DNA from: Egibacter rhizosphaerae
GTDB taxonomy: Bacteria; Actinomycetota; Nitriliruptoria; Euzebyales; Egibacteraceae
Direction of reading: 5' to 3'
DNA: 64,000 bases
Assembly: GCF_004322855.1 (NCBI RefSeq)
Contig: NZ_CP036402.1
Coordinates: forward strand, 2,604,001 to 2,668,000
The notes beneath the pieces are model-generated. The model searched no databases, had not been told where the DNA came from, and was given only the letters and a program-made list of their open reading frames with translations. The number at the start of each line of letters is the position of its first letter. Position 1 is the stretch's first letter. Below are positions 1-64,000 of this stretch, piece by piece. The position numbers were made by a program, and so were the translations under genes.

Positions 1-86
1 GGGAGCTGCGGGTCGGGGGCGACGAGCGCGTCAACCCGTATCCGCTGGCCCGCGACCTGTGCAGCCCCGACGGGCCGGGACACTAG
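1..86 (+). CDS. C-terminal tail of a probable M23-family peptidase (partial)
   Basis: Only the last 27 codons are inside the window, read in the frame that starts at base 3 and ends at TAG 84-86. The peptide begins ELRVGG and continues with VNPYPLA. M23/LytM endopeptidases typically end with HLHFE(L/I)R.GG...V(N/D)P.P, so this fits the stretch just after the last metal-binding His. The assignment rests on this short motif only. The catalytic residues lie outside the window. Confidence 0.45.
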   Translation, partial: ELRVGGDERVNPYPLARDLCSPDGPGH

Positions 87-246
87 GCGCGCTCGCAGCG
101 CCCGGCCCACCAGCTTCGACCGTGATTGTCCGCCCCACCGAGTCCGCCGGCCGGTGGAGCCTCCGCGTCCGCACGGGGGCTTTACACTGCGGCTCGCGCA
201 GGGCGTCCACCGCGACCGGGGGCGCCGGACCGGCAAGGGAGCCTCG

Positions 247-843
247 ATGAGCGGAGCCGAGGGGGAGACCTGGGCGGGCACCGGCCGCCGGCGGATCGAT
301 CGCGTCACCGATCCGTCGTTGCCGAACCAGATACCCGAGCTGCCGACCGGGCGGGTCCGCCAACTGCGGGACGAGTGCCGAGAGGAGGAGGCGCGCCTCT
401 CGTACACGCGGCGGCTGCTGCACGGGCGGCTGGACATCGCCCGCGCCGAGGCGTTGCGACGCAGCGGCGACGATGACGACATCCTCGCGCGCCTCCCGGA
501 GATCCTGGCCGGGGACGAGAATTCGCGCGGCGCGGCGCGGGCGCTCGGGTTCTACGAGCCGGGCGAGCGCGAGGGCCGGCGCGTGGAGGACCGTGTCCTC
601 GACGATTCCGCGCTGGCGCAGCTGCCCGAGTTCGATGAGCGCGGGCTGGCCGAGTTCCTCGCCGAGATCGAGGAGGTCGAGCGGCGCGTGAGTGAGCAGC
701 GGCGGGTCGTGCTGGATCATCTCGACCGGCTGCAGGCGGAGCTCGTCGCACGCTATCGCGACGGCCGTGCACACATCGGTGAGGTGGTGTCGCCGTCAGC
801 GCCGTCCGGTGGGGACCGCGCCGGCGATGACGACCGGGGCTAG
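247..843 (+). CDS. rsiG: RsiG-like c-di-GMP-responsive anti-sigma factor
   Basis: This 198-residue protein has no membrane segment and is mostly charged helix. It carries two copies of a helix motif very close to the c-di-GMP signature of Streptomyces RsiG, E(X)3S(X)2R(X)3Q(X)3D. They are E48-S52-R55-H59-D63 and E145-S149-R152-L156-D160. Spacing is exact in both, but the Gln position is His in one and Leu in the other. RsiG sequesters the sigma factor WhiG when c-di-GMP is high. The ATG at 247 follows AAGGGA with good spacing, and the GTG-led extension upstream lacks coding character. The end overlaps the asparaginase start by 17 bases. Family assignment is good. Whether it still binds c-di-GMP, and which sigma factor it targets, is inference. 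Confidence 0.72.
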   Translation: MSGAEGETWAGTGRRRIDRVTDPSLPNQIPELPTGRVRQLRDECREEEARLSYTRRLLHGRLDIARAEALRRSGDDDDILARLPEILAGDENSRGAARALGFYEPGEREGRRVEDRVLDDSALAQLPEFDERGLAEFLAEIEEVERRVSEQRRVVLDHLDRLQAELVARYRDGRAHIGEVVSPSAPSGGDRAGDDDRG

Positions 844-1807
844 TGCCTCCGGGCCCGCGGTGCTCGCCGTCGAGGCGACCCGGGACGGGTTCGTCGAGGC
901 GCGCCACCGGGCCCACGTGGCGCTCGCGACCGCCGAGGGGGAGCTCGTCGGCGGGGCCGGCGACCCCGCGGTGTGGTGCTATCCCCGTTCGGCGGTGAAG
1001 CCGCTGCAGGCGGCCGCCTGTGTCGAGGTCGTCGGCCAGTGGCTCTCGGGCCCGAGCCTCGCGATCGCGTGCGCGAGCCATGAGGCGAGCATCGACCACC
1101 AGGTCGAGGTCGCCCAGGTCCTCGCGCTCGGCGGGCTCGACGAGGACGCGCTCGGCTGCCCGCCGGCGTGGCCGGCGGACATGCCGGCGGTGCGCGAGCA
1201 GGAGCGGCCTCTGCGGCTCGCGCACAACTGCTCCGGCAAGCACGCGGCGATGGCGTGGGCGCAGACGGTCGCGACCGGACGGCCGGACGGCTACCGCGAT
1301 CCCGACAGCCCGATCCAGCAGCGGGTCACCCACGTGCTCGCCGAGGCGTGCGGCGTGCGGCCCGAGGGGCCCGGGGTCGACGGCTGTGGCGCGCCCGCGT
1401 GGCGGCTCCCGCTGGACGGACTGGCGAGGGCGATGGCGCGGCTCGTGGCGGCCCCCCGCGGCCCGCTCGCGCGCGTGCGCGAGGCGATGGGCGCGTACCC
1501 GCTGCTCGTTGGGGGACCGCAAGCGCCCGACAGCGCGCTGATGCTCGGCGACGAGCGCGTGCTCGCGAAGCGCGGCGCTGAGGGGACGCTCGTCGCGGGT
1601 GTGCTCGCCCCCGCGGGCCCGGTCGGGATCGCGGTCAAGGTCGAGGACGGGGCGGGTCGAGCGGCGGGTCCGGTCGCGGCGGCGGCGCTGGCGTCGGTGG
1701 GTGCGCGCGTGCCCGACGGCGTGCGTACACCGACCGTGCTCGGTGGGGGCGAGCCGCACGGGTCGCTCGCCCCCACCGACGCCCTGACGGCCGCACTGGG
1801 TCTCTGA
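827..1807 (+). CDS. L-asparaginase II family protein (Rhizobium etli type)
   Basis: This 326-residue protein matches the type II asparaginase family first described in Rhizobium etli (AnsA, PF06089), unrelated in sequence to E. coli asparaginases. Visible family blocks are YPRSAVKPLQA near residue 47, the IACASHEAS segment, the AHNCSGKHAAM block with the conserved Cys-Ser-Gly-Lys-His, and GVDGCGAPAW. The family hydrolyses asparagine to aspartate and ammonia in the cytoplasm. The ATG at 827 overlaps the end of the RsiG-like gene, which suggests translational coupling. Length is normal for the family. Confidence 0.88.
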   Translation: MTTGASASGPAVLAVEATRDGFVEARHRAHVALATAEGELVGGAGDPAVWCYPRSAVKPLQAAACVEVVGQWLSGPSLAIACASHEASIDHQVEVAQVLALGGLDEDALGCPPAWPADMPAVREQERPLRLAHNCSGKHAAMAWAQTVATGRPDGYRDPDSPIQQRVTHVLAEACGVRPEGPGVDGCGAPAWRLPLDGLARAMARLVAAPRGPLARVREAMGAYPLLVGGPQAPDSALMLGDERVLAKRGAEGTLVAGVLAPAGPVGIAVKVEDGAGRAAGPVAAAALASVGARVPDGVRTPTVLGGGEPHGSLAPTDALTAALGL

Positions 1808-1878
1808 ACCGGGCTCTGAACCGGGCAACCGTGACCCCGGGTCGGCGTGGGCTACCCCTCTGGGGCAGCGTGAACTGC

Positions 1879-1906
1879 TTGCAAAAGTTTAAGAAGTGGA
1901 TAACTT
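1879..1906 (+). promoter_or_regulatory. Putative promoter of the HTH/HbhA-like gene pair
   Basis: TTGCAA (1879-1884) and TAACTT (1901-1906) are separated by 16 bases in an A/T-rich island inside very GC-rich DNA. AAGTT (1885-1889) and AACTT (1902-1906) form an inverted repeat across the spacer and -10 box, which could be an operator for the regulator encoded just downstream. The start codon follows at 1955. Confidence 0.45.
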
Positions 1907-1954
1907 CGGGAAGCATCAGGGAGGGGCACGGGCCGTCCGGGGGAGGTCGCGCCA

Positions 1955-2344
1955 GTGGAACCGAGTGAAGCGCCCGGCGCTGCCGCCGCGACCGTCCGCG
2001 AGGTCGGGAGCTACATCCGCGAGCAGCGCAAGGCCGCGCAACTCAGCCTGCGCAAGCTCGCCCGCATGGCCGACATCAGCGACCCCTACCTGTCCCAGAT
2101 CGAGCGCGGGCTGCGCAAGCCGTCCGCCGACATCCTCCAGCGCGTCGCCGACGCGCTCGAGGTGAGCGCCGAGACCCTGTACATCCAGGCCGGGATCCTC
2201 GACGAGCCGAGCGACGACCTCGGCGAGCGGATCCTCGCCGACCCGCACCTCACCGAGGTGCAGAAGCGGGCGCTGCACGAGATCTACCGCTCGTTCCGGG
2301 CGTCCGGTGAGGCCGAGGGGACGGGGGATGCCGCCTCGCGGTGA
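1955..2344 (+). CDS. XRE-family helix-turn-helix transcriptional regulator
   Basis: This is a 129-residue cytoplasmic DNA-binding protein. Residues about 16-72 form a Cro/C1-type HTH: SYIREQRKAAQLSLRKLARM, then ISDPYLSQIERGLRKPS. The rest is a short helical tail rich in Asp and Glu. The GTG at 1955 is preceded by GGGGAGG. In mycobacteria an XRE-type gene (Rv0474) lies directly before hbhA (Rv0475), and the same order is seen here, so it may control its neighbour. That control is inference from order. The stop lies 74 bases before the next gene. Confidence 0.85.
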   Translation: MEPSEAPGAAAATVREVGSYIREQRKAAQLSLRKLARMADISDPYLSQIERGLRKPSADILQRVADALEVSAETLYIQAGILDEPSDDLGERILADPHLTEVQKRALHEIYRSFRASGEAEGTGDAASR

Positions 2345-2418
2345 ACCCCACCGACACGCCGGATGAGCGCCTACCGCCCCGCACAGCCATCCGTTATCCG
2401 CACGAGAGGAGCTGCACC

Positions 2419-3264
2419 ATGCCAACGATCCCGAACTTCAACGAGTTCACCGAGCAGGCCCGCAAGCGCACCGACGAGGTGGCCGGCCAGGCCCGCAAGA
2501 CCGTCGACGAGGTGGCCGGCCAGGCCCGCAAGGCGGTCACCGAGACCGCCACCAACGTGCGTCGGGCCGCCGATGCCGCGGGCTCGGACACCGAGCGCAC
2601 CGTCACGACGGTCCTGCGCGACGGCGCGTACGCGACCGTCGGCGCCGGCGACGCGGTCGTGCGCCAACTGCGCGAGGTCGGTGAGCGGCTGCGCGCTGCC
2701 CGCACCGAGGCGCCCGAGGCCGTCAAGCAGACCGCCGACCCCGAGCAGGTCGAGCAGCGCGTGCAGGAGCTGCGCGAGCAGGCGCAGCGCGAGTACGAGC
2801 AGCTGGTGGCTCGCGGGCGCACCGTGGTGGACCGTCTCAGCCACAGCCCCGTGACCGAACGGGCCCGCGAGCAGTCGAAGCAGGCCCAGGCGCAGGCCAA
2901 GGGCGTCGTGACCAGTGCCCGCAAGACGGTCGACACTGCCACCGAATCCGCCGAGAAGACCGTCGGCCGGGCCCGCCAGCAGGTCGGCGAGGTCCGCGAG
3001 CAGGCGGAGCGGACCGGCGAGCAGGCCGAGCAGACCGTGAGCCACGCCAAGGGCGCCGCGACCGCGACCCGGACCGCGGCCGAGCGCACCGCCGAGGCCG
3101 CCAGCCACGCGGCCAGCACGGTGGGCACCGGCCCTCCCGTCGAGGGGCTGCTCGAGGACAGGACCGTGGCCGAGCTGCGCGAGCTCGCTCGCCAGCACGA
3201 CGTCCCGGGCCGGACCGGCATGAACAAGGCCGAACTCATTCGCGCACTCGAGCAGTACCAGTAG
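2419..3264 (+). CDS. HbhA-like coiled-coil protein with C-terminal Rho-N (SAP-like) domain
   Basis: The 281-residue protein is almost wholly amphipathic helix built from short repeats such as DEVAGQARKTVDEVAGQARK near the N-terminus and many EQA/RTA heptads, so it is probably an extended coiled coil. There is no signal peptide. The last 40 residues (VEGLLEDRTVAELRELARQ onward, ending KAELIRALEQY) match the Rho termination factor N-terminal fold, which binds nucleic acid in other proteins. Position after an XRE gene recalls mycobacterial heparin-binding hemagglutinin, but the Lys/Ala/Pro-rich heparin-binding tail of HbhA is absent. The ATG at 2419 has GAGAGGAG upstream. A phasin-like or nucleoid role is also possible. 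Confidence 0.68.
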   Translation: MPTIPNFNEFTEQARKRTDEVAGQARKTVDEVAGQARKAVTETATNVRRAADAAGSDTERTVTTVLRDGAYATVGAGDAVVRQLREVGERLRAARTEAPEAVKQTADPEQVEQRVQELREQAQREYEQLVARGRTVVDRLSHSPVTERAREQSKQAQAQAKGVVTSARKTVDTATESAEKTVGRARQQVGEVREQAERTGEQAEQTVSHAKGAATATRTAAERTAEAASHAASTVGTGPPVEGLLEDRTVAELRELARQHDVPGRTGMNKAELIRALEQYQ

Positions 3265-3582
3265 CCCACCATCCGCGGGCACGAGCTGCTCGCGGGGACC
3301 GCGGCCCCGGTGTGGCGTGCATGCATGCCGACACTGGGGCCGTTCGCGCGCGGTTCGCGTGTGCGCATCGGGCCCGTTCGCCGGCGGCTCGCGTGCGCGC
3401 GACGGGGACCGTCGAGAGCGCTGGCGTGTGAGCGAGCGGCGGGTAGGTATCCTCGGACGGGTCCGTGCCCTGCCATCCTGGATGCCTGCCGTCCCGGACG
3501 ATTGACACGGCCGCTACGAGTCGAACCCCGGCTCGTCGCCGCAGGGCACGTGTTGACCGACAACCGCGGACGAGGAGCGCGC
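3265..3582 (+). other. 318-bp intergenic region before mshA
   Basis: No convincing gene is seen. It holds a perfect 10-bp palindrome GCATGCATGC (3319-3328), several near-repeats of TTCGCG/GTGCGCG, and a -10-like TATCCT at 3448-3453. The last is the best candidate for an mshA promoter, although no clear -35 is paired with it. Confidence 0.35.
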
Positions 3583-4908
3583 GTGCGGGTCGAGGACGTG
3601 GCGGGACCGGCTGCCTGGCCACACCAGCCGACGCCCGACCTCTCCGGGACACGCGTCGGGCTGCTCAGCGTGCACACGTCGCCGCTCGCCCAGCCCGGCA
3701 CCGGCGACAGCGGCGGCCTCAACGTCGCCGTCTGCGCGCTCGGTCGTCAGCTCGTGCGCTGCGGCGCGACCGTCGAGGTGTTCACCCGCGCGACCGACGA
3801 CGCGTCAGCGGGAACGGTCGAGATCGGCGACGGCGCGCGGGTGCACCACGTCCCCGCGGGTCCTCCGGAGCTTGCCAAGCATGAGCTCGCCAACCATCTC
3901 TGCGCCTTCTACCTGTCGATGGCGGTCGACCCGATCGCTCACGAGCTCGACCTCGTGCATGCCCACTACTGGATGAGCGGCTGGGTCGCCCGCAAGCTGC
4001 GCCAGCGTCACGGCGTCCCGTTCGTGCAGAGTTTCCACACGCTCGCCCGCGCGAAGAACGCGGCGCTGGCGCCCGGGGACGCGCCGGAGCCGGCGCTGCG
4101 CACGACCGCCGAGGAGCGCATCGCTCAGGAGGCCGACGCGGTCCTGGCCTCCACCGAGGACGAGGCCTCGCTCCTGCGTACCTGCTACGGCGCGAGCGCC
4201 GGCAGGGTGCGGGTCGCCCCGCTCGGGGTCGACACCGAGGTGTTCGCGCCCGACGCCGCCGACCGGGAGCGCACCCGCGTCGAGCTCGGCGTCGACGGAC
4301 CCCTGTTGCTCTTCGTGGGCCGCCTGCAGCCCCTGAAGGGCCCGGACGTCGCCATCGAGGCCCTCGCGGCGCTGCGCGAGCGCGAGCCGGCCGCGCAGTT
4401 GGTCGTGGTCGGCGGCGCCAGCGGCACCGGCGTCGGCACGACCGACCCGCAGGGGCTCGCGAGCCTCGCCCGCCAGTGCGGGGTGGAGGACGCGGTCCGG
4501 TTCCTGGAGCCCCGGCCGCAGCGGGCGCTCGCCAGCCTCTACCGGGCCGCCGACGTCGTGCTCATGCCCAGTCGCTCGGAGTCGTTCGGCCTGGTAGCGC
4601 TCGAGGCGCAGGCCTGCGGCACCGCGGTCGTCGCGGCCGACGTCGGAGGACTGCGAGCCGCGCTGGGGGAGGGCGCGGGTCGGCTCGTCCGCGGTCACCG
4701 GCCCGAGGACTACGCCGCCGCGGTCTCCAGCCTCGTGAGCGAGCCCGACCGCCTCGCGGCCGCCGGCCTCGCCGGGGCCCGGCACGCGCAGCGGCTCGGC
4801 TGGGATCGCGCGGCCGCGGCGGCGGCCGGGGTCTACGCTGAGGTTCTCGACGAGGCACGCGCCGAGCCGGTCGAGGCGGTCGCGGACGCGCACGCCGGCG
4901 CCTGCTGA
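3583..4908 (+). CDS. mshA: D-inositol-3-phosphate glycosyltransferase MshA (mycothiol synthesis)
   Basis: MshA transfers GlcNAc from UDP-GlcNAc to 1L-myo-inositol-1-phosphate, the first step of mycothiol synthesis. The 441-residue protein has the GT4/GT-B layout. The N-terminal block VGLLSVHTSPLAQPGTGDSG is characteristic of MshA, followed by HAHYWMSGW and a donor-binding block with PSRSESFGLVALEAQACGTAVVAADVGG split across residues near 330-355. The GTG at 3583 is chosen because GAGGA lies 7 bases upstream and the family blocks begin soon after. An in-frame ATG far upstream would add low-quality sequence. The YbjN gene follows after 12 bases, the same order as Rv0486-Rv0487 in mycobacteria. 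Confidence 0.9.
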   Translation: MRVEDVAGPAAWPHQPTPDLSGTRVGLLSVHTSPLAQPGTGDSGGLNVAVCALGRQLVRCGATVEVFTRATDDASAGTVEIGDGARVHHVPAGPPELAKHELANHLCAFYLSMAVDPIAHELDLVHAHYWMSGWVARKLRQRHGVPFVQSFHTLARAKNAALAPGDAPEPALRTTAEERIAQEADAVLASTEDEASLLRTCYGASAGRVRVAPLGVDTEVFAPDAADRERTRVELGVDGPLLLFVGRLQPLKGPDVAIEALAALREREPAAQLVVVGGASGTGVGTTDPQGLASLARQCGVEDAVRFLEPRPQRALASLYRAADVVLMPSRSESFGLVALEAQACGTAVVAADVGGLRAALGEGAGRLVRGHRPEDYAAAVSSLVSEPDRLAAAGLAGARHAQRLGWDRAAAAAAGVYAEVLDEARAEPVEAVADAHAGAC

Positions 4909-4920
4909 GCGGAGGCCACG

Positions 4921-5391
4921 ATGCCCGAGGACGCCACGCGCGACGTCGTGGCCGCCTGGGTCGACGCGCAGCCGGAGGACCTGCAGGCCACCCGGGTCAG
5001 CCCGACCGGGTGGGACCTCATGCTCGCCGGCGACCACAAGCGCACGATCCCGGTGCACCTCGAGCTCGGCGAGCACACCCTCACCCTTCAGTCGTTCTTC
5101 ATGCGCGCCCCCGACGAGAACGCCGAGGAGCTCTACGAGTACCTCCTGCGCCGCAACCTGCGCACCTACGCGCTGCGGTTCGCGCTGCACCCCGACGGGG
5201 ACGTACTGCTCGTCGGCGTCCTGCCCCACACTGCGGTGACCCACGAGGAGCTCGACCGCCTCGTCGGTCAGCTGCTCACCGCCGCCGACGAGGCGTTCGT
5301 CCACGCCCTGCGCACCGGCTTCGCCTCGTACATCGAGCGCGAGCAGGAATGGCGCGCCCGCAGCGGCCTGCCCCGCAACCCGATCTCCTAG
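4921..5391 (+). CDS. YbjN-domain protein (Rv0487-like)
   Basis: This 156-residue cytoplasmic protein has the alpha/beta pattern of the YbjN/type III chaperone-like fold: a helical start, strands around WDLMLAGDHKRTIPVHLELG and HTLTLQSFFMRAPDENAEEL, then RRNLRTYALRFALHPDGD. Length and gene position directly after mshA match mycobacterial Rv0487. YbjN proteins have no known enzyme activity and are thought to act as chaperone-like or regulatory factors. It sits 12 bases after mshA and 2 bases before the next gene, so all three are likely co-transcribed. Confidence 0.75.
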   Translation: MPEDATRDVVAAWVDAQPEDLQATRVSPTGWDLMLAGDHKRTIPVHLELGEHTLTLQSFFMRAPDENAEELYEYLLRRNLRTYALRFALHPDGDVLLVGVLPHTAVTHEELDRLVGQLLTAADEAFVHALRTGFASYIEREQEWRARSGLPRNPIS

Positions 5392-5393
5392 CC

Positions 5394-6083
5394 ATGGCCG
5401 CCCAGCCCGGACCACCCGATCAACCCGAACGATCTGGTCAGCCCGCCCCGCCGCAGGCCGTGATCGAGTGGTTCGTCGACGAGCTGCGCCTCGATGCCGC
5501 CAGCCCGGTCGCGGTGAGCGCGACTTCCGCCACGGTCGATGCGCTGCGTTCGCGCTGTCCCCGGGTTATCGAGCCCCGTGATCCGGCGGCGGCCCGCCCC
5601 GTGTGGCCGGTCACCGACGGGGGCGCGTCGGCGGTGGTGCTCGCGGGGATCAGCGACCACACGACCGCGCGCGACGCCCTCGACGAGGTGTTGCGGGTGC
5701 TGGTGCCGGGCGGGCGGATCGGGGTCGCCGAGGTCGTGCTCGACGGTCGCGACGGCCGTGTGCGAAACCTCGAGCGCATGCTTGACCCCCGCGTCGAGGA
5801 GGGCCGCCGCGAACGTGTGCGGGCGTGGCCGGCGGCCCTGGAGGGCGACCGGAGGTTCGCCCGCCTGCGCTGGCAGGTCTTCCAGCACGTCGAACTGCTC
5901 GGGCCCGAGGCGGTCGCCGGCCGCTTCCTCGCGCTGCCCGAGGTGGCGGCGCTGCCCGACGAGGACCGGGAGGGCCTGGACGCGCAGCTGGCCCGGGCCG
6001 CGGCGGAGGAGGCCGGCGACGACGGGCTCGTCGAGCTGGCCTACCGCATCGACGCCGCCTGGACCTCGCGGGCGGAGGGGTGA
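5394..6083 (+). CDS. Degenerate class I SAM-methyltransferase-like protein
   Basis: The 229-residue protein contains the post-core block of class I methyltransferases, ALDEVLRVLVPGGRIGVAEV (about residues 99-118). The glycine-rich SAM motif I (usually (V/L)DxGxGxG) is not visible in the preceding segment, where PVAVSATSATVDALRSRCP occupies the expected place. It may therefore be a non-catalytic homologue or one with an altered SAM site. The N-terminal 20 residues are Pro/Gln/Gly-rich. The ATG at 5394 follows the previous stop by 2 bases. No substrate can be proposed. Confidence 0.5.
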   Translation: MAAQPGPPDQPERSGQPAPPQAVIEWFVDELRLDAASPVAVSATSATVDALRSRCPRVIEPRDPAAARPVWPVTDGGASAVVLAGISDHTTARDALDEVLRVLVPGGRIGVAEVVLDGRDGRVRNLERMLDPRVEEGRRERVRAWPAALEGDRRFARLRWQVFQHVELLGPEAVAGRFLALPEVAALPDEDREGLDAQLARAAAEEAGDDGLVELAYRIDAAWTSRAEG

Positions 6084-6117
6084 GCGACCGCGCCGGTCGC
6101 AGTTAGGCTGACGCGTC

Positions 6118-6927
6118 ATGGACGGACAACTCGCGATCCTCGGTACCGGCCGCATGGGGGAGGCGCTGCTCAGCGGCCTCCTGCGGGTGGGCTGGGTCAA
6201 GCCCCATCAGGTCCGGTGCAGCGTGCGCGGCGCCGAGCGCGCGCAGTACCTCGCCGACACCTACGGCGTCGACGCGCGCACCGAGAGCGCGAGCGCCGCC
6301 GCCGAGGCGGACGTGATCGTGCTCGCCGCGAAACCCCAGAACCTCGGGGCCCTGCTCGACGAGGTCGGGCCGAAGATGCACTCGGGGCAGACGGTCATCA
6401 GCGTCGCCGCCGGCGTGCGCACCCGCCGCATCGAGGCCGCCACCCCCGAGGACGTGTCCGTGGTGCGGGTCATGTCGAACGTCCCGGTCCAGATCGACGA
6501 GGCGATGAGCGTGCTCGCCCCCGGCAAGCACGCTGCCGACGCCGACGTCGAGGTCGCCCGCGAGATCCTCGGCGCGGTGGGTCGGGTCATCACGCTGCCC
6601 GAGGACCAGCTCGACGCAGTGACCGCGATCAGCGGGTCGGGTCCGGCGTATCTGTTCCTGCTCGCGGAGGCGCTCATCGACGCGGGGATCCTGTTCGGCA
6701 TCAGCCGCGACGACGCGACCGACCTGGTCGCCCAGACGATGGTCGGCGCCGCGCACATGCTGCGCGACCAGGGCCGCCACCCCGTCGAGTTGCGCGAGTC
6801 GGTGACCTCCCCCGGTGGGGTGACGATCGCCGCGATCCGCGTGCTCGAGGAGGAGCGCGTGCGCGCGGCGTTCATCAACGCGGTCGAGGCCGCCAAGCGC
6901 CGCGGCGAGGAGCTCGCCTCGGGATGA
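6118..6927 (+). CDS. proC: Pyrroline-5-carboxylate reductase ProC
   Basis: ProC reduces 1-pyrroline-5-carboxylate to proline with NAD(P)H, the last step of proline synthesis. The 269-residue length is typical. The N-terminus has the Rossmann motif ILGTGRMGEALLSGLL. Further family blocks are VIVLAAKPQN, VISVAAGV, VRVMSNVPVQIDE and the C-terminal signature DAVTAISGSGPAYLFLLAEA with LRESVTSPGGVT, which form the dimer and substrate site. A -10-like TTAGGCT at 6103-6109 lies only about 8 bases before the ATG, so the transcript may be leaderless. Confidence in function is high. Confidence 0.96.
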   Translation: MDGQLAILGTGRMGEALLSGLLRVGWVKPHQVRCSVRGAERAQYLADTYGVDARTESASAAAEADVIVLAAKPQNLGALLDEVGPKMHSGQTVISVAAGVRTRRIEAATPEDVSVVRVMSNVPVQIDEAMSVLAPGKHAADADVEVAREILGAVGRVITLPEDQLDAVTAISGSGPAYLFLLAEALIDAGILFGISRDDATDLVAQTMVGAAHMLRDQGRHPVELRESVTSPGGVTIAAIRVLEEERVRAAFINAVEAAKRRGEELASG

Positions 6928-7028
6928 CCGGTGTTCGGCGGGGCGACCCTGCCTGGGTGGGGGACCCTGGCTGGCCCTTGACGGGCCCCGAGCTCGGCCG
7001 TGGAAATCAAGACGCAACACGAGAGCCG

Positions 7029-7056
7029 TTGCGGGTTGCCAGACCCCGGGTAGAGT
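7029..7056 (+). promoter_or_regulatory. Putative promoter for the small Cys-rich protein gene
   Basis: TTGCGG (7029-7034) and TAGAGT (7051-7056) are 16 bases apart and lie 37 bases before the ATG at 7093. GGGAGCGAG just before that ATG is a suitable ribosome binding site. Confidence 0.4.
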
Positions 7057-7092
7057 CCACGGTAGACGGCGCACGCGCAGACGGGAGCGAGA

Positions 7093-7398
7093 ATGACGGC
7101 CACACCGTTGACCGCCGCCAACCGCCTGACGCAGGAGTTCGAGGGCGCGTGGCGTGATGACACGCCCGTCTTCGCCTGCTGCCGCAAGGTGGTCCACACT
7201 GCGGTCGAGAGCACCGACGCGCTTGAGTTGGTACCTCAGGACGCGACGGCGCGGGTGCGGGCGTTGCGCGAGGCGGTCGAGCAGGAGATGCCCGGCCACC
7301 TCGACGCGCATCGCTGCTGCGCCGGTCACCTGGCCGACCTCGCCTTCGACCTCCCGGACCTCATCGCCTCCCCCGAGCCCGACGCCGACGACGCCTGA
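7093..7398 (+). CDS. Small conserved-looking protein with two Cys-Cys/His clusters
   Basis: The family is not recognised. The 101-residue protein has two vicinal cysteine pairs each near histidines: FACCRKVVH (C29, C30, H35) and HLDAHRCCAGH (H69, H73, C75, C76, H79). Such paired Cys/His clusters could bind a metal or act in thiol redox chemistry. The remainder is helical and acidic with no signal peptide. It has its own likely promoter and a GGGAGCG ribosome site. It converges with the trypsin gene, leaving 32 bases between stops. Confidence 0.62.
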   Translation: MTATPLTAANRLTQEFEGAWRDDTPVFACCRKVVHTAVESTDALELVPQDATARVRALREAVEQEMPGHLDAHRCCAGHLADLAFDLPDLIASPEPDADDA

Positions 7399-7430
7399 GG
7401 CGCGTCGGGCGCTCGCCTGACCGCGACCGC

Positions 7431-9254
7431 TCAGGGCTCTTCGCGCACCGTGGCGTACAGGTGCTCGAGCGTCTCGTCGGAGACCGCGGCGGTGCCGCCC
7501 ACGGCCGTCAACGTCGACCACGTGTAAGCGCCGAGCGTGTCGGCGACGGCGGGGGCCGGGCTACCGCTCGCCGTGAGCAGCAGGACTCCGCGCTGGTGAC
7601 CCGTGAGCACGCCGGCGCTGAGCGCGTCGGCGAAGCCGGCGCCCGTCGCGGTGATCAGGGGCCGCGGGTGGTCCGGGGGGACGCCCTCGGCGTCCTGTCG
7701 CGCGAGCGCTTCTGCCGCCACCGCCAGCGACGTGATGTATCGGTCGCCGCCCGCGAGCCGGCGGGTCTCCATCCCCTGGGCGGTGAGCTCGTCCTCCACC
7801 GCTTGTGGGACCGCGGCCTCGCCGCCCACGATCGTCACCGTCGACGGCTCGAGCTCGTCGAGCGCATCGCGGGTGCCCGCCGGCAGCCCGTCGCCCGCGG
7901 CCAGCAGGGTGGGCGGGGGTGTCTCCGTGGCGAGCAGCGCCCCGGCGCTCACCGCGTCCGCGAACCCGTGGCCGTCCACGAGCACGACCTCGTTGCCGGG
8001 CGCGCCCGCGTGGACGGCGAGGCGTCCGGCGGTATCGGCGCGGGTCTGCCCGGCCACGCGCTCGACCTCCAGGCCCAGGGCGGCGAGCTCGTCCTCGACC
8101 GCGGGCGCCACGGCGCGGGATCCCCCGAGCACGGTCACCGCGTCCGGGTCGAGGCGCACCAGCGCGTCGCGGACGTCGGTGGGCAGGCCGTGCGGCTCGG
8201 TGAGCAGCAGCGGCGCTCCCTCGGCCTGCGCGAGCGCGCCGGCGGCGAGCGCGTCGGGGAAGTCGCGGGCGGTGGCGAGCAGCACGGTGTCCGCGCGATC
8301 CCACTGCTCGGCGACCGCGAGGGCGGTCCCGATCCGGTCGTCGCCGGCGAGGCGGCGGGGCTCGGTGGAGGCACCGTCGCGGTCGTCGTCGGGATCGGTG
8401 ACGTCGTCGTCGCGCACCTCGGTCTCGTCCTCGATGACCGTGATCGCGCCATCGGTGACCTCGTCGAGCCAGTCGAGGTGCGCGCTGGTGGCGGTGTAGA
8501 CGCCGACGGCGTTGCCATCACAGCCGGGTTGTCCGAAGCTCGTGATCCCCGCCACCGCGCCGTTACGCGTGTCGATCAGCGGCCCGCCGCTGTCGCCCGC
8601 GCACGTGTCAGGGCTGTCGGGCCCACCCTCGCCGGCGCAGATCATCGTGTCCGCGATGTAGGCCGGTCCGAACGCCTCGTCGCACACCTCGTCGGCCACC
8701 ACGGGCGCGGTGGCGACCTGCAGCCGATCGGGGTAGTCGTCCTGGCCCGGGCCGCTGCGGCCCCAGCCCGCGATCGTGGTGTCGGTGCCCTCGGGCGGCT
8801 GTGAGCCCGCGACGGTGTGGGGCTCGGCCTCCACCGGTTCGGGCAGCCGGAGCAGCGCGAGGTCGGCATGCTCGGTCGGGTCGGTGGCGGCCGGGTGGCG
8901 CTCGACCTGCTCGGCGGTCACGAACTCGCCGAGCTGCATCGCCTGGTCGGTGGTATCGAGACCCAGCCCGACGTAGGTCGTGCGGTCGTCTTCGGCGACG
9001 CAGTGCGCGGCGGTGACCACCCAGTCGGGTGCCACGAGCGCGCCGCTGCAGTCGCGGGCCTCCTCGATCGCGTTGCTGTCCTCGGCGTGTTCGACGTGCC
9101 ACACGAACGCGGTGGTCTCCTGCTCGCCGTCCTCGGTGTCCTCGCCTTCGTAGACGCGCGATTCGATGGCCTCGGCACTCGGCAGGCCGAGCAGCACCGC
9201 GGCGGAGAGCAGGAGCGGTGCGCCCGCTGCGCGCCATCCCCAACGAGCTCCCAC
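7431..9254 (-). CDS. Secreted trypsin-like serine protease with CWB2 cell-wall-binding repeats
   Basis: This 607-residue exported protein has a signal peptide (residues 1-29, hydrophobic LLLSAAVLLGL, cleavage near AEA). A complete S1A peptidase domain follows, with His84 (TAAHC), Asp131 (EHADLALLRL) and Ser222 (CAGDSGGPL). Three CWB2 repeats (PF04122) fill about 297-600, marked by RLAGDDRIGTALAVAEQ, ERVAGQTRADTAGRLAV and RRLAGGDRYITSLAVAAEA, plus TVLGGSRAV-type segments. In other Gram-positives CWB2 triplets anchor proteins to cell-wall polymers. An Asp/Glu-rich linker joins the halves. Its substrate is unknown. Confidence 0.92.
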   Translation of the reverse strand: MGARWGWRAAGAPLLLSAAVLLGLPSAEAIESRVYEGEDTEDGEQETTAFVWHVEHAEDSNAIEEARDCSGALVAPDWVVTAAHCVAEDDRTTYVGLGLDTTDQAMQLGEFVTAEQVERHPAATDPTEHADLALLRLPEPVEAEPHTVAGSQPPEGTDTTIAGWGRSGPGQDDYPDRLQVATAPVVADEVCDEAFGPAYIADTMICAGEGGPDSPDTCAGDSGGPLIDTRNGAVAGITSFGQPGCDGNAVGVYTATSAHLDWLDEVTDGAITVIEDETEVRDDDVTDPDDDRDGASTEPRRLAGDDRIGTALAVAEQWDRADTVLLATARDFPDALAAGALAQAEGAPLLLTEPHGLPTDVRDALVRLDPDAVTVLGGSRAVAPAVEDELAALGLEVERVAGQTRADTAGRLAVHAGAPGNEVVLVDGHGFADAVSAGALLATETPPPTLLAAGDGLPAGTRDALDELEPSTVTIVGGEAAVPQAVEDELTAQGMETRRLAGGDRYITSLAVAAEALARQDAEGVPPDHPRPLITATGAGFADALSAGVLTGHQRGVLLLTASGSPAPAVADTLGAYTWSTLTAVGGTAAVSDETLEHLYATVREEP

Positions 9255-9516
9255 CGAATCAGGCCTCCCTCGTGGGACGCGTACGCCCCGCCTTGTTCGC
9301 TTCCCCCGTGCCGCCGACCGGCTCCCCCGGCGTTCGAGCGGTGGTTCGTCCGCCGGCGTGCTGGTCCGCCGCTCGATCCCCCTTGGCCGGCACCGCCCCG
9401 CCGGCAGGCGCCGAACCCCCCGGATCGGGTCCGTCAGCCGGCGCCGGTTCGCTCCAGGGCCTTCGTCAGCGGGCGCCGGATCTCCCCGGGGCGTTCGTCA
9501 GCCGCTGCCGGTGGGC

Positions 9517-10314
9517 TTACGTGTCGTCGGGCTCGCCGGTCTCGGGACGGAACGCGCCGGTGTCGGTGGTCCCGTCGGCCGGCTCAGCTGCCGCCTGCCG
9601 TTTGCGGCTCGCCCGCAGGGCCGCCGCCCCGCCCGCGAGTGCAGCGCCCCCCGCCGCGGTGAGCCACCCGATGTCGCGGCCGGTCTGCGCGATCTCCTCG
9701 GGTTGGTCCTCGGGCTCGGCCTCGACCCGGGTCTCGTCCTCCGGCTCGCGGTCGGGGTCGTCGTCCGGCTCGTCCTCGTCTTCGTCGGTGTCGTCCTCGT
9801 CCTCGACCTCGGTCTCGTCCTCGTCCTCCGGAGTGCCGTCGTCTTCCTCGTCGTCCTCCGACTCGTCGGTGTCGTCCTCGACCTCGGTCTCATCGTCCGG
9901 GCCGGTCTCATCGTCCGGGCCGGGCTCATTGTCCGGGTCGGGCTCATTGTCCGGGTCGGGCTCATCGTCCGGGTCGGGATCTGGGTCGGGATCGGGATCT
10001 GGGTCTGGATCGGGGTCGGGATCGTCACTCGGTGGAGGGGTGGCGCCGTACGCAGGGCTTGCGGTCAGCGTCTTGATGCCCGGGGCGGCCCACACCAGAC
10101 CCACGGCCGCGCCGAGGTGCATGGCCTTACGGCGAGAGACGACGGCGTTCGCAACACCGCGGCGCTCGACGGACTCGGAGCCATCGGGAGCGTCGTTCGC
10201 TCCGCGCCCTGCTTCTGTGTCCCGCAGATCGTCCACCGCGCTTGTCCTTGCGTCTGGTCGTGCTCGGTTCCCGCCGCAGTCACGTTCAGTGCCCGAGAAT
10301 CCCTCGAACCGCAC
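9517..10314 (-). CDS. Acidic low-complexity surface protein with Tat-like signal and C-terminal membrane segment
   Basis: No enzymatic domain is seen in the 265 residues. An SRRKAMHLGAAVGLVWAAPG segment near residues 60-80 looks like a Tat-type signal, so the true start may lie downstream of 10314. The centre is an Asp/Pro/Glu repeat (DP, EPDPDN, DDET units) that should be extended and highly charged. Near the C-terminus IAQTG is followed by a hydrophobic stretch and RASRKR, which resembles the LAxTG signal of class E sortases. However, about 25 more residues follow the basic patch, which is unusual for a sortase substrate. A membrane-anchored wall spacer is the safest reading. Confidence 0.65.
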   Translation of the reverse strand: MRFEGFSGTERDCGGNRARPDARTSAVDDLRDTEAGRGANDAPDGSESVERRGVANAVVSRRKAMHLGAAVGLVWAAPGIKTLTASPAYGATPPPSDDPDPDPDPDPDPDPDPDPDDEPDPDNEPDPDNEPGPDDETGPDDETEVEDDTDESEDDEEDDGTPEDEDETEVEDEDDTDEDEDEPDDDPDREPEDETRVEAEPEDQPEEIAQTGRDIGWLTAAGGAALAGGAAALRASRKRQAAAEPADGTTDTGAFRPETGEPDDT

Positions 10315-10519
10315 AACCCGCCCTCATCACTGTGATCGTAGTTTGCCGCTCTGATCACGGTCCGTCAATGCGCGAATGCGTCGAGGTGTGGAGTGTGCGG
10401 ATATCCAGGGCACACGGGTCGAGATGCATACACGGAGAGTAATCACACGATCGCTCGGTGCAGACCTTCTCCGACTCGACCGTCCTTCTGACAGTTCGTG
10501 GCAGTTGCCGTGCTCGGTG

Positions 10520-11359
10520 TCAATCCGGGCGACGGCTGTTGTCGCGGTCCCAGCCAGTGGGGGAGCCAACGCGTCGACGCCACGTCGCGATCGCCCGTGG
10601 CCACAACGCGGCGACGAGGAACACGGGCAGGTCGACCACGAGGATCGGATTGGCGCGAACGACCTCGAGCCACTGCTGACGTCGCCCGGCCGCGCGCTGT
10701 CGGGTGCGCGGATCGTGCCGGTCGAGCTCGGCGTTGCCGAGCACGGTGCGCGTCTTGCGGCGCAGGATCCCGGCGAAGGTGCGCGGTGCCTGCACGGTGC
10801 TGCGAGCGGCGGTTACGACGTGTCGGCGTTCCGGGGGGACAGCGTCGCGCACGAAGTGATCGTCGCCGGTGACGTCGGGGAACGCGTCGAACTGTGCGCG
10901 GCCACGGTCCGACAGGGCGTAGAGCCCGCTGCCCACGGTGTCGTCGCGGACCGAGGGCAGGCGCGACCAGATGCGGTAGTAGGAACGCACGGCCCAGGAA
11001 CTCGTGGAGAGGTCGTGCGCGGCCACCGGGGCGGCGAGCCAGACGTCCTCGCCGGCGAGGGCGTCGACGATCGCGGCGACGCTGCCCGGCGCCAACTGCA
11101 CGTCGGCGTCCATGTAGAGGCGCGGGTACTGGGTTGCGGCCGCGTCCCCGGCGTTGAGCGCGGCGATCTTCGAGGAGGTGGCGAGCTCGAGGACCCGTGC
11201 GGTGGGGGCGCGCGCTCGGACGATCGCGGCGGTGTCGTCGGTGCAGCCGTTGCAGGCGACGATCACCTCGTCACCGGGCGCGAGCTGGGGCAGCAACGCG
11301 TCGAGGCAACCGCCGATGCTCGCGGCCTCGTTGTGGGCGGGCACGACGACGCTGGTCAT
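10520..11359 (-). CDS. Family 2 glycosyltransferase
   Basis: The 279-residue protein starts with the GT2 signature TSVVVPAHNEAASIGGCLDA, continues with DEVIVACNGCTDDTA and has the DxD metal/nucleotide site in LYMDADVQ. A later GDDHFVRD is the usual acceptor-site acidic block. A hydrophobic patch (NPILVVDLPVFLVAALW) near the C-terminus suggests membrane association. It transfers a sugar from a nucleotide donor, but neither donor nor acceptor can be inferred. It is the last gene of a minus-strand run with PqqD, HprK-like and VanZ-like genes, so it may act on the product of that set. Confidence 0.85.
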   Translation of the reverse strand: MTSVVVPAHNEAASIGGCLDALLPQLAPGDEVIVACNGCTDDTAAIVRARAPTARVLELATSSKIAALNAGDAAATQYPRLYMDADVQLAPGSVAAIVDALAGEDVWLAAPVAAHDLSTSSWAVRSYYRIWSRLPSVRDDTVGSGLYALSDRGRAQFDAFPDVTGDDHFVRDAVPPERRHVVTAARSTVQAPRTFAGILRRKTRTVLGNAELDRHDPRTRQRAAGRRQQWLEVVRANPILVVDLPVFLVAALWPRAIATWRRRVGSPTGWDRDNSRRPD

Positions 11360-11366
11360 GCGCGCG

Positions 11367-11690
11367 CTACGCCTCGCCCCGGCCGCTGGGATCGGGCGCG
11401 CCGACCAGCTCCGCGAGGCCGTTGTCGCACAGCTGTTGTGCGTAGCCGATCAGATCGCGGGCGACGACCTCGGGGTCCTCGTCGAACTCGCCGGCGAGCG
11501 CGGTGGCGAGGTCGCGCAGCGTCGTCCGCCCGTCGAAGCAGTGCCACAGCCCCGCGGCGAGCGGTTCGAGCTTGTGGGTCGTGCCGTGGTCGGTGGAGTG
11601 GATGACCAGCTCGCCGTCGAGCTCGACGTGGGCGAGGTCGTCGCGGCGCCGGATCACCGTGTCGAGATCGATCCCGGGCGCGCCCGTCAT
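11367..11690 (-). CDS. PqqD-like (RRE) protein
   Basis: The 107-residue protein shows the PqqD fold pattern: a short beta-hairpin region (AHVELDGELVIHSTDHGTTH), then GLWHCFDGRTTLRDLATALA and a helix ending at the QQLCDNGLAEL segment. PqqD-like domains are RiPP recognition elements that bind leader peptides for the modifying enzyme. No pqq genes are nearby, so a role in PQQ synthesis is unlikely. It lies 2 bases after the HprK-like gene and 7 bases before the GT2 gene. Together with 23854-24117 and the PqqD domain at 15082-15861 it is one of three PqqD domains in the locus. Confidence 0.75.
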   Translation of the reverse strand: MTGAPGIDLDTVIRRRDDLAHVELDGELVIHSTDHGTTHKLEPLAAGLWHCFDGRTTLRDLATALAGEFDEDPEVVARDLIGYAQQLCDNGLAELVGAPDPSGRGEA

Positions 11691-11692
11691 CG

Positions 11693-12601
11693 CTACTCAC
11701 CCTTCCGGTCCGTCGCGTCCCCGGCCCACAGCGATTCGACCGCCTCGCAGCCCGCGTCGAGGTCGCTCAAGGTCACACGATAGCCCGCGCTGGTGGCGGC
11801 GAGGCGCCCGAGCACCGCGAGGTCACGCTCTGGGGCGAACTCGAACGCGCACCGGGTGAGCTCGAGCAACGTGTCCGCGCGCGAGATCGGCTCGACGGAG
11901 GTCGCCGCACCGGGCTCGTAGCTCGGGAACACCACCAGCCGTGGCTGTCCGCCCGCCGAGACCGCGTCGGCGCGGATCGTCTCGGGCGCGACCTGCCACT
12001 GCTTGGGCAAGCGCTCGGCCAGACCGGGGGGGTGCCCCGGGTTGAGGTCGGCGAGGACCTCCCACGAGCCGGGGTCGATCGCCAGCGGCTTCGGGTACGG
12101 GTGCACGGCCAGGGTGTCCGGGTCGAGGGCGATCGCCTCGTCGGTGACGTAGCGCCAGCCACGACGCACGAGCCCGGCGACGAGCGTGGACTTGCCGGCC
12201 TCGATGCGTCCGGGGAGCACGAGCACGTGGCCGTCCCGCTCCGCTCCCGAGGCGTGCAGGCGGACGAGGTGGGAACTGTCCTCGACCGCCCGCCGGTTCA
12301 CGTGCCACAGCAGCATCGCCACCGCTCCAGCCATGGAGCGCTGCCGCTCGATCACCTCGCCGTCGCGGTGCAGCGCCGCCCGCCCGTCGGCGGTGGGCCG
12401 CAGCTCGTAGCGCACCGCCGGTTGTCCCGACGTCGCGATCGGATCCGGGATCGCGAGTGCCCCGAACGCGCGGTCGAGGTGGGCGATGAGCTCGTGGTCG
12501 GGGCTCGCGACCGAGAAGTCGTGAGCGAGCGCGCGCAGACGGCGCGTCTCGTGCCATCCGCCGGGGGCGCGGCCTTTGGCGGGCGCGCGCGAGCCGATCA
12601 T
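11693..12601 (-). CDS. HprK-like P-loop kinase 1
   Basis: The 302-residue protein has the layout of HPr kinase-related proteins in RiPP clusters: a variable N-terminal part, a VRLHASGAERDG block, then a Walker A loop GRIEAGKST (about residues 128-137) and YVTDEAIALD as the Walker B-like acidic segment. The N-terminal HPr-binding half of true HprK is not recognisable, so a role in sugar catabolite control is unlikely. Related kinases phosphorylate lasso peptides or act on unknown partners beside PqqD proteins. Its start overlaps the VanZ-like gene by ATGA and its stop is 2 bases before the PqqD gene. Confidence 0.75.
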   Translation of the reverse strand: MIGSRAPAKGRAPGGWHETRRLRALAHDFSVASPDHELIAHLDRAFGALAIPDPIATSGQPAVRYELRPTADGRAALHRDGEVIERQRSMAGAVAMLLWHVNRRAVEDSSHLVRLHASGAERDGHVLVLPGRIEAGKSTLVAGLVRRGWRYVTDEAIALDPDTLAVHPYPKPLAIDPGSWEVLADLNPGHPPGLAERLPKQWQVAPETIRADAVSAGGQPRLVVFPSYEPGAATSVEPISRADTLLELTRCAFEFAPERDLAVLGRLAATSAGYRVTLSDLDAGCEAVESLWAGDATDRKGE

Positions 12602-13749
12602 GCCCGCCCGCTACGCCGCCGCTTGCTGACCACGCGGACAGCGTAGGCCGCGAAGGCCGCGCCACGTTCGCGCAACCACATGCGAAGGTCCGAGGCCCAA
12701 AGCGCGAACGTGGCGCCGAAGGTCGCCCCGCCGACGTGCGCGCCCATGTCGAGGAACGAGGGGTGCCGCGGCTCGATCGACGTCTTGCCGAGTTGCAGCA
12801 GGACCGTGAACGCGAGGGCTAGCAGTGCGACTCGGCGCAGCCGGACTCCGGGAGAGACCAAGCCCACGAGCAGCCATCCCACGGGGACGAACCCAACGAA
12901 ATGCAGCACACTGCGCAGCTGGGCCGACTCGGGGGGCACCTCCAGCATCTCGACCACCCGCGCCGGTACGTACCACACGCGTTCGGGTATGGTCAGCACG
13001 CCGTCGGCCAACAGGTCGGTCGTGACGCCGTCCACCTGCACGTGTGCGACCTCGATCCGGCCGTGCCAGACGCGGGGTGCGCGGCGTTCGTCGCCGAGCG
13101 CCAGTCCGTGCGAGAGGTCCCATGTCTCGAACCCATCGGCGGGGCGCGAGCGTTCCACCGGTTCGTGGCCGTCGACGGAGACGCGGGCGTGCTCGTCGGT
13201 GAGCGCGACCTCGATGGCCAGCGGCTCGCCGCGTTCGAAGGCGTCCTCGACGACGAGCGCGGGACGGCCGAGTCGGTTGGAGTCGGCCTCACGGATGCGC
13301 ACGATCAGGTCGTCCTGCCACTGCCCGATCATGAGGTTGGCATCGCGATGACTCCCCGACCAGGCGAGCAGGCGGGCGGGGCCCCGCTGGTCCCCATCGG
13401 CGGGCTCGACCTCCATGTTGATCGTGACCTCACCCGGGGGAGCGGCGCCCTCAGCAGCCGGGCTCGCGGCATGCGCGATCGCGCGGCGGCCGGAGATCTC
13501 GAGGGCACCCTCGGACGTGACGGTTACCGCGTTGTCGACCCGGGCGGGTGGATCGAACTCGAACGGTGCCCACGCCACAAATGCGTGGAAGGCGACGAGC
13601 AGCCCGAGCAACGTCACCCGCCACGCGCGCCCCCGGCCGCGTCGCGCAGGCGCCCCCGGCTGATCTGGCCTGCCGGGTTGGCGTGATTCGCCGTCAGAGG
13701 CGCTGGGCGGCTCGGCGGTCGTGGCGCCGCTGGGCTCGTCGGCTCTCAC
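12598..13749 (-). CDS. VanZ-like membrane protein with inserted LamG-like domain
   Basis: This 383-residue protein has a disordered Pro/Gly/Arg-rich N-terminus, a membrane helix (VTLLGLLVAFHAFVAWAPF, about 45-63) and a beta-rich extracellular segment of about 190 residues resembling a LamG/concanavalin fold (ITINMEVEP-like strands, GQWQDDLIVRIREAD, SVDGHEPVERS). Three further membrane helices resemble VanZ (LHFVGFVPVGWLLVGLV, ALLALAFTVLLQLGKTSIE, FLDMGAHVGGATFG). VanZ-like proteins are often tied to cell-envelope or teicoplanin phenotypes. A GTGA overlap links it to the upstream small ORF and ATGA to the kinase downstream. The role in this operon is unknown. Confidence 0.75.
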   Translation of the reverse strand: MRADEPSGATTAEPPSASDGESRQPGRPDQPGAPARRGRGRAWRVTLLGLLVAFHAFVAWAPFEFDPPARVDNAVTVTSEGALEISGRRAIAHAASPAAEGAAPPGEVTINMEVEPADGDQRGPARLLAWSGSHRDANLMIGQWQDDLIVRIREADSNRLGRPALVVEDAFERGEPLAIEVALTDEHARVSVDGHEPVERSRPADGFETWDLSHGLALGDERRAPRVWHGRIEVAHVQVDGVTTDLLADGVLTIPERVWYVPARVVEMLEVPPESAQLRSVLHFVGFVPVGWLLVGLVSPGVRLRRVALLALAFTVLLQLGKTSIEPRHPSFLDMGAHVGGATFGATFALWASDLRMWLRERGAAFAAYAVRVVSKRRRSGRA

Positions 13750-13886
13750 GGGTCGCTCGCCTCGCTCGGGCCTGGGACGCCGGCGTCGCTCGAACCACGG
13801 ACGCTGGCGAGGCCGATCTCGACGCCCATGACGTGGTCACGCGCCCGAGGGGCGCTGTCGAGCGTGATCGACCCGTAGAATCTCAT
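13746..13886 (-). CDS. Small protein of unknown function translationally coupled to the VanZ-like gene
   Basis: This 46-residue reading frame begins with ATG after GGCGGGAAG and ends with a GTGA overlap on the start of the VanZ-like gene. Its codons carry a GC-rich third position typical of this genome. The same frame can be extended to a GTG at 14132, which overlaps the stop of the HprK-like gene by GTGA. The added 82 codons look less coding, so the shorter form is preferred. It begins MRFYGSITLDSAP, ends in a Gly/Pro/Ser/Asp-rich tail, and does not show the lasso leader pattern. No family is recognised. Confidence 0.4.
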   Translation of the reverse strand: MRFYGSITLDSAPRARDHVMGVEIGLASVRGSSDAGVPGPSEASDP

Positions 13887-14128
13887 GAAACTTCCCGCCT
13901 GTTTCCCCCCGGTTCCCACCACTTCGCTGTGCGCAGCGGCTGCTCGACCGCATGCACGCCGCGTCGGGATCGCCGTGCGCCAGACGATAACCCGCGCCGC
14001 CGGCCCCCACCTCGCCCAACGGCGCGAGGTCGCGCTCCGCCCCAGTCCAACGTTGCCCGGCCTCGGTGTATCTTCGTGGGGTTCGATATGGGGCTGCTTG
14101 CCCGTGCCGGGACTCACGGGCTCGACGG

Positions 14129-15085
14129 TCACTGGCGTGCTCTCGCGAGCCCGGCGAAGTCTTCGCGTACTCGCTTGGCTAACGTTCCTGGTTCAACGGC
14201 GTGGGTGACGCGCCTCATCGGCACGGCTCCGGCCACGTGCGTGAGCGTCGCGAGACGCTCGGGGCGCACTCCCGCGCCATCGACGTAGCTCCCGACGAAC
14301 GAGTGCCGCAGCAGTTCGCGCATGACGTCCGCTCCCGCCAGGGGAGTGACCTCGATACCTCCCTCGTCGATGCGCGGATCGCGTTCGAGCACGTAGAGCG
14401 CTCGGAGCGGCCGAGACCGGGGGAGGTGGGTACCGAACCCGTCGCCCCCGACCGGCACTCGCCGTTTGGAGTAGAGGGGATGCGCGAGCCTGAAGTCGTC
14501 GGGGTCGCCAAACTCGCGGGCGACGTCGTCGGGCCACAATCGCAACTGTGGGTAGCCGGGTCCCGCGACCACGTGGCCACCATCGGCGCGTAGCGGCGTG
14601 ATGTCGTCACTCAGCAAGGCGTGACCCGCGCGGAGCAACTCCACGGCGAGCGAGGTTTTCCCCCCTCCGTTCGTGCTGGCGATGGCGACGGCTCCCTCGC
14701 CGGCCGTGATGGACGCGGCGTGGAGCGCAATCTCGCCCTGCAGCTCCAACCAGAAGGCCATCACCGGCCCGAGGAGTCGCAGTTCGGCCAGCCACGGCAC
14801 GTCGATGTCACGCAGGTGGCAGACGACGCGGTCGGGCCAGAGGTAGAAGTCGGCCACCTTGCTGAACCGCAGCAGGTAGGCCTCCCCGGCCCGATGCACG
14901 TAGGCGAAGTGCACGCCGTCGATCACGGGTGGTTGCGCATGCAGGACGGGCCCGAGATTGGGTACGTCGGGGGTCCCGGTGGTCAGGTGGTAGGTGAGAT
15001 CGGGGGCCTCGGTGCTCGGAACCAGCGGCGTGGTGAACGGCACCTCCGTGGCCACGGTGCGCCCGAACAGGTGGAACGTCCTCAT
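14129..15085 (-). CDS. HprK-like P-loop kinase 2
   Basis: This 318-residue member of the HPr kinase-related group has a beta-rich N-terminus (HLFGRTVATEVPF onward), a GEIALHAASITAGEG block, Walker A ASTNGGGKTS (about 133-142) and HALLSDDITPL as the acidic partner. It also has a long C-terminal half with RRVPVGGDGFGTHLPRSRPL. The ATG at 15085 overlaps the stop of the PRTase-PqqD gene by ATGA, so it is coupled to the A1 precursor operon. By analogy with paeninodin-type kinases it may phosphorylate a RiPP, but A1 does not end in Ser, so its substrate is uncertain. Confidence 0.8.
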   Translation of the reverse strand: MRTFHLFGRTVATEVPFTTPLVPSTEAPDLTYHLTTGTPDVPNLGPVLHAQPPVIDGVHFAYVHRAGEAYLLRFSKVADFYLWPDRVVCHLRDIDVPWLAELRLLGPVMAFWLELQGEIALHAASITAGEGAVAIASTNGGGKTSLAVELLRAGHALLSDDITPLRADGGHVVAGPGYPQLRLWPDDVAREFGDPDDFRLAHPLYSKRRVPVGGDGFGTHLPRSRPLRALYVLERDPRIDEGGIEVTPLAGADVMRELLRHSFVGSYVDGAGVRPERLATLTHVAGAVPMRRVTHAVEPGTLAKRVREDFAGLARARQ

Positions 15086-15861
15086 CGGAATGCCTCGGCG
15101 GGGACCCCAACGAGGTACCCATCGTCGGCCAGCCGCGCGGCGAAGCCGGCGAGGTCGCCGGCGACGATGGTCGGCGATGCGTCGAACTGCTCTGCGACAC
15201 GCGCGGTGGCTCGCCTGAGGTCGCCGGTGGTGAGCAGGGCCTCCCACATCGCGCGTGCGGAACCGTCCAGCGCGATCGAGCGCCCCGACGCCGCGTCAGC
15301 AATGATGAGGTGCTCGTGGACCTCGCTGAACACGACGCCGGGTGCGGCGGCCACAGGCCCGGGTCCGATCGGCTGGACCTGCACGGCGACGCGCGGCGGT
15401 CCGAGGCGGCGGTTCGAGAAGCACAGGCCCGCGGGCAGCAGTCGCCATCCGGGTTCGATCCTCTCGGTCACCGGATTCCAGATCGGCGTGTCAGGTTCCT
15501 TCCAGGCGAAGCTGACCGGCTGAGTGTCGCCCATCCAGTAGCGTTCGGCGTTCGTCCGCTCGGTCCACAGGATGCGGCGAGCCTCGGTGTCGGTGGGCCG
15601 CGCGGTGAGGTCGCGCGCCGCGAGGCAGGCCTCGACACGGGGTTCGGCGCGCTCGATCGCAGCGCGGAGATCGGGATGCGAGCACAGGTGCGCGAAAGCT
15701 ATCCGTGGGGCCTTGACCGCAGCGAGGAACTTCCCGAACCGGTACCCAGTCAGTGCGCTGTCGTCGACCACCACCGTGAGGGACTGCGCGTCGGGGGCGT
15801 GCGGCTCGGGGATCGAGGAGCCCACCGCGGTATGTGGCAAGTCGAACGCTTGCGCGAGCAT
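15082..15861 (-). CDS. Phosphoribosyltransferase C-terminal half fused to PqqD domain (downstream ORF of a frameshifted gene)
   Basis: The 259-residue frame starts at an internal ATG, MLAQAFDLPHTAV. It has the PRPP-binding loop of type I phosphoribosyltransferases, LTVVVDDSALTG (about 28-39), then a RYWMGDTQPVSFAWKEPD region. From about residue 175 it has a PqqD-like domain (VFSEVHEHLIIADAASGRSI, then GSARAMWEALLTTGDLRRAT and ADDGYLVGV). The PqqD part may supply leader binding for the A1 precursor, whose gene lies upstream in the same transcription unit. Taken alone it lacks the N-terminal PRTase segment, which is encoded in another frame (see the frameshift entry). A stop/start ATGA overlap couples it to HprK-like kinase 2. 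Confidence 0.6.
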   Translation of the reverse strand: MLAQAFDLPHTAVGSSIPEPHAPDAQSLTVVVDDSALTGYRFGKFLAAVKAPRIAFAHLCSHPDLRAAIERAEPRVEACLAARDLTARPTDTEARRILWTERTNAERYWMGDTQPVSFAWKEPDTPIWNPVTERIEPGWRLLPAGLCFSNRRLGPPRVAVQVQPIGPGPVAAAPGVVFSEVHEHLIIADAASGRSIALDGSARAMWEALLTTGDLRRATARVAEQFDASPTIVAGDLAGFAARLADDGYLVGVPAEAFR

Positions 15862-16289
15862 GCCGAGTACGATGTGCCCCCTCGGGGTACCGCGACGAAT
15901 CTGGCGGTCTCCAGCGCCGGGCCGAACCGTCGGCGCAGCGCATCAGCCAATCGCTCGACGTCACGTTCCGCGTCCGCGTAGGTCAAGTGGAGCAGGCGAG
16001 TGAGCCGGTCGTCGAGTGCGTTGGCGAGCGTGGCGAAGCGTGCGGCGCAGGCGTCGTCGATGTCGCCGAGCAGCCCGATGGCGGGGTTGGTGCCTCCCCG
16101 CAGGACGATGGTCGCTGTCTGGTGCGCGTCCCACGATGGATGGGAAGCGATGCTCCGCACCGCCCCGAGCAGGAATCTGTCGCGGGCGAGGCCTGCCGTG
16201 ACAGATTGTGATCCATCGGCCGGTGAGGCCCCGGCGACGAGTTGGTGAACCAGCGCCGCCGGGCGGGGCGAGGGTAGTCGGGTGATCAG
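15082..16289 (-). pseudogene. Frameshifted PRTase-PqqD fusion gene (two reading frames)
   Basis: From 16289 down to about 15880 a first frame encodes about 135 residues ending FVAVPRGG. The coding character then moves to a second frame that continues HIVLGMLAQAFDL and runs to 15082. The break lies at a run of five C on the plus strand (15877-15881). One extra base there would give VAVPRGGHIVLGML, a normal PRTase sequence, and one protein of about 402 residues. The first frame would run to a stop at 15750 with no matching sequence. No ATG/GTG start is clear at the 5' end, and a CTG overlaps the A1 stop codon as CTGA. This is either a sequencing error, a real mutation or a programmed slip; I cannot tell which. 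Confidence 0.65.
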
Positions 16290-16450
16290 CCCTGGCCGGG
16301 TGGGCACTGCCCCGTGCTGCCGTGGAAGTCGTTGTCGCCCGCCGAGCACATGAAGTCGTCCGAGCTGCTCGTGTTGCCCATGCCGGCTGTTACGTCGACG
16401 ACCGTTCCCCATTCGGTGATTGTCGGAGCAGCGTACGCCTGGTTGCTCAT
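16286..16450 (-). CDS. Lasso peptide precursor A1
   Basis: A 54-residue peptide with the lasso leader pattern Y6-x2-P9-x-I11-x3-G15-x5-T21. The Thr is at position -2 before the predicted cleavage site, and the core starts with Gly23. The core has 32 residues: GMGNTSSSD at the start would allow a nine-residue ring between Gly1 and Asp9. Cys13 and Cys27 in the tail could form a disulfide. The core ends CPPGQG. The ATG at 16450 has GAGGCGGGA before it, and longer in-frame extension is non-conserved. The gene lies divergent from cyclase C1 and directly upstream of the PRTase-PqqD gene. The lasso product itself is predicted, not shown. Confidence 0.85.
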   Translation of the reverse strand: MSNQAYAAPTITEWGTVVDVTAGMGNTSSSDDFMCSAGDNDFHGSTGQCPPGQG

Positions 16451-16495
16451 GTCCCGCCTCTCGAGTGGCCCGACTGCCGGAATCGTGATTGACGC

Positions 16496-16524
16496 AGTGT
16501 AGTCTGCGCTCGCCATCTGAACAA
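16496..16524 (-). promoter_or_regulatory. Putative promoter of lasso precursor A1 operon
   Basis: Read on the minus strand, TTGTTC (16524-16519) and TACACT (16501-16496) are 17 bases apart. This leaves a 5' leader of about 40 bases to the ATG at 16450. It lies between the divergent precursor and cyclase genes. Confidence 0.55.
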
Positions 16525-16628
16525 GCGTACTGTGGCCCGAGTCTGCTAGGACTGAGGCAATAGTGAGGTGGCCGTGGGATTGCCGTCCGCGAGGAGAGGT
16601 TGCTACAGCGAGTCAGGTCCGTCGTGTC

Positions 16629-17789
16629 ATGAGAGCCCATGACCAACTCGTGCGGATGACGCCTCAGGAGATCGCCACCGGCTGGCCCACGGGACGTGAA
16701 CCCGTGTCGGTGCCGGATCCCCGCCTCGCTCACCGTCCTCCCCGCGAGGTGCTCGAGGCGCTCATTCTGCCGGCGCTCACCGAGCAGCCGTGCCTGGTGG
16801 GATTCTCGGGCGGTCGGGACTCCTCCGCGGTGCTCGCGGTTGCGACGGATCTCGCCCGAAGTCGCGGCCTACCCGACCCCGTCCCCATGACCCGCCGCTA
16901 TCCCGGTGACGCGCTGGCCGACGAGGACGCCTGGCAGGAGCTCGTCATCCGGCATCTCGGTCTCACCGAGTGGGAGCGGATCGACGTCATCGACGAGCTC
17001 GATCTACTCGGCGAGCGTGCGATCGCTGCGCTGCGTCGCTACGGGCAGCTGTGGCCACCGATGCACTACGTCAACCTCTGGATGCTCGATCACGCGCGCG
17101 GTGGGGCCTACCTGACCGGGCAGGGCGGTGATGAAGTCCTCGGGAGCCATCGGCTCGCGCCGATCCGAGCCGTCGCCGGACAGGGCCTGCGGGTGAACCG
17201 CCGGACACTGCGCCGTGCGGCGGGCGCCGCCGCACCGAACCGAGTGCGGGGCTGGTGGGCCCGCCGTAGGCCGGATCCCTCGGTGGCGCCGCCGTGGCTC
17301 CGCGCCGAACTCGCGACCGCGCACCATGCTGCGGTGCTCGCCGACCACGCCAAGGAGCCGCTGCGCGCCGACCGGTCGATCCGCTGGCAGCTGGGCTTCC
17401 GCGCCGTGGGGATGGCGTTCCGCAACCTCGACCTTCTCGCCGCCGAGCGGGACGTGCGGGTCCGGCACCCGCTACTCGATCCCTCGTTTGCTGCGGCGAT
17501 GGGCCGTACGTGGGGCTGGCGCGGCCCGCGCGACCGGACAGAGGCCCTGCGGTGGCTGGTCGGCGATCTCCTGCCGGAGGCCGTGTGCGCGCGCCTCAGC
17601 AAGGCGGCGTTCAACACCGCATTGTTCGGTCCGGCCAGCCGAGCGTTCGTCGAGCAGTGGGACGGCAGCGGCGTCGACACCACCCTCGTCGACCCGGAGG
17701 AGCTGAGGCAGACATGGACGAGCGATTTCCCGCACGGGGGAAGCTTCGCGCTGCTGCAGCAAGCTTGGTTGCACCAGGACGGGCGGTGA
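16629..17789 (+). CDS. Lasso cyclase C1 (asparagine-synthetase-like, single domain)
   Basis: Lasso cyclases activate an Asp or Glu side chain with ATP and join it to the N-terminal Gly of the core. The 386-residue protein has the ATP-pyrophosphatase loop VGFSGGRDSSAVLAVA (SGGRDSS about 59-65), the LTGQGGDEVLGSHR block typical of the synthetase domain, and RVRHPLLDPSFAAAMG. The N-terminal glutaminase-like domain present in asparagine synthetase B and most lasso C proteins is absent. The ATG at 16629 is chosen because it aligns with C2 (both read MTPxEIA soon after). An in-frame GTG at 16563 would add 22 unlike residues. It is transcribed away from precursor A1 and towards the APH-like gene. 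Confidence 0.82.
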   Translation: MRAHDQLVRMTPQEIATGWPTGREPVSVPDPRLAHRPPREVLEALILPALTEQPCLVGFSGGRDSSAVLAVATDLARSRGLPDPVPMTRRYPGDALADEDAWQELVIRHLGLTEWERIDVIDELDLLGERAIAALRRYGQLWPPMHYVNLWMLDHARGGAYLTGQGGDEVLGSHRLAPIRAVAGQGLRVNRRTLRRAAGAAAPNRVRGWWARRRPDPSVAPPWLRAELATAHHAAVLADHAKEPLRADRSIRWQLGFRAVGMAFRNLDLLAAERDVRVRHPLLDPSFAAAMGRTWGWRGPRDRTEALRWLVGDLLPEAVCARLSKAAFNTALFGPASRAFVEQWDGSGVDTTLVDPEELRQTWTSDFPHGGSFALLQQAWLHQDGR

Positions 17790-17817
17790 CCTGACGGCGG
17801 AATCGGAAGGTTACGGT

Positions 17818-17895
17818 GTGGACATCGGCGGATGCTCGGTGCCCAACCTTGCGGATGAGGCCGGTGCGGACGGCTCGGTCGGGGGATGGCGATGA
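17818..17895 (+). CDS. Possible 25-residue peptide overlapping the APH-like kinase start
   Basis: GGAAGG lies 7 bases before a GTG, which opens a 25-codon frame beginning MDIGGCSVPNLADEAG. Its TGA overlaps the internal ATG of the next gene as ATGA (17892-17895). The arrangement is that of a translational-coupling leader or a very small protein. The peptide has one Cys and no lasso leader pattern. Existence rests only on ribosome site and overlap. Confidence 0.3.
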   Translation: MDIGGCSVPNLADEAGADGSVGGWR

Positions 17896-18695
17896 AGCGT
17901 GCGGGTCCGCTATGGGCGCATCGTGAGCCGCACGCGGCCTTCCTGGCCGCCGAGCGGATCGCCGTCATCCAGATGCCGCGCAACGAGGTCGGTCGCGAGC
18001 GAATTCGCCGGAAAGTCCACGGCGCTCGTGCTGCCGCCCGCGATCCGGTGTGGGCCGACTTGGTGGTAGTCAATCATCGCGCCCCCGGCGGGGCCACTTG
18101 GGCGCCGTGGGTCGCTCCCGTGCCCGGTGACGCCGTGGCTGCGGGGGCGGCACGCCTCCTGGACCGCCTGTGGGAAAGCGCGTCCAGTGCCCCGCGGGTG
18201 TCGGCGCACGAGGTGGTGGACCTCTCGAGGGTCCGGGGCCCCACGGTGCGCCTGCCGCTTGCCGAGGCTAGCTGGCAGCAGTACGAGCGCGCCCTGCGGC
18301 GCGTCGCGGTGCCGCGCACCTCGGCCCACGGCGATCTGCGTCAGGAAAACCTCGCGCAGCGGCGGGACGGGTCGTTCGCCATCATCGACTGGGAGTCGTA
18401 CGAGCCCGTATCCTCACTTGCGTTCGATCTCCTGCACTTCCACCTGGAGTCGCAGCGGCGGTTGGGTGCACCGCACTGGGGCGTGCTCGTCGAGCATGGG
18501 TTGCGGCTGCCCCCAGTAACCCTCTTGGCGCAGAGACTCGGTGTCTGCCCGCCCGACCTCTTGGCGGCGTACTCCGTGAATCGGGCGGCACGGACGATGC
18601 GGCTGTTCTCGGGCCCGGAGGCTGCGGTTCCGGAGGCGCGGCGTCAGCGCACGACGGAGATCCTCGAGTCGCTCACCGCCGTGCTGGCCGTGTGA
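17886..18695 (+). CDS. Aminoglycoside phosphotransferase-like kinase in the lasso locus
   Basis: The 269-residue protein has the APH/choline-kinase catalytic core in its C-terminal half: TSAHGDLRQENLAQ (HGD near residue 147, Asn as Mg ligand), then FAIIDWESYEPVSSLAFDLL. The N-terminal nucleotide-binding lobe is short and hard to recognise. The substrate could be a peptide, sugar or small molecule. Its position directly after cyclase C1 (about 96 bases) argues for tailoring or self-protection within the lasso locus rather than antibiotic resistance. ATG 17886 or 17892 are both possible starts. Confidence 0.72.
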   Translation: MAMKRAGPLWAHREPHAAFLAAERIAVIQMPRNEVGRERIRRKVHGARAAARDPVWADLVVVNHRAPGGATWAPWVAPVPGDAVAAGAARLLDRLWESASSAPRVSAHEVVDLSRVRGPTVRLPLAEASWQQYERALRRVAVPRTSAHGDLRQENLAQRRDGSFAIIDWESYEPVSSLAFDLLHFHLESQRRLGAPHWGVLVEHGLRLPPVTLLAQRLGVCPPDLLAAYSVNRAARTMRLFSGPEAAVPEARRQRTTEILESLTAVLAV

Positions 18696-18766
18696 GCCCA
18701 CCGGGCGCACGCGAACGGGATGGCTACGCAGGGGCAACCGCAACCAACATGGCTAAGGGACGCCCA

Positions 18767-20533
18767 TCACCTTGCGGGTGTTACCCCGGCAGGGTCGGTG
18801 GCGTCGGGCGGCGGTGCTTGTGGGTCCAGCGGTGCGATGCGGTGCACGTGATCGGCGACCTGGGTGAGCGCCGGCTGGTGGCTGATGGCCAGGATGGTAA
18901 CCGAACCCCGCAGACCCCGGACGGTGCGCAGAACCGCCTGCTCGGTTTCGGGGTCGAGCGCCGTGGTCGCCTCGTCCAGCACGAGTAGCTGCGGCCGACG
19001 GACCAGCGCGCGGGCAATCGACACGCGTTGGCGCTGGCCCCCGGATAGTCGCGTGCCGTGCTCGCCGATCACGGTGTCGAGCTGCTCGGGCAAGGTGGCG
19101 ACGAAGTCCCCGGCGCCCGCGGCCTCCAGCGCCTCCCAGACGTCCTCGTCCGTGAGCTCGTCGTCGTACATCGCGACGTTCGCGCGGACGCTGTCGTGGA
19201 AGAGCACGACCTCCTGGGGTACGTACCCGATGCGTTCGCGCCAGGCATGCAGATCGGCCTGCTCGAGCGGCAGGTCGTCCACGTAGACCTCGCCGGCGTC
19301 GGGTCGGTACAGGCCGGTGACGAGGTCGACGATCGTCGTCTTACCGGCGCCCGAAGGACCGAGCAGAGCCGTGAGCTCACCCGCGGGGATTCGCAGGTTG
19401 TAGGCCCCCAAGACCCGGGTCTGGCCATAGGCGAAGTCCACCTCGCGAAGCTCGACGGCCTCGCGCAGTTCGGGCGCGCGGCCGTGACGCTTCGGCGCCT
19501 CCGCCTCCGCCTCGGCGGCGTCGATCGACTCCTCGATGGACCAGAGCGCGCTCTCGATCGACGCCAGCGATTGCCAGTGCTTCTGAAGGCCGCCGATCTT
19601 GCGCACGGTGCGCTGGAAGATCAGGGCGAGGAAGAGCAGCTCGGTGAACGGCAGGCCGAGGACCGACAGGAAGACGTAGGCGATGATCGCGAGAAAGAAC
19701 GCGATCAACGGCTCTTGCGCCACGCCCATGGCGGACGTCGCGACGACCTGGCGGCGTTGCGCGTGGTTGAGTTCCTCGGTCTCTCGCTGGAGCGCTGGTT
19801 GCAGGCTGTCCTCGCGACCCATGGCCTTCAGCGGCTTGATGGCATAGAGACCGTCGGTCAGCCGCGCGATGAGGCTGCGCAGCAGTGCGGTTTGCTCCCG
19901 GCCGGCCTGTCGAGCGATCGAGACGAGCCGTCGCAGGCTGACCACCATCAAGGACCCGAGAAGGATCGACAACAGGGCGATCTGCCAGGAGACCGCGAAA
20001 GCGATGCCCACATAGATCACGAGCGTGAAGCCGCCCGCCAGGAGGTCGGTAGTCCGAGGGAACAGCGAGGAAGCCCGCATGGCTTCGCTCGCGACCGCGT
20101 TCGACAGCCGCCCGGTGGGTTGCTGGACGTAGAAGCCCCAGCGGGCGCGCATCATCGCGTTGATGAGCCGCATCCGCAGGTCCCGGGCCGCGAGGGCTGA
20201 CGCGGCCCCGGCGTGCCACTGGGAAGCCAGGCGCAGGCCCGCCTTCGCCGTCAGCGCGAGGACCATGAACGCCAGTAGCAGCCCGAGCGTCGGAGACAGC
20301 CCGACGACGTCCAGCGCGCCCTCCACGAAGGCGGCGAGTTCGGGGGACGGCTGGGTCTCCGCCTCCGCGGCCAGCCCCAGCAGCGGGAGCAGTACGACCA
20401 GGCCGATCCCCTCGGCCAGACCGGACGCCAGGGCGAGCGCGACGAGGATCACGGAGCGACGGGGATACTGCTTCAATATCCCGACGATGGCGCTGACCGT
20501 GGTTCGGTCGGTGCGCGTGTCCAGGTCGCTCAT
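18767..20533 (-). CDS. Lasso peptide ABC exporter D (fused TMD-NBD)
   Basis: The 588-residue half-transporter has about six membrane helices in residues 20-310 (for example SVILVALALASGLAEGIGLV and LIAFFLAIIAYVFLSVLG). A nucleotide-binding domain follows with Walker A LLGPSGAGKTT (about 389), signature LSGGQRQRVSIARAL (about 494), Walker B LLVLDEATTALD (about 514) and switch His in ISHQPAL. In lasso clusters the D protein exports the mature peptide and gives self-immunity. The ATG at 20533 overlaps the B2 stop as ATGA; an upstream in-frame ATG would run through the B2 gene. It is the only exporter in the locus, so it probably serves both peptides. Confidence 0.88.
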   Translation of the reverse strand: MSDLDTRTDRTTVSAIVGILKQYPRRSVILVALALASGLAEGIGLVVLLPLLGLAAEAETQPSPELAAFVEGALDVVGLSPTLGLLLAFMVLALTAKAGLRLASQWHAGAASALAARDLRMRLINAMMRARWGFYVQQPTGRLSNAVASEAMRASSLFPRTTDLLAGGFTLVIYVGIAFAVSWQIALLSILLGSLMVVSLRRLVSIARQAGREQTALLRSLIARLTDGLYAIKPLKAMGREDSLQPALQRETEELNHAQRRQVVATSAMGVAQEPLIAFFLAIIAYVFLSVLGLPFTELLFLALIFQRTVRKIGGLQKHWQSLASIESALWSIEESIDAAEAEAEAPKRHGRAPELREAVELREVDFAYGQTRVLGAYNLRIPAGELTALLGPSGAGKTTIVDLVTGLYRPDAGEVYVDDLPLEQADLHAWRERIGYVPQEVVLFHDSVRANVAMYDDELTDEDVWEALEAAGAGDFVATLPEQLDTVIGEHGTRLSGGQRQRVSIARALVRRPQLLVLDEATTALDPETEQAVLRTVRGLRGSVTILAISHQPALTQVADHVHRIAPLDPQAPPPDATDPAGVTPAR

Positions 20534-21129
20534 TGGTCGGAGATCCTTATGCCGGCCGGGATGTCGTGCGCCTGCTGCGATCCCCGATGAGGTGATGGCG
20601 TCTGGGTTACGCCGGCGGTGGATGGCGTGCCGAAGGCGTGGAACTCCTCTGACAGGCGGAGGGGTCGACCGTCGACCTCGACCCAGGCGTGCGCGGCGAG
20701 CTCGTCTCCGACTCGGCGGATGCCGAGGCGTGTCGTGGCGTTCCAGCGGTGGAGGAGTCGGCAGGCGACGAAGGACTCCCGGAGACATGGCCCTCGACCG
20801 AAGGGCCACAGCCGGGCGACACGAACGACGGCTTGGTGGCGGCGCTCTGCCCGAGGTGGGAGTGGGGGTGGGTCGCGGTCGGTCGCCACGGCCCCGGACG
20901 CCCCCTGTAGGTCGAGGGGCACGCCGAGCAGCCGGGCGGCGCGGCGCAATGGCAGCACGCGGACGACGACTTCTGCCAGGGAGAACTCGGCCAGTGCTCG
21001 GAGCGTCAGCAAGTTCTCGCGCAGCGAGCGTCGCGCGGTCCGCCGCAGCATGCGAAGGACGCGTCGGCGAGCACGCCGGCTCACCCGGGGAAGCAGCCGC
21101 GCCGAGCGGCCCCCGTGGTTTGAGCCCAT
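20530..21129 (-). CDS. Lasso peptide B2 leader peptidase (transglutaminase-like)
   Basis: The 199-residue protein matches lasso B2 proteins, Cys proteases of the transglutaminase fold that remove the leader. An N-terminal helix pattern ALAEFSLAEVVVRVLPLRRA is typical. The catalytic Cys lies in GPCLRESFVACRLL, His in ELAAHAWVEV and Asp in VDGRPL. The ATG at 21129 is preferred because GGGAGG precedes it by 6 bases; an upstream ATG at 21174 lacks one. It is 76 bases after the HprK-like gene and overlaps the ABC exporter. It is the only B2 in the window, so it would need to process both A1 and A2. Confidence 0.85.
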   Translation of the reverse strand: MGSNHGGRSARLLPRVSRRARRRVLRMLRRTARRSLRENLLTLRALAEFSLAEVVVRVLPLRRAARLLGVPLDLQGASGAVATDRDPPPLPPRAERRHQAVVRVARLWPFGRGPCLRESFVACRLLHRWNATTRLGIRRVGDELAAHAWVEVDGRPLRLSEEFHAFGTPSTAGVTQTPSPHRGSQQAHDIPAGIRISDQ

Positions 21130-21205
21130 CCCTCGCCTCCCGTCGTTCCTGCGGTCCATCCTTCTTGGCGTCATCCGAATCTCGCCGATGCGCTCACGAC
21201 GAGGC

Positions 21206-22177
21206 TTACGCGGCCATCAGATCCAACAGTCGTTCCCCGAGGTCGTCCCGGAAGGGTGGGCCCCACGGGACGGTGGCGACCAACACGCGAACCGAACGGG
21301 CGATCACGCCTGCGCCGTCGAACTGCCGTTGGACTACGTGGGGTTCGAGCAGGCCGTTCACACGGGGGAAGTTGATGAGACGGAACATCGCTCCCGCCGT
21401 GGGCATCAACTCGGCCGTGAGTTCCTCCGCGTTCCGGCTCGGGCGCGGGATGACGAGGGTGTCGAGCGGCACCGAGTCCTGCGAGGTCAACGGGGGCACG
21501 ACCGCGTCCCGCCCGTCCGGCATGGTGATGCGGTCGGCGTTCGGCAGGCGGTCGAGCAGGGAAACCGAGCCCTTGCGCAGCCGGATGGCCACGTTGCCCG
21601 CGAGGCACCGAGGACCGTCATCGTTCTCGACGACGAGCACGTCCTCGGCGATGTGCCGCGCACCCGCGGCGCAACTGGCGATGGCGAGCGTCGACTTGCC
21701 CATGCCGGAGTGGCCGACAAACGCGAGCGCCCGCCCGCCCGCCTCAACGGCACTGGCATGCAGGACCAACGCACCGCGTACTGACGCGATGAAAGCCAAG
21801 GTCGTACCCGCGAGCAGGACGTCGACGAGCCCGTCGTCGGCATTGTGGTCCCGTTGGTACTCCACCCGACTGAGATCGGGGGAGACGTGAACATCGCAGT
21901 GGTTGAAGAAGCGCAGCAGGTAGCCGTCCTCGCGGCGGGCTCCCGCGTAGAATCGCCGATGCCCTTCACCAGGGTCGACGACGGGCTCCCCCTCGGGGAA
22001 CCGGTCACCTACGGCGGTTCGGGGCCCGGCGAGGAAGTCGACCTCGGCAGGGTCCTCTGTGGTTCGGGCGGGTAGCCCCGGCAAGGGGTGGTCGCTGCTG
22101 ATGTTCAGACCACACGAGCGGTACGCATAGCTCGTTCGAGCCGCTCGCGACCACTGTTCGTCGCCGACCTGGTGCAC
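21206..22177 (-). CDS. HprK-like kinase 3, candidate lasso peptide kinase
   Basis: The 323-residue protein has the HPr-kinase-related order: RGALVLHASAVEAGG, Walker A FVGHSGMGKSTLA (about 152-162), and RHIAEDVLVVEND as the acidic segment. PadeK and ThcoK, which phosphorylate the C-terminal Ser of paeninodin-type lasso peptides, belong to this family. The gene sits in one minus-strand unit with B2 and the exporter and is divergent from cyclase C2, whose precursor A2 ends in Ser. That context makes A2 the likely substrate. The start is uncertain: GTG 22177 is chosen because earlier in-frame codons would overlap cyclase C2, but no strong ribosome site is visible. Confidence 0.8.
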   Translation of the reverse strand: MHQVGDEQWSRAARTSYAYRSCGLNISSDHPLPGLPARTTEDPAEVDFLAGPRTAVGDRFPEGEPVVDPGEGHRRFYAGARREDGYLLRFFNHCDVHVSPDLSRVEYQRDHNADDGLVDVLLAGTTLAFIASVRGALVLHASAVEAGGRALAFVGHSGMGKSTLAIASCAAGARHIAEDVLVVENDDGPRCLAGNVAIRLRKGSVSLLDRLPNADRITMPDGRDAVVPPLTSQDSVPLDTLVIPRPSRNAEELTAELMPTAGAMFRLINFPRVNGLLEPHVVQRQFDGAGVIARSVRVLVATVPWGPPFRDDLGERLLDLMAA

Positions 22178-22240
22178 AGGGGCTGATCGACTCGATTCCC
22201 GCGCTCGCTCAGTCAAGGTCTCCCCCGTACCCTTGCTCCG

Positions 22241-23425
22241 ATGCAGACCGGAGACGATGTGTTGTATCGGATGACGCCACTCGAGATCGCTCGGGGCTTC
22301 GTGCTCGACGACGACCCGGCTCGGCGTGTCCGTCCCGCCTCCTCGCCCCCGCCCGACCCCAGAACTGTACTCGAAGAGTGTCTTCTCAGGGCGCTCGAGT
22401 ATCAACCCTGCGTAGTGGCGTTCTCCGGCGGGCGCGATTCGTCCGTGCTGCTCGCGCTCGCGGTTCGGGTCGCACGTCGGGAGGGGGTGCCGCTGCCCGT
22501 TCCGGTCACCCGGCGGTTCCCACGGTTCGAGGACACGCGAGAGGACGAGTGGCAGGAACTAGTGATTCAGCATTTGGGGGTTGAAGAGTGGGTCCGAGTC
22601 GATCTCGACGACGACGCCCTCGACCTGATCGGCCCGGTGGCCGGCCCTCGCGTCCGCGAACATGGCGTGCTGTGGCCGCCGCTTCTGCACCAGGACGAAC
22701 CCGCCGTCGCGCACGCGCTCGGGGGGGCCGTGATCGACGGCGAGGGCGGCGACCAGGTCTTCGGCCTCGACATTCACCGAATCGCCCCGCTCGTTCTCGC
22801 CCACCGGTTCCCGCGCTATCGTGCGATGCGCCGACTCCCGGGTGTAGCGGCTGCCCTGGTCCCCGACCCAGGACAGCGCGCCGTGAGCTACCACCGTCTC
22901 CGTACGCTCGAGGCGGAGATGCCGTGGCTCCGGGAGGCAGCAATGGCCGACCTGCGACGCGACCTGGCGCGAGAGCACGGTGCGCTGCCGCTGCGGTGGG
23001 ACCAGAGCATCCGTGGACTGTTGCATCACCGCGCTCGCCGACTGGGCCTGGGCAACCGCACGGAGCTGGCACGGCGTCGAAGGGTCGAGTACATCCATCC
23101 ATTCCTGGAACCTCGGTTCCTCGAATCGCTGGCCCGCGCGGGCGGGCCGACGAGCCTGGGGCCCCGTTCGGAGGCAATGACCTCGTTGTTCTCCGATCTG
23201 CTGCCGCGCGCGGTGCTCCGGCGCCGCACGAAGGCTTCCTTCAACCCCGTCGTGCACGGTCGCTTCAGCCGCGAGTTCGCGGAGCAATGGGATGGCTCGG
23301 GGGTGGATGAACGACTCGTTGATCTGGACCGCCTGCACGAGGAGTGGCGGAGCCCCGCGCCGAACGGTCGGACGCACGCCCTCCTACAAGCGGCATGGCG
23401 GCACAGCCAGTTAGGCTCGGCATGA
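22241..23425 (+). CDS. Lasso cyclase C2 (asparagine-synthetase-like, single domain)
   Basis: The 394-residue paralogue of C1 has the ATP-pyrophosphatase loop VAFSGGRDSSVLLALA (about 61-67), the GEGGDQVFGLDIHR block, and RVEYIHPFLEPRFLES. It lacks the N-terminal amidotransferase-like domain, as C1 does. The ATG at 22241 opens with MQTGDDVLYRMTPLEIARGF, matching C1. Precursor A2 lies 183 bases downstream on the same strand behind its own promoter, and HprK-like kinase 3 diverges from it. It should close the Gly1-Asp ring of A2. Confidence 0.83.
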   Translation: MQTGDDVLYRMTPLEIARGFVLDDDPARRVRPASSPPPDPRTVLEECLLRALEYQPCVVAFSGGRDSSVLLALAVRVARREGVPLPVPVTRRFPRFEDTREDEWQELVIQHLGVEEWVRVDLDDDALDLIGPVAGPRVREHGVLWPPLLHQDEPAVAHALGGAVIDGEGGDQVFGLDIHRIAPLVLAHRFPRYRAMRRLPGVAAALVPDPGQRAVSYHRLRTLEAEMPWLREAAMADLRRDLAREHGALPLRWDQSIRGLLHHRARRLGLGNRTELARRRRVEYIHPFLEPRFLESLARAGGPTSLGPRSEAMTSLFSDLLPRAVLRRRTKASFNPVVHGRFSREFAEQWDGSGVDERLVDLDRLHEEWRSPAPNGRTHALLQAAWRHSQLGSA

Positions 23426-23480
23426 GGTGGGAAGGTCGTCCTGTTGCATCCACGACCCCGCTCTGCTGCTTCGACAACGT

Positions 23481-23496
23481 GATCCTTGACAGGATC
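23481..23496 (+). promoter_or_regulatory. Inverted repeat over the -35 box of the A2 promoter
   Basis: GATCCT-TGAC-AGGATC is a perfect 6-bp inverted repeat with a 4-base spacer, and it covers the -35 hexamer TTGACA of the A2 promoter. This is a natural place for a repressor site. Confidence 0.4.
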
Positions 23497-23514
23497 TGAC
23501 CGGCAGCCTAGGTT
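23486..23514 (+). promoter_or_regulatory. Promoter of lasso precursor A2
   Basis: A consensus -35 TTGACA (23486-23491) and TAGGTT (23509-23514) are separated by 17 bases, placing the transcript start near 23521 and leaving a leader of about 88 bases before the GTG at 23609. It is one of the two best promoter matches in the window. Confidence 0.65.
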
Positions 23515-23608
23515 ACGTCCTGTAGCGAGCTCGTCCGGCAAGGATGCTCGTGACGAACGAGTAGGCGGGACGTGTACATGTGCGCGTTCCACGAGCATCG
23601 AGGTAGCT

Positions 23609-23740
23609 GTGAAGGCATACGAGACTCCCAGCATTACCGAACTGGGCTCGGTCGCGGCGATGACCCGCGGCGAGGGTGTCAAGGGCGACGACGACACACT
23701 CGCGTGGTTCATCAAGTACGGGACTGACCCCACGTCGTAG
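23609..23740 (+). CDS. Lasso peptide precursor A2 (C-terminal Ser)
   Basis: A 43-residue peptide from GTG, with GAGG 6 bases upstream. The leader has Y4-x2-P7-x-I9-x3-G13-x5-T19, identical in spacing to A1, and Thr at -2. The predicted core of 23 residues starts GEGVKGDDDT, so ring closure from Gly1 could use Asp8 or Asp9 (Asp7 is also present). The tail holds WFIKY, with bulky residues suited to plugging the ring, and ends GTDPTS. A C-terminal Ser is the site used by lasso peptide kinases, and an HprK-like kinase lies in the same locus. A strong terminator follows immediately. Confidence 0.88.
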   Translation: MKAYETPSITELGSVAAMTRGEGVKGDDDTLAWFIKYGTDPTS

Positions 23741-23754
23741 CTCGACCGAGGTAG

Positions 23755-23790
23755 GCGAAGGGCCCGCGCCGACTGGCGCGGGCCCTTCGC
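23755..23790. terminator. Strong hairpin between A2 and the convergent PqqD gene
   Basis: A perfect 16-bp stem (23755-23770 with 23775-23790) closes a GACT loop. There is no U-tract, as is common in GC-rich actinobacteria. It lies 14 bases after the A2 stop and 63 bases from the stop of the convergent PqqD gene, so it can serve both directions. Confidence 0.8.
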
Positions 23791-23853
23791 TTGCGCGGGT
23801 TTCGCGTGGTCGGCGCATTGGCCATTGGCCTAACCGATAGCCCAGCCTATGGG

Positions 23854-24117
23854 TCAGGCGTCCTCGATCAGATCACGTGTCCGCAGGTCCCCGAGGAACG
23901 CCTCCACATCGGCGCGGGCCTGGGCCTCATCGACATCGTAGTTCCCGGTCAATTCGGCAACGAGCTCATCGACGGTGGCGGGCTGTTGCAGCCGCTCCCA
24001 CAGCACGCGCCCGGTGCCGTTGACGCGGAAGTACACGGACCCGTCGAGATCCAGCACCACAACGTCGTCGTCGACGACCTGCCAGCTAAGGCCGCTGTCG
24101 CGGAGCTTCATCGCCAT
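23854..24117 (-). CDS. Lasso B1 / PqqD-like RiPP recognition protein
   Basis: The 87-residue protein has the RRE (PqqD) pattern: SGLSWQVVDDDVVVLDLDGS forms the first strands, followed by YFRVNGTGRVLWERLQ, PATVDELVAELTGNYDVDEA and AFLGDLRTRDLIEDA. B1 proteins bind the conserved leader residues (Tyr, Pro, Gly) and present the precursor to the B2 peptidase and the cyclase. The start is taken at ATG 24117, with GAAGGG 8 bases upstream; ATG 24111 or 24168 are alternatives. It is convergent with A2 and follows the nucleotidyltransferase gene. Confidence 0.82.
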   Translation of the reverse strand: MAMKLRDSGLSWQVVDDDVVVLDLDGSVYFRVNGTGRVLWERLQQPATVDELVAELTGNYDVDEAQARADVEAFLGDLRTRDLIEDA

Positions 24118-24169
24118 CCTCGTAACCCTTCCCCGGGGCGCGGGCCTGCTCTTGTCAGCGAGGTTCATG

Positions 24170-25390
24170 CTACCGGTCGGCGGTGCTTATGGCCTTCTGG
24201 GGCTCCGATTCCATGGAGTGTTGAGCGACGCGCCGGAGGAAGGCTTCCTGGGCCGCTGCACCCCCGGACTCGTAGCGATCCGACCCCGGATGATCCACGG
24301 GTAGACGGGCGGTCGGGGCTTCGTCCTCAGCCTCGCTCCGCCCGCGCCAGTGGGCCACGGCCTTCCGTGCCAGTTCCGCCCCGCTCGCGGTACCGCTGCC
24401 ACGAGTAGCGCGTGACAGAAGCCGCCCCCACGACGGGCCCCCGTCCTCGGCTTCGGCGGGGGCCGCCGCGAAGGCCGCGGAGGAGAGGCGGAGCCACATC
24501 CGTGGACCCACACCGCGGGTCCGCAGGGTGCGTGCTGCCGGAGGGCAGCCGATGCTCCGGTCGACGCGCTGCAATGCGGTGGCGAGAACGAGGCCGGCAC
24601 GCCAGCGCCGAGCGGTCTCCCCGATCTCCGTCGCGCTCGCCAAGGGGTTCTCCAGGAGGCGCTCGAGGTCCTTCAGCCAGACGAGGCGATGCCCCCCCGA
24701 CATCACCGCGTGCATGGCCACGTACACGATGGTGTCGGCCGCGCCGAGTGTGGGCACTTCGATACCGCCCACCGGGACGGTGCGCATCCGGGAGAATAGG
24801 TCAGCCATTGGGACGCGGAACTGCTTGCGCACGGCGTTGTCGTTGATGAGATGCCAGTGCACGTCTCCGGTGAGACCGCTGGGAAGCCGGACGTGCACCT
24901 CGCCCTTGAGCGAATCCCGGATCAGGGTCCAGTTCCGGTCGCGGACCTCAGCACCGTGCGCTTCGAGCGTGTCGAGCGCGTCGCCCAATCCGGCCCCGGG
25001 GACGACGAGGTCGAGATCCCCGTATGCTCGTAGGTCGACGCGTCCGTGAACGGGCTCCCCCAGAACTGGGCCTTTGATCGCCAACCATGGGATGCTCGCC
25101 TGCTCGAACGCGGTCATCACCGTTCGCAGATCGGAGAGCGCGCGAAGATGCGTGACAACGGTCCGGTCCATGGTGAGCTTGAGGCGCTCGCGTTCCAAGT
25201 GGGGGAGTTCGTCGCGATCACCGACCGCGCGGTACACGTACCCACCAACTCCGTGGAAGAAGGCGGCTTCCGCCAGGCCCTCAAGTTCGGCGGGGCTAGC
25301 GAACGTCAGCACGTCGTCGATGCTGGGGCCGACGCCCGGGCGCGCGACGCTCGCACGCAACAGGCGAGCGATGGTCCTGTTGAGCGCCAT
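24170..25390 (-). CDS. Nucleotidyltransferase-like protein (NTP_transf_5 family) of the lasso locus
   Basis: The 406-residue protein carries the nucleotidyltransferase block WLAIKGPVLGEPVHGRVDLR followed by AYGDLDLVVPGAG, with the acidic GDLDL site, at about residues 100-135. Further helical regions fit the PF14907 family. Such proteins recur beside HprK-like kinases, PqqD proteins and lasso genes, but the reaction is not established in general. It may add a nucleotide to the phosphorylated peptide or modify a cluster protein. The C-terminal 90 residues are low-complexity and acidic. It is cotranscribed with the B1 gene, separated by about 50 bases. Confidence 0.8.
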   Translation of the reverse strand: MALNRTIARLLRASVARPGVGPSIDDVLTFASPAELEGLAEAAFFHGVGGYVYRAVGDRDELPHLERERLKLTMDRTVVTHLRALSDLRTVMTAFEQASIPWLAIKGPVLGEPVHGRVDLRAYGDLDLVVPGAGLGDALDTLEAHGAEVRDRNWTLIRDSLKGEVHVRLPSGLTGDVHWHLINDNAVRKQFRVPMADLFSRMRTVPVGGIEVPTLGAADTIVYVAMHAVMSGGHRLVWLKDLERLLENPLASATEIGETARRWRAGLVLATALQRVDRSIGCPPAARTLRTRGVGPRMWLRLSSAAFAAAPAEAEDGGPSWGRLLSRATRGSGTASGAELARKAVAHWRGRSEAEDEAPTARLPVDHPGSDRYESGGAAAQEAFLRRVAQHSMESEPQKAISTADR

Positions 25391-25553
25391 CTAGGCCAGT
25401 CCTTCGAGCAGTGTTTGGCGCAGGATGCCACACCCAGCCATGTTGCCAAGCGAAGGTTTGTGACCTCGAGAGTGCTGAGTGCCCCGCCCCCCATGTGGCC
25501 GCGTAGCCTGTCGACAAGGCAAGGACTCGGTCAACCTCCGGTTGGGACGTGCC

Positions 25554-27707
25554 ATGGGGAGCAGTTCAGTGCCAGTGAACGAGCTGGCCGTGGTCGTGGT
25601 GACCTACAACGCTGCCAGCGTGGTGGGTGAGTTGTTGGACAGCTTGCCTGCGGCCGCCGATGGTCTTGAGCGTGTCCAACTGATCGTGGTCGACAACGAT
25701 TCCTCGGACGACACCGTCGCGATTGTTCGGACTGCACGACGCGACGCCACGATCGTTGAGACCGGACGCAACGGCGGGTACGCGGCGGGCTTCAACGCGG
25801 GCGTCGCGGCGGCAGCCCCCGCTCACGCCTATGCGCTGCTCAATCCCGATCTCGTCTTGCGGCCCCGGGCGTTGACACGCCTGGTGGAAGCCCTGGGTCG
25901 CCCGGAGGTCGGCATCGTGGTCCCTCGACTCGAAAATCCGCAGGGCCGGCTGCTGCCGTCGCTGCGTCGTGCGCCGACGGTGCGGCGAGCTGTCGGGGAG
26001 GCGCTGCTCGGGGGCTGGCGTGCCGGACGCCAGGCTGCATTCGGGGAGTTAGTCGTTGACCCGGGGGTCTACCGCGAGAGAACCGAGGCTGATTGGGCCA
26101 GCGGGGCCGCGATGGTGATCGACCGGGACTGCCTGCGAACGGTCGGCCCGTGGGACGAGTCCTTCTTTCTCTATTCGGAGGAGACGGAGTTCTGCCTGCG
26201 TGCCCGCGACCGGGGCTACCAAGTGATGTTGGAGCCCGACGCGGAGGCCGTACACATCGGTGGCGACGCGCCACAGTCGCCGCGACTGTGGGCCTTGCTG
26301 CGAACGAACGGTGTGCGGCTGTTCGCGCGACGTCACGGGTGGCTGCAGGCGCAAGCCTTTCGCGCAGTCGTCATGGTCGGCGAGCTGTTGCGGGCAGCCG
26401 TGAGGCGCCGAGAGGTGCACGCGGTCGCCTGGCGCGCGTTGGCGAGCATGCGACTCAGGAGGCGGGGCGCTGACGCGGGTTTTCGCCGGAGCCGATCCCG
26501 CTCCCGATCCCCCCATGTGCTGATCGTGGTTGAGAACCTCCCCGTCCCGCTCGACCGGCGCGTGTGGCTCGAGGCCCAGGCCCTGGTGGAGGAGGGCTAT
26601 CGCGTCTCCGTGATCTGTCCGAAGGGCCCCGGCGATCCCGCCTTCGAGCAACTCCACGGGGTGCACCTCTACAAGTACCGACCCTTCCCGCAGACCCGAG
26701 GTGCCCTCAGCTTCATCCTCGAATTCGCCTACTGCTGGCTAGCCACCGCACGGCTGACCGCGAAGGTGGCCAAGCGTCAACGCATCGACGTCTTCCAGGC
26801 CTGCAACCCCCCGGACACCTTCTTTGCGCTCGCGGCGCTGCTTAAGCCGTTCGGCACCCGCTTCGTCTACGACCAGCACGACCTCTGCCCCGAGGTCTAC
26901 ATGACGAAGTTCGGCGACGAGGGCGGGCTCCTGTTGCGAGGGCTCTTCCTGCTGGAGCGCCTCACCTATGCGACCGCCGACCACGTCATCGCGACGAACG
27001 AGTCCTATCGCCGAGTGGCGCTCGAGCGGGGTCGCCTCTCGCCCGATCAGGTCACCGTGGTGCGCAACGGCCCGGACCTGTCGCGGCTCTACCGCGTGGC
27101 GCCGCAGCCTGAGCTCAAGGAGGGCCGGGCGCACCTGGCGGTGTACCTGGGGATCATGGGGCCGCAGGACGGGGTCGACATGGTGATCCGCGCCGCCGCC
27201 GCGATGCGCGACGAGTTCGACCGCCACGACGTGCAGTTCGCCCTGCTTGGCTTCGGGGACTCGCTCGAGGACCTGCAGCGCCTCGCCGAAGACCTCGGCG
27301 TGACCGACCGGGTGACGTTCACTGGGCGCGCGGACGACGAGATGATCCGTGCCTACCTCTCGACCGCCGACGTCGGCCTCTCGCCCGACCCGCCGACACC
27401 GTTCAACGACGCCTCGACGATGAACAAGACGATGGAGTACATGGCGTTCGGGCTGCCGGTGGTCGCGTTCGATCTCACCGAGACGCGCGTGAGCGCAGGT
27501 GACGCTGCGATCTACGTCTCGGATGGGGATCCGATGTCGTTCGGCAGGGCGGTGCTCACGCTCCTCGACGACCCTGAGGAAGGCGTGCGCCGTGGAGCGA
27601 TGGGTGAGGGTCGTGTCAGTGAGCAGTTGGCGTGGTCTCACCAACGCGATAACTACTTGGCGGCGCTCTCGTGGCTCGCTGCAGGGCAGCGGGAAGTCCG
27701 TCAGTGA
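25554..27707 (+). CDS. Two-domain glycosyltransferase, GT2-GT4 fusion
   Basis: The 717-residue protein joins two transferases. Residues 1-320 are a rhamnosyltransferase-like GT2: LAVVVVTYNAASVVGELLDS, QLIVVDNDSSDDT, LLNPDLVLRP, and SEETEFCLRARDRGYQV. After an Arg/Ser-rich hinge (RRSRSRSRSPH) residues about 335-717 are a GT4: VLIVVENLPVPLDRRVWLEA, VYDQHDLCPEVYM, VVRNGPDL and an EYMAFGLPVVAFDL donor site. The fusion could add two successive sugars to a lipid-linked repeat unit. The ATG at 25554 is used; a GTG at 25569 is also plausible. It opens the polysaccharide block next to the lasso locus. Confidence 0.85.
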   Translation: MGSSSVPVNELAVVVVTYNAASVVGELLDSLPAAADGLERVQLIVVDNDSSDDTVAIVRTARRDATIVETGRNGGYAAGFNAGVAAAAPAHAYALLNPDLVLRPRALTRLVEALGRPEVGIVVPRLENPQGRLLPSLRRAPTVRRAVGEALLGGWRAGRQAAFGELVVDPGVYRERTEADWASGAAMVIDRDCLRTVGPWDESFFLYSEETEFCLRARDRGYQVMLEPDAEAVHIGGDAPQSPRLWALLRTNGVRLFARRHGWLQAQAFRAVVMVGELLRAAVRRREVHAVAWRALASMRLRRRGADAGFRRSRSRSRSPHVLIVVENLPVPLDRRVWLEAQALVEEGYRVSVICPKGPGDPAFEQLHGVHLYKYRPFPQTRGALSFILEFAYCWLATARLTAKVAKRQRIDVFQACNPPDTFFALAALLKPFGTRFVYDQHDLCPEVYMTKFGDEGGLLLRGLFLLERLTYATADHVIATNESYRRVALERGRLSPDQVTVVRNGPDLSRLYRVAPQPELKEGRAHLAVYLGIMGPQDGVDMVIRAAAAMRDEFDRHDVQFALLGFGDSLEDLQRLAEDLGVTDRVTFTGRADDEMIRAYLSTADVGLSPDPPTPFNDASTMNKTMEYMAFGLPVVAFDLTETRVSAGDAAIYVSDGDPMSFGRAVLTLLDDPEEGVRRGAMGEGRVSEQLAWSHQRDNYLAALSWLAAGQREVRQ

Positions 27708-27982
27708 TGCCGGGACGACTGACTGAGCCGTCAGGTGCTTCCGGAGGCGTCTCGGGCTTGCGTTAGACGGGTTGAGGCCGACAATGGCTGCAGGACTATC
27801 GGAAGGTGCCGGGGAACAGGGAGCTTCGGGAGGGATGGCCTACCGAGCGGTAGGCCTGCACAATTGGCCTCAGGCGGGGTGCCTACTCTCAGTCAATGAG
27901 CGGCGCAGCGCGCTACAGTTGGCATCGGGGCGCACCACCACGACCCTCGGGGGTCTCTCACACCGAAAGAAGGCGGGGCTCA
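27708..27982 (+). other. 275-bp leader region with hairpin before the Wzz-like gene
   Basis: No gene is supported here. A perfect 8-bp stem GGCCTACC/GGTAGGCC with GAGC loop lies at 27837-27856, and the DNA is less GC-rich than its surroundings. It could be a terminator of the glycosyltransferase gene or part of a structured leader. No riboswitch consensus was recognised with confidence. Confidence 0.4.
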
Positions 27983-29134
27983 ATGGATGTCCTGACGCTG
28001 GCTCGAATCCTTCTGCGGCGCTGGTACGTGGTGCTTCCGCTCTTGGCTCTGGCTGGCGCGGGGGCATTTCTGCTGTACCAGCGCGGCTCACCCGTGTACA
28101 GCACGAGCGCGTCGCTTCTGTTCGCTGACCCCTCGATGCAGTCGGCGGAAGAGCGAGGGGGCCAAGATGCCACCGCCGCTGGAGTCGCCTCGCCCAGGGT
28201 CATCGCTGCGGTCATGCAGGATTCGGAAGTGCAGCAGCAGATCCTCGATGGTGGCGGATCCCCTGACTACGACGTCGCACTCGGGGAGGACGGCGTTATC
28301 TCTGTACGCGCCCAAGCCGAGGATGACTCCGTCGCCGTCCGGACGGTCGAGCTCGTGCTCGACGAGGTGGGAGCCCAGATGCACCAGCGGCAGGAGGAGG
28401 CGGGGGTGCCCGAGGACGACCGGCTCGCGGTCGAGGTTCTCTCCAGCCCGGGCACTGCCCGACCATCTGAGGAGGACGAGGGCGAGGTCCTGGAGTACGA
28501 GGCCTCGGGCACCCTGCAGGTCCTCGGCGACTTCGGTGAGGGAAATCCCTACGCCGAGCCCGGTTTCACGTTCGGCGTCCTCCGGGAGGTCGCGACCAGC
28601 GACCGACGCATGCTCGAGTTGAGAGAGCAGGTCGAGGGATTGACCTTCAACATCGATGGAGAAGAGGCGCCGATCATGCGCCTCTCGGTGAGCGCTGAGG
28701 ATCCGAGAGAGGTCGGCGAGGCCTACGAATTGGTCAGCGCGGAGTTGTCCGAGGAACTCGAGCGTAGGCAGGAGGACATCGGGGTGCCCGCCGGCAATCG
28801 CATGCGCCTGCAGGAGTTGACCGAGCCGGGCATGGTCCAGGAGGAGACGGACGGTCTCGTGCGTCCGCTCGTGACGGTCGCGGGACTCGGCGTCGTCGTT
28901 GCGGTGGCGATGGCGTTGCTCGTAGACAATGTCGCAACGGCACTGAGCCGTCGCCGTTCGCACGAGAGTTGGACCACGGCGCGCACGCCGGCTACTCGTG
29001 AGCCGGAGCCAACGGGTGCTGATCGCCCCTCGGACGCCGGCGACCGACCGGGTCACGTGCCTGATAGCGACACGGACAGCCTCGAACCGGCCAGCTCTCG
29101 ATCCACGGTTCCGTCGAACTCTCACCGAAACTAG
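27983..29134 (+). CDS. Wzz-like chain-length determinant / polysaccharide co-polymerase
   Basis: The 383-residue protein has two membrane helices, one near residues 15-32 (YVVLPLLALAGAGAFLLY) and one near 295-315 (TVAGLGVVVAVAMALLV). They flank a long extracytoplasmic acidic helical region, the Wzz topology. The cytoplasmic tail is short and disordered with no BY-kinase ATP site, so any kinase partner would be separate. Such proteins set polymer length together with a Wzy polymerase, and the polymerase-like gene follows 11 bases later. Sequence similarity to the family is modest, so the call rests on topology and context. Confidence 0.68.
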   Translation: MDVLTLARILLRRWYVVLPLLALAGAGAFLLYQRGSPVYSTSASLLFADPSMQSAEERGGQDATAAGVASPRVIAAVMQDSEVQQQILDGGGSPDYDVALGEDGVISVRAQAEDDSVAVRTVELVLDEVGAQMHQRQEEAGVPEDDRLAVEVLSSPGTARPSEEDEGEVLEYEASGTLQVLGDFGEGNPYAEPGFTFGVLREVATSDRRMLELREQVEGLTFNIDGEEAPIMRLSVSAEDPREVGEAYELVSAELSEELERRQEDIGVPAGNRMRLQELTEPGMVQEETDGLVRPLVTVAGLGVVVAVAMALLVDNVATALSRRRSHESWTTARTPATREPEPTGADRPSDAGDRPGHVPDSDTDSLEPASSRSTVPSNSHRN

Positions 29135-29145
29135 GACGGGATGTC

Positions 29146-30555
29146 GTGATCGAGGCGGGATTCGCAGCGATCGGGGGCCTTGCCCTCCTGTACTTCTTCT
29201 TTCGACACTCCGAACGCGACGCGGTGACGCTGCTCACCATCTGGCTCGCGCTGCTCTGGTTGATGTCCGCTCGATGGGTGTTCGCGCCCCTCGGCGCGGT
29301 CGGGATGCCCGCCATCGTCTTCGGCGTCGGCCTGATGCTCATCTGGGTCTGGGCACGGCTCGTCCCACGTCCGAGCCTCCTGGCCGACGGTTTCCAACCC
29401 GTTCGCCTGGGATTCGGTGCCTACGCCAGTCTCGTGCTCGCGAGCTACGCCGTCGCACAGTTGCGTCCCCTGACGGAGCTCGAGACGACCAGTTCCGCGC
29501 GAGCGCTGATCACCCTCGCCTCGATGGGAGGCGTGGCACTGCTCGCCGCGGACGGCATCCGGGACCGGATTCGGCTCGAGAAGCTCCTTAAGCGGCTCGT
29601 GGCGGTAGCCACGATCGTCGGGCTCGTCGGATGGCTCCAGTTCTTCGTGGGAGTGGATCTCTCTCCGAATATGCGCCTGCCGGGGCTCAGTCAGCACGCG
29701 CCGATGATGGGGCTTCGGGACCGTTCACTGTTCGAACAGGCGTACGGCACCACGCTGCACCCGATCGAATTCAGCGTGGTCATGGCGGTCGTACTGCCCC
29801 TCGCCCTCCACTTTGCGTTGTTCGAGGTACAGCGCTGGAAGCGGGCGGGCTGGTGGGTGGCCGTCACGGTACTCGCCGTCGGCTGCCTGCTGTCAGTGGC
29901 GAGATCCGGCGTTGTGGCGATTGGGATCGCCATGCCGGTCTTGGCGCTCGGGTGGGGTTGGCGCTGGCGGTTCAACGGGGCAGTGTACGGCTTGGGCTTC
30001 GTTGCGGTGATGTGGGCGCTCGTGCCGGGCCTCATCGGAACGATTCGAGGCCTCTTCCAAGGTATGGACCACGATCCCAGCATCCAGGGACGTCGCGAAC
30101 GTGTTCCCATGGTGATCGAGCAGTTGCAGGAGAACGGATTCCTGGGCCTGGGCCCGGGAACCTTCACACCGGAGGAGTACTTCCTGCTCGATAACGCCTA
30201 CTACGGGGTGCTCTTGGAGCTCGGGTGGCCCGGGGTGTTCGTGGTGATCGCGATGCTCGGCTCCGGGATCGGGGCCGCCCTTGTCGCAAAGCGATACCAG
30301 GACCCTGAGACCCGGCACCTCTCGCAAGCGCTGATCGCAGGGATCGCGGTGATGCCGGTCGTGATGTCGACGTTCGATGCGCTGAGCTTCCAGACGAACG
30401 CGGGAACAACGTACTTGCTCCTTGGCGCCGCCGGGGCGCTCTGGCGCATCACGCTCCCCGATCGTGCATCCGCGGCACCGCCGGCTCAGGAACGGTCGGA
30501 CAAGTCGGGGCACGCCCCTAGCCTGCCCGAGGGAGGCGACACGCAGCGCGAGTGA
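29146..30555 (+). CDS. O-antigen polymerase/ligase-like membrane protein (Wzy-like)
   Basis: The 469-residue protein is highly hydrophobic with about ten membrane helices and a larger extracytoplasmic loop. The central region LSVARSGVVAIGIAMPVLAL matches the conserved Arg-Ser-Gly core of the O-antigen ligase/Wzy_C family. A later FLGLGPGTFTPEEYFLLDNA fits the loop segment that ends in a Tyr/Asn-rich motif. The family polymerises or ligates lipid-linked repeat units on the outer face of the membrane. GTG 29146 is the first start after the Wzz-like stop. Confidence 0.8.
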   Translation: MIEAGFAAIGGLALLYFFFRHSERDAVTLLTIWLALLWLMSARWVFAPLGAVGMPAIVFGVGLMLIWVWARLVPRPSLLADGFQPVRLGFGAYASLVLASYAVAQLRPLTELETTSSARALITLASMGGVALLAADGIRDRIRLEKLLKRLVAVATIVGLVGWLQFFVGVDLSPNMRLPGLSQHAPMMGLRDRSLFEQAYGTTLHPIEFSVVMAVVLPLALHFALFEVQRWKRAGWWVAVTVLAVGCLLSVARSGVVAIGIAMPVLALGWGWRWRFNGAVYGLGFVAVMWALVPGLIGTIRGLFQGMDHDPSIQGRRERVPMVIEQLQENGFLGLGPGTFTPEEYFLLDNAYYGVLLELGWPGVFVVIAMLGSGIGAALVAKRYQDPETRHLSQALIAGIAVMPVVMSTFDALSFQTNAGTTYLLLGAAGALWRITLPDRASAAPPAQERSDKSGHAPSLPEGGDTQRE

Positions 30556-30573
30556 GCTCTTGGCCCTACTCGG

Positions 30574-31845
30574 TTACTCGGTGTCGACCTGGACACGGCG
30601 GTACAGACGTCGTCGCGCAACCCTCTTGAAGGTCCCCAATAGGGACCGTGCTTTCTCCCGGACCGTCAGGCGCTTGAGCCATACGCGCCTGAGGGAGAAC
30701 CCTCGAAACCGGGGGGTCGCGGCGCCTGCCCAGCCGGAAGCCACGACACGACCCCACGTCGCCCCACGGGCGTGCAGCAGGTTCGGCTGCGAGGCGGGAA
30801 GGATCCCTGGGTCCGCCGGCTCTGCGGTGAGGGCTCCGGCCGCAACCGCAGAGTTCAGGATTCGACGGCCGCGTTGGGTGCGAGCCACAACCAGGGATCG
30901 CCCTGGTTCTCCCGGCGGGATCTCTCGGTACCAAGGGTCGCCCACAGCGATGTCCGCGAACTCGCCTGTGTGATCGGGGCAGATGTAGCAGCGCCATTGC
31001 CGGTGTCGCTGCAGGATCTTTCCCCACGACTCGTCGTAGGTGAGCCGGCGATACTCTGATCCACCGTCGGAGGTCCTGACGGATGCTTCTGCCATTCCCG
31101 GCCAACCATTCCCGCGGTACCGCAAGGAAGTCACCTGGCTGGGGTCGTCGATGCCCATCTGCTCGAGCATCTCGAGGGTTCCGCGCGTCGACGGCGTCCC
31201 CGCGCAGAAGATCGCGATCGTGAGCCCGAGGTTCTCGTCGAGACGCTCATTGCGCGCACGAGCCTTACTCGTGGCCGCCACATCACAGGGTTTTCCGATG
31301 AAGACGCAGGGATGCGGCGACTCCTCCACGAGGTCGAGACGATCGCAGGGGCTGGCCGGGGCGTACCTCGACCCGGTCGCTGCGAGCATCTCATCCCGCG
31401 ACCGGCTGAGGGTCGTCTCGTTCAAGTAGGGAACGTCGTCGCGGGCTTTGATGTGCAGGATTCCATGCATGCCCTGCTCTTCGAGACAGTGCAGAGCGAG
31501 TGCGGTGGCGGCTCCCCCGCTGGAGCCGGCATACCGTATGGCAGGGTCACCGGCGTAACCCTCCCAGACCTCCAGAACTGGACCCCAACCCTCGGCCAGC
31601 TCTGGCATGGCGTCCGAGAAGGCATCGGATGAGTGAGCCAGCGATACACCAGGGCAGACGGCAAGAGCGTCATCAGTGCGGACATCGTCTGCGTCAGGGC
31701 GCGTTGCGAGCACCGGCCGTACGCCATAATCCGGTGCGTCCGCCATCTTGATGACATCGGGCTGCGCGTAGGCGCAGGCCCCGCAGCCGAGGCAGAGTTG
31801 GCGATCCACTACCTCTTGAATGCTGTTGAGCGCGCGGCGGCCCAC
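30574..31845 (-). CDS. FrhB/FdhB-like iron-sulfur flavoprotein family protein in a polysaccharide locus
   Basis: The 423-residue protein belongs to the coenzyme F420 hydrogenase/dehydrogenase beta-subunit family. A ferredoxin-like start CLGCGACAYAQPD provides three Cys close together, and CRYI-type cysteines later (WRCYICPDHTGEFADIAVGD) complete the pattern. FIGKPCDVAATSKA and RYAGSSGGAATALALHCLEE are family blocks. Members encoded in exopolysaccharide clusters, often beside a pyruvyl transferase as here, have no settled reaction; redox chemistry on a sugar or pyruvyl donor is possible. It is divergent from the pyruvyl transferase gene. Confidence 0.8.
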   Translation of the reverse strand: MGRRALNSIQEVVDRQLCLGCGACAYAQPDVIKMADAPDYGVRPVLATRPDADDVRTDDALAVCPGVSLAHSSDAFSDAMPELAEGWGPVLEVWEGYAGDPAIRYAGSSGGAATALALHCLEEQGMHGILHIKARDDVPYLNETTLSRSRDEMLAATGSRYAPASPCDRLDLVEESPHPCVFIGKPCDVAATSKARARNERLDENLGLTIAIFCAGTPSTRGTLEMLEQMGIDDPSQVTSLRYRGNGWPGMAEASVRTSDGGSEYRRLTYDESWGKILQRHRQWRCYICPDHTGEFADIAVGDPWYREIPPGEPGRSLVVARTQRGRRILNSAVAAGALTAEPADPGILPASQPNLLHARGATWGRVVASGWAGAATPRFRGFSLRRVWLKRLTVREKARSLLGTFKRVARRRLYRRVQVDTE

Positions 31846-32001
31846 CGATGTCCTTTGATCCTGGGACCGCCAGGTTAGTCGGGGAGTCGACCGCCTGCTG
31901 GCTCGGTAGGCTAGCTGGTGGACGCAAGGCTCGGTCGGAGAAGGGAGCCGACCTTCGCGTCCCGGTCATCTTGGTTCGCAATCCCCGGTGAGGAGTCGCT
32001 G

Positions 32002-33303
32002 GTGGTCCAGTCCTCGTACGCATCACCTCGGCTCTGCATCTTCGGTGCGGCTGGTGACACGGGGAACCTGGGTGTCTCCGCGTTGCAGGAGTCATCGGTT
32101 GCCGCAGTGCTACGACGGCTGGCCTCGGCTCGTTTGTCCGTCTTCGAACATCGGAATCGCCCCCTGGTGGAACGGATCGATGTCGATGGCGCCGAGCACC
32201 TCGTGGAACTCCTCGGTGCCAAGCACACACGTCGGGTTTATCGGCCGGAGAGTTGGGCCTTCATCAACGCATCCATGAAGCTCGGACGGGGGCTGTCGGC
32301 CCCGGCGAGGAGGATCCGGGAAGCGGATGCCATCCTTGACTTCAGTGGGGGGGACAGCTTCAGCGACATCTATGGTAACCACCGCTTCGAGACCACGAGC
32401 GCCCCGAAACGGGTTGCGCTCGCGCACCGGATCCCATTGCTGTTGATGCCCCAGACCTATGGACCCTTCCGGCGCTCGGATATCCGGGAGGAGGCCTGCC
32501 GGCTCCTTCAAGGAGCAGCGATGGCGTGGGCGCGAGATCCCGACAGCTTCGAGGCTCTGCATGATCTTCTCGGCGCGAGCTTCGATCCCCAGCGGCACAG
32601 AGAGGGAGTGGACGTGGCCTTCGGGTTGCCGCCGAGACCCGTGGCCCCTGAACAACTTGGTCGCGTCGGCGAGTGGCTTTCCCCGCAGCGCGAGACGCCC
32701 GTGGTGGGACTCAATGTCAGTGGCATGCTGTACTCGTCCCCGGATGCGAGCGCTCAGTATGGCCTGGAATGCGACTACCGGCGCGTCGTGCTCGACCTCG
32801 TCGGTCGGCTCCTGCAGCGATCGGACGCCCGTATCGTTCTTGTTCCCCACGTTCCGGGAGTTGGGGGGCGTGGGTCAGATGTTCTGGCCAACGAGGACAT
32901 CGCCCGGGAGTACTCGACCGCGTCCGACCGGCTCGCCCTTCTTCCACCCCTCTCGGGTGCCCGTGAGGTCAAGAGCGTCATCGCTCAGACCAATTGGTTC
33001 TGTGGGACAAGAATGCACGCTTGCATTGCAGCGCTTTCATCGGGAGTGCCGACCGCTGCAGTCGCGTACAGCCTCAAGACCCGTGGGGTATTCGACACGG
33101 TGGGGCAGGCAGAACGAGTGGTCGACTCGCGCTACCTCGCGACCGTCGACGCGATAGATGCGCTCTGGGAGGCGTGGGAGGAGCGGGCTGTAACGCGGGC
33201 GGAGCTCGCTGGCAAGCTGCCTACGACATTGGCAAGGGCTGAGGAACAGATGGACACCATTGCCGAGCAGCTGAGCGGGTACTCCCCCGTCCAGGATTTC
33301 TGA
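32002..33303 (+). CDS. Polysaccharide pyruvyl transferase family protein
   Basis: The 433-residue protein shows the GT-B-like pyruvyl transferase family pattern (PF04230): RLCIFGAAGDTGNLGVSALQ at the N-terminus, DAILDFSGGDSFSDIYGN, PLLLMPQTYGPFRR and the C-terminal WFCGTRMHACIAALSSGVPT with AVAYSLKTRGVF. The family transfers pyruvate from phosphoenolpyruvate to sugars as a ketal, giving acidic polymers. The GTG at 32002 has GAGGAG 6 bases upstream, and an earlier in-frame GTG (31918) would add a poorly coding extension. Confidence 0.87.
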   Translation: MVQSSYASPRLCIFGAAGDTGNLGVSALQESSVAAVLRRLASARLSVFEHRNRPLVERIDVDGAEHLVELLGAKHTRRVYRPESWAFINASMKLGRGLSAPARRIREADAILDFSGGDSFSDIYGNHRFETTSAPKRVALAHRIPLLLMPQTYGPFRRSDIREEACRLLQGAAMAWARDPDSFEALHDLLGASFDPQRHREGVDVAFGLPPRPVAPEQLGRVGEWLSPQRETPVVGLNVSGMLYSSPDASAQYGLECDYRRVVLDLVGRLLQRSDARIVLVPHVPGVGGRGSDVLANEDIAREYSTASDRLALLPPLSGAREVKSVIAQTNWFCGTRMHACIAALSSGVPTAAVAYSLKTRGVFDTVGQAERVVDSRYLATVDAIDALWEAWEERAVTRAELAGKLPTTLARAEEQMDTIAEQLSGYSPVQDF

Positions 33304-33356
33304 TGTCACTGCACCTGGAGGCGGGACGCCAGTGAACACGAGTCGCGAGGTGAGAC

Positions 33357-33995
33357 GTGAGCCGCGCGCGTAGGGCTCAGGTACTGCTCGGGATCGTGGC
33401 GCGCGATGCGCTAAACCTCGCGCGTTACGGCACGGACGCCCCTCGGTGGGGACTGCGGATCTGGGTCTCACCGGCGTCATGCGAAGGGTGGGTTCGCGGG
33501 TTCACTTCGGAACACTCGGGATTGGTCAAAGGTGGCGACTGGGATCTGTCGGTCGAGCGAACACTCGATCATCCCGACGTGGCGCCGGCCGTTGCCCATT
33601 GGCACAGAGGTGTGTCATGGGAGGAAGCGGGCGTTTATGATCGGTTGGCAAAGCGAATAGCCGAGTTCGGCGGGGAACGCGACGGTTGCCTCACGACAGA
33701 AGACATCATTGCGCGATTCGAACGATTGGACTGCATGTTCGAGCAGGTCCAGCGTGAGCAACGGCTACGCTCCACAGCGGAGTCTTCGGTACTGCGCGGC
33801 CGAGAGCGTGACGGCGTGCTCGTGCATGTGGGAAGGGACGGCGCCACCCTCTTCGGTGGGCGCGGCTGTCACCGAATGGCGGCCGCGATAGTGGCAGATA
33901 TTCCGCTGCTGCCCGCGCAACTTGGCGTCGTGCATCCGCAGGGTCTCAGGGAGCTCAAGAGACTCCGCGACCCTGAGCCCAAGGCAGGATCCTGA
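33357..33995 (+). CDS. Protein with ParB-like C-terminal segment, unknown role
   Basis: The 212-residue protein has no signal or membrane region. The segment LVHVGRDGATLFGGRGCHRM followed by AAAIVADIPLLPAQLGVVHP (about 155-195) resembles the ParB/sulfiredoxin-like nuclease fold, in which GG.HR residues bind nucleotide. The N-terminal half has a GLVKGGDWDLSVERTLDHPD region. The gene lies just after the pyruvyl transferase gene on the same strand (53 bases) and is probably cotranscribed. A chromosome-partition role is unlikely. A nucleotide-binding or kinase-like role in glycan synthesis is possible but unproven. Confidence 0.55.
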   Translation: MSRARRAQVLLGIVARDALNLARYGTDAPRWGLRIWVSPASCEGWVRGFTSEHSGLVKGGDWDLSVERTLDHPDVAPAVAHWHRGVSWEEAGVYDRLAKRIAEFGGERDGCLTTEDIIARFERLDCMFEQVQREQRLRSTAESSVLRGRERDGVLVHVGRDGATLFGGRGCHRMAAAIVADIPLLPAQLGVVHPQGLRELKRLRDPEPKAGS

Positions 33996-34073
33996 GCGAT
34001 CTCGCGTGGGATGAAGAAGCCTTGCGCATCCTCAGGTGAGGACGTCGAACGAACTCCAAGCCCCACTTCCCAC

Positions 34074-36323
34074 TCACTCGGTGTGGTAGGTGTCCCACAT
34101 GTTTTCGGTGAAGGGGCGGTCCCAGAAGCGTTCGTGGTCGCCGGGTTCTTGGGTGTCGATGAAGCGGTCGGTGTAGTCGAAGAGGGGGTCGTGGTTCCAG
34201 GCGTCTTGGAGGTTCATGAGGCGGGCGGAGAGCACGTGGCCGGCCCAGGAGTTGGCGGTGCAGCATTGGCGGTAGCTGCGGTTCCAGTCGGGGGTGTCGC
34301 GGCTGGGGTCGGTGGCGTGGCGGATGCCCCATTCGGGCATGCCGATGTCGTCGCTGGTGTAGCCGACGCCGCGGTCGACGTCTTCTTGGGTGACGTGGAA
34401 GGTTTGGGCGTCTTCGCCGAAGTAGACGTCGTCGCGGTCGCCGATGGTGGCCATGGTGGGGTCGTCGAGGAGGTGGCCGGCGAAGAGGATGGGCCATTTG
34501 CGGCCTTGGGCGTGGCCGCCGTTGGGGACCCAGTTCTCTTCGCCGCCGTTGTCGACGATGCCGTGGAAGTCGATGCCGATTTGGACGTAGTTGACTAGTA
34601 GGTCGTGTTTTTGTTCGGTGGGGTGGTCGAGCATGAGCGCGAGCGAGCCTTGGCCGAGTTTGCTGGCCATGTCGCGGCCGTAGCCGGGCATGTTGGTGGT
34701 GGGGTGGATGGCGCGGCCGTTCCAGCCGGGCACGTGGTCCAGCCACACGCGTTCGAAGTCACTGGCGAGGTCGGTGGGGTCGGGGGCGCCGTCGACGGGG
34801 TCGAGGTCAGGCAGCAGGTCGTAGTCGAGGTCGTTGGTGGTGTGGGTGGCGGTGGTGTCGTCGCTGGAGTAGGCGGGGCGGAAGCTGTCCTCGGGTGGGG
34901 GCTGGTCGACCACCGTGAGTACCGCGGCGCTTTCCAGGCCTGGGCGGGCGTCGTCTTCGTCGACTGAGATCGCTGACACCAGCGACGAGTCGGGCTCGAC
35001 GGTCAGCGGGTCAGAGGTCGATACGCCGTCGGCGACGTTCAAGCTCGGGTCGTAGCCGGTGTCGCGGGTCTGCCCGTAGCCGGTGGAGCTGCCGTCCTCG
35101 GGGCTGGGGTTGATCATCGACCCGTTGATGGTGCGGCCCCCCGACGAGTTCTGCGAGGCGGGGTCGATGTCGACGATGTCCACCGGGCCCTGGACCCAGT
35201 AGTCGCCGTTGGCGTAGCGGCCCACCGGATACTCATCGTCGAAGGTCCACGTGATCCCGTGCCGCGACACCTCACTCGCGGGCTCGCCATCCCCAGGCTC
35301 CGGACTCGACCCGTCGTCGTCGCCGTCATCGGGATCGCCGGGGTCGGGCTCGTCACCCTCGTCGGGCTCGTCGGGCTCCCCTCCGTTGTCGGGGGTGGTT
35401 GTGTTGGGGCCGGCGGTGTGGTTGGTGGCGATCTGGTCGTGGGTCAGGGCGGTGTCGTAGAGGGCGACGAGGTGGTAGGTGCCGTGCCAGTTGCGGCCGC
35501 CGTCGGCGTCGCTGGCCAGCGTCAGGGGCGTGTCGGTGTCCCAGTCGTCGGGGTGGCCGGCGCCGTTGTCGACCGCGGCCTGTTCGCCGTCGACGTAGAC
35601 GGTCGCGTCCCCGTCGGCGATGGTGACCACCACGTGCACCGGGTCGGTGTCGGTGAGCGCACCGGTGGGGGTCTGCGCGGCGGTGTAGTCGCCGTTGTCG
35701 CGGCGGCCTTCGCGTGCTTCGACCAGGTCGCCCTCGCCCCGATATTCGCCTTGGCCGATTAGCAGGTTGTGCCGGTTGCTCGCTGCCGACAAGGCGACGA
35801 TGCGTGCGGGCCCGTTCTGCTCGAGGTTGTCGGGGGTGACCCACGCTTCGACGGTGACCTCGCCCGAGTCGGCGACCGCGTCGTACAACTGGGCGGGCGC
35901 CCCATCCGAGGAGATGGTGGTGTCACCATCGACGCGCAACCCATCACCGGTCCACGACACCACACCGGCATCGGCGACCTCGAGGTCGAACCCACCCGTA
36001 GCATCGCCGACGGTTGTGCCCTCGCCCTCATCGAAACCGTAGAAGTGGACGGGTCTTACGTGCGCGGTCCCCGCGGTGGGGTCGACGCCCTGCCCCTCGA
36101 GGGCTTCCGACTCCGCACCGGGTGGTGTCGAACCATCGCTTTCGCCGGAACCGTCCGGAGTCTGGGCCCCTTCACAGGCGACCAGGGCAAGCGTTGTTGC
36201 GACGAGTGCGCTCAGAATCAGCAACCCACGAAAAGCGCGCGCACCAGCAAGGAGGCGCAGGTTCCTGGACGCGCACCAGAGTGGGTTGCCACCCGGCTCT
36301 CCCGCCACGTTTCCCCCTGCCAC
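34074..36323 (-). CDS. Secreted lipoprotein: LamG domain plus shared C-terminal domain (surface family copy 1)
   Basis: The 749-residue protein has a long lipoprotein signal ending LVATTLALVAC, with Cys50 as lipid anchor. A LamG-like domain of about 215 residues (about 90-305) has blocks EVTVEAWVTPDNLEQNGPAR, ATVYVDGEQAA and YHLVALYDTALT. An acidic Asp/Pro/Gly linker leads to the shared C-terminal domain (about 348-749), starting EVSRHGITWTFDDEYPVG and including NMPGYGRDMASKLGQGSLAL and YRQCCTANSWAGHVLSARLM. The last domain is not recognised. Its many aromatic, Asp and His residues and helical pattern would fit a glycan-active toroid fold, but that is speculation. Codons here use many NNC/NNG choices that are constant between copies. 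Confidence 0.78.
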   Translation of the reverse strand: MAGGNVAGEPGGNPLWCASRNLRLLAGARAFRGLLILSALVATTLALVACEGAQTPDGSGESDGSTPPGAESEALEGQGVDPTAGTAHVRPVHFYGFDEGEGTTVGDATGGFDLEVADAGVVSWTGDGLRVDGDTTISSDGAPAQLYDAVADSGEVTVEAWVTPDNLEQNGPARIVALSAASNRHNLLIGQGEYRGEGDLVEAREGRRDNGDYTAAQTPTGALTDTDPVHVVVTIADGDATVYVDGEQAAVDNGAGHPDDWDTDTPLTLASDADGGRNWHGTYHLVALYDTALTHDQIATNHTAGPNTTTPDNGGEPDEPDEGDEPDPGDPDDGDDDGSSPEPGDGEPASEVSRHGITWTFDDEYPVGRYANGDYWVQGPVDIVDIDPASQNSSGGRTINGSMINPSPEDGSSTGYGQTRDTGYDPSLNVADGVSTSDPLTVEPDSSLVSAISVDEDDARPGLESAAVLTVVDQPPPEDSFRPAYSSDDTTATHTTNDLDYDLLPDLDPVDGAPDPTDLASDFERVWLDHVPGWNGRAIHPTTNMPGYGRDMASKLGQGSLALMLDHPTEQKHDLLVNYVQIGIDFHGIVDNGGEENWVPNGGHAQGRKWPILFAGHLLDDPTMATIGDRDDVYFGEDAQTFHVTQEDVDRGVGYTSDDIGMPEWGIRHATDPSRDTPDWNRSYRQCCTANSWAGHVLSARLMNLQDAWNHDPLFDYTDRFIDTQEPGDHERFWDRPFTENMWDTYHTE

Positions 36324-36345
36324 GCGTTAGTTGACCTACCATAGC

Positions 36346-36351
36346 GTCAAC
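36346..36351. repeat. Right arm of a GTTGAC-N10-GTCAAC inverted repeat upstream of surface gene copy 1
   Basis: The left arm is GTTGAC at 36330-36335 and the right arm GTCAAC at 36346-36351. The pair lies 7-28 bases upstream of the GTG at 36323, where it could be an operator or a small hairpin in the leader. Confidence 0.35.
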
Positions 36352-36471
36352 TTCTGGGTCCGGCTAGTGGACTCTGCGCGGCCGGCGTGTAGCCGCAAGT
36401 CTTGGGGTTTCACCCTGGGGGGCGCGATGTACGTTTACAGATCTTGCCTCAGCCCGCTGTTGCTTCCGGGA

Positions 36472-36498
36472 GACCGACGCGTGGCGGGGGCGTCGGTC
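36472..36498 (-). terminator. Putative terminator of surface gene copy 2
   Basis: GACCGACGC (36472-36480) pairs perfectly with GCGTCGGTC (36490-36498) around a 9-base loop, 23 bases after the stop of the minus-strand gene ending at 36522. Confidence 0.55.
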
Positions 36499-36521
36499 CC
36501 TGGGGTTGGGCTGCACCGTGT

Positions 36522-38837
36522 CTATCGGTAGGTGTCCCACATGTTTTCGGTGAAGGGGCGGTCCCAGAAGCGTTCGTGGTCGCCGGGTTCTTGGGTGTCG
36601 ATGAAGCGGTCGGTGTAGTCGAAGAGGGGGTCGTGGTTCCAGGCGTCTTGGAGGTTCATGAGGCGGGCGGAGAGCACGTGGCCGGCCCAGGAGTTGGCGG
36701 TGCAGCATTGGCGGTAGCTGCGGTTCCAGTCGGGGGTGTCGCGGCTGGGGTCGGTGGCGTGGCGGATGCCCCATTCGGGCATGCCGATGTCGTCGCTGGT
36801 GTAGCCGACGCCGCGGTCGACGTCTTCTTGGGTGACGTGGAAGGTTTGGGCGTCTTCGCCGAAGTAGACGTCGTCGCGGTCGCCGATGGTGGCCATGGTG
36901 GGGTCGTCGAGGAGGTGGCCGGCGAAGAGGATGGGCCATTTGCGGCCTTGGGCGTGGCCGCCGTTGGGGACCCAGTTCTCTTCGCCGCCGTTGTCGACGA
37001 TGCCGTGGAAGTCGATGCCGATTTGGACGTAGTTGACTAGTAGGTCGTGTTTTTGTTCGGTGGGGTGGTCGAGCATGAGCGCGAGCGAGCCTTGGCCGAG
37101 TTTGCTGGCCATGTCGCGGCCGTAGCCGGGCATGTTGGTGGTGGGGTGGATGGCGCGGCCGTTCCAGCCGGGCACGTGGTCCAGCCACACGCGTTCGAAG
37201 TCACTGGCGAGGTCGGTGGGGTCGGGGGCGCCGTCGACGGGGTCGAGGTCAGGCAGCAGGTCGTAGTCGAGGTCGTTGGTGGTGTGGGTGGCGGTGGTGT
37301 CGTCGCTGGAGTAGGCGGGGCGGAAGCTGTCCTCGGGTGGGGGCTGGTCGACCACCGTGAGTACCGCGGCGCTTTCCAGGCCTGGGCGGGCGTCGTCTTC
37401 GTCGACTGAGATCGCTGACACCAGCGACGAGTCGGGCTCGACGGTCAGCGGGTCAGAGGTCGATACGCCGTCGGCGACGTTCAAGCTCGGGTCGTAGCCG
37501 GTGTCGCGGGTCTGCCCGTAGCCGGTGGAGCTGCCGTCCTCGGGGCTGGGGTTGATCATCGACCCGTTGATGGTGCGGCCCCCCGACGAGTTCTGCGAGG
37601 CCGGGTCGATGTCGACGATGTCCACCGGGCCCTGGACCCAGTAGTCGCCGTTGGCGTAGCGGCCCACCGGATACTCATCGTCGAAGGTCCACGTGATCCC
37701 GTGCCGCGACACCTCACTCGCAGACTCGCCATCAGCAGGCTCCGCCTCGGGATCGGGGCGCGTGCCGCCGCGCTCCTCACTGAGAGACCCTGTGACGGCA
37801 TCCATCACGCGATCAGGTATAGCCGCTGGGCCGCCGACAAAGATCAGCTCTAGCGACTGCGCGGTCGTCCTGTCGAGCAACTCAGCAGCGGCCGAGGCTT
37901 CGCTCTCGGACGCATCATCGATCAGTAGTAGGAGGCTGTTGGTGGTGGCGGCGTTGGCTCCGGCGGTGAGGGCGTCGGGGAAGGCCTGACCGGTGGCCAG
38001 CCAGGCGGTGTCGGGCGGTTGGCCGCTTCGTTCGGCGTGGCGTTCGGCGACCTCGAGCGAGGTTTCGTAGCGATCATCGCCGCTGGTGCGACCGATGTGC
38101 TCGGCTAAGGTCGCGACCTGGGTCTCGATGTTGTCGGAGACCGCCGCCGAACCGCCGATGATCTCGACCTCGTCGACGTGCTCGAGCGCCTCGGTGGTGG
38201 CCGGCGCCAGCTGGTCGTGGTCGGTGAGCAGGATCGGGCTGCCTTCTGCGGCGGCGAGTGCGGAGACCGCGACCGCGTCGGGCCACCCGCGGGCAGGATC
38301 GGCATGGCGGCCTTCCACGAGATAGGCCGTGTCCACCTCTTGGTCGGGAAGTTGCTCGGCGACCTTGGTGGCGGTCTCGAACCGGTCGTCACCGGCGAGC
38401 CGGTCGACCTCGACGTCGAGGTCGTTGAGTGACCGATCGATGTCCCTTGACAGCGCGGCGTCTCCGCCGAGGACGAAGGCCTCCTCCACGCCGAGGGTCT
38501 GCAGCGTGTCGGCCACCCGTTCGTCGAGCTCGCCGCGCGGGGTGAGCAGCAACGGCGCGTCGTGCTCGACCGCGAGGGTGGCGCCCGCGAGCGCATCGGC
38601 GTAATCGTCTGCTCGCGCCAGCACCGCCGTTTCCGCCCCACCAAACACCTCACCAGCGGCCGCAATGGCGGTTCCGACTCGGTCTTCGCCGGCGGCGCGT
38701 GTGACCTGTAGTTCGCCGTTTCCTGCGTCGGTGTCCTCCCCTCGCGCAGAAGGTCCAGGGGAATCATGAGGGGATCCCATCGCTGCCACAACGACCACTG
38801 CGAGCAGAACCAAGGCAAGCTGGAGTCGGCCAAGCAT
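36522..38837 (-). CDS. Secreted CWB2-repeat protein with shared C-terminal domain (surface family copy 2)
   Basis: The 771-residue exported protein has a signal helix (LQLALVLLAVVVVAAMG), then three CWB2 wall-binding repeats (about 45-340) marked by TRAAGEDRVGTAIAAAGEVF, DRLAGDDRFETATKVAEQL and GRTSGDDRYETSLEVAERH. From about residue 372 it carries the same C-terminal domain as copy 1. The DNA encoding it (36531 to about 37721) is essentially identical to 34089-35279, including silent positions, so it was copied recently. The ATG at 38837 has GGAG 5 bases upstream. Anchoring by CWB2 instead of lipid implies the same effector domain is displayed in a different wall layer. Confidence 0.82.
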   Translation of the reverse strand: MLGRLQLALVLLAVVVVAAMGSPHDSPGPSARGEDTDAGNGELQVTRAAGEDRVGTAIAAAGEVFGGAETAVLARADDYADALAGATLAVEHDAPLLLTPRGELDERVADTLQTLGVEEAFVLGGDAALSRDIDRSLNDLDVEVDRLAGDDRFETATKVAEQLPDQEVDTAYLVEGRHADPARGWPDAVAVSALAAAEGSPILLTDHDQLAPATTEALEHVDEVEIIGGSAAVSDNIETQVATLAEHIGRTSGDDRYETSLEVAERHAERSGQPPDTAWLATGQAFPDALTAGANAATTNSLLLLIDDASESEASAAAELLDRTTAQSLELIFVGGPAAIPDRVMDAVTGSLSEERGGTRPDPEAEPADGESASEVSRHGITWTFDDEYPVGRYANGDYWVQGPVDIVDIDPASQNSSGGRTINGSMINPSPEDGSSTGYGQTRDTGYDPSLNVADGVSTSDPLTVEPDSSLVSAISVDEDDARPGLESAAVLTVVDQPPPEDSFRPAYSSDDTTATHTTNDLDYDLLPDLDPVDGAPDPTDLASDFERVWLDHVPGWNGRAIHPTTNMPGYGRDMASKLGQGSLALMLDHPTEQKHDLLVNYVQIGIDFHGIVDNGGEENWVPNGGHAQGRKWPILFAGHLLDDPTMATIGDRDDVYFGEDAQTFHVTQEDVDRGVGYTSDDIGMPEWGIRHATDPSRDTPDWNRSYRQCCTANSWAGHVLSARLMNLQDAWNHDPLFDYTDRFIDTQEPGDHERFWDRPFTENMWDTYR

Positions 38838-39257
38838 GAGCGCTCCATGAGTCGTGCGTCGGACTGCAACCTAACGCGATCAACAAACGACTCTTGGTAG
38901 TGGAGGCTCACACGTACTGAGCGATTCGGCTACCGGCGGTGGGCGCTACCGGCTTCGGGTCGCGTCACCCACTGTCGCGACAGAGTGCAGAGTGTTGAGT
39001 CGGGCCAATCCGGCACCGTGGTTGGGGGGTTCACTTCCTACCCCGATTCTCGGGGTTCGTCCGTCGTTGTGTGATTGGGGGAGCAACTCGACGAACTCCG
39101 GGGAACCCTAGCCGATGGTTTCGAGGGAATGGGATCGTCCCTCTGGACGTGTTTTTCCGATTGGCTGGGCGCATTGGGATAAACGTCCGCTATTACGGAA
39201 CGTCATTCTCGATCACAAGCCACATTCCTCGCCTATCCGCATGCCGTGCGCGTGCCC
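38838..39257. other. 420-bp intergenic region between surface gene copies 2 and 3
   Basis: No gene is supported. The part from about 39000 to 39250 is clearly richer in A/T than the surrounding genes. It holds the leader of copy 2 (minus strand) and the 3' flank of copy 3. CTACCGGC occurs twice (near 38930 and 38950) and GTCGCG/CGCGAC form a small inverted repeat near 38958-38980. Confidence 0.35.
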
Positions 39258-41774
39258 TCATCGGTGGGTGTGCCACATGTTTTCGGTGAAGGGGCGGTCC
39301 GAGAAGCGGTTGCTGCCGGTGGGGTTGAGGTTGGGCCAGGCGGGGTCGGTGGTTTCGCCGAGGTAGCGGTCGCTGTAGTCGAAGAGGGGGTCGTGGTTCC
39401 AGGCGTCTTGGAGGTCCATGAGGCGGGCGGAGAGCACGTGGCCGTGCCAGCTGGCGGCGGTGCAGCATTGGCGGTAGCTGCGGCCGGGGTCGGGGGTGTC
39501 GCGGTTGGGGTCGGTGGCGTGGCGTTGGCCCCATTCGGGCATGCCGAGCATGTCTTGGGTGTAGCCGTCTGAGTAGTCGGGGTTGTAGTGGCGGTGGTCT
39601 GGGTCGGCGTGGTTGCCTTCGCGGTCGATCTCGGTTTGGGTGACGTGGAAGGTTTGGGCGTCTTCGCCGAAGTAGACGTCGTCGCGGTCGCCGATGGTGG
39701 CCATGGTGGGGTCGTCGAGGAGCTGGCCGGCGAAGAGGATGGGCCATTTGCGGCCTTGGGCGTGGCCGCCGTTGGGGACCCAGTTCTCTTCGCCGCCGTT
39801 GTCGACGATGCCGTGGAAGTCGATGCCGATTTGGACGTAGTTGACTAGTAGGTCGTGTTTTTGTTCGGTGGGGTGGTCGAGCATGAGCGCGAGCGAGCCT
39901 TGGCCGAGTTTGCTGGCCATGTCGCGGCCGTAGCCGGGCATGTTGGTGGTGGGGTGGATGGCGCGGCCGTTCCAGCCGGGCACGTGGTCCAGCCACACGC
40001 GTTCGAAGTCACTGGCGAGGTCGGTGGGGTCGGGGGCGCCGTCGACGGGGTCGAGGTCAGGCAGCAGGTCGTAGTCGAGGTCGTTGGTGGTGTGGGTGGC
40101 GGTGGTGTCGTCGCTGGAGTAGGCGGGGCGGAAGCTGTCCTCGGGTGGGGGCTGGTCGACCACCGTGAGTACCGCGGCGCTTTCCAGGCCTGGGCGGGCG
40201 TCGTCTTCGTCGACTGAGATCGCTGACACCAGCGACGAGTCGGGCTCGACGGTCAGCGGGTCAGAGGTCGATACGCCGTCGGCGACGTTCAAGCTCGGGT
40301 CGTAGCCGGTGTCGCGGGTCTGCCCGTAGCCGGTGGAGCTGCCGTCCTCGGGGCTGGGGTTGATCATCGACCCGTTGATGGTGCGGCCCCCCGACGAGTT
40401 CTGCGAGGCGGGGTCGATGTCGACGATGTCCACCGGGCCCTGGACCCAGTAGTCGCCGTTGGCGTAGCGGCCCACCGGATACTCATCGTCGAAGGTCCAC
40501 GTGATCCCGTGCCGCGACACCTCACTCGCGGGCTCGCCATCCCCAGGCTCCGGACTCGCCCCGTCGCCCTCATCGGGATCGTCGGGCTCGCTGCCGTCAT
40601 CGTCGTCGCCGGGGTCGGGCTCGTTGCCGTCGTCGCCCTCGTCGCCTTCGTCGGGGTCCCTGCCGTCGCCTCCCCGTTGCTCCTCAGCGATGCGCTCCTG
40701 CTCTTCTCGGACTGGACCAACGATCGAGTCGACGAATTGGTCAGACATAACCGCTGCTCCGCCGATGAACGTAAGCCCTCGCAGCTGCCCGGCTCGTCCT
40801 TGGAGCCAATCGAGTGTCGCGTCTCCTTGGACGCTTGGCTCGCGCGTGTCGGCCAGTAGTAGGAGGCTGTTGGTGGTGGCGGCGTTGGCTCCGGCGGTGA
40901 GGGCGTCGGGGAAGGTCTGTCCGGTGGCTAGCCAGGCGGTGTCGGGTTGTTGGTCGCTTCGTTCGGCGTGGCGTTCGGCGAGCTCGAGGGAGGTTTCGTA
41001 GCGATCGCGACCGCTGGTGCGACCGACGTGCTGGGCCAGGGTCGCGACGTGGGTTTCGACGTTGTCGGAGACCGCCGCCGAGCCGCCGATGATCTCGACC
41101 TCGTCGACGTGCTCGAGCGCCGCGACGGTGGCCGGCGCCAACTGGTCGTGGTCGGTGAGCAGGATCGGGCTGCCTTCTGCGGCGGCGAGTGCGGAGACCG
41201 CGACCGCGTCGGGCCATCCGCGGGCAGGATCGGCATGGCGGCCTTCCACGAGGTAGGCGGTGTCCACCTCTTGGTCGGGAAGCTGCTCGGCGACCTTGAT
41301 GGCGGTCTCGAACCGGTCGTCACCGGCCAGCCGGTTGACCTCGATGTCGAGATCGTCCAGTGCCCGATCGATGCTGCTCGACAGCGCGGCGGCTCCGCCG
41401 AGGACGAAGGCCTCCTCCACGCCGAGGGTCTGTAGCGTGTCGGCGACCCGTTCGTCGAGTTCCCCGCGCGGGGTGAGCAGCAAGGGCCCGTCGTGCTCGA
41501 CCGCGAGGGTGGCGCCTGCCAGCGCATCGGCGTAATCATCCGCGCGCGCCAACACCGCCGTCTCCGCCCCACCAAACACCTCACCAGCAATGATGGCTGC
41601 CGTGCCGATCCGGTCGCTCCCGCCGAAACGCTGGACTTGCAATTCTCCAAGGCTCGGGTCGTCTGCACGGTTGGTCGGTTCGACCGGTTCGGCGAGTGCC
41701 GCCGCCGGTAGCAGCGCGACCATGATGCCCAACGTGACCAGAACAGCGAGGGTCGGTCGGAGTCCAGCAGACAT
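39258..41774 (-). CDS. Secreted CWB2-repeat protein with shared C-terminal domain (surface family copy 3)
   Basis: The 838-residue protein has a signal peptide (TLAVLVTLGIMVALLPAAAL), three CWB2 repeats (about 45-345, QRFGGSDRIGTAAIIAGEVF onward) and a long Asp/Glu/Gly/Pro linker. The shared C-terminal domain starts near residue 415. Its distal part differs from copies 1 and 2: a TEIDREGNHADPDHRHYNPD segment is inserted and the end reads GSNRFSDRPFTENMWHTHR. That version is the same as in copy 4. The CWB2 part is a close relative of copy 2. The ATG at 41774 has GAAGGG 6 bases upstream. An IS256 element lies in its upstream region. Confidence 0.82.
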   Translation of the reverse strand: MSAGLRPTLAVLVTLGIMVALLPAAALAEPVEPTNRADDPSLGELQVQRFGGSDRIGTAAIIAGEVFGGAETAVLARADDYADALAGATLAVEHDGPLLLTPRGELDERVADTLQTLGVEEAFVLGGAAALSSSIDRALDDLDIEVNRLAGDDRFETAIKVAEQLPDQEVDTAYLVEGRHADPARGWPDAVAVSALAAAEGSPILLTDHDQLAPATVAALEHVDEVEIIGGSAAVSDNVETHVATLAQHVGRTSGRDRYETSLELAERHAERSDQQPDTAWLATGQTFPDALTAGANAATTNSLLLLADTREPSVQGDATLDWLQGRAGQLRGLTFIGGAAVMSDQFVDSIVGPVREEQERIAEEQRGGDGRDPDEGDEGDDGNEPDPGDDDDGSEPDDPDEGDGASPEPGDGEPASEVSRHGITWTFDDEYPVGRYANGDYWVQGPVDIVDIDPASQNSSGGRTINGSMINPSPEDGSSTGYGQTRDTGYDPSLNVADGVSTSDPLTVEPDSSLVSAISVDEDDARPGLESAAVLTVVDQPPPEDSFRPAYSSDDTTATHTTNDLDYDLLPDLDPVDGAPDPTDLASDFERVWLDHVPGWNGRAIHPTTNMPGYGRDMASKLGQGSLALMLDHPTEQKHDLLVNYVQIGIDFHGIVDNGGEENWVPNGGHAQGRKWPILFAGQLLDDPTMATIGDRDDVYFGEDAQTFHVTQTEIDREGNHADPDHRHYNPDYSDGYTQDMLGMPEWGQRHATDPNRDTPDPGRSYRQCCTAASWHGHVLSARLMDLQDAWNHDPLFDYSDRYLGETTDPAWPNLNPTGSNRFSDRPFTENMWHTHR

Positions 41775-41920
41775 GGGAGCCCTTCAGGAGCCAGCAGGAT
41801 TCGAAGCCGCGCGGTTGATCAGCTATTTCATGGATCGACAGTTCGCGCGGGGACTTGAATTGCTTGGCCGGCTACTTGCCCGGGAGGCTTGCTTGCCGAT
41901 CGCAACTGTCAGGGCTCGGC

Positions 41921-41928
41921 CAATGGGC
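41921..41928. repeat. Left target-site duplication of the IS256-family element
   Basis: CAATGGGC at 41921-41928 is repeated directly at 43403-43410, flanking the element. An 8-bp duplication is usual for this family. Confidence 0.8.
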
Positions 41929-43402
41929 GGGCTATAACCAGAAGTTGTGGATGCGGGGTGTGAGTAAGAGGGCGGCGTACCCTCCCGAAGTCCAGATGGA
42001 ACGAGGCGCCGGTTGCCGCCGGCGGGGAGGATACGCCTGATGTTGAGGATAGCTGATGACCGGGACGCGGCCGAGCAGGCCGTCCACGACGACAAGACGT
42101 GTGGCCATCGCGCCGGTGTTGAGGGTGCGGGGCTGGGGCTGGACGAGCTGTGTCGGCTGGCGGCCCGCGACATGATCGCGGCGGCGCTGGAGGCTGAGCG
42201 GCGCGCCTACCTGGACGCGCACGCGGCCGAGACCGACGAGCGCGGGCACCGGCTGGTGGTCGGCAACGGCCACGCGGGCGAGCGGGAGATCACCACCGCG
42301 GCGGGCCGGGTGGAGGTGGCCGCGCCGCGGGTGGACGACCGCCGGGAGGGCCACCGCTACGAGTCGGCGATCCTGCCGCCGTACATGCGCCGGTCCCCCA
42401 AGGTCACCGAGGTGCTGCCGATCCTGTACCTGCGGGGGCTGTCGACCGGCGACTTCGCCCCGGCGCTGGGCGAGTTCTTCGGCTCCCAGGACGGTCTGTC
42501 GGCCTCGACGGTGCAGCGGTTGACCGAGGAGTGGCGCGTCGAGCACGACGACTGGTCGGCCCGCGACCTGCGCAAGCTCGACTACGTGTACGTGTGGGCC
42601 GACGGGGTGTACGTCAACGTGCGGCTGCCCGACGCCGACGGCGCGCAGGATCGGCTGTGCCTGCTGGTGATCGTCGGGGTGCGCCCCGACGGGCGCAAGG
42701 AGCTGGTCGCGGTGTCAGACGGCCACCGCGAGGACACCGACTCGTGGGCCGACGTGCTGCGCGACCTGCGCGATCGCGGCATGACCGCGCCCTGCCTGGC
42801 CGTCGGCGACGGCGCGCTGGGGTTCTGGGCCGCGCTGCGCCAGGTGTTCCCCGGCACCGCCGAGCAGCGCTGCTGGGTCCACAAGGTCGCCAATGTTGTC
42901 GCTGCTCTGCCCAAGCGCACCCATCCCCAGGCCAAGGCCGCGCTGCGCGGCATCTACACCGCCGACACCCGCGAGGCCGCGATCGACGCCGCGGCCGCGT
43001 TCGCTGACGAGTTCGCCAAGTGGCCCAAGGCCACCGCCAAGATCACCGGCGACCTCGACGTGCTACTGGCCTTCTACGACTACCCCGCTGAGCACCACAA
43101 GCACCTGCGCTCCTCCAACGCCATCGAGTCGACGTTCGCCACCGTCCGGCTACGCCAGCGCGTCACCAAGGGGCCCGGCTGCCGCGACGCCGGTGTGGCG
43201 ATGGCCTACAAGCTCCTCGACGCCGCCCAGGACCGCTGGCGGCGGATCAACGCACCCGAACTCGCAGCACTCGTGCGCGCCGGCGCCACCTTCATCAACG
43301 GACAACTACGAGAAAGGGACGAAACAGACGAAACCACGAGCCTCGAGGAACGCGCCGCCTGATGAACTCAGAAACCTCGTCCACAACTCTTGACGATAGC
43401 TC
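41929..43402 (+). mobile_element. Complete IS256-family insertion sequence
   Basis: The element is 1474 bp and carries one transposase gene. Imperfect terminal inverted repeats of about 37 bp are visible: the left end begins GGGCTATAACCAGAAGTTGT and the right end, reversed, begins GAGCTATCGTCAAGAGTTGT. Both share GCTAT and GTTGTGGA followed by GG and TGAGT. Intact ends, intact gene and perfect 8-bp target duplications suggest recent insertion. It lies upstream of surface gene copy 3, separating it from its original upstream DNA. Confidence 0.88.
42040..43362 (+). CDS. IS256-family transposase
   Basis: The 440-residue DDE transposase has the family blocks of the mutator-type group. The first Asp lies in YVYVWADGVYVNVRL, the second in PCLAVGDGALGFWAALRQVF, with the RCWVHKVANVV block after it, and the Glu in RSSNAIESTFATVRLR. 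An N-terminal helical region (ELCRLAARDMIAAALEAERR) fits the DNA-binding part. The ATG at 42040 is used, with GGGGAGG 9 bases upstream; an ATG at 42013 would only add nine residues. Length is normal for an intact member, so it is probably active. Confidence 0.92.
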   Translation: MLRIADDRDAAEQAVHDDKTCGHRAGVEGAGLGLDELCRLAARDMIAAALEAERRAYLDAHAAETDERGHRLVVGNGHAGEREITTAAGRVEVAAPRVDDRREGHRYESAILPPYMRRSPKVTEVLPILYLRGLSTGDFAPALGEFFGSQDGLSASTVQRLTEEWRVEHDDWSARDLRKLDYVYVWADGVYVNVRLPDADGAQDRLCLLVIVGVRPDGRKELVAVSDGHREDTDSWADVLRDLRDRGMTAPCLAVGDGALGFWAALRQVFPGTAEQRCWVHKVANVVAALPKRTHPQAKAALRGIYTADTREAAIDAAAAFADEFAKWPKATAKITGDLDVLLAFYDYPAEHHKHLRSSNAIESTFATVRLRQRVTKGPGCRDAGVAMAYKLLDAAQDRWRRINAPELAALVRAGATFINGQLRERDETDETTSLEERAA

Positions 43403-43410
43403 CAATGGGC
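43403..43410. repeat. Right target-site duplication of the IS256-family element
   Basis: CAATGGGC directly after the right inverted repeat, identical to 41921-41928. Confidence 0.8.
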
Positions 43411-43733
43411 CGACAGGCGCGGTATGCGGCCTCATGAGGGGCTCGTTGGTCCCGTGCGTGGGGGCTCGGCCGGCCAGAGGTTGGCAGAGCTGCTCGCTCA
43501 GGGGGCGGACGACCGAGCGGTCAGCGGCTGGGAAGAGTGGAACCCGACGGCAACGCGGCTGAGCAGCCGATTCGGGTCTTGCACCTCGGGATCAGTGCCG
43601 CACGGATCGTGGGCGACGGCGTGGCCGATGCGGGTAACGAATAGATTCGATCAGCGCATGCAGAGGAGAGACGCCAGCCGACAGCCCGGGCATGTTCTGG
43701 CCTCCGCGGCCGAACACACCCGGGCTCAGGCGG
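43411..43733. other. 323-bp region between the IS and surface gene copy 4
   Basis: No gene is supported. An open frame on the plus strand exists but runs into the antisense of copy 4 and has no family match. AGCCCGGG (43683-43690) and CCCGGGCT (43719-43726) form an 8-bp stem with an inner GGCC/GGCC stem, a possible terminator for the minus-strand gene that ends at 43734. Before the IS arrived, this DNA was continuous with the leader of copy 3. Confidence 0.35.
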
Positions 43734-46700
43734 TCAGCGGTGGGTGTGCCACATGTTTTCGGTGAAGGGGCGGTCCGAGAAGCGGTTGCTGCCGGTGGGG
43801 TTGAGGTTGGGCCAGGCGGGGTCGGTGGTTTCGCCGAGGTAGCGGTCGCTGTAGTCGAAGAGGGGGTCGTGGTTCCAGGCGTCTTGGAGGTCCATGAGGC
43901 GGGCGGAGAGCACGTGGCCGTGCCAGCTGGCGGCGGTGCAGCATTGGCGGTAGCTGCGGCCGGGGTCGGGGGTGTCGCGGTTGGGGTCGGTGGCGTGGCG
44001 TTGGCCCCATTCGGGCATGCCGAGCATGTCTTGGGTGTAGCCGTCTGAGTAGTCGGGGTTGTAGTGGCGGTGGTCTGGGTCGGCGTGGTTGCCTTCGCGG
44101 TCGATCTCGGTTTGGGTGACGTGGAAGGTTTGGGCGTCTTCGCCGAAGTAGACGTCGTCGCGGTCGCCGATGGTGGCCATGGTGGGGTCGTCGAGGAGGT
44201 GGCCGGCGAAGAGGATGGGCCATTTGCGGCCTTGGGCGTGGCCGCCGTTGGGGACCCAGTTCTCTTCGCCGCCGTTGTCGACGATGCCGTGGAAGTCGAT
44301 GCCGATTTGGACGTAGTTGACTAGTAGGTCGTGTTTGTCCTCGTTGGGGTGGTCGAGCATGAGCGCCAGCGAGCCTTGGCCGAGTTTGCTGGCCATGTCG
44401 CGGCCGTAGCCGGGCATGTTGGTGGTGGGGTGGATGGCGCGGCCGTTCCAGCCGGGCACGTGGTCCAGCCACACGCGTTCGAAGTCACTGGCGAGGTCGG
44501 TGGGGTCGGGGGCGCCGTCGACGGGGTCGAGGTCAGGCAGCAGGTCGTAGTCGAGGTCGTTGGTGGTGTGGGTGGCGGTGGTGTCGTCGCTGGAGTAGGC
44601 GGGACGGAAGCTGTCCTCGGGTGGGGGCTGGTCGACCACCGTGAGTACCGCGGCGCGTTCCAGGCCCGGGCGGGCGTCGTCTTCGTCGACTGAGATCGCT
44701 GACACCAGCGACGAGTCGGGCTCGACGGTCAGCGGGTCAGAGGTCGATACGCCGTCGGCGACGTTCAAGCTCGGGTCGTAGCCGGTGTCGCGGGTCTGCC
44801 CGTAGCCGGTGGAGCTGCCGTCCTCGGGGCTGGGGTTGATCATCGACCCGTTGATGGTGCGCCCCCCCGAGGAGCTCTGCGAGGCGGGGTCGATGTCGAC
44901 GATGTCGACCGGGCCCTGGACCCAGTAGTCGCCGTTGGCATACCGACCCACCGGATACTCATCGTCGAAGGTCCACGTGATCCCGTGCCGCGACACCTCA
45001 CTCGCGGGCTCGCCATCCCCAGGCTCCGGACTCGACCCGCCGTCCTCGTCGCCCTCATCGGGATCGTCGCCGTCGTCGCCCTCATCGGGATCGTCGGGGT
45101 CGGGCTCGTCACCGTTGGGGTCGTCGGGGGTGGTGGTTGCGTTGGGGCCGGCGGTGTGGTTGGTGGCGATCTGGTGCTGGTCGAGGGCGGTGTCGTAGAG
45201 GGCGACGAGGTGGTAGGTGCCGTGCCAGTTGCGGCCGCCGTCGGCGTCGCTGGCCAGCGTCAGGGGCGTGTCGGTGTCCCAGTCGTCGGGGTGGCCGGCG
45301 CCGTTGTCGACCGCGGCCTGTTCGCCGTCGACGTAGACGGTCGCGGTGCCGTCGGCGATGGTGACCACCACGTGCACCGGGTCGGTGTCGGTGAGCGCAC
45401 CGGTGGGGGTCTGCGCGGCGGTGTAGTCGCCGTTGTCGCGGCGGCCTTCGCGTGCTTCGACGAGGTCGCTGTCGCCCTGGTAGGCGCCTTGGCCGATTAG
45501 CAGGTTGTGCCGGTTGCTCGCTGCCGACAAGGCGACGATGCGTGCGGGCCCGTTCTGCTCGAGGTTGTCGGGGGTGACCCACGCTTCGACGGTGACCTCG
45601 CCCGAGTCGGCGACCGCGTCGTACAACTGGGCGGGCGCCCCATCCGAGCTGATGGTGGTGTCACCGTCGACGCGCAACCCATCACCGGTCCACGACACCA
45701 CATCCGCATCAGCGACCTCGAGGTCGGACGAGCCTGCCTGGTCACCGATCTGTGAGCCCTGGCCCTCGGCGAACTCGAACAACGAGACCTGACCATCGCT
45801 CACACGCGCGGACTCGTCGTCGCCCTCATCGGGATCGTCGGGGTCGGGCTCGTCACCGTTGGGGTCGTCGGGGGTGGTGGTTGCGTTGGGGCCGGCGGTG
45901 TGGTTGGTGGCGATCTGGTGCTGGTCGAGGGCGGTGTCGTAGAGGGCGACGAGGTGGTAGGTGCCGTGCCAGTTGCGGCCGCCGTCGGCGTCGCTGGCCA
46001 GCGTCAGGGGCGTGTCGGTGTCCCAGTCGTCGGGGTGGCCGGCGCCGTTGTCGACCGCGGCCTGTTCGCCGTCGACGTAGACGGTCGCGGTGCCGTCGGC
46101 GATGGTGACCACCACGTGCACCGGGTCGGTGTCGGTGAGCGCACCGGTGGGGGTCTGCGCGGCGGTGTAGTCGCCGTTGTCGCGGCGGCCTTCGCGTGCT
46201 TCGACGAGGTCGCTGTCGCCCTGGTAGGCGCCTTGGCCGATTAGCAGGTTGTGCCGGTTGCTCGCTGCCGACAAGGCGACGATGCGTGCGGGCCCGTTCT
46301 GCTCGAGGTTGTCGGGGGTGACCCACGCTTCGACGGTGACCTCGCCCGAGTCGGCGACCGCGTCGTACAACTGGGCGGGCGCCCCATCCGAGCTGATGGT
46401 GGTGTCACCGTCGACGCGCAACCCATCACCGGTCCACGACACGGCTTCCGAATCGGCGATCTCGAGGTCGGACGAGCCGGCCTGGTCACCGATCTGTGAG
46501 CCCTGGCCCTCGGCGAACTCGAACAACGAGACCTGACCATCGCTCACACGCGCGGACTCGTCGTCGCCCTCATCGGGATCGTCGGGGTCGGGCTCGTCAC
46601 CGTTGGGGTCGTCGGGGGTGGTGGTTGCGTTGGGGCCGGCGGTGTGGTTGGTGGCGATCTGGTGCTGGTCGAGGGCGGTGTCGTAGAGGGCGACGAGGTG

Positions 46701-47921
46701 GTAGGTGCCGTGCCAGTTGCGGCCGCCGTCGGCGTCGCTGGCCAGCGTCAGGGGCGTGTCGGTGTCCCAGTCGTCGGGGTGGCCGGCGCCGTTGTCGACC
46801 GCGGCCTGTTCGCCGTCGACGTAGACGGTCGCGGTGCCGTCGGCGATGGTGACCACCACGTGCACCGGGTCGGTGTCGGTGAGCGCACCGGTGGGGGTCT
46901 GCGCGGCGGTGTAGTCGCCGTTGTCGCGGCGGCCTTCGCGTGCTTCGACGAGGTCGCTGTCGCCCTGGTAGGCGCCTTGGCCGATTAGCAGGTTGTGCCG
47001 GTTGCTCGCTGCCGACAAGGCGACGATGCGTGCGGGCCCGTTCTGCTCGAGGTTGTCGGGGGTGACCCACGCTTCGACGGTGACCTCGCCCGAGTCGGCG
47101 ACCGCGTCGTACAACTGGGCGGGCGCCCCATCCGAGGAGATGGTGGTGTCACCGTCGACGCGCAACCCATCACCGGTCCACGACACGGCTTCCGAATCGG
47201 CGATCTCGAGGTCGGACGAGCCGGCCTGGTCACCGACCAACGAACCCTGACCCTCGGCGAACTCGAACAACGAGACTTGCCCGTCGCTCACGCGGGCGGA
47301 CTCGCCGCCTTCGTCGCCGTCGTCACCTTCATCGGGGTCGTCGGGGTTGTCGCCCTCATCGGGCGCGTCGTCATGGCCGTCAGGCTGTACAGCGAACGCA
47401 AGCGAGCCGGTGACGTCGACTTCCTCGACCGAAGGGGCCAACCCGAAGAGCCGCTGCCAGAAGCCCCGGGGCTGCTCCTCCAGGACGACGAGCTCGAGCT
47501 CGTACTCACCGATCGGGGCGCCGACGCCGAACTCCAGGGACTCATCATCCACGATGGCCTGGCCCACACTCTCCTCCGTGAGGGCGAAGTCCCCGTCGTC
47601 CAGGGCGACCTCCGAGTCGGTGCCGTCCAAGGCGACAGAGAGGGCCACCTCGGATGTGTCCCCATCGAGGTTGCTCACGTTTCCCGCGACCTCGAGCCGT
47701 GCGGGGTTGAGGGCCTCGATGTCGCCTGACAAGGGCACGACAACGGTTCCGGGCGTGCCCTCGGTGAGGATCACGGTCCCATCACCGCCCTGGCTGAGTG
47801 CGGTTGATGAGGTAGTCGCCTCATCGGCCTCTGCGGTGGACGCGACGGTCGTCAGAGCCAGGGCAAGGGTGGCGAGCAACGCGAGAACCTGGGTTCCGGT
47901 GCCCAACTGGATGCGTGACAT
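43734..47921 (-). CDS. Giant secreted protein: three tandem LamG domains plus shared C-terminal domain (surface family copy 4)
   Basis: The 1395-residue protein has a signal peptide (LALLATLALALTTVASTAEA) and an N-terminal beta-rich region (about 40-190, with VILTEGTPGTVVVPLSGDIE). Three nearly identical LamG units of 248 residues follow, each starting ARVSDGQVSLFEFAEGQGS and ending in a DEPDPDDPDEGDD linker. Last comes the shared C-terminal domain (about 972-1395) with the same distal version as copy 3. The LamG unit is also close to that in copy 1. There is no wall-anchor motif, so it may be released or held by glycan binding. Codon choice at silent sites is constant across repeats. Confidence 0.82.
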   Translation of the reverse strand: MSRIQLGTGTQVLALLATLALALTTVASTAEADEATTSSTALSQGGDGTVILTEGTPGTVVVPLSGDIEALNPARLEVAGNVSNLDGDTSEVALSVALDGTDSEVALDDGDFALTEESVGQAIVDDESLEFGVGAPIGEYELELVVLEEQPRGFWQRLFGLAPSVEEVDVTGSLAFAVQPDGHDDAPDEGDNPDDPDEGDDGDEGGESARVSDGQVSLFEFAEGQGSLVGDQAGSSDLEIADSEAVSWTGDGLRVDGDTTISSDGAPAQLYDAVADSGEVTVEAWVTPDNLEQNGPARIVALSAASNRHNLLIGQGAYQGDSDLVEAREGRRDNGDYTAAQTPTGALTDTDPVHVVVTIADGTATVYVDGEQAAVDNGAGHPDDWDTDTPLTLASDADGGRNWHGTYHLVALYDTALDQHQIATNHTAGPNATTTPDDPNGDEPDPDDPDEGDDESARVSDGQVSLFEFAEGQGSQIGDQAGSSDLEIADSEAVSWTGDGLRVDGDTTISSDGAPAQLYDAVADSGEVTVEAWVTPDNLEQNGPARIVALSAASNRHNLLIGQGAYQGDSDLVEAREGRRDNGDYTAAQTPTGALTDTDPVHVVVTIADGTATVYVDGEQAAVDNGAGHPDDWDTDTPLTLASDADGGRNWHGTYHLVALYDTALDQHQIATNHTAGPNATTTPDDPNGDEPDPDDPDEGDDESARVSDGQVSLFEFAEGQGSQIGDQAGSSDLEVADADVVSWTGDGLRVDGDTTISSDGAPAQLYDAVADSGEVTVEAWVTPDNLEQNGPARIVALSAASNRHNLLIGQGAYQGDSDLVEAREGRRDNGDYTAAQTPTGALTDTDPVHVVVTIADGTATVYVDGEQAAVDNGAGHPDDWDTDTPLTLASDADGGRNWHGTYHLVALYDTALDQHQIATNHTAGPNATTTPDDPNGDEPDPDDPDEGDDGDDPDEGDEDGGSSPEPGDGEPASEVSRHGITWTFDDEYPVGRYANGDYWVQGPVDIVDIDPASQSSSGGRTINGSMINPSPEDGSSTGYGQTRDTGYDPSLNVADGVSTSDPLTVEPDSSLVSAISVDEDDARPGLERAAVLTVVDQPPPEDSFRPAYSSDDTTATHTTNDLDYDLLPDLDPVDGAPDPTDLASDFERVWLDHVPGWNGRAIHPTTNMPGYGRDMASKLGQGSLALMLDHPNEDKHDLLVNYVQIGIDFHGIVDNGGEENWVPNGGHAQGRKWPILFAGHLLDDPTMATIGDRDDVYFGEDAQTFHVTQTEIDREGNHADPDHRHYNPDYSDGYTQDMLGMPEWGQRHATDPNRDTPDPGRSYRQCCTAASWHGHVLSARLMDLQDAWNHDPLFDYSDRYLGETTDPAWPNLNPTGSNRFSDRPFTENMWHTHR
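45113..47300 (-). repeat. Tandem array of three 744-bp LamG-coding units
   Basis: The same coding sequence recurs with a period of exactly 744 bases (for example near 45109, 45853 and 46597). Differences are few: Asp/Ser and Ala/Glu changes in the DLEIADSEAVSW segment and one linker change. The period is a multiple of three, so unit loss or gain would keep the reading frame. Confidence 0.9.
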
Positions 47922-48147
47922 GAGGGGGTCGTCTCCAAGCGGGGTCGTCGGTTGGCGCTACCTGGAGTCATCGGAAGGAACCCGAAATACTTGACCCTCG
48001 CCGACCCTCCCGACGCCCGCTTTGCCCTCAATGGGCCAACTTCGGAGCGCCTCGGTTTCGAGGGTCGAACGGCCCCACACCGACAGCAGGAGCGGCTGCT
48101 CGTGCCGCGGTAACCCTTCTAGGTGCGCGCCCCTCGGTGACGGCCGC
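47922..48147. other. Divergent control region between surface gene copy 4 and a GT2 gene
   Basis: A 226-bp stretch with no gene. It should hold promoters for both directions. No hexamer pair with good spacing stood out. Confidence 0.3.
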
Positions 48148-49035
48148 ATGTCGGCGCGCGAGACGATAGATTCAGCCCTCGTGGCAGCGATCGACGTGTT
48201 GATGATCACCTACCAGCGGCCGGACTACGTCCGCCGGTCGTTGCCGCATCTGCTGGAGTCATGCACCGAGGACATGCGGGTCTGGCTGTGGCACAACGGC
48301 ACAGACGCGGACACACTGAACGTCGTCCGCTCCTACGTGGACCACCCCAAGGTGGCCCGGTTTCACCACAGTCCTGAGAACCTCCGCCTGCGCGCACCTA
48401 CGAACTGGTTGTGGGCGGAGTCGGACGCGGACCTGCTATCGAAGGTGGACGACGACTGCCTCCCCGATACCGATTGGGCAGCCCGTCTCGCCCGGGCCCA
48501 CGAGGACGTCGACGAGTTCGGCGTGATCGGTAGTTGGCGGTTCTACGACGAGGACTTCCTGCCTGACGTCGCCCAGCGCAAGATTCGCGGGTTCCCCGGC
48601 GGCCACCAGTTGCTGGAGAACTTCTGGGTGCAGGGCAGTGGCTACTTGATGAAGCGGGCGTGTGTCGAGCAGCAGGGATTGCTCGCGCCGGGGCAGAGCT
48701 TCACGGCCTATTGCATCGATCTCGCCCTCAAGGGCTGGGTGAACGGGTGGTACTTCCCGTTCATTCATGAGGAGCACATGGACGACCCGCGGTCTCCGAA
48801 CTCCTTGCTGCGCACAGACGACGACCTCCACGACCAGCTCCCGCTGTCCGCCCAGCATTCGGGCGTGGCGACCTTGCAGCAGTGGGAGGAGCAGATGCGC
48901 CGCTCCGCGCGGAGGTTGCAGGAGGCGAGTGTCGAGCCGCGAGACTACCGGAATCTGCGGCGCACCTTGCGTAGTGCATGGTGGCGCGTCCAACGCCGCT
49001 TGGAAGGCCGCAAGATGCAGTCGCGCCCTCGGTGA
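48148..49035 (+). CDS. Family 2-like glycosyltransferase
   Basis: The 295-residue protein begins with AAIDVLMITYQRPDYVRRSL, a GT2-type nucleotide-sugar binding start. ADLLSKVDDDCLPDTDWAAR carries the DxD-like acidic cluster. A later NFWVQGSGYLMKRACVEQQG and FIHEEHMDDPRSPNSL fit the acceptor side. Length and pattern match the small GT2 enzymes of surface-glycan loci. ATG 48148 is used; GTG 48181 is possible. It converges with another GT2 gene, with 41 bases between stops. Confidence 0.78.
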   Translation: MSARETIDSALVAAIDVLMITYQRPDYVRRSLPHLLESCTEDMRVWLWHNGTDADTLNVVRSYVDHPKVARFHHSPENLRLRAPTNWLWAESDADLLSKVDDDCLPDTDWAARLARAHEDVDEFGVIGSWRFYDEDFLPDVAQRKIRGFPGGHQLLENFWVQGSGYLMKRACVEQQGLLAPGQSFTAYCIDLALKGWVNGWYFPFIHEEHMDDPRSPNSLLRTDDDLHDQLPLSAQHSGVATLQQWEEQMRRSARRLQEASVEPRDYRNLRRTLRSAWWRVQRRLEGRKMQSRPR

Positions 49036-49076
49036 CCGGCCCCGGGCTCACACCATCGGTACGGAGAGCGATCGCG

Positions 49077-50033
49077 CTACAGGTAGAGGCACCGATGTCG
49101 GACGCTGCCCCAGACCCGACCGGCCTGGGCACTGAGGGCCCCCGCCCAGGCTTCCCTGCGCTCGGCTGATCGCCAGGGCTGCAGCGGCGCGGCCACGACG
49201 AGTTTCGCCACGGTCCCGATGACCACCCGTGCAGAACGAGGACGGGCGCCTCGATCGCGGAAGCGAAGGTACACGTCCGGTGCGCAGGCACCGTAGGTGA
49301 ACTGCTGGCGCATTCGCGTCCAGACGCCTGCGCGTTGCCGGTAGTGCACCAAGGCTCCGGGGGCGAACCCCATCGTGTACCCCGCCAATTGCGCCCTCCA
49401 GCAGAAGTCCACGTCCTCCCCGCCAGCACGTGTGTGCACTTCGCTCCACCCGCCGATCGCCTCGAATGCGTCGCGCGCAATCCCGCATCCGCCGCCGAAT
49501 GCCCACGGCAGGAATGGGAACGTCTTCGCCTGGATCGCGTGCGTGCCGATGGAGACCTCGCTCGCCCTTGGCGGTGAGCCCGCTCGATACCACTGGAGCG
49601 TGCGAGTCTCCCGGTGCGCTCCCACCAAACCGTGCTGCGTCGCGGAATCGACCATCCTACGAACGTAGCCCGGTTCGGCTTCGTCATCGGCATCCAGGTA
49701 GAGGATCACGTCCCCCCTGGCCGCCCTCGTGCCGAAATTGCGCGCGTAGCCCGGCCCCCGGCGCGCCGACGCGTCCACCACCCTGAGGGAGGGAATGCTG
49801 TCAAGAAAGGCTTCCGCAACGAGGACGCTCGCATCGGTCGACCCGTTGTCGGCGACGACGATCTCCCAATCGTGGGGATAATCCTGTATCGCCAACGAGG
49901 CCAGCTGCTGGCCGAGGGTGGCCGCGGCGTTGTAGACCGGGATCACGACACTCACAAGAGGGAACGGCGCGCCGTCGCTCGTGGTGACCGTGGATGTCCG
50001 GTAGGTGACCTGCTCGGCGTGGTCGATGCTCAT
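49077..50033 (-). CDS. Family 2 glycosyltransferase
   Basis: The 318-residue protein has a full GT2 pattern: PLVSVVIPVYNAAATLGQQL, WEIVVADNGSTDASVLVAEA, the GDVILYLDADDEAEPGYVRR DxD block, AFGGGCGIARDAFEAIGGW and GEDVDFCWRAQLAGYTMGFA as acceptor block with the EDVDF residues. The ATG at 50033 has AGGAGGG 8 bases upstream. It probably adds a sugar to the surface polymer. Donor unknown. Confidence 0.88.
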   Translation of the reverse strand: MSIDHAEQVTYRTSTVTTSDGAPFPLVSVVIPVYNAAATLGQQLASLAIQDYPHDWEIVVADNGSTDASVLVAEAFLDSIPSLRVVDASARRGPGYARNFGTRAARGDVILYLDADDEAEPGYVRRMVDSATQHGLVGAHRETRTLQWYRAGSPPRASEVSIGTHAIQAKTFPFLPWAFGGGCGIARDAFEAIGGWSEVHTRAGGEDVDFCWRAQLAGYTMGFAPGALVHYRQRAGVWTRMRQQFTYGACAPDVYLRFRDRGARPRSARVVIGTVAKLVVAAPLQPWRSAERREAWAGALSAQAGRVWGSVRHRCLYL

Positions 50034-50587
50034 GACGCGACCCTCCTGGTGGTTCCGTTGCGACCAGTGGTCGATTGGAATGTAACCACTCGCAGCCGCT
50101 ACCGGTGGATCGCGTGAGTAACTCGCCACGAAGGCGAAAGAATCGGGATTGGAACCTCCGACGGGGTTACCTGGAAGTCACAGTAGGGCAATTCTGGCGT
50201 CATCATTGCCGCGCCGAATCGTACCGTACTAGGACTAACGGGGGAGCGTCGTTGCAAGGCTGACAGCGAACCTGAAGCGTCCTGCGGTTGCCACGTCCGA
50301 AGTATTGCTGACGTCAAGCTCACATGTCCGGCGCGCGCCTTGACATTCCTCACGCGTGGGAGCCTACTGATTGCCTGCAGCGCCAACCCTTGGCTGCGTG
50401 GGACACGGCCGGGATCGTCGGGAATCCCTGACCGGGCGGGTCCGGCTGGACGGAATGGGCGGGAACGACTTCGGCTCGTCTGAATCGTTGTTCCCTAACC
50501 CCGGTGTCTGGGCTTGAGGGGTCTTCCCCTTATGTCCTTATGGAAAGTTCGTGATGGGAGGAACAAATTGCATTCGAGAGGATCGAA
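50034..50587. other. 554-bp intergenic region upstream of the C-methyltransferase operon
   Basis: No gene is supported, and the A/T content is higher than in neighbouring genes. CGACCA-G-TGGTCG (50061-50073) is a perfect palindrome 28 bases upstream of the divergent GT2 start. TTGACA at 50340-50345 is the best -35 match for the large plus-strand operon, with a weak CTACTG about 18 bases on. The transcript would have a leader of over 200 bases. Confidence 0.4.
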
Positions 50588-51829
50588 GTGCAGACGATCC
50601 TGACCACGAGCAACAGCCCTAAGGCCGGTGGGGCTACCGCACGAAGCCTGTTCGACACGGAATGTGTGGTCTGCGGGACCGAAGGTCTCACGGCCGTTGC
50701 CGAACTGCCCGAGGTGCCCGTGCACGTTGGGGTCCAGTGGCAGGAGGCGGCTGCAGCCCGGAACGCGCGTCGGGGTTCGATGCGGCTCGGGCAGTGCAAC
50801 CGCTGCGGTCTGGTGACCAACGCCGCGTTCGACCCGGGCCTTCTGGATTACGGGACACAGCGCTACGACAACGCGCTGCATGCCTCTGCCGCCTTCCGCG
50901 CCTTCGAGCAGGACACGATCGAGCGCCTCGTTCGCAACCACGACCTCGCCGGGCGCACGGTCGTCGAGATTGGCTGCGGCGAGGGGCGGTTCTTGGGGCT
51001 CCTCGCCGAGGCAGCGGGCGCGCACGGCATCGGGTACGACCCCGGCCACGATCCCGCGGTCCGTGCCCCCGCGGCGGATCGCGCCGGCGTTGAGATCCAC
51101 CGCGGGACCTATCCGGCATCGAACGCCACGGCGCACGACGCCCCCGCACTGGTGATCTGTCGACAGACCCTGGAGCACGTCCTTGACCCGGTCGGCTTCC
51201 TTCGGACGCTGCGAGCAGCCGTGGCCGACGACGGCGTGCTCTACCTGGACGTGCCGGACTCGCGCATGCCCTTCGAACATGGGTCGGTGTGGGACCTGAT
51301 CTACGAGCACTGCCTGTACTTCGTCGACGTTTCCCTCGCCCACACGCTCGCGGTCGCGGGCCTGCACGTCGGGTCCCTGCGGCCAGCGTTCTCCGGACAG
51401 TTCCTTGCCGTCGAGGCTGTCGCTGGCCCGGTGGCCGACGCCCTGCCGACTGAGCGGGAGCTGGCTGCGGTCACCGACGCCGCGGCCCGTTTCGCCGCGA
51501 CGCTCGAGGAGCGCACGGCCACGTGGCAGACGCGGCTGGCCGCGGCTCGGGCCGAAGGGCGGCGCGTCGCTGCGTGGGGAGCGGGTGCGCGGGCGGTGAC
51601 CTTCGCGAACCTCCTCGACCATGACCAGCAGAGCATCGCCGCGATCGTCGATCTCAACCCGCACAAGCAGGGCACGTACCTCGCGGGCACCGGCCACCCC
51701 ATCGTCCCGCCCGAGGTTCTCGTCGGTCTCGATCCCGACACCGTCGTCGTCTTCAACCCGCTCTACCGGGACGAGGTGGCCACAGCGCTCGGGTCGCTCG
51801 GGATCGACGCCTCGGTGGTGGTCGCGTGA
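50588..51829 (+). CDS. Sugar C-methyltransferase-like protein 1
   Basis: The 413-residue protein has the three-part layout of NDP-sugar C-methyltransferases such as TylC3, NovU and TcaB9. An N-terminal zinc-binding segment (CVVCG near 27, then GQCNRCGLV) comes first. A SAM domain follows with VVEIGCGEGRFLGLLAEAAG and ICRQTLEHVLDPVGFLRTLR. The C-terminal half has VAAWGAGARAVTFANLLDHD and IVDLNPHKQGTYLAGTGHPI. The family methylates C3 (or C5) of 4-keto-6-deoxy sugars. The motif around the expected catalytic His reads DLIYEHCLYF. The GTG at 50588 has GAGAGG 6 bases upstream. It overlaps the next gene as GTGA. Confidence 0.85.
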   Translation: MQTILTTSNSPKAGGATARSLFDTECVVCGTEGLTAVAELPEVPVHVGVQWQEAAAARNARRGSMRLGQCNRCGLVTNAAFDPGLLDYGTQRYDNALHASAAFRAFEQDTIERLVRNHDLAGRTVVEIGCGEGRFLGLLAEAAGAHGIGYDPGHDPAVRAPAADRAGVEIHRGTYPASNATAHDAPALVICRQTLEHVLDPVGFLRTLRAAVADDGVLYLDVPDSRMPFEHGSVWDLIYEHCLYFVDVSLAHTLAVAGLHVGSLRPAFSGQFLAVEAVAGPVADALPTERELAAVTDAAARFAATLEERTATWQTRLAAARAEGRRVAAWGAGARAVTFANLLDHDQQSIAAIVDLNPHKQGTYLAGTGHPIVPPEVLVGLDPDTVVVFNPLYRDEVATALGSLGIDASVVVA

Positions 51830-53091
51830 ACCGCTGCCGCTTCTGTGAGTCCCCGCTGTCGCGGACGGTGGTCGATCTCGGGACATCGCCCTTGTGCGAA
51901 ACGTTCCCGACCGCGGAGGCCTGCGAGGTCGCCGAGCCTCACTACCCCCTCCACCTGCAGGTCTGCGAGCAGTGCTGGCTCGTACAGCTGCCCGCCTACG
52001 TCCCCGCGAAGGAGATCTTCGCTGAGTACGCCTACTTCTCGGCCTACTCCGACGCGTGGGTCGAGCACGCGCGCACCTACGCCCACCGGATGGCCCGCGA
52101 GCTCGAGCTCGGCGCTGACAGCATGGTGCTCGAGGTCGCCAGCAACGACGGCTACCTGTTGCAGTGGTTCGTCGAGCGCGGCGTGCCCGTGCTCGGCGTC
52201 GAACCGGCGGCCAACGTCGCCGAGGCGGCCCGCGAGCGTGGGGTCGACACCGAGGTGGCGTTCTTCGACGCCGCGTTCGGGGAACGGCTCGCGACGGAGG
52301 GTCGCCGCGCTGACCTGATCGTCGCCAACAACGTCCTCGCGCAGGTTCCCGACCTCAACGGCTTCGTGGCTGGGTTCGCTCCCGCGCTCGCCCCCGACGG
52401 GGTCCTCACGATCGAGGTCCCGCACCTGCAACGGCTCATCGAGGGCAACCAGTTCGACACCATCTACCACGAGCACTTCACCTACTTCTCCCTGCTCGCC
52501 CTCGAAGCGGTCCTCCGAGCCCACGGCCTACACGTCTACGACGTTGAGGAGCTCTGGACGCACGGTGGCTCCCTACGGGTCTTCACCCAGCGCGCCGATA
52601 CGGGCCCGCGGACCTCGACCCCGGCGGTGGCGGCTCTGGTCACGCGCGAACGCGCCCTCGGCTACGACCGCGCGGATGCGTACGCGGACTTCGGTGCGCA
52701 GGTGCGACGCACCAAGCGCCGGCTGCTGTCCTACCTGATCGCCGCACACGAGGCCGGGCACCGCGTGGTCGGCTACGGCGCACCGGGCAAGAGTGCGACG
52801 CTGCTGAACTACTGCGGCATCGGACCGGACCTGCTCGAGTTCACCGTTGACCGCAACCCCTACAAGCACGGCCGGTTCACGCCGGGGTCGCGGATCCCGA
52901 TCCATCCGGTCGAGCGCCTCTTCGGGGCCCGCCCGGACGTCGTGCTCATCCTGCCCTGGAACCTCGCGGACGAGATCGCCGCCCAGTTGGAGCCCGTCCG
53001 CGCGTGGGGCGGTCGCCTGGTCGTGCCGATCCCGGAAGTGACCGAGCTGACCGCACCGGCCGGCATGCGCACCCCCGCGGGTGCGCGATGA
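51826..53091 (+). CDS. Sugar C-methyltransferase-like protein 2
   Basis: The 421-residue homologue has the zinc segment (CRFCESPLSRTVVDLGTSPL, then QVCEQCWLVQLPAYV), SAM motif MVLEVASNDGYLLQWFVERG, ADLIVANNVLAQVPDLNGFV, and the catalytic region DTIYHEHFTYFSLLALEAVL. In the C-terminal part it has VVGYGAPGKSATLLNYCGIG and FTVDRNPYKHGRFTPGSRIP. It has the canonical YHEH motif of TcaB9-type enzymes, so it is the best candidate for real C3 methylation. It overlaps both neighbours (GTGA before, ATGA after). Confidence 0.9.
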   Translation: MNRCRFCESPLSRTVVDLGTSPLCETFPTAEACEVAEPHYPLHLQVCEQCWLVQLPAYVPAKEIFAEYAYFSAYSDAWVEHARTYAHRMARELELGADSMVLEVASNDGYLLQWFVERGVPVLGVEPAANVAEAARERGVDTEVAFFDAAFGERLATEGRRADLIVANNVLAQVPDLNGFVAGFAPALAPDGVLTIEVPHLQRLIEGNQFDTIYHEHFTYFSLLALEAVLRAHGLHVYDVEELWTHGGSLRVFTQRADTGPRTSTPAVAALVTRERALGYDRADAYADFGAQVRRTKRRLLSYLIAAHEAGHRVVGYGAPGKSATLLNYCGIGPDLLEFTVDRNPYKHGRFTPGSRIPIHPVERLFGARPDVVLILPWNLADEIAAQLEPVRAWGGRLVVPIPEVTELTAPAGMRTPAGAR

Positions 53092-53876
53092 AGGTCGTCC
53101 TGTTCTGCGGCGGCTACGGGATGCGGATGCGCGAGTTCAGCGAGGACATCCCCAAGCCGATGGTCCCGATCGGCACGCGGCCCGTGCTCTGGCACCTCAT
53201 GCGCTACTACGCGCACTTCGGGCACAACGACTTCATCATCTGTCTCGGCTACAAGGGCGAAGCCATCAAGGACTACTTCCTGGGCTACCGCGAGGAGGTC
53301 TCCAACGACTTCGTCCTCTCGGAGGGTGGTCGCCGGGTCGAGCTCCTGGGCGAGGACATCGCTGACTGGCGCATCACCTTCGTTGACACCGGTCTCGCCG
53401 CCAGTGTCGGCGAACGCCTGCTGGCCGTGCGCCCACACCTCGAGGGCGAGGAGGAGTTCCTGGCCAACTACGCCGACGGGCTCAGCGACGTCCACCTGCC
53501 CGACCTGATCGCGCACGCCCACGAGAACGACTCGATCGCGACCTTCGTGTGCGTCAAGCCGGGCCAGACGTTCCACGTTGTGCGGTTCGGCGAGGACGAC
53601 GCGATCGCGGGTCTCGACGAAGCGTCGGCCACCGATTTGTGGATCAACGGGGGCTTCTTCGTGTTGCGCCGGGAGATCTTCGAGCACCTGCACGAGGGCG
53701 AGGAGCTGGTCGTGGAAGCGTTCCAGCGGCTCGCCAAGCTCCGGCGCCTCACAGGATTCCGCCACGAGGGCTTCTGGGCCGGGATGGACACCTTCAAGGA
53801 CCGTGCACGGCTCGACGAACTGTCCACGCATGGTGGCGCCCGCTGGAAGGTCTGGGAGCGGTCATGCGATCGTTGA
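53088..53876 (+). CDS. rfbF: Glucose-1-phosphate cytidylyltransferase
   Basis: The 262-residue enzyme makes CDP-glucose from CTP and glucose-1-phosphate, the entry to CDP-3,6-dideoxy and branched sugars. It has VVLFCGGYGMRMREFSEDIP, KPMVPIGTRPVLWHLMRYYA, NDFIICLGYKGEAIKDYFLG, EEFLANYADGLSDVHLPDLI and DLWINGGFFVLRREIFEHL, all typical of RfbF. The ATG at 53088 overlaps the C-methyltransferase stop. No CDP-glucose 4,6-dehydratase gene is inside the window, so either it lies elsewhere or the product is used directly. Confidence 0.93.
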   Translation: MKVVLFCGGYGMRMREFSEDIPKPMVPIGTRPVLWHLMRYYAHFGHNDFIICLGYKGEAIKDYFLGYREEVSNDFVLSEGGRRVELLGEDIADWRITFVDTGLAASVGERLLAVRPHLEGEEEFLANYADGLSDVHLPDLIAHAHENDSIATFVCVKPGQTFHVVRFGEDDAIAGLDEASATDLWINGGFFVLRREIFEHLHEGEELVVEAFQRLAKLRRLTGFRHEGFWAGMDTFKDRARLDELSTHGGARWKVWERSCDR

Positions 53877-54514
53877 CCGCTCTGGGGACCGACGAGGCGC
53901 TGCGGATCACCTGCATCGGCGCGCACTGCGACGACGTCGAGATCGGCGCCGGGGGCACGATCCTCGAGCTGCTCGCGGCCCACCCCGGTTCGCAGGTGCG
54001 GTGGCTGATCCTCACCTCGACACCCGAGCGCGCCGCCGAGGCGCACGCGAGCGCAGCGGCGTTCACCGCCGATGCGGCATGGTGCGATCTCACCGTGCTC
54101 GATCTGCGTGACGGCTACCTTCCCGCGCGGTGGGCTGAGGTCAAGGACGCGCTCGCCAAGCTGGCCGCCGACGACCCCCCCGACCTGGTGCTGACCCACA
54201 GTCGCGACGACGCCCACCAGGACCACCGGCTTCTCGCCGAACTCACCACGACGGAATTCCGGGACCACCTCGTCCTCGAATACGAGATCCCCAAGTCGGA
54301 TGGCGACCTCGGGCGACCCAACTGCTACGTGCCGCTGCGTGCAGAGACCGTGCAGCGCAAGGCCGCGCTACTCGCCACGCACTACCCGAGCCAACAGGGG
54401 CGACGTTGGTTCGACCCCGAGACGTTCAGTTCCCTCGCGCGGCTGCGCGGCATCGAGGCGGGCGGACCGATCCGCTACGCCGAGGGCTTCCACCTGCGAA
54501 AGGCCGTGCTGTGA
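53864..54514 (+). CDS. PIG-L family deacetylase
   Basis: The 216-residue protein matches the LmbE/PIG-L zinc deacetylases. ITCIGAHCDDVEIGAGGTIL carries the His and Asp-Asp metal ligands (the common PHPDDE form reads AHCDDVE here). LTHSRDDAHQDHRLLAELTT carries the second His pair. These enzymes remove acetyl from N-acetyl sugars, as in mycothiol or glycolipid synthesis. Its place between a CDP-sugar gene and C-methyltransferases points to an amino-sugar step. It overlaps rfbF by 13 bases and the next gene by GTGA. Confidence 0.87.
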   Translation: MRSLTALGTDEALRITCIGAHCDDVEIGAGGTILELLAAHPGSQVRWLILTSTPERAAEAHASAAAFTADAAWCDLTVLDLRDGYLPARWAEVKDALAKLAADDPPDLVLTHSRDDAHQDHRLLAELTTTEFRDHLVLEYEIPKSDGDLGRPNCYVPLRAETVQRKAALLATHYPSQQGRRWFDPETFSSLARLRGIEAGGPIRYAEGFHLRKAVL

Positions 54515-55779
54515 CGGAGGCGCTCGCGAGCGACGTCCGGACGGGGGCCATCACGACCACCACTGCGTGCCGGAGTTGCGGCTCGTCCGACCGTCGCGTG
54601 GTGCTCTCGTTCGGCGACACGCCGCTATCCGACGTACTGCTCACCGCCGAGCAGCTGCAGGTGCCGGAAGCGCGGTACCCGCTGGAGCTGATGGTGTGCG
54701 AGGACTGCGCGCTCGTGCAGCTCCGCGACAGCGTCGACCCGGTCGTCCTGTACGGGGGTCACTACCCCTACTACTCGTCCGTGTCGCCCGGCCTGGTGGC
54801 GCACTTCGAGGCGTGCGCCGAGCAGTTGCGGATCGCGAGAGGCCTCGGGCCGGACTCCCTGGTGGTCGAGGCCGCGAGCAACGACGGGGTCCTACTGCGT
54901 CCGTTCGCCGACGCGGGCATCCCCGTGCTCGGCATCGATCCCGCCCATGGTCCCGCGGCGGCCGCCGAGGCTGCGGGTGTGCCGACCATGGTCGACTACT
55001 TCGGCCTGCCCGTCGCCGAACGGCTCGCCGCCGCCGGCCGCCGAGCCGACCTGCTGCTCGGCGCGAACGTGCTCAACCTCGTGGACGACCCCAACGACTT
55101 CGCGGCTGCCACGGCCCGCCTACTCACGGACGACGGTGTCGCGGTCCTCGAGGTCCCCTACGTGGCCGACACCGTCGACCAGGGCGCGTTCGACAACGTG
55201 TTCCATCAGAACGTGACGTACTGGAGCGCGACCAGCGCGGCCGATCTGTTCGCTCGGCACGGCCTGGCGCTCGTGGACGCCGAGCGGATCGAGACCTTCG
55301 GCGGGTCGCTCCGCCTGAGCATCGCCCGTCATGGAGTGGTGAGCCCGCGGCTCGACGCCTTGCTGGGGGACGAGCGCGCCCGAGGCGTCGACACGTTCGA
55401 CTACTTCGCCGGGTTCGCCGCACGCACCGCCGCAACCCGAGAGGCGCTGGTCGACCTGCTGCGGAGTGCACGTGCGAACGGCGCTCGGATCGCGGCGTAC
55501 GGCGCGGCAGGCGGGATGGCAACCACGTTGCTCTCCTACGCCGGGATCGACTCGGCGCTCATCGACTACGCCGTCGACCGCAACCCTCACAAGCACGGGT
55601 GGTTCACCGCCGGCAGCCACCTCGAGATCCATCCACCCGACCGGCTCGTCGACGATCCGCCCGACCTGCTCCTGCTGTGCGCCTGGAACTACGAGCGCGA
55701 GGTCCTGGCCCAACAACACGCGTTCCGCGCGGCCGGCGGCCGGGTCGTCGTCCCGATCCCGCATCCGCGCATCGTCTGA
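54511..55779 (+). CDS. Sugar C-methyltransferase-like protein 3 (altered active-site motif)
   Basis: The 422-residue homologue has the zinc segment (CRSCGSSDRRVVLSFG, MVCEDCALVQLRDSV), SAM motif LVVEAASNDGVLLRPFADAG and C-terminal IAAYGAAGGMATTLLSYAGI with YAVDRNPHKHGWFTAGSHL. At the position where protein 2 has YHEHFTYFS it reads FHQNVTYWS, so the Glu and second His of the canonical motif are replaced by Gln and Asn. It may be inactive, act on another substrate or have a structural role beside its paralogue. GTG 54511 overlaps the previous stop. Confidence 0.85.
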   Translation: MTEALASDVRTGAITTTTACRSCGSSDRRVVLSFGDTPLSDVLLTAEQLQVPEARYPLELMVCEDCALVQLRDSVDPVVLYGGHYPYYSSVSPGLVAHFEACAEQLRIARGLGPDSLVVEAASNDGVLLRPFADAGIPVLGIDPAHGPAAAAEAAGVPTMVDYFGLPVAERLAAAGRRADLLLGANVLNLVDDPNDFAAATARLLTDDGVAVLEVPYVADTVDQGAFDNVFHQNVTYWSATSAADLFARHGLALVDAERIETFGGSLRLSIARHGVVSPRLDALLGDERARGVDTFDYFAGFAARTAATREALVDLLRSARANGARIAAYGAAGGMATTLLSYAGIDSALIDYAVDRNPHKHGWFTAGSHLEIHPPDRLVDDPPDLLLLCAWNYEREVLAQQHAFRAAGGRVVVPIPHPRIV

Positions 55780-55822
55780 ATCGATCCCCTGGCCTCACGC
55801 CACGATCCCCGAGGGAGCCGTC

Positions 55823-56905
55823 ATGAAGGTTCTGGTCACCGGTCACGATGGCTACGTCGGCGCGGTCGCGGTCGGGTTCCTCGCGGTCGCGGGTCACGAC
55901 GTCATCGGGGTCGATACCGGCTGGTTCGACGACCGTGCGTTCACCCCACCTGCCCCGGTCACGGCGTGGCGTCGGGACGTGCGGGACCTGACCGTGGAGG
56001 ACCTCGCCACCTTCGACGCGGTCGTGCACCTCGCGGCGCTGTCGAACGACCCGCTCGGCGACCTGGACGCCACCCTCACGGACGCGATCAACCATCGTGC
56101 GTCGGTGCAGCTTGCCCAGCGAGCCAAGCAAGCCGGGGTCTCGCGGTTCGTGTTCGCGTCCTCGTGCAGCCTGTACGGCGCTGCCCGGGACGCTGCCCCG
56201 CTGGACGAGCGCGCGCCGTTCCGGCCAGTCACTCCCTACGGCGCGTCGAAGGTCCACGTGGAGGCGTCGCTGGGCCGGCTCGCCGATTCGACCTTCAGCC
56301 CCGTGTGCCTGCGGAACGCGACCGCCTACGGCGTCTCCCCCAAGTTGCGCGGCGACCTGATGGTCAACGACCTCGTCGCGCGAGCCGTCACCACCGGCGA
56401 GGTCCTCATCAAGAGCGACGGAACGCCGTGGCGCCCACTGGTGCACGTCACCGACATGGCGCGCGCGATGGTCGCGGCGCTGGCGGCGCCGCGGCAGCGC
56501 ATCCACAACGAAGCCTTCAACGTCGGGCGCGACGGGGAGAACTACCAAGTCCGCGACGTCGCAGCGCTCGTGGCCGCCGAAGTCCCGGGGAGCCAGGTCG
56601 TCTATGCGCCCGGCGGCGAGGCGGACGCTCGCGACTACCGCGTCGACTTCTCCAAGATCGCCCGACAGTTGCCGGAGTTCCGCCCGCGCTGGACCGTCGC
56701 CGACGGTGTGGCGGAGCTTGCGGACGCCTACCGCAGGCATGGGCTCAGCCTCGCGGACCTCGAGTCGGGGCGATACCACCGGCTGCGCGCGATCGCCTCG
56801 CACCGTCAGGCGGGGTGCCTGGGGCCCGACCTGCGCTGGCGGGGGGTCGCTGGGAGTGCGGTCGCCGGGCGGGCAGTCGCGGCCGAGGCAGCGGGCACCG
56901 CATGA
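55823..56905 (+). CDS. NAD-dependent epimerase/dehydratase (extended SDR)
   Basis: The 360-residue protein has the Rossmann start MKVLVTGHDGYVGAVAVGFL, VVHLAALSNDPLGDLDATLT and the FVFASSCSLYGAARD region. It has the catalytic YGASK with VHVEASL, LRNATAYGVSPKLRGDLMVN and PLVHVTDMARAMV. These mark an extended SDR acting on a nucleotide sugar, as epimerase, 4-ketoreductase or dehydratase. The exact reaction is not readable. The ATG at 55823 has GAGGGAG 6 bases upstream. It follows the previous gene by 43 bases and overlaps the next by ATGA. Confidence 0.88.
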   Translation: MKVLVTGHDGYVGAVAVGFLAVAGHDVIGVDTGWFDDRAFTPPAPVTAWRRDVRDLTVEDLATFDAVVHLAALSNDPLGDLDATLTDAINHRASVQLAQRAKQAGVSRFVFASSCSLYGAARDAAPLDERAPFRPVTPYGASKVHVEASLGRLADSTFSPVCLRNATAYGVSPKLRGDLMVNDLVARAVTTGEVLIKSDGTPWRPLVHVTDMARAMVAALAAPRQRIHNEAFNVGRDGENYQVRDVAALVAAEVPGSQVVYAPGGEADARDYRVDFSKIARQLPEFRPRWTVADGVAELADAYRRHGLSLADLESGRYHRLRAIASHRQAGCLGPDLRWRGVAGSAVAGRAVAAEAAGTA

Positions 56906-58113
56906 TCACCGCCACGCGCTCGGCGAGCGCGACCTCCCGGGATGGGGAGGTCGCCGCATCGGGGTGCCCGGGGTGCGGGGCCGAGGCGCTCGAGCCGGTC
57001 TGGACCGTGCGCGGTGTCCCCGTGCACTGCTCACAGCTCTTCGACTCCCCGCATGCGGCCCGCACGGCCGCACGAGGCGACCTCTCACTCGCCTACTGTT
57101 CGACGTGCGGGCTGATGTCCAACACCTCGTTCGATCCCGGACTGGTCGAGTACGGCGACGACTACGAGGACGCACAGGCCCACTCGCCACGCTGGGTTGC
57201 GTGGGCCCGCGACCTCGTCGCCGATCTCGTCGCCCGGTACGGCCTTCACGGGCGTCGCGCGTTGGAGGTCGGTTGCGGGCGGGGCGACTTCCTGGCGCTG
57301 TTGGCCGAGGCGGGTCTCACGGGCATCGGCTTCGACCCGGCACACCGGCCCGGACCGCTCGTGGCACCCGTCGCCGACCAGCTCGTGTTCCATCGCCGCG
57401 AGTACCGCGCCGCCGACGGTCGCCAGGGGGCCGCCCTCGTCGCCTGTCGGCACACCCTCGAGCACGTCGCGAATGCGGCCAATTTCGCGGCAATGCTGCG
57501 CGAGGGCGTCGGCCGGCGCTTCGACACGTTGCTGCTGATCGAAGTGCCCGACGCGACCCGGATCCTCGAGGAGCACGCCTTCTGGGACGTGTACTACGAG
57601 CACTGCGCGTATTACACGCCGGAGGTTCTCACGGGTCTGTTCACCCGCGCCGGTTTCGTGGTGTTCGACGCATACCGCAGCTTCGATGACCAGTACGTGA
57701 TCCTCGAGGCCCGACCGGCCGCCCACGACGACCGCTGGGGCTCACGACCGAAGGCCCCGCCCGCGATGGCGGAGGCGGTGGACCGATTCCGCGATGCGGT
57801 GCCCAGCCGAGTTCGAGATCTACGCGAGGCCGTCGAGGCCATGGAGGGGCCCGTGGTGCTGTGGGGAGCGGGCTCGAAGGCGGTCGGCTACCTGACCGTG
57901 CTGGGGCTGCAGACCGAGGTGTCCGCGATCGTCGACATCAACCCCGTCAAACAGGGCCGCTACCTGGCGGGGACCGGACATCCCATCGTTCGACCCGCCG
58001 AGCTGCGCGCGCTGCGACCCGGCACCGTCGTGCTCATGAACGAGGCGTACCGCGGCGAGATCACGGCCGACCTCGCCGCGCTCGACCTCACCACAAAGGT
58101 GGTCACGCCATGA
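56902..58113 (+). CDS. Sugar C-methyltransferase-like protein 4
   Basis: The 403-residue protein is closest to protein 1 of the operon: zinc segment (CPGCGAEALEPVWTVRGVP, YCSTCGLMSNTSFDPGLVEY), SAM motif RALEVGCGRGDFLALLAEAG, ACRHTLEHVANAANF, and DVYYEHCAYYTPEVLTGLFT. The C-terminus has VLWGAGSKAVGYLTVLGLQT and IVDINPVKQGRYLAGTGHPI. The pair 1 and 4 share GCGxGxFLxLLAEAG while 2 and 3 share ASNDGxLL, so two ancient subtypes occur together. It overlaps the SDR gene before it and the secreted protein gene after it. Confidence 0.86.
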   Translation: MITATRSASATSRDGEVAASGCPGCGAEALEPVWTVRGVPVHCSQLFDSPHAARTAARGDLSLAYCSTCGLMSNTSFDPGLVEYGDDYEDAQAHSPRWVAWARDLVADLVARYGLHGRRALEVGCGRGDFLALLAEAGLTGIGFDPAHRPGPLVAPVADQLVFHRREYRAADGRQGAALVACRHTLEHVANAANFAAMLREGVGRRFDTLLLIEVPDATRILEEHAFWDVYYEHCAYYTPEVLTGLFTRAGFVVFDAYRSFDDQYVILEARPAAHDDRWGSRPKAPPAMAEAVDRFRDAVPSRVRDLREAVEAMEGPVVLWGAGSKAVGYLTVLGLQTEVSAIVDINPVKQGRYLAGTGHPIVRPAELRALRPGTVVLMNEAYRGEITADLAALDLTTKVVTP

Positions 58114-61100
58114 ACGGCACGCCTCGTCACAGCTGGTCGACACTGCACGCGGGGTTGCGAGCCGTTGCCGTGCTCACCGCGCTGGTCCTCGTCGCCGCGC
58201 TCCTGCCCCCCGCCGATCCTGCGCGCGCCGGCAGCGGGTTCTCCTCCGACGCCTTCGATGACGGGCTCGGGTCGATGTGGTCGGTGGTGGACCCGCTGGG
58301 CGACGGCTCGGTCGAGGTGAACGACGGCGCGCTGCGGCTCGGCGTGCCCGCGGGGGTGAACCACAACCCGTGGGTGGACAACGACACCGTACGGGTGATG
58401 CAGGCCGGTGGCGACGAGGTCGATCTGGCAGCGACCTTCTCTTCCGTGCCGAGCCAGCGGTATCAGATGCAAGGGCTCGTCGTCCAAGGTCCCTCCGGCG
58501 AATACCTGCGGTTCGATGTCCACCACGACGGGTCCCGACTGCGCGGGTACGCGGCCTCTATCGACGACAACGACGGCCAGGTGCGGGTCAACTCGGTGCT
58601 GCCTGCCGTCCCGTCGGGCACACGGCTGCACCTGCGGGTCGTGCGCAACGGTGATGACTGGACCTTTCAGCGGGCCTACGGCGACGCTGAATGGGTGAGC
58701 ATCGGTGGTTTCACCCACGGTCTCGACGTCGAGAGCGCCGGTCCGTTCGTCGGCAACTACGGGCTCAGTTCGGGCAGCGCACCGGCCTACACCGCGGTGG
58801 TCGAGACGTTCGTGTCGGCCGACGATCCGTTGGACTCGCCGGGTGAGCCCGACGAGCCTGAAGAACCCGAGGAGCCGGACGATCCTGAAGAGCCCGGCGA
58901 CCCGGACGACCCCGATGACCCCGGCGAACCCGACCCGACCGAACCGGACCCCGACGAGCCCCCTGAGCCGGATGACCCGCCGGAACCCGATCCCGAACCC
59001 TCGGAGCCACCCGGCCCCCCGACCATCGGCGAGGTCGCCGCCGAACCGGACACCTCCGAGGCGACCGTCACGTGGCTGACCGATCAGCCCGCCACCAGCC
59101 GAGTCGACTTCGGGCCAACAGCCGACTACGGCGCGAGCGTCAGCGCGGATGACCTCGTGACCGAGCACGCGCTCGAGATGTCCGACCTCGAGTGCGAGGC
59201 GACGTACCACTACCAGGTGCGTTCGACCAGCGAAGCTGGACTCGAGGGGGTCAGCGACGACGGGACGTTCGCAACCAACGAGTGCCCCGAGTCGGATGAA
59301 CCCGGGGAACCGGATCCTGATCCCGAGAACCCCGACGATCCCGAGAACCCCGACGATCCCGGGGACCCCGACGATCCCGGGGACCCCGACGATCCCGATG
59401 ACCCGGACGATCCCGGGGACCCCGACGATCCCGACGACCCCGAGGAGCCTGGGGAGCCGGAGGACCCGGGGGATGACGACCCGGCACCGACGATCCGTTC
59501 GGATGCGTTCGACACGTCCCTCGACACCGATCTGTGGACGATCACCGACCCTGCCGGCGACGGCACCATCACCGTGGAGGACGGACGTCTGCGCCTCACT
59601 GCCCCGGGCGGTTCGAACCACACACCGGGCGTCGACGACCGGGCGCCACGGGTCATCCAGGCGGCCCCCGACGAGGACTTCACCGTGATCCTGCGGTTTG
59701 ACTCGCCGGTGACCCAGCGCTTCCAGCTTCAAGGCCTCGTCGTCGAGGGTGCCGACGGGCAGCGGCTCCGATTCGAGACGCACCACAACGGCTCGTCCGT
59801 GCGTGCCTTCGCGACGAACATCACATCGACGAGCGAAACCGTACGGGTGAACGCCAGTGGGGTCTCCGGCGCGCCGACCTACCTGCGCGTGACGCGCAGC
59901 GGCGACCAGTGGTCCCTCGCCCGCTCGGCCGACGGCGCTGCGTGGAGCACGGCGGGGTCGTTCACCCGGCAGATCGAGGTGACGGGCGTCGGGCCCTTCG
60001 TGGGCAACTACGACGCCGGCGGTGACGCGCCGGCGCACACCGCGTTGGTCGACTACTTCCTGAACCCCGCCGATCCCCTGGAGCCCCCGGACCCGGGGCC
60101 CGATCCGGACCCCGAGCCCGATCCCGATCCGGACCCCGAGCCCGATCCGGACCCCGAGCCCGATCCGGACCCCGAGCCCGATCCGGACCCGGAACCCGAT
60201 CCGGATCCCGAACCCTCCGCCGTGGTGCGGGACGCGTTCGCCCGGAACAACCTCGACCCCGACCGCTGGACGTGGGTCGACCCGGCTGGGGGAGGCAGCC
60301 TGGAGCTGGCTGGCGCCAACGACGGCCAGCTGCGACTGGGGGTCCCGGCGGGCGCCAACCACACACCCGGGGTCAACGATCGCTCCCCTCGGGTCCTGCA
60401 CCAAGTGCCCGATGAGGACTTCGACGTCGCCGCACGTTTCGACAGCACGGTGACGGCGGGTTGGCAGCTTCAAGGCCTCGTCGTCGAGAGCGTCGACGGG
60501 CGGCGCCTGCGCATCGAGATCCACCACACCGGGTCCAAGGTCCGCGCCTTCGCGTCCACGGTCGCCGGTGGGCAGGAAACCGTACGGGTGCACACCGACG
60601 CTCCCGGCGCCAGCTACCTGCGTGTCCGGCGTGAGGGGGACGCGTGGACGGTCCTCACCTCCACCGACGGGTCCACGTGGGCCACCGCCGGCTCGTTCGT
60701 CCAGCCACTCGAGGTGACGTCGGTCGGCCCATTCGTCGGCAACTACTCCGCCAGCGGCAACGCGCCCGCGCACACCGCCGTCATCGACTGGATCGGCGAC
60801 CCCGACGCACCGCCGGATCCCGCGCCGGAACCCGACGAGCTGCCGCCACTGGTGTACCGGGTCACGCCGTCCGTGGGGGAGACGACCGCGACGATCGCGT
60901 GGGCCACCGACGAGCCCGCCGCCGCCACGCTGGACTGGGGGCCCACGCCTGAAGCCACGGCCGGCTCCATCGACGTCTCCACCGCCCGATACCGCCAGGG
61001 CCGCACGATCACCGACCTCGATCCCGACAGCACCTACTACGCGATGGTCACGAGCACGGACGAGGGCGGACGTAGCAGCACGGTGGGGCCACTGTCGTTC

Positions 61101-62093
61101 ACCACCGGTGAGACCGCCGAGGAACTAGACATCGAGGCGTGGTACGGCGACGAGCAGGTCGTCGGCACCGTCGGCCGACCCCAGGAGCGCGTCAACGTGC
61201 TCGGTCGCGTCGAGACACCCGAGACCGTGTCCTCGTTGACGTTCCGGCTCAACGGCGGCCCGTCCCGCACGTTGGGCGTCGGGCCGAACACACGCCGACT
61301 CCAGGACGAGGGGGACTTCAACGTCGACCTCGCATGGGAGGAGCTCGCACTCGGTGCCAACACCATCGAGATCTCCGCGACCGACACCACCGGGGCGTCC
61401 ACGACCGAGACCGTGACCGTCGAGCGCGCTCCCGACACCACCTGGCCGCTGCCGACTGCCGCGGACTGGAGCGAGCCCGACGCGGTGACCGGCCAGGCGA
61501 TGCCGGTCGACGGTCTCTGGGGAATCGACGACGATGGCGCGCGGTCCGAGCAGATGGGCTACGACCGGTTGCTCGCGATCGGCGACGTCGAGTGGGACGA
61601 CTTCGAGGCGGCGACCACCGTCCGTGTCGACGCGCTCGACTCGCGGGGTTGGTCACATCCGAGCGTCGCGCCCGCCGTCGGTTTCGTCGTCCGCTGGCAG
61701 GGCCACAGCGCCTGGGGCAGCCAGCAGCCGCGCTATGGGTACTTCCCGCTCGGGGCCTTGCCGATCTACAACTTCGCATCCGGCCGCGGGTGGGAGATCT
61801 GGGGCAACAACCCGAACGGCACCATGCCCACCCAGATCGTCGAGGATCGGAGCGGCGCGTCCCTCGAGTTGGCCACGACCTACGAGCTCCGCACGCGGGT
61901 CGAGACCACGCCGACCGGGTCGCGCTACTCGTTCAAGTATTGGCCGGAGGGGGAGGCCGAGCCGGGGGGCTGGAGCCTCACGATGGATCAGACCGAGGTG
62001 AACGACCTCGACCGCGGCTCGTTGCTGTTGCTCGCCCACCACGTGGATGCCGTGTTCGGGCCCGTCACCGTGACTCCGCTGGAGGACTCATGA
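58110..62093 (+). CDS. 1327-residue secreted multidomain protein inside the sugar operon
   Basis: A signal peptide (VAVLTALVLVAALLPPADPA) is followed by three related beta-sandwich domains of about 190 residues, at about 42-240, 465-650 and 710-895. They open SDAFDDGLGSMWSVVDPLGD, SDAFDTSLDTDLWTITDPAG and RDAFARNNLDPDRWTWVDPA and share QLQGLVVEG..G..LRFE-type strands. This resembles the DUF1349/LamG-like group. Fibronectin-type or PAP-N-like domains (EATVTWLTDQPATSRVDFGP and TATIAWATDEPAAATLDWGP) and a C-terminal lectin-like domain (WSHPSVAPAVGFVVRWQGHS) follow. Asp/Pro/Glu linkers separate them. No catalytic domain is recognised. It starts in an ATGA overlap with the methyltransferase gene. 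Confidence 0.8.
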   Translation: MNGTPRHSWSTLHAGLRAVAVLTALVLVAALLPPADPARAGSGFSSDAFDDGLGSMWSVVDPLGDGSVEVNDGALRLGVPAGVNHNPWVDNDTVRVMQAGGDEVDLAATFSSVPSQRYQMQGLVVQGPSGEYLRFDVHHDGSRLRGYAASIDDNDGQVRVNSVLPAVPSGTRLHLRVVRNGDDWTFQRAYGDAEWVSIGGFTHGLDVESAGPFVGNYGLSSGSAPAYTAVVETFVSADDPLDSPGEPDEPEEPEEPDDPEEPGDPDDPDDPGEPDPTEPDPDEPPEPDDPPEPDPEPSEPPGPPTIGEVAAEPDTSEATVTWLTDQPATSRVDFGPTADYGASVSADDLVTEHALEMSDLECEATYHYQVRSTSEAGLEGVSDDGTFATNECPESDEPGEPDPDPENPDDPENPDDPGDPDDPGDPDDPDDPDDPGDPDDPDDPEEPGEPEDPGDDDPAPTIRSDAFDTSLDTDLWTITDPAGDGTITVEDGRLRLTAPGGSNHTPGVDDRAPRVIQAAPDEDFTVILRFDSPVTQRFQLQGLVVEGADGQRLRFETHHNGSSVRAFATNITSTSETVRVNASGVSGAPTYLRVTRSGDQWSLARSADGAAWSTAGSFTRQIEVTGVGPFVGNYDAGGDAPAHTALVDYFLNPADPLEPPDPGPDPDPEPDPDPDPEPDPDPEPDPDPEPDPDPEPDPDPEPSAVVRDAFARNNLDPDRWTWVDPAGGGSLELAGANDGQLRLGVPAGANHTPGVNDRSPRVLHQVPDEDFDVAARFDSTVTAGWQLQGLVVESVDGRRLRIEIHHTGSKVRAFASTVAGGQETVRVHTDAPGASYLRVRREGDAWTVLTSTDGSTWATAGSFVQPLEVTSVGPFVGNYSASGNAPAHTAVIDWIGDPDAPPDPAPEPDELPPLVYRVTPSVGETTATIAWATDEPAAATLDWGPTPEATAGSIDVSTARYRQGRTITDLDPDSTYYAMVTSTDEGGRSSTVGPLSFTTGETAEELDIEAWYGDEQVVGTVGRPQERVNVLGRVETPETVSSLTFRLNGGPSRTLGVGPNTRRLQDEGDFNVDLAWEELALGANTIEISATDTTGASTTETVTVERAPDTTWPLPTAADWSEPDAVTGQAMPVDGLWGIDDDGARSEQMGYDRLLAIGDVEWDDFEAATTVRVDALDSRGWSHPSVAPAVGFVVRWQGHSAWGSQQPRYGYFPLGALPIYNFASGRGWEIWGNNPNGTMPTQIVEDRSGASLELATTYELRTRVETTPTGSRYSFKYWPEGEAEPGGWSLTMDQTEVNDLDRGSLLLLAHHVDAVFGPVTVTPLEDS

Positions 62094-63157
62094 CGGTCAT
62101 GCCTCGCCTCACGATCGGGCTGCCCGTGTACAACGGTGCCGATCTGCTGCCGGGCACCCTCGACTCGCTGCTGGCGCAGACTTGGGGCGACTTCGAGATC
62201 TTCGTCAGCGACAACGGCTCGACGGACCGCTCGGTCGAGGTGGCTCGGGCGTACGCAGGAACCGACCCTCGCGTACGGGTGTTCGCGCACGACCGCAACC
62301 GAGGAGCGGCCTGGAACTACAACTTCACCGTCTGGGCCACCCACAGCGAGCTGTTCAAATGGGCGCCGCACGACGACCGCTACGAGCCCACCTACCTCGA
62401 GCGCTGCGTGGCCGCCCTCGACGCGGACCCGACCGCCGTGTTGGCCCAGGCACGCCCGGTCGACGTCGACGTTGACGGACGCGTGCTCAAGCGCTGGGAG
62501 CCGTATGCACGCGGTACCGCGCCCGACGTGCGACGGCGGTTCCGCAGCGTCGCCACGACGTGGTGGCACTGCCTTCCCATCATTGGCGTGATCCGGAGGC
62601 CGATCCTGCAGCAAACCGGCCTCATCGGTTCCTACGAGTCCTCCGATGGCGTGCTGCTCGCGGAGTTGTCGCTCTACGGCACTTTCGTCGAGCTCGACGA
62701 GGGACTGCTCCTGCACACCGAGCACCCAGGCCGGTCGATGCGCGCCCACGCCTCTCGCAAGACCCGAGGGGAGTGGTTCGACCCGGAGCTCGCGGGCTCG
62801 GTCACGTTCTCCAAGTTCCGCCACGCCCGCGAGCTGGCCGCTGCCGTCCACCGGGCGCGGCTGCCCGTGGCCACGCAGCTCGCGATCGCCTCGGATGCTC
62901 CGGGATGGGCTTGGCACTGGCGCAGCCGACTCACGCGGGAAGCCCTCGGGGGTCTGCGCGACATCGCACGCCGACGCATCGCTGAGCGCCGGAACGCGAA
63001 CAATCGCGAGGGCGCGCGTCCGGACACCCATGCGGACGCTGTGCACGACCCTGAGGTCAGGTCCGGCTCGGGAAGCCTGGGCGAACGTGCGCGTTCAACC
63101 GTGCCCGGCCTCACGGGGGAGTCCACAAGGGAACGCGCGACCCCGAGAGGCTCGTGA
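62090..63157 (+). CDS. Family 2 glycosyltransferase
   Basis: The 355-residue protein has the GT2 start PRLTIGLPVYNGADLLPGTL, FEIFVSDNGSTDRSVEVARA and an acidic metal-site region with FKWAPHDDRYEPTYLERCVA. Its acceptor region is SYESSDGVLLAELSLYGTF. The C-terminal 60 residues are low-complexity and probably disordered. The ATG overlaps the stop of the secreted protein gene. It likely adds a sugar to the repeat unit that the following flippase exports. Confidence 0.86.
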   Translation: MTVMPRLTIGLPVYNGADLLPGTLDSLLAQTWGDFEIFVSDNGSTDRSVEVARAYAGTDPRVRVFAHDRNRGAAWNYNFTVWATHSELFKWAPHDDRYEPTYLERCVAALDADPTAVLAQARPVDVDVDGRVLKRWEPYARGTAPDVRRRFRSVATTWWHCLPIIGVIRRPILQQTGLIGSYESSDGVLLAELSLYGTFVELDEGLLLHTEHPGRSMRAHASRKTRGEWFDPELAGSVTFSKFRHARELAAAVHRARLPVATQLAIASDAPGWAWHWRSRLTREALGGLRDIARRRIAERRNANNREGARPDTHADAVHDPEVRSGSGSLGERARSTVPGLTGESTRERATPRGS

Positions 63158-64000
63158 CGAGCCCGGTGGCCCATCCGGCCACCGGAGCCTCCTCGGGGCG
63201 ACCCGGCGAAGGCGCGGTCGCCGGCGCCCGCTGGCTCACGGTCGCGCAGGTGGTCACCCAGGTCACGCGCACGGGCGTACAGATCCTCCTGGCGAGGCTC
63301 CTGCTCCCCAGCGACTTCGGGTTGATGGCGATGGCCCTGGTGGTCACCAACTTCCTCGACATCTTCCGCGACCTCGGTACGCGCGCCGCGATCATCCAGC
63401 GCCGTGAGGTCACGCCGACCATCCTGTCGAGCCTGTTCTACGTGAACGTCGGGTTCGGCGTGGCATTGAGCCTCGGCGTCGCACTCCTCGCCCCACTGGC
63501 TGCGGCCTTGTTGGGTGACGGCAACGTGACTCCCGTGCTGCAGGTGCTCGGCCTCTCGATCGCGCTGTCGTCCTTCGGTCTCGTGCAACTCGGCCTCCTG
63601 TACCGGGACATGCGATACCGCTGGATCGGCGCCCTGCACGTGACGAGTGCGCTGGTGCAAGCGGGGGTCTCCGTCGGGCTCGCGCTCAGCGGCTTCGGCG
63701 TCTGGTCGTTGGTCGGCGGCACGCTGGCAGGGGCTCTGGCCAGCACCTTGTTGGCATGGCTCGCGAGCTCGTGGCGACCGAGCTGGTCCTTCTCGGCATC
63801 CGAGGTGCGCTCGGTCTGGTCGTTCAGCCTCAACCTGAGCGGCAGCCACCTGGTGGGATTCCTCGTCGGCAACCTCGACAAGGTCATCATCGGACGGCTC
63901 CTGGGGACGACCTCACTCGGCTACTACACGCTGGCGCAGCGGATCCTGATGTATCCGATCCGATCCATCACGCAGATGGCCCAGGAGGTGCTGCTGCCGA
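63154..64000 (+). CDS. Polysaccharide flippase / lipopolysaccharide exporter of the MOP family (partial, runs off the window)
   Basis: Read from a GTG that overlaps the stop of the previous gene as GTGA, the 282 codons in the window encode a hydrophobic protein with many membrane helices. Family blocks of the WzxC/polysaccharide-synthesis group are visible: GARWLTVAQVVTQVTRTGVQ, then LLLPSDFGLMAMALVVTNFL, DLGTRAAIIQRREVTPTILS and, near the edge, GNLDKVIIGRLLGTTSLGYY with TLAQRI. The protein flips lipid-linked repeat units across the membrane. The C-terminus is outside the window. Confidence 0.88.
   Translation, partial: MTSPVAHPATGASSGRPGEGAVAGARWLTVAQVVTQVTRTGVQILLARLLLPSDFGLMAMALVVTNFLDIFRDLGTRAAIIQRREVTPTILSSLFYVNVGFGVALSLGVALLAPLAAALLGDGNVTPVLQVLGLSIALSSFGLVQLGLLYRDMRYRWIGALHVTSALVQAGVSVGLALSGFGVWSLVGGTLAGALASTLLAWLASSWRPSWSFSASEVRSVWSFSLNLSGSHLVGFLVGNLDKVIIGRLLGTTSLGYYTLAQRILMYPIRSITQMAQEVLLP

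Follow-up and report, generated by a model that had tools for sequence, protein, structure and literature searches.

Phosphorylated lasso peptides and the locus

The Actinobacterial phylum is rich in known lasso peptides. Phosphorylated lasso peptides, as they are described in reviews, come from Bacillota and Pseudomonadota. The genome of Egibacter rhizosphaerae (4.64 Mb, single contig) belongs to an actinobacterial class that also holds relatives of the present locus in the Nitriliruptoraceae (L020, L032), and it carries a lasso cluster in which an HprK-like kinase gene lies close to a precursor gene ending in a serine codon. The question raised by this locus is whether the kinase, here termed K2, phosphorylates the terminal serine of the precursor, A2. 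All coordinates refer to the window, the whole stretch of 64,000 nucleotides that was analyzed.

The lasso cluster and its precursor

Gene families and gene order delimit a complete lasso cluster at 18767-25390, which contains the following features.

18767-20533, minus strand: ABC exporter (PF00005, PF00664)
20530-21174, minus strand: B2, transglutaminase-like leader peptidase (NF033537, PF13471)
21206-22177, minus strand: K2, predicted HprK/PEPCK-fold kinase (HprK-related models, AlphaFold2 model, structure matches, K2 clade in tree)
21644-21646, minus strand: Glu178 codon (GAG) in K2; Asp in other aligned K2-type kinases (alignments)
22241-23425, plus strand: C2, Asn-synthase-type lasso cyclase without an N-terminal glutaminase domain (PF00733, relatives)
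23609-23740, plus strand: A2, lasso precursor (NF033521 leader model above cut-off; leader aligned with 25 relatives)
23735-23740, plus strand: TCG codon for the C-terminal Ser, which is predicted to be phosphorylated, followed by the TAG stop (sequence; Ser in 23 of 26 precursors linked to K2-type kinases)
23854-24168, minus strand: RRE (B1, PqqD-like; PF05402 at 2e-21, and lasso PqqD models)
24170-25390, minus strand: PF14907 nucleotidyltransferase, candidate for further phosphate modification (Pfam match)

The RRE (PF05402), B2 (NF033537) and cyclase (PF00733) genes together make up the lasso gene set, with B2 the sole copy in the whole genome. On the minus strand, K2, B2 and the exporter lie head to tail as one unit, and C2 starts 63 bp from K2 on the plus strand; gene order and strands thus bear out the initial annotation, which had placed the kinase in a unit with B2 and the exporter and divergent from the cyclase. 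Consensus scans of 22100-24000 returned no promoters or terminators.

Read from the GTG at 23609, A2 consists of the leader VKAYETPSITELGSVAAMTR and the predicted core GEGVKGDDDTLAWFIKYGTDPTS. It scores 22.1 bits against the lasso leader model NF033521 (cut-off 19) and has a YxxP leader, Thr at position -2 and an acidic residue at core position 7-9. Cleavage is predicted after Arg(-1), which places Thr at -2 and Asp at core positions 7, 8 and 9. The ring probably joins Gly1 to Asp9, the best fit to relatives, and the predicted product is a lasso peptide without cysteines, of the class II type. As the annotation had read it, the core ends in GTDPTS, with Ser23 as its predicted last residue and the TCG codon directly followed by TAG.

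Terminal serine in related clusters

To gather relatives, the cyclase alignment was run against some 85,000 species genomes, so that the sample was chosen by cyclase rather than by kinase. The 27 loci returned come from Pseudonocardiaceae, Acidimicrobiia, Nitriliruptoraceae and others, and a K2-type kinase is found in nearly all of those that are intact. On the kinase tree, K2 and 24 related kinases form one group (98/98 support), apart from the K1-type kinases discussed below. Counting the window and L103, 24 clusters had readable precursors, 26 in all; beside the kinase loci L043, L044 and L086 the precursor was unreadable.

Terminal serine occurs in 23 of these 26 precursors and in 11 of their 14 core groups, the last residue being by far the most conserved position of a tail that is otherwise variable. 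The three exceptions end in SF (L021), SG (L024) and ST (L041). The penultimate residue of each of these non-Ser-ending precursors is Ser. Leaving out L022, L023 and L026, whose kinases are only weakly K2-like, gives 20 of 23. The comparison group was composed of 60 loci around B2 genes from the family of genome G164, which we infer to be Streptomycetaceae, and an HMM search of these loci found no K2-like kinase. Terminal serine is present in 1 of their 31 clear precursors (the one being albusnodin-like) and in 1 of 19 core groups.

Terminal serine is thus found beside K2-type kinases more often than by chance. Fisher's test gives p = 1e-11 on raw counts (23/26 vs 1/31), p = 2e-5 after grouping of similar cores (11/14 vs 1/19) and p = 1e-4 when deep kinase lineages are counted (about 6/9), values that carry an imperfect control of ancestry and a comparison group from a different actinobacterial family. 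Part of the association is shared ancestry, most cases coming from Pseudonocardiaceae, and terminal serine is itself clustered on the kinase tree (7 changes against a shuffled mean of 10.1, with 12 of 500 shuffles as low). Phosphorylation nevertheless appears likely, because the pairing of kinase and terminal serine holds across many related bacteria.

A phosphate on Ser23 need not be the final modification. The PF14907 gene ends beside the start of the RRE gene (24168), as the initial annotation had noted. Similar genes are present in L020, L024, L032, L041, L043, L044 and L045, whereas many Ser-ending K2 clusters, several of them from Pseudonocardiaceae, have none within the examined flanks. 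By analogy with PsmK and PsmN, which offer a precedent, capping by the nucleotidyltransferase is plausible. A tentative extension of the phosphorylation reading, whose probability overlaps with it, would make the Ser23 phosphate an attachment point to which the PF14907 enzyme adds a hexose or nucleotide, with plain phospho-A2 as an intermediate. Against this extension, the gene could instead serve the second lasso set described below, and the chemistry of PsmN is itself unsettled.

Fold and active site of K2

K2 is a protein of 323 residues whose sequence matches to HprK-related models are weak (TIGR04355, 4.7e-10; PF07475, 1.8e-3). Sequence comparison with the PDB gave only chance matches to Runt proteins, a search of viral contigs found no relatives, and tblastn against plasmids returned 16 distant matches below 60% identity, mostly from Alphaproteobacteria. 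An AlphaFold2 model built on a 33-row alignment reached a mean pLDDT of 93. With this model Foldseek listed ATP-dependent PEPCK first, followed by HprK/P structures, and VIA-align gave a best Z of 17.7 against E. coli PEPCK, with an rmsd of 4.1 over 273 residues. The model thus gives K2 the HprK/PEPCK fold. PEPCK and HprK have this fold in common, and it therefore points to a kinase of the HprK/PEPCK superfamily rather than to a particular substrate.

According to a review (PMC9266682), lasso kinases share a conserved His-Lys-Asp-Asp motif, and mutation shows that ThcoK needs all four residues. In K2 the corresponding residues are His140-Lys161-Glu178-Asp179: the His, the Lys and the second Asp are present, and the first Asp is replaced. 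An alignment of 33 kinases shows no variation at His140, Lys161 or Asp179, and a motif alignment of 28 has Asp-Asp in every K2-type kinase except that of the window. The active residues of Enterococcus faecalis HPrK are His140, Lys161 and Asp179, the last being the proton acceptor/donor (PMC9399212), and each has a counterpart in K2 at equal spacing. Since the spacing from the P-loop Lys is the same (18 residues), HPrK Asp179 is taken as the second Asp, the one retained in K2. The change to Glu178 is accordingly taken to be conservative, lying beside rather than at the proton acceptor/donor, as far as the alignment indicates.

Because Glu178 departs from the published motif, activity of K2 is not to be taken for granted. 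It could be impaired or inactive, such that A2 leaves the cell unphosphorylated and its terminal serine is an inherited remnant. This would agree with the singular position of Glu178 among the aligned K2-type kinases, with the loss of ThcoK activity on motif mutation (PMC9266682) and with decay in the same island, where a frame of the second lasso set is broken. We regard it as unlikely: the rest of K2 is intact over its 323 residues with a confidently predicted fold, the other three motif residues are retained, A2 keeps its serine, and a cluster-borne kinase in L102 likewise has Glu-Asp. Tolerance of Glu178 is assumed, given that K2 retains Asp179 alongside His140 and Lys161. We hold phosphorylation of Ser23 by K2 to be the probable reading, with a confidence held down mainly by this one residue, which also makes K2 a natural experiment on the first catalytic Asp.

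Two further members of the kinase family were seen among the relatives. At L025:6667-7503, beside an intact K2-type kinase, lies a second kinase-like protein without the motif His and the P-loop Lys, a degenerate copy. At L014:10233-11387, a K2-clade kinase has a ThiF-rhodanese gene as its neighbor, and neither a lasso cyclase nor other lasso genes were seen nearby; kinases of this clade are thus also found outside lasso clusters.

A second lasso set in the same island

A second lasso set occupies 14129-17789 of the same island.

14129-15088, minus strand: K1, a second HprK-like kinase, in which His-Lys-Asp-Asp is complete; approximate start (model matches, motif alignment, tree)
15082-16190, minus strand: fusion of a phosphoribosyltransferase-like protein and an RRE, frame broken near 15876, start approximate (tblastn against intact relatives)
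16286-16447, minus strand: A1, lasso precursor with the core GMGNTSSSDDFMCSAGDNDFHGSTGQCPPGQG, ending in Gly (NF033521 over cut-off)
16563-17789, plus strand: C1, lasso cyclase, 45% identical to C2 (PF00733)

The phosphoribosyltransferase label is derived from a PF00156 match in L032 that falls below the Pfam threshold (4.8e-4) and a VVVDDSALTG-like motif recognized by eye. A tblastn comparison with the intact versions in L020, L032 and L183 shows that the frame of this fusion is broken near 15876 in the window; set 1 may thus have lost its function in this strain, unless the break stems from erroneous base calls. The single B2 of the genome must serve both A1 and A2, should both be processed. 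The same double layout is found in L015/L032, where one B2 was found, the A2-like precursor ends in LTFS beside a K2-type kinase and the A1-like precursor ends in GGLG beside a K1-type kinase. Between the two sets of the window lies a gene (17886-18695) with a weak Pfam match (TCAD9, 9e-4) that appears phosphotransferase-like by eye. A third HprK-like gene (11367-12601; TIGR04352 at 1.3e-32, below cut-off), beside a PqqD-like gene and a glycosyltransferase gene, probably represents an HPr-rel-A type system rather than a lasso one.

K1 and K2 fall into separate supported groups on the kinase tree, and their precursors differ in their ends. In clusters that hold K1 and the fusion, three cores end in Gly (window, L032, L183) and one in Ser (L020); in more distant K1-type clusters the core ends in Ser (L081) or Pro (L084, L085, L087). 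Reading a terminal serine from the presence of any HprK-like kinase in a lasso cluster was therefore rejected as a general rule, since the K1-type ends comprise three Gly, two Ser and three Pro. It is the K2 type that goes with terminal serine in most cases of the sequences compared. The proposal of the initial annotation, that the kinase phosphorylates the C-terminal serine as kinases of its family do for paeninodin-type peptides, thus gains from the K2-type association but is qualified by Glu178 and by K1-type kinases that are not tied to a terminal serine.

All four cores of the K1 and fusion clusters (window, L032, L183, L020) share an internal Gly-Ser at a single position of their alignment. 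It is conceivable, and quite doubtful, that two lasso peptides here share one B2 and have kinases with different site rules: K2 would cap the terminal serine of A2, and K1 with the RRE-fused phosphoribosyltransferase-like protein would modify the internal serine of A1-type cores, for example by phosphorylation and then ribosylation. If true, such internal modification by the K1 type would be a new lasso modification, and the paired set with its Gly-ending core makes kinase action away from a terminal serine directly testable. The least probable reading is cross-talk or an exchange in which K1, with its intact motif and an A1 that lacks a terminal serine, phosphorylates A2 while K2 has another role, a reading that the common B2 and the modest demands of known kinases beyond a C-terminal serine would permit but that sits poorly with one-kinase relatives, where the K2 type goes with Ser-ending precursors, and with the place of the K1 type and its fusion beside mostly Gly-ending A1-type cores.

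Proposed pathway

The characterized lasso kinases recognize a C-terminal serine with little other specificity, as the available accounts describe them (PMC8498205, PMC9266682). By analogy with PadeK, ThcoK and SyanK, K2 would phosphorylate Ser23 on the linear A2 precursor, reading little beyond that serine. The RRE would then present the A2 leader, B2 would cut it off after Arg(-1), C2 would close the ring from Gly1 to Asp9, and the ABC protein would export the product. On the model of PsmN in pseudomycoidin, the phosphate may receive a sugar or nucleotide from the PF14907 nucleotidyltransferase. Catalysis, the order of steps, topology, ring size and capping are all inferred. Since its first motif Asp is replaced, K2 is claimed to work like the PadeK/ThcoK/SyanK-type kinases without being a strict member of that type.

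Comparison with known systems

The closest parallels in logic are paeninodin (PadeA/PadeK, Paenibacillus dendritiformis) and ThcoA/ThcoK, which by their published descriptions also pair a Ser-ending precursor with an HprK-like kinase clustered with B1, B2, C and ABC genes. They differ, in a comparison of descriptions rather than alignments, in belonging to Bacillota, in retaining His-Lys-Asp-Asp and in having a single precursor set. In SyanA/SyanK of Sphingobium yanoikuyae, the common feature of the cores is again a C-terminal serine beside an HprK-like kinase, but the system is from Pseudomonadota, has been shown to carry out polyphosphorylation and has another gene order. The pseudomycoidin cluster of Bacillus pseudomycoides (PsmK, PsmN), as described, likewise combines a kinase with a nucleotidyltransferase-type gene; there the effect of PsmN, hexoses on the phosphate, was shown by heterologous expression, and the PF14907 gene is a putative counterpart.

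Within the actinobacteria, K2-type clusters of Pseudonocardiaceae (Amycolatopsis, Prauserella, Actinophytocola; L027-L042) resemble the present one in their truncated cyclase, K2-clade kinase, RRE, B2 and ABC genes. Their precursors end in YS or FS with cores different from that of A2, their kinases have the Asp-Asp motif, and no nucleotidyltransferase gene was seen nearby. Searches of the open-licence literature yielded no actinobacterial phosphorylated lasso peptide, no characterization of these Pseudonocardiaceae clusters and no demonstrated activity of an actinobacterial K2-clade kinase, a negative result confined to that literature.

An actinobacterial kinase clade tied to terminal serine in several families would extend lasso phosphorylation to that phylum. 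The present locus is a candidate actinobacterial variant of a modification established in Bacillota and Pseudomonadota; as read from its genes, it would be new in its kinase clade, its altered motif and its two precursor sets with one protease, and would follow the logic of known lasso phosphorylation.
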